Source: Burkholderiaceae bacterium (GTDB lineage: Bacteria > Pseudomonadota > Gammaproteobacteria > Burkholderiales > Burkholderiaceae). From it: DNA of 7,055 nucleotides. This document shows, one piece after another, positions 1 to 7,055 of the stretch. The stretch covers positions 1 to 7,055 of the forward strand of contig JAJPEN010000045.1 of the NCBI GenBank assembly GCA_021166835.1. Reading direction: 5' to 3'. Positions within the stretch are counted from its first letter, which is position 1. Every line of letters begins with the position of its first letter. The translations under genes and the position numbers were made by a program. The notes beneath the pieces are model-generated. The model saw only the letters and a list, made by a program, of their open reading frames with translations. It was not told where the DNA came from and did not search any database.

Positions 1-1
1 C

Positions 2-1630
2 ATCGAGCGCATCGAGACGACGGTCACGCGCTCGGAAGCCGAGGCGCTGCTGCTCGAGAACAACCTGATCAAGACGGCGGCGCCGCGCTACAACATCCTG
101 TTCCGCGACGACAAGTCGTATCCGTACCTGAAGATCACCGGGCACGAGTTCCCGCGCCTGGTCTACTACCGCGGCCCGATCGACCGGAGCAACCGGTATT
201 TCGGGCCGTTCCCGAACGCGAAGGCGGTGCGCGAGGCGATCCAGGTGCTGCAGAAGGTGTTCCGGCTGCGCACCTGCGAGGACAGCGTCTTCGCCAATCG
301 CACGCGGCCGTGCCTGCTGCACCAGATCGGGCGGTGCAGCGCGCCGTGCGTGGGGAAGATCGACCGCGAGGCCTACGCGCGCGACGTCGATGCAGCGGTT
401 CGTTTCCTGCAGGGCGAGCACGGCGCGGTGCTCGCCGAACTGGAGGAGCGCATGCGCGCGGAAGCCGCGGCGCTGCGCTTCGAGGCCGCCGCCGTGCTGC
501 GCGATCGGATGGCGGCATTGTCGAAGGTGCTCAGCCGCCAGTCGATGGAGACCGCGCTCGACGCCGACGCCGACATCGTCGCGGTGGCGATGCGCGGCGG
601 CCGCATCTGCGTGAACCTGGCGATGGTGCGCGGCGGGCGCCACCTCGGCGACAAGGCGATGTTCCCGGTGCATGCCGCGGAGGCGGGGGATGCGGAGTCG
701 GCGGCCGACGTGATCGAGGCCTTCGTCGCGCAGCACTACGACGGCATGCCGGTGCCGCCGGTGCTCGTGGTGGACGGCGTCGCGCCCGATCCGGCGCTAC
801 TCGAATGGCTGCAGCAGCAGGCCGGGCACGCGGTGCAGTGGATCCGCCAGCCGCAGGGCGTGCGCCGCGAATGGCTCGACCTCGCCCGGCAGAATGCCGA
901 AGTGTCGCTCGTGCGCGTGCTGTCGGAGGAGGGCTCGCAGCAGGCGCGCACGCGCTCGCTCGCGCAGCTGCTCGGCCTGGACGACAGCGACCTCGACGCG
1001 TTGCGCATCGAATGCTTCGACGTGAGCCACACGATGGGCGAGGCGACGCAGGCCTCCTGCGTCGTCTTCCAGCATCACGCGATGCAGCGCTCGCAATATC
1101 GGCGCTTCAACATCCGCGGCATCGAAGGCGGCGACGACTACGCCGCGATGCGACAGGTGCTCGAGCGCCGCTACGCGGAGGCGCCGCTGCCCGACCTGGT
1201 GCTGATCGACGGCGGCGCGGGCCAGGTCGAGGTGGCGCGTCAGGTGTTCGCCGACCTGGGGCTGGACATCTCGACGATCGTCGGCGTGGCCAAGGGCGAG
1301 GGGCGCAAGGTGGGACTCGAGACGCTGGTGTTCGCCGACGGGCGCGCGCCGATCGTGCCCGGCGCGCAATCGGCCGCGCTGATGCTGATCGCGCAGATCC
1401 GCGACGAGGCGCATCGCTTCGCGATCACCGGCATGCGCGCGCGGCGCGCGAAGGCGCGCAACAGCTCGCGGCTCGAGGAGATCGACGGCGTGGGGCCGCG
1501 GCGCCGGCAGCGGCTGCTCGCCCGTTTCGGGGGGCTGCGTGGCATCATGGCGGCGAGCGTCGACGACCTCGCCTCGGTGCAGGGCGTTTCGCGTACGCTC
1601 GCGGAGGAGATCTACCGCCGGCTGCACTAG
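2..1630 (+). CDS. uvrC: UvrABC excinuclease subunit C, 5'-truncated by the window
   Basis: UvrC makes both incisions around bulky DNA lesions after UvrB is loaded. The frame is open from base 2 and ends at TAG 1628-1630, giving 542 visible residues. The visible part starts inside the GIY-YIG nuclease domain: E19 (LLLEN) and N31 (RYNI) match its conserved Glu and Asn. A Cys cluster at residues 92, 104, 112 and 116 has the same spacing as E. coli C154/C166/C174/C178, so about 62 N-terminal residues lie outside the window. A UVR (UvrB-binding) motif follows at about 139-172. The RNase H-like endonuclease domain has D340 (CFDVSH), D403 (LIDGG) and H471 (DEAHRF). Tandem helix-hairpin-helix motifs lie at about 488-541 (IDGVGP, VQGVS). 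The gene is followed 56 nt later by pgsA, the classic pairing. Nothing suggests damage; the truncation is only the window edge. Confidence 0.97.
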
Positions 1631-1686
1631 AGGGGCTTGTGACCCTGGAACGCTCGGCCCTCCACGCACGTACTCGCGATCCCTGC

Positions 1687-2250
1687 ATGGTTCTGAATCT
1701 CCCGACGCTGCTTACCTGGACCCGCGTGCTGGCGATCCCGCTGCTGGTCGCCGTGTTCTATCTCCCGCTGAGCGTTCCTGCGCAGAACCTCGTCGCCACC
1801 GCGCTCTTCGTCGCCGCGGCGATCACCGACTGGCTCGACGGGTGGCTTGCGCGGCGCTGGGGCCAGACCTCCGCCTTCGGCGCCTTCCTCGATCCGGTCG
1901 CCGACAAGCTGATCGTCTGCGTTGCGCTGGTGATGCTGGTCTCGCTCGGCCGGGTCGACGCGATCGTCGCGGCGATCATCGTCGGGCGCGAGCTGACGAT
2001 CTCGGCGCTGCGCGAGTGGATGGCGCAGATCGGCGCGCGCACGAGCGTAGCCGTGCACTCGATCGGCAAGTTCAAGACGATCGCGCAACTGGTGGCGATC
2101 CCGCTGCTGCTGTACGACCGGCCGCTGTTCGCCGTGCTCGACACGCACCGCATCGGCACCTGGCTGATCTACGCGGCGGCGATCCTCACCGTCTGGTCGA
2201 TGACCTACTACCTGCGCCGCGCCTGGCCGTACCTGCGCGATTCGCGCTGA
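1687..2250 (+). CDS. pgsA: CDP-diacylglycerol--glycerol-3-phosphate 3-phosphatidyltransferase
   Basis: This inner-membrane enzyme transfers the phosphatidyl group of CDP-diacylglycerol to sn-glycerol-3-phosphate. It is the committed step to phosphatidylglycerol and cardiolipin. The 187-aa product is close to E. coli PgsA in length (182 aa). It carries the CDP-alcohol phosphotransferase signature D-x2-DG-x2-AR-x8-G-x3-D-x3-D at residues 48-73 (D48, D51, G52, A55, R56, G65, D69, D73). Several hydrophobic segments are visible, at about 5-27, 36-47, 75-100, 132-143 and 157-175. The ATG at 1687 was chosen because MVLNLPTLLT aligns with the E. coli start MQFNIPTLLT. It has no good ribosome binding site. 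An in-frame GTG at 1639, preceded by AGGGG, would add 16 residues with unusually tight spacing and is less likely. The 3' end overlaps the convergent cueR reading frame by 65 nt. Confidence 0.96.
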   Translation: MVLNLPTLLTWTRVLAIPLLVAVFYLPLSVPAQNLVATALFVAAAITDWLDGWLARRWGQTSAFGAFLDPVADKLIVCVALVMLVSLGRVDAIVAAIIVGRELTISALREWMAQIGARTSVAVHSIGKFKTIAQLVAIPLLLYDRPLFAVLDTHRIGTWLIYAAAILTVWSMTYYLRRAWPYLRDSR

Positions 2251-2692
2251 GGGAGGCATCCGGCTCGTCCGCTTCGCCGGCCCGCCGCCCGGACGAAAGA
2301 TCTTCGCCGCTGGCCAGCGAGTCGAGGATCGGGCATTCCGGCCGATCGTCGCCATGGCACGAGGCGGCCAGCTTCTGCAGCGTCGCCTTCATCTCGAGCA
2401 GTTCGCGCACCTTGCGCTCGAGCCGTTCGACCTGCTCGAGCGCGAGCGCCTTGACCTTCGCGCTCGGGCGGCTGCGGTCCTGCCACAGGCCGACCAGTTG
2501 CGCGATCTCGGCGATCGAGAAGCCCAGATCGCGGGCGCGCGCGATGAAGGCGAGCAGGTGCACGTCGTTGGCCGTGTACCGCCGGTAGCCGGCATCGCTG
2601 CGCGCGGCCGGCGGGATCAGGCCGAGCGATTCATAGTGACGAATCATCTTCGGCGAGACGCCGGAAGCGCGCGAGGCCTCTCCGATGTTCAT
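2186..2692 (-). CDS. cueR: CueR-type Cu(I)-responsive MerR-family regulator
   Basis: This is a MerR-family activator that binds the long-spacer promoter of copper efflux genes and untwists it when Cu(I), Ag(I) or Au(I) binds. Numbered from MNIGEAS, a winged helix covers about residues 1-70 (MIRHYE, GYRRYT). A dimerisation coiled coil follows at about 80-110. The metal loop has C112-x7-C120 (SCHGDDRPECP), and residue 77 is Ser. All three positions match E. coli CueR, and Ser77 is typical of monovalent-metal sensors. The protein has 168 aa versus 135 in E. coli; the extra tail of about 35 residues is Arg/Ala/Ser-rich and read antisense to pgsA. Start 2692 matches the family. An upstream ATG at 2716 forms an ATGA overlap with the copA stop and would add MTGLGTQP, so translation coupled to copA is plausible. 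Neither start has a clear ribosome binding site. It is the second gene of the copA operon. Confidence 0.93.
   Translation of the reverse strand: MNIGEASRASGVSPKMIRHYESLGLIPPAARSDAGYRRYTANDVHLLAFIARARDLGFSIAEIAQLVGLWQDRSRPSAKVKALALEQVERLERKVRELLEMKATLQKLAASCHGDDRPECPILDSLASGEDLSSGRRAGEADEPDASLSANRAGTARRGAGSRSSTRR
2265..2296. terminator. Possible hairpin between the convergent pgsA and cueR genes
   Basis: TCGTCCG (2265-2271) and CGGACGA (2290-2296) form a perfect 7-bp inverted repeat with an 18-nt GC-rich loop. It lies 14 nt after the pgsA stop and inside the C-terminal tail of cueR. No T-tract follows on either strand, so a terminator role for pgsA is only a guess from position. Confidence 0.3.
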
Positions 2693-2712
2693 CGGTTGCG
2701 TGCCCAGGCCGG

Positions 2713-5220
2713 TCATTCGGGTGCAGCCGTCGCGGGCAGCGGCGCCGCTGCTTTCGCGATGCCGTCCGGGCGGTTGCGGGACGATGCCGCGGCGCCGTTG
2801 CCGTCCGGCTGCCAGCGGCGAAGCAGCAAGGCATTGCTGACCACGCTCACGCTCGAGAAGGCCATCGCGGCCCCCGCGATGACCGGGTCGAGGTAGCCCA
2901 GCGCCGCCAGCGGCACGCCGACCGCGTTGTAGAAGAAGGCCCAGAAGAGGTTCTGCCGGATCTTCGCGTAGGTGCGGCGCGACACGTCGATCGCATCGGC
3001 GACGAGCCGAGGGTCGCCGCGCATCAGCGTGATGCCGGCCGCCTCCATCGCGACGTCGGTGCCGGTGGACATCGCGATGCCGACGCTCGCCGCCGCCAGC
3101 GCAGGCGCGTCGTTGATCCCGTCGCCCACCATCGCGACGACGGCGCCGCCGCGCGCCAGCTCGGCGACGATCGCGGCCTTCGTTTCGGGCAGGACCTCGG
3201 CACGAACTTCGTCGATGCCGAGTTGCGAGGCGACCGACTGCGCGCTTCCGCGGTTGTCGCCGGTGACGAGCACGGTGCGCACGCCGCGCGCGTGCAGCGA
3301 CGCGATCGCCTCGGCGGCTTCGGGCTTGACCTCGTCGCCGAAGGCGAGCAGGCCCAGCAGCTCGTGCGAGTCGCCGTTCTTCCGGGCGAGCCACGAAACG
3401 GTGCGGCCTTCGGACTGCAGCCGCGCGGCCTGCGCCGTCAGTTCGCCGGGCGAGACGCCCAGTTCCTCGAGCAGACGAGGGCTGCCCAGGTGCAGCGATT
3501 CGTCGTCGACGATGCCGTGGATCCCCCGTCCGGCCAGCGCGCGCACCTCGCGCGCCGGCGGAATCGGGAGCCCGCGCGCGCGTGCGGCTTCGAGCACCGC
3601 CTTCGCCAACGGATGTTCGCTGGCGCTCTGCAGCCCGGAGGCCAGGCGCAGCACTTCCTGCTCGCTGCTCGCGCCGACGGCGAGCACGGCCGCCAGCCGC
3701 GGTTGACCGATCGTCAGCGTGCCGGTCTTGTCGAAGGCGACGGTGGTGACCGAGTGCGCGCGCTCGAGCGCTTCGGCGTCCTTGATCAGGATGCCGTGGC
3801 GCGCGGCGACGCCGGTGCCGGCCATGATCGCCGTCGGCGTGGCGAGCCCGAGCGCGCAGGGGCAGGCGATGACGAGCACCGCAACCGCGTTCAGCAGCGC
3901 GCTTTCCCAGTCGCTGGTGGCGAGCCCCCATGCCGCGAGCGTGAGCAGCGCGATGCCCAGCACGACGGGCACGAACACCGCGCTCACGCGATCGACGAGT
4001 CGCTGGATCGGTGCCTTCGCCGCCTGCGCGCCCTCGACCATGCGGATGATCCGCGCCAGCATCGACTCGCTGCCGATAGCCAGCGTGCGCACCACAAGCA
4101 GTCCTTCGGCGTTGATCGATCCGCCGGTGACGCGATCGCCGATCGCCTTGGCCACCGGCAGGCTCTCGCCGGTGATCAGCGATTCGTCGGCATGGCTGCG
4201 TCCCTCGACGATTTCGCCGTCGACCGGGATCCGCTCGCCCGGACGGACGACGACGAAGTCGCCGACGCGCACCTTCGCCGCCGGCACTTCGGTCTCGACG
4301 CCTTCGCGGCGCACGCGCGCCGTCTGTGGCCGCAATGCCTTCAATGCGCGGATCGCGTCGGCGGTCTGGCGCTTGGCGCGCGCCTCGAGCCACTTGCCCA
4401 GCAGCACGAGCGTGATCACCGTGGCCGACGCTTCGAAGTACAGGTGCGGCATGCCGTGCCCGTGCGCGGCGAACATCAGGTACAGCGACAGCCCGTAGGC
4501 TGCCGAGGTGCCGAGCGCCACCAGCAGGTCCATGTTGCCGGTGCCCGCGCGCAGCGCCTTCCATCCGGCACGGTAGAAGCGCGCGCCCAGCCAGAACTGC
4601 ACGGGCGTCGCGAGCAGCAGTTGCGCCCACGCCGGCAACATCCAGTCGCGGCCGAAGGGCGCGCCGAGCATCGGAGCGACCAGCGGCAGCGTGAGCACGG
4701 CGGCGAGCGCGACGGGCCACCAGCCGGGCAGGCGGGGAGCGTTCGATGTCGCCGCAGCGTCGGATTCCGCCTCGGCGCTAGGGGCGACCTCGTAGCCGGC
4801 GCGCTCGATCGCTTCATGCAGCGCCTGCAGCGGCGTGGCGCCCAGCGTCTCGACGCGCGCGCGTTCGGTGGCCAGGTTGACCGAGACGCCGACGACGCCG
4901 GGTACCTTCGCCAGCGCCCGCTCGACGCGCCCGACGCAGGAAGCGCAGGTCATCCCAGCGACGGGGATGTCGAAGGTTTCGCGCGCGACTTCGTAGCCGG
5001 CCTTCTCGACGGCGTGCGCGAGTGCGGACGGCGCGACCGACGCGTCCGCGCTTACCGTGGCCGTCTCGGTGGCGAGGTTCACGTTCGCCTCGACGACGCC
5101 AGGCAACTTCTGCAATGCGCGCTCGACGCGTCCGACGCAGGAGGCGCAGGTCATCCCCCTGACTTGAAGCTGGACGGTGGACGCGGTCTGCGGGGACGAG
5201 GGAAGGGCCGAGGCGCTCAT
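2713..5220 (-). CDS. copA: Cu(I)-exporting P1B-1-type ATPase CopA
   Basis: This inner-membrane pump exports cytoplasmic Cu(I) (also Ag(I)) using ATP. The 835-aa product has two N-terminal heavy-metal-associated domains, with GMTCASC at residues 22-28 and 89-95. The actuator TGES is at 350-353, the transmembrane metal site CPC at 453-455, and the phosphorylation motif DKTGT at 497-501. The nucleotide domain has SEHP (534-537), TGDN (653-656) and GDGIND (699-704). YN in TM7 (764-765) and M786-x2-SS in TM8 complete the Cu(I) P1B-1 signature. Start 5220 was chosen because GGGAG lies 6 nt upstream and it falls downstream of the predicted CueR promoter. The frame remains open to an ATG at 5271, but that codon lies inside the operator dyad. 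An Ala/Pro-rich tail of about 30 residues follows TM8. cueR follows immediately in the same operon. All catalytic motifs are intact. Confidence 0.97.
4920..5157. repeat. Direct repeat encoding the two CopA metal-binding motifs
   Basis: A 37-nt segment at 4920-4956 recurs at 5121-5157 with two mismatches. The offset of 201 nt is exactly 67 codons. Both copies encode [13 protein letters not shown] on the minus strand. This is an in-frame domain duplication within copA and could support recombination between the two heavy-metal domains. Confidence 0.85.
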
Positions 5221-5251
5221 CGAGGACTCCCGGAACGATGCCATCGGGTGC

Positions 5252-5282
5252 ATCGTCCACCTTGACATCATGTCAAGGTCAA
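5252..5282 (-). promoter_or_regulatory. CueR-dependent copA promoter and operator
   Basis: On the minus strand the -35 element TTGACC lies at 5282-5277 and a candidate -10 GACGAT at 5257-5252, with a 19-bp spacer. That over-long spacer is the hallmark of MerR-family promoters. A dyad at 5259-5279 has two perfect 10-bp half-sites (ACCTTGACAT and ATGTCAAGGT) around one central base, centred at 5269 between -35 and -10. Transcription would start near 5246, about 26 nt before the copA ATG at 5220. The ACCTTG/CAAGGT outer halves resemble known CueR operators. The -10 is poor, as expected for a promoter that needs activator-driven distortion. Confidence 0.88.
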
Positions 5283-5303
5283 GTCCTCGATTTCAAGCTC
5301 GAC

Positions 5304-5377
5304 TGGAGGCGGAGGTCGGAATCGAACCGGCGTACACGGCTTTGCAGGCCGCTGCATGACCACTCTGCCACTCCGCC
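5304..5377 (-). tRNA. cysT: tRNA-Cys(GCA)
   Basis: This is a 74-nt cloverleaf with encoded CCA. Acceptor strands GGCGGAG and CTCCGCC pair, followed by discriminator U. The anticodon stem GCGGC/GCCGT (closing G-T) encloses the loop CTGCAAA, giving anticodon GCA at 5345-5343. The T arm is CCGG-TTCGATT-CCGA-like and the D arm carries GGTCATGC. It lies 58 nt downstream of tRNA-Gly on the same strand, as in the E. coli glyW-cysT-leuZ unit. Confidence 0.97.
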
Positions 5378-5389
5378 GGAAGAGCAGGT

Positions 5390-5413
5390 CGAACCGTGCG
5401 GAAAAGCGGTTCG
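5390..5413. repeat. Inverted repeat in the tRNA-Gly/tRNA-Cys spacer
   Basis: CGAACCG (5390-5396) and CGGTTCG (5407-5413) form a perfect 7-bp stem with a 10-nt loop in the 58-nt spacer between the two tRNAs. It may fold in the precursor transcript and help processing. No T-tract follows on the minus strand, so termination is not indicated. Confidence 0.5.
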
Positions 5414-5435
5414 TCGACGGTAGGAGGGAAGAAAC

Positions 5436-5511
5436 TGGAGCGGGAGACGAGTCTCGAACTCGCGACCTCAACCTTGGCAAGGTTGCGCTCTACCAACTGA
5501 GCTACTCCCGC
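5436..5511 (-). tRNA. glyW: tRNA-Gly(GCC)
   Basis: This is a 76-nt cloverleaf with encoded CCA. Acceptor strands GCGGGAG and CTCCCGC pair. The D arm is GCTCAGTTGGTAGAGC, the anticodon stem CAACC/GGTTG encloses loop TTGCCAA, and the anticodon is GCC. The T stem GCGAG/CTCGT encloses TTCGAGA. It is the first tRNA of a Gly-Cys unit driven by the strong promoter at 5524-5551. Confidence 0.97.
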
Positions 5512-5523
5512 GCGAAGCCAGCG

Positions 5524-5551
5524 ATTATAGCGGGCGGGAACGGAGTGTCAA
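5524..5551 (-). promoter_or_regulatory. Strong sigma-70 promoter for the tRNA-Gly/tRNA-Cys unit
   Basis: On the minus strand a consensus -35 TTGACA (5551-5546) and a consensus -10 TATAAT (5529-5524) are separated by 16 bp. The start site would fall near 5517, giving a leader of about 6 nt before tRNA-Gly. The GC-rich discriminator after -10 (CGCTGG) is typical of stringently controlled stable-RNA promoters. That regulation is inferred. Confidence 0.9.
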
Positions 5552-5554
5552 TTC

Positions 5555-5591
5555 GGGCGGCGCGCAAGCGTGCAGCGCTCGCGCGCCGCCC
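5555..5591 (-). terminator. GC-rich terminator-like hairpin after the lipoprotein gene
   Basis: GGGCGGCGCGC (5555-5565) and GCGCGCCGCCC (5581-5591) form a perfect 11-bp stem, extended after one mismatch by AGCG/CGCT with a 5-nt loop. It begins 6 nt after the stop of the lipoprotein gene and ends 3 nt before the -35 of the tRNA promoter. No T-tract follows, so it is either a hairpin-only terminator or an insulating structure. Confidence 0.6.
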
Positions 5592-5597
5592 CGCGGC

Positions 5598-6197
5598 TCA
5601 GGTCGCCATCGGCGTGACCTTCGCTCCTTCCAGCGCAACGCCCGCTGCCAGCCCGGCGTTGGTCAGCACGAAGGCGATCACCGGTTGCTGCGCGCTCGCC
5701 GTGTCGATGCGGCCGTTCGCACCCACCTTCGCGACCGCAACGGTCGCGTCGACGCCGGCGGTCCAGCCGTTGCTTTCGCGGAAGTGCTGCAACGCGTCGG
5801 GCGTCATGAACAGGTAGACGGCCGCCTGCGACTGCGCGCCCGCCTGCAGCCCGATCGACCCGGCGTTGACGGTGTAATAGCCCAGCGTGTGCCCGTTCCT
5901 GCCGAGCAGCGCGCCGTCGCCGTGCGCGCCGCCGATGCCGAAGCTGATGCGGATGATCGACGGGAAGACAAGCACGCCGCTCGCACGCTGCACGAGTTCG
6001 CGCGATCCCGGCGTCGTGTCGTACAGCTTCGTCAGTGTGGCGTCGACCGCGGCGTCGATCTCGTGGCGCTTCGCGCTGGCCGTGGCGCTGCCGGCGGGGC
6101 CGGTCGTCGTGCAGGCGGCCAGCCCGCCGGAGGCGAGCACGAGCAGCCCCAGTGCTACGCGGCGCCGAGCCGCGAATTCGGTCGGTTCACGGTGCAT
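5598..6197 (-). CDS. YSC84/SYLF-domain lipoprotein (BPSL1445-like)
   Basis: The product is a 199-aa exported lipoprotein. An Arg-containing n-region (about 1-13) and a hydrophobic core (14-27) end in the lipobox LAAC, with the lipidated cysteine at residue 29. Residues about 45-199 match the YSC84/SYLF (formerly DUF500) lipid-binding fold. Recognisable stretches are SGVLVFPSI, GYYTVNAGSIGLQAGAQSQA, GWTAGVDATVAV and the terminal GLAAGVALEGAKV. This arrangement closely resembles the Burkholderia BPSL1445 lipoprotein family, for which I know no defined biochemical role; phosphoinositide/lipid binding is known for eukaryotic SYLF proteins. Start 6197 has GGAG 6 nt upstream and gives a proper signal peptide. 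The longer open frame to 6479 runs into tRNA-Leu and its intron and is not coding. It is monocistronic, with a hairpin after its stop. Confidence 0.92.
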   Translation of the reverse strand: MHREPTEFAARRRVALGLLVLASGGLAACTTTGPAGSATASAKRHEIDAAVDATLTKLYDTTPGSRELVQRASGVLVFPSIIRISFGIGGAHGDGALLGRNGHTLGYYTVNAGSIGLQAGAQSQAAVYLFMTPDALQHFRESNGWTAGVDATVAVAKVGANGRIDTASAQQPVIAFVLTNAGLAAGVALEGAKVTPMAT

Positions 6198-6299
6198 CTT
6201 GTACTCCGCTTGCAATGCCGAAACCGGAAACCGCGCAAACGGGCGGCCCGCAAGGCATCGGCATCGCGCGGGGCATCGAGCGCTGCGAAAAGTGGCGAA

Positions 6300-6338
6300 C
6301 GGGCGCCGCTGCGCCGGTACACTGCGCAGCGGCGCCCG
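6300..6338. repeat. Perfect 15-bp inverted repeat across the tRNA-Leu 5' end
   Basis: CGGGCGCCGCTGCGC (6300-6314) and its exact complement (6324-6338) flank a 9-nt loop, CGGTACACT. The right arm covers the first five bases of tRNA-Leu (6334-6338), and the loop holds the best -10 candidate (TACACT). It may form a cruciform in DNA. If transcription starts upstream of it, it would form a hairpin sequestering the 5' acceptor strand. Confidence 0.8.
6318..6323 (+). promoter_or_regulatory. Candidate -10 element for tRNA-Leu
   Basis: TACACT matches TATAAT at 4 of 6 positions and lies 10 nt before the mature tRNA 5' end, so transcription would start only a few nt upstream of the tRNA. No convincing -35 is seen 16-18 bp upstream. 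This is the best candidate in the 136-nt gap between the divergent lipoprotein gene and tRNA-Leu. Confidence 0.35.
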
Positions 6339-6368
6339 GGTGGTGAAATCGGTAGACACAAGGGACTT

Positions 6369-6601
6369 GAACAATTTGAGCCTTCGGGTGGAAACGTCCG
6401 AAGTGAAGCCCGTCAAAGTCGGCGAAAGCCCTGGATGCTCCGGTGTCCGAGCCAACGCCGAGCCAAGCCCAAGCTGCACGCTTGGGAAGGTGTAGAGAGC
6501 AGACGGCGGGCACCTACGGTCGCAAGACTATGGTGAAGGCGTGCTCCAGACCACGAACGCCCTGCGACGTGCAGGACGGCGGCGAAAGCCGAAGTGGGAA
6601 G
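6369..6601 (+). ncRNA. Group I self-splicing intron (IC3-like) in tRNA-Leu(UAA)
   Basis: The 233-nt ribozyme follows U6368 and ends in omega-G at 6601. P1: the exon end CTT pairs with GAG at 6378-6380, with a U-G wobble at the splice site. P10: AAA of the 3' exon pairs with TTT 6375-6377. P2: CTTCGG/CCGAAG (6382-6387/6398-6403), capped by a GAAA loop. P3: GCCCGTC/GGCGGGC (6408-6414/6505-6511). P4: TCGGCG/CGCCGA (6419-6424/6456-6461). P6: CCCAAGC/GCTTGGG (6468-6474/6480-6486). P7: GAGCA/TGCTC (6497-6501/6542-6546). P8 is closed by ACC/GGT with a GCAA loop (6522-6525). The P9 region has CCTGC/GCAGG, CGGC-GAAA-GCCG and CCAC/GTGG. Core strings such as ACGCCGAGCCAAG, AAGGTGTAGAGA and TATGGTGAAGGC match the Azoarcus tRNA-Ile intron as I recall it. 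TTTGAGCCTT...GGAAAC...AAGTG matches the plastid/cyanobacterial tRNA-Leu intron start. It is too short to encode a homing endonuclease. Confidence 0.94.
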
Positions 6602-6653
6602 AAAATCCCTCGGCGGCGACGCCATGCGGGTTCGAGCCCCGCCTCGGGCACCA
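6602..6653 (+). other. Putative attachment site (attL) in the tRNA-Leu 3' exon
   Basis: An integrase gene lies directly downstream of and co-directional with this tRNA 3' end, the usual layout for islands that recombine into the 3' part of a tRNA gene. The exact core cannot be defined because the matching repeat (attR) would be outside the window. Confidence 0.45.
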
Positions 6654-7055
6654 CGCGGAACAGGCTGAAACCCGCACCAGCGCTTGCTCTCCAGCCGATT
6701 TTCCCCGCCCACCGTGATCCAACAATTTCCGGCACGCTCCCTCTGAAAACCGCTGCACCTGTGGTAGTCTGCCCACCATTCCGCACACCTCAGGCATTCG
6801 AACAAGATGGGCCACGTGAAGCAGCGGGGCGACGGCTGGCGGGCCTTCGTGCAGCGAGGGAAGTACCGGCCGACGAAGACGTTCTCGACGAAGCGCGAGG
6901 CGCTCGACTGGATCATCGCAGAAGAGGCCGCGTGCCTGGCCGGTGAGCGTGGCGCCGGCACTGGCGCGCAGACGGTGGCCGACGCGATCGACCGCTACCT
7001 CGCGAGCGCCGATCTCGGCCGCTCCGAGCGCACGCGGCTCGCGGTGTTCCGCCGC
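6654..7055 (+). mobile_element. Left end of a tRNA-Leu-integrated island or prophage
   Basis: This stretch runs from the tRNA CCA to the window end: a 153-nt non-coding leader that looks less GC-rich than its neighbours, then an integrase gene. I see no clear promoter or terminator in the leader. TAGTCT at 6765-6770 is a weak -10 candidate without a good -35. The type of element (prophage, ICE or other island) cannot be told from here. Confidence 0.6.
6807..7055 (+). CDS. Tyrosine-recombinase-type integrase, N-terminal part (cut by window end)
   Basis: Eighty-three codons are visible and the frame is open at the window end. Residues 1-45 (MGHVKQRGDGWRAFVQRGKYRPTKTF..., then STKREALDWI) match the N-terminal arm-DNA-binding region of phage and island integrases. 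There the protein typically reads W-x-A-x-V-x-R-x-G-x4-K-T-F, then S/T-K-x-E-A-x-x-W. From about residue 55 (QTVADAIDRYLAS) the core-binding SAM-like domain begins. The catalytic R-H-R-Y residues lie beyond the window, so activity cannot be judged. The ATG at 6807 is the first plausible start; the upstream sequence has only a weak AGG. The position just after tRNA-Leu suggests that it integrates its element into this gene. Confidence 0.85.
   Translation, partial: MGHVKQRGDGWRAFVQRGKYRPTKTFSTKREALDWIIAEEAACLAGERGAGTGAQTVADAIDRYLASADLGRSERTRLAVFRR

Follow-up and report, generated by a model that had tools for sequence, protein, structure and literature searches.

Group IC3 introns in tRNA-Leu(UAA) genes are known from cyanobacteria and plastids, and Vepritskiy et al. 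reportedly described, in 2002, one gammaproteobacterial example, with an abstract said to give the P8 motif CCUACG...UAUGG. As described, these introns resemble the one presented here in host tRNA, U34/A35 site, size and core helices, and the gammaproteobacterial one reportedly also in its P8 motif; unlike them, ours has a betaproteobacterial host and belongs to a lineage linked to integrative conjugative elements (ICEs). The group I intron of the Azoarcus tRNA-Ile(CAU) gene, with its IC3 core and GAAA loops, is probably similar in these two features, but differs in tRNA and site. On the side of the elements, the Tn4371/ICE-KKS102 family of ICEs has trb-type transfer genes.

In tRNA-dependent lysogeny, according to Guerrero-Bustamante and Hatfull 2024 (PMC10865867), a tyrosine integrase acts at a host tRNA gene that is not rebuilt and the phage brings the same isotype; the positive rows of Table 2 have cores of 8–17 bp, except for Omega with 44. 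The related ICEs described below are alike in tyrosine integrase, short core, unrebuilt host tRNA and supplied isotype, and differ in being ICEs rather than phages and in the intron of their replacement gene—"intron" occurs in PMC10865867 once, in a reference title. Sinorhizobium meliloti prophages with a substituted tRNA gene (PMC11476347) similarly replace a host tRNA by their own, but are not ICEs, and that paper lacks the word "intron". For the Tn4371/ICE-KKS102-4677 family, a review (PMC9960961) names tRNA-Leu as integration target, as here, but with the site at its 3' end instead of the anticodon loop, and is likewise free of the word "intron". Among the papers listed in searches of the open-licence literature, none was seen to link ICEs with intron-bearing replacement tRNAs, nor did we find there a substitute tRNA whose core is interrupted by a group I intron.

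The stretch of DNA analysed here (the window) comprises 7,055 nucleotides of a Burkholderiaceae contig (JAJPEN010000045.1), with the following gene features:

2–1630, forward strand: uvrC (named by eye), lacking its 5' end; synteny anchor
1687–2250, forward strand: pgsA (named by eye); synteny anchor
6334–6368, forward strand: tRNA-Leu(UAA) 5' exon, last base U34 (ARAGORN with introns; alignment with relatives)
6369–6601, forward strand: group I (IC3-like) intron, 233 nt, final base G (RF00028, 34.4 bits; covariation)
6602–6653, forward strand: tRNA-Leu(UAA) 3' exon including CCA (ARAGORN with introns)
6807–7055, forward strand: first part of an integrase-like gene that runs past the window end (PHROG phrog_1 integrase, E 2.5e-5)

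With introns allowed, ARAGORN reports tRNA-Leu(taa) at 6334–6653 with a 233-nt intron; joining 6368 to 6602 yields an 87-nt tRNA with CCA, and the insertion point falls between U34 and A35, the site of the tRNA-Leu(UAA) intron family and of the parsed relatives. The group I model RF00028 matches 6359–6549 with 34.4 bits (E 3.5e-7 in 471 bases), a score below the gathering score of 50 bits, and is unlisted in the default Rfam scan of the whole window; we read the low score as a limit of the model. The gene was missed both by ARAGORN without the intron option and at the Rfam cut-off, an annotation blind spot. These results confirm in the window a tRNA-Leu(UAA) gene interrupted by a group I (IC3-like) intron of 233 nt, much as a preliminary description of this DNA had proposed from its letters: the 87-nt tRNA, the U34/A35 site and the intron itself all stood, as did the betaproteobacterial context (the best match of the window's UvrC is 72% identical and lies within Burkholderiales), and the Rfam check that it had put forward gave a group I match, at a score under the gathering cut-off. 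A GC-rich 14-bp inverted repeat (6301–6337), which surfaced as a chance Rfam match, overlaps the 5' end of the tRNA. We also considered G6.U67 as proof of a hybrid tRNA gene and dropped the idea once native exons had been read.

The intron's structure was written by hand from P1 to P9b (70 pairs), with the elements listed here:

6366–6380, forward strand: P1, exon CUU and intron GAA paired with UUUGAG, with U.G at the 5' splice site
6382–6403, forward strand: P2 with a GAAA loop (designed structure, covariation)
6408–6511, forward strand: P3, strands 6408–6414 and 6505–6511 (changes on both sides in 5/7 pairs)
6419–6461, forward strand: P4 (6419–6424 and 6456–6461) around P5 (designed structure, covariation)
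6462–6491, forward strand: P6 and P6a (designed structure, covariation)
6497–6546, forward strand: P7, strands 6497–6501 and 6542–6546, the guanosine site helix (185/185 cells paired)
6512–6534, forward strand: P8 with the receptor-like CCUACG...UAUGG motif (designed structure)
6551–6597, forward strand: P9 with P9a and P9b, the latter with a GAAA loop (designed structure, covariation)

Pairing was counted on 37 sequences including the window, drawn from 66 representatives; the alignment excludes the rows from Bacteroidales, Alphaproteobacteria and viruses. In this alignment, 92.3% of 2410 cells are paired, versus 78.4% in shuffles, 43 pairs show changes on both sides, and none of 500 shuffles was equally high on any of five measures; sliding the partners by 1–3 columns lowers pairing to 30–46%. 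Three of the five P7 pairs covary, and P9a is found in few relatives. The core helices P3–P8, P7 included, are present with covariation, as in group I (IC3-like) introns. Since the search pattern and parser imposed the P1 letters (exon CUU, intron GAG) and the final G on the relatives, their invariance there is no independent evidence, and plain minimum-free-energy folding, a method blind to the P3/P7 pseudoknot, adds weak evidence (z -2.0).

The intactness of the gene also bears on whether it might be a dead or unspliced copy. G6.U67 in the acceptor stem (noted by eye) would fit such a reading, a second UAA gene may exist elsewhere in the window's source genome, and one relative does possess an intact intronless gene (G066). 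Against this, all 70 designed pairs are standard in the window, and its terminal G and splice-site U.G are intact; furthermore, when intronless genes were sought in 28 of the 32 genomes that contain the intron or match its pattern, the nine matches comprised eight truncated 5' halves and that one intact gene, and the other 19 genomes gave none. The intronless copy elsewhere that the preliminary description had named as grounds for doubt is mostly missing in relatives (27/28 genomes searched without an intact match), and we regard a dead copy as quite improbable.

To gauge frequency, we used a pattern over exon and P1 on one genome per species, which matched at least 120 stretches. Among the matches listed (120 loci), 102 carry the intron, 13 are intronless and 5 could not be parsed. 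The introns parsed among the matches listed (n = 103) measure 203–739 nt (median 226) and come from Betaproteobacteria (35), Gammaproteobacteria (29), Bacteroidia (21), Alphaproteobacteria (6) and other or unclassified hosts (12), the host labels of introns in metagenome-assembled genomes being taken as given. Within Burkholderiales, 25 of 399 genomes (one per species) match a wide intron pattern, against one match of the reversed control, and we take these as pattern-level matches; an intronless-type pattern is matched in 100/120, a set that includes at least one split half. With 102 of the 120 listed loci bearing an intron, and given the Burkholderiales matches, the earlier suggestion that such introns are rare in proteobacteria is not borne out. 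Their apparent rarity may reflect low recovery by Rfam together with the design of tRNAscan-SE: RF00028 recovers the intron at E <= 0.01 in one of six intron-bearing genomes, and of five relatives scanned three score 34.5–45 and two (L005, L006) have no match at E <= 0.001, while tRNAscan-SE, according to PMC8450103, is not designed for detecting self-splicing introns. Viral contigs contribute at least 29 loci parsed with an intron (29/120 among the matches listed, wider pattern); phage group I introns observed by 2014 were all in protein genes, as a review from that year puts it (PMC3984707). The relatives found occupy the same tRNA site, the only one at which the pattern looked, and the site switching within IC3 that had been entertained is unneeded.

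A further possibility raised in the preliminary description, horizontal transfer, was borne out by a comparison of intron and host relationships. Among the matches listed, the introns closest to the window's are those of L082 (95.3%) and L071, a Frateuria (94.4%), followed by L086 (Eoetvoesiella, 92.3%), L028 (Lysobacter, 91.0%) and L052 (Ottowia, 91.0%); the window's UvrC is, in the same order, 54, 51, 66, 51 and 65% identical to theirs (for L052, in two pieces). The intron tree mixes beta- and gammaproteobacterial hosts, with 12 label changes on 59 rows (11–13 in bootstraps), where one change would mean a single group for each class; four of the changes are forced by well supported branches, the branch supports being rough for a marker of about 220 columns whose bootstrap had not settled. 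Because intron and host relationships disagree, transfer is supported, and the intron very probably did not descend by vertical inheritance alone. The labels are also clustered (12 changes versus a shuffled mean of 18.6, with 1/500 shuffles as low), so that some descent within the beta and gamma groups remains. This partial clustering, and an insertion site and P1 like those of the cyanobacterial tRNA-Leu intron, are what one would expect under ancient vertical inheritance of a cyanobacterial-type intron; the mismatch of intron and UvrC identities, the mixing of hosts on the tree and the patchy presence of intron and intronless patterns in the Burkholderiales count against it, and we rejected vertical ancestry alone as very improbable. 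An approximate cyanobacterial intron query had no match in plasmids.

A vehicle for transfer is suggested by the flanks of the relatives. In 18 of 104 rows (the intron-bearing loci among the matches listed, window included), a truncated tRNA-Leu 5' half precedes the intron-bearing gene, and 15 of these 18 also have DUF2274/TrbI matches in the flank; no half was recognised in the other 86, some of which have a short upstream flank. The halves end at CTTAAAATC, except for one (L046) that reads CTTAAAACC; they mostly carry host-specific letters, and the left ends beyond the core are similar. In eight genomes the intron-bearing gene follows about 160–195 bp after the half; no intact intronless UAA gene was found by pattern in these eight, and in six of them a detached 3' half was recovered, lying 41–52 kb away in the five with both ends on one contig. 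The cores of Lysobacter concretionis, for example, are 41,029 bp apart and enclose TrbE, TrbB, TraG, a relaxase-like and a ParA-like protein, with the native 3' half beyond the right core; in the one element scanned, TrbE, TrbB and TraG score above cut-offs, and RlxS reaches 662.7 of 850 bits. Of five right ends, four (one of them scanned with Pfam) have a tyrosine integrase that begins 176 bp inward from the right core, and the filter used found none at the right end of G006. Patterns built on the left end and finishing ahead of the intron gene matched 4/399 Burkholderiales and 3/309 Lysobacter-order genomes, with the intron gene next in 7/7; these patterns derive from intron-bearing elements, three of the seven matches (G004, G005, G007) were known beforehand, and an intronless element variant with a different left end would escape them. 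L071 has a damaged half and left end and has kept the intron gene; ICE genes were not found downstream of it, and the locus looks like a fossil ICE insertion. Read from sequence, related ICEs break the native tRNA-Leu(UAA) at a short core without rebuilding it, and carry an intron-bearing replacement of the same isotype.

Since the codon UUA is read only by tRNA-Leu(UAA), a working substitute is very probable, and hence one predicted to be spliced. We favour, with a probability of roughly 0.7, a reading in which the window holds a predicted self-splicing tRNA-Leu whose intron clade spread in trb-type ICEs, the window's copy being a domesticated descendant. Elements probably of the Tn4371/ICE-KKS102 kind would recombine at the 9-bp core in the anticodon loop of the host tRNA-Leu(UAA), leaving that gene in two unrestored parts and placing their own complete, intron-bearing gene close to the left junction, an arrangement seen in sequence; guanosine-initiated self-splicing would remove the group IC3 intron from its transcript and keep UUA decoding alive, and decay of the element would leave the intron-bearing gene as the only copy. 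If so, conjugative elements that destroy a likely essential tRNA gene and bring a split substitute would be a concrete vehicle bearing on an old question, namely why bacterial tRNA anticodon loops hold group I introns and how such introns spread.

For the window itself, we found no split tRNA half and no ICE left end beside the intron gene, and no trb gene among its ORFs. Its intron nevertheless falls within the ICE-linked clade, sharing 95% identity with one ICE copy, and from this combination the gene is probably a domesticated descendant of an ICE-borne copy; solitary intron genes such as those in Achromobacter, Cupriavidus and Bordetella may be later stages of decay. In the reverse scenario, homing or reverse splicing brought the intron alone into a native tRNA-Leu, and ICEs picked up the already split gene. 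This would accommodate the window's exons, which, like its flanks and the 3' exon in particular, are unlike the ICE type and differ from the exons of the nearest ICE copies, as well as the antisense HNH-like open frames of 155–200 aa in some longer relatives from gammaproteobacterial and viral contigs, one of which, when scanned, gave HNH_3 at E 7.8e-4, below cut-off. The window's intron is, on the other hand, too short for such a frame, and the two introns closest to it are one carried by an ICE and one from a fossil ICE; we consider entry of the intron alone rather unlikely.

The window gene is probably at the native tRNA-Leu(UAA) locus, in a rearranged neighbourhood, because pgsA lies on the same strand less than 1 kb upstream of the intron-bearing tRNA-Leu in five of nine loci with pgsA, several loci have tRNA-Gly and tRNA-Cys ahead of it, and the E. 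coli gene order is uvrC-pgsA-glyW-cysT-leuZ. The Gly, Cys and Leu tRNAs are on one strand in several relatives. Between pgsA and tRNA-Leu, the window has on the reverse strand (2186–5511) a copper-type ATPase gene, a MerR-like gene (by eye), tRNA-Cys and tRNA-Gly, and, between tRNA-Gly and tRNA-Leu (5598–6197, reverse strand), a gene for a Ysc84-domain protein (PF04366, E 8.6e-14). The integrase-like gene at 6807 begins 153 bp past tRNA-Leu, has no Pfam or NCBIfam match in its 6807–7055 portion and no relatives in viral contigs or plasmids, and is perhaps unrelated to the intron.

We also considered why the intron sits inside the core. A replacement tRNA without an intron would be a perfect attB for the element's own integrase; an intron would split the core in DNA, with RNA splicing restoring the tRNA, and as a hypothesis the intron in the replacement gene may hide the core from that integrase. 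The general form of this idea, that a group I intron placed in the anticodon loop of a tRNA gene shields the DNA against an element's own integrase, is tentative and in our judgement somewhat doubtful; if true, selection for shielding would spread tRNA introns on integrative elements. The match of intron site and att core may be a coincidence, since anticodon loops are the general site of group I introns in tRNAs (PMC4033280).

Gordonia phage Daredevil is a possible independent case of a shielding intron. Beside its integrase lies an unannotated tRNA-Lys(UUU) gene (NC_048021, about 41820–42131; 871–1182 of L005) with a 238-nt intron at 34/35. Between the two, 169 bp from the tRNA-Lys gene, 16 bp equal to the anticodon arm of the spliced tRNA-Lys stand uninterrupted, a likely attP judging by their letters; in the tRNA-Lys gene the same 16-bp stretch is interrupted by the intron. 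The intron has no Rfam match at E <= 0.001, and its kinship by blastn amounts to 73.7% identity over 38% of the query. According to PMC10865867, Daredevil integrates at a tRNA-Lys-TTT gene that is not rebuilt and forms clear plaques, a figure legend gives tRNA-Ile2-CAT as missing for it, and its relative Mollymur alone is said to encode its own tRNA. That a phage described without its own tRNA holds a split one points to the annotation blind spot again; given the clear plaques, the split tRNA-Lys may not function. Mollymur's intronless replacement tRNA keeps a 9-bp core intact, and therefore a shield is not always needed.

Thirteen sister integrases, 60–69% identical, have different sites: ten at a terminator-like end, two at a tRNA 3' half like tRNA-Leu(CAA), and one unreadable. 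For the two tRNA-Leu(CAA)-like cases, left ends were not found; the search gave only intact tRNA-Leu(CAA) genes, in two of three genomes. The ten (L309–L314, L316–L318 and L321), about 67–69% identical, share an end resembling TGAAAT plus a run of A, at sites away from tRNA genes.

Several observations concern the wider distribution of the intron. Matches to the window's intron region were obtained in 1277 plasmid records, 1274 of them at 60–80% identity. Two records of enterobacterial resistance plasmids (L003 and L004, about 2990–3370) have an intron-bearing tRNA-Leu(UAA) adjoining tmrB and aac(3)-IId, and in L003 a core look-alike, noted by eye, lies upstream of that gene. A 595-kb phage record (LR756511; L006, about 800–1150) has a tRNA-Leu-like 3' exon behind a core that resembles group I; an HNH-like stretch lies upstream (by eye). 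Finally, seven loci (L013, L018, L064, L066, L107, L153 and L223) have tRNA-Leu(UAA) introns of about 680–740 nt whose opposite strand holds an open frame of HNH-like type, again as judged by eye.
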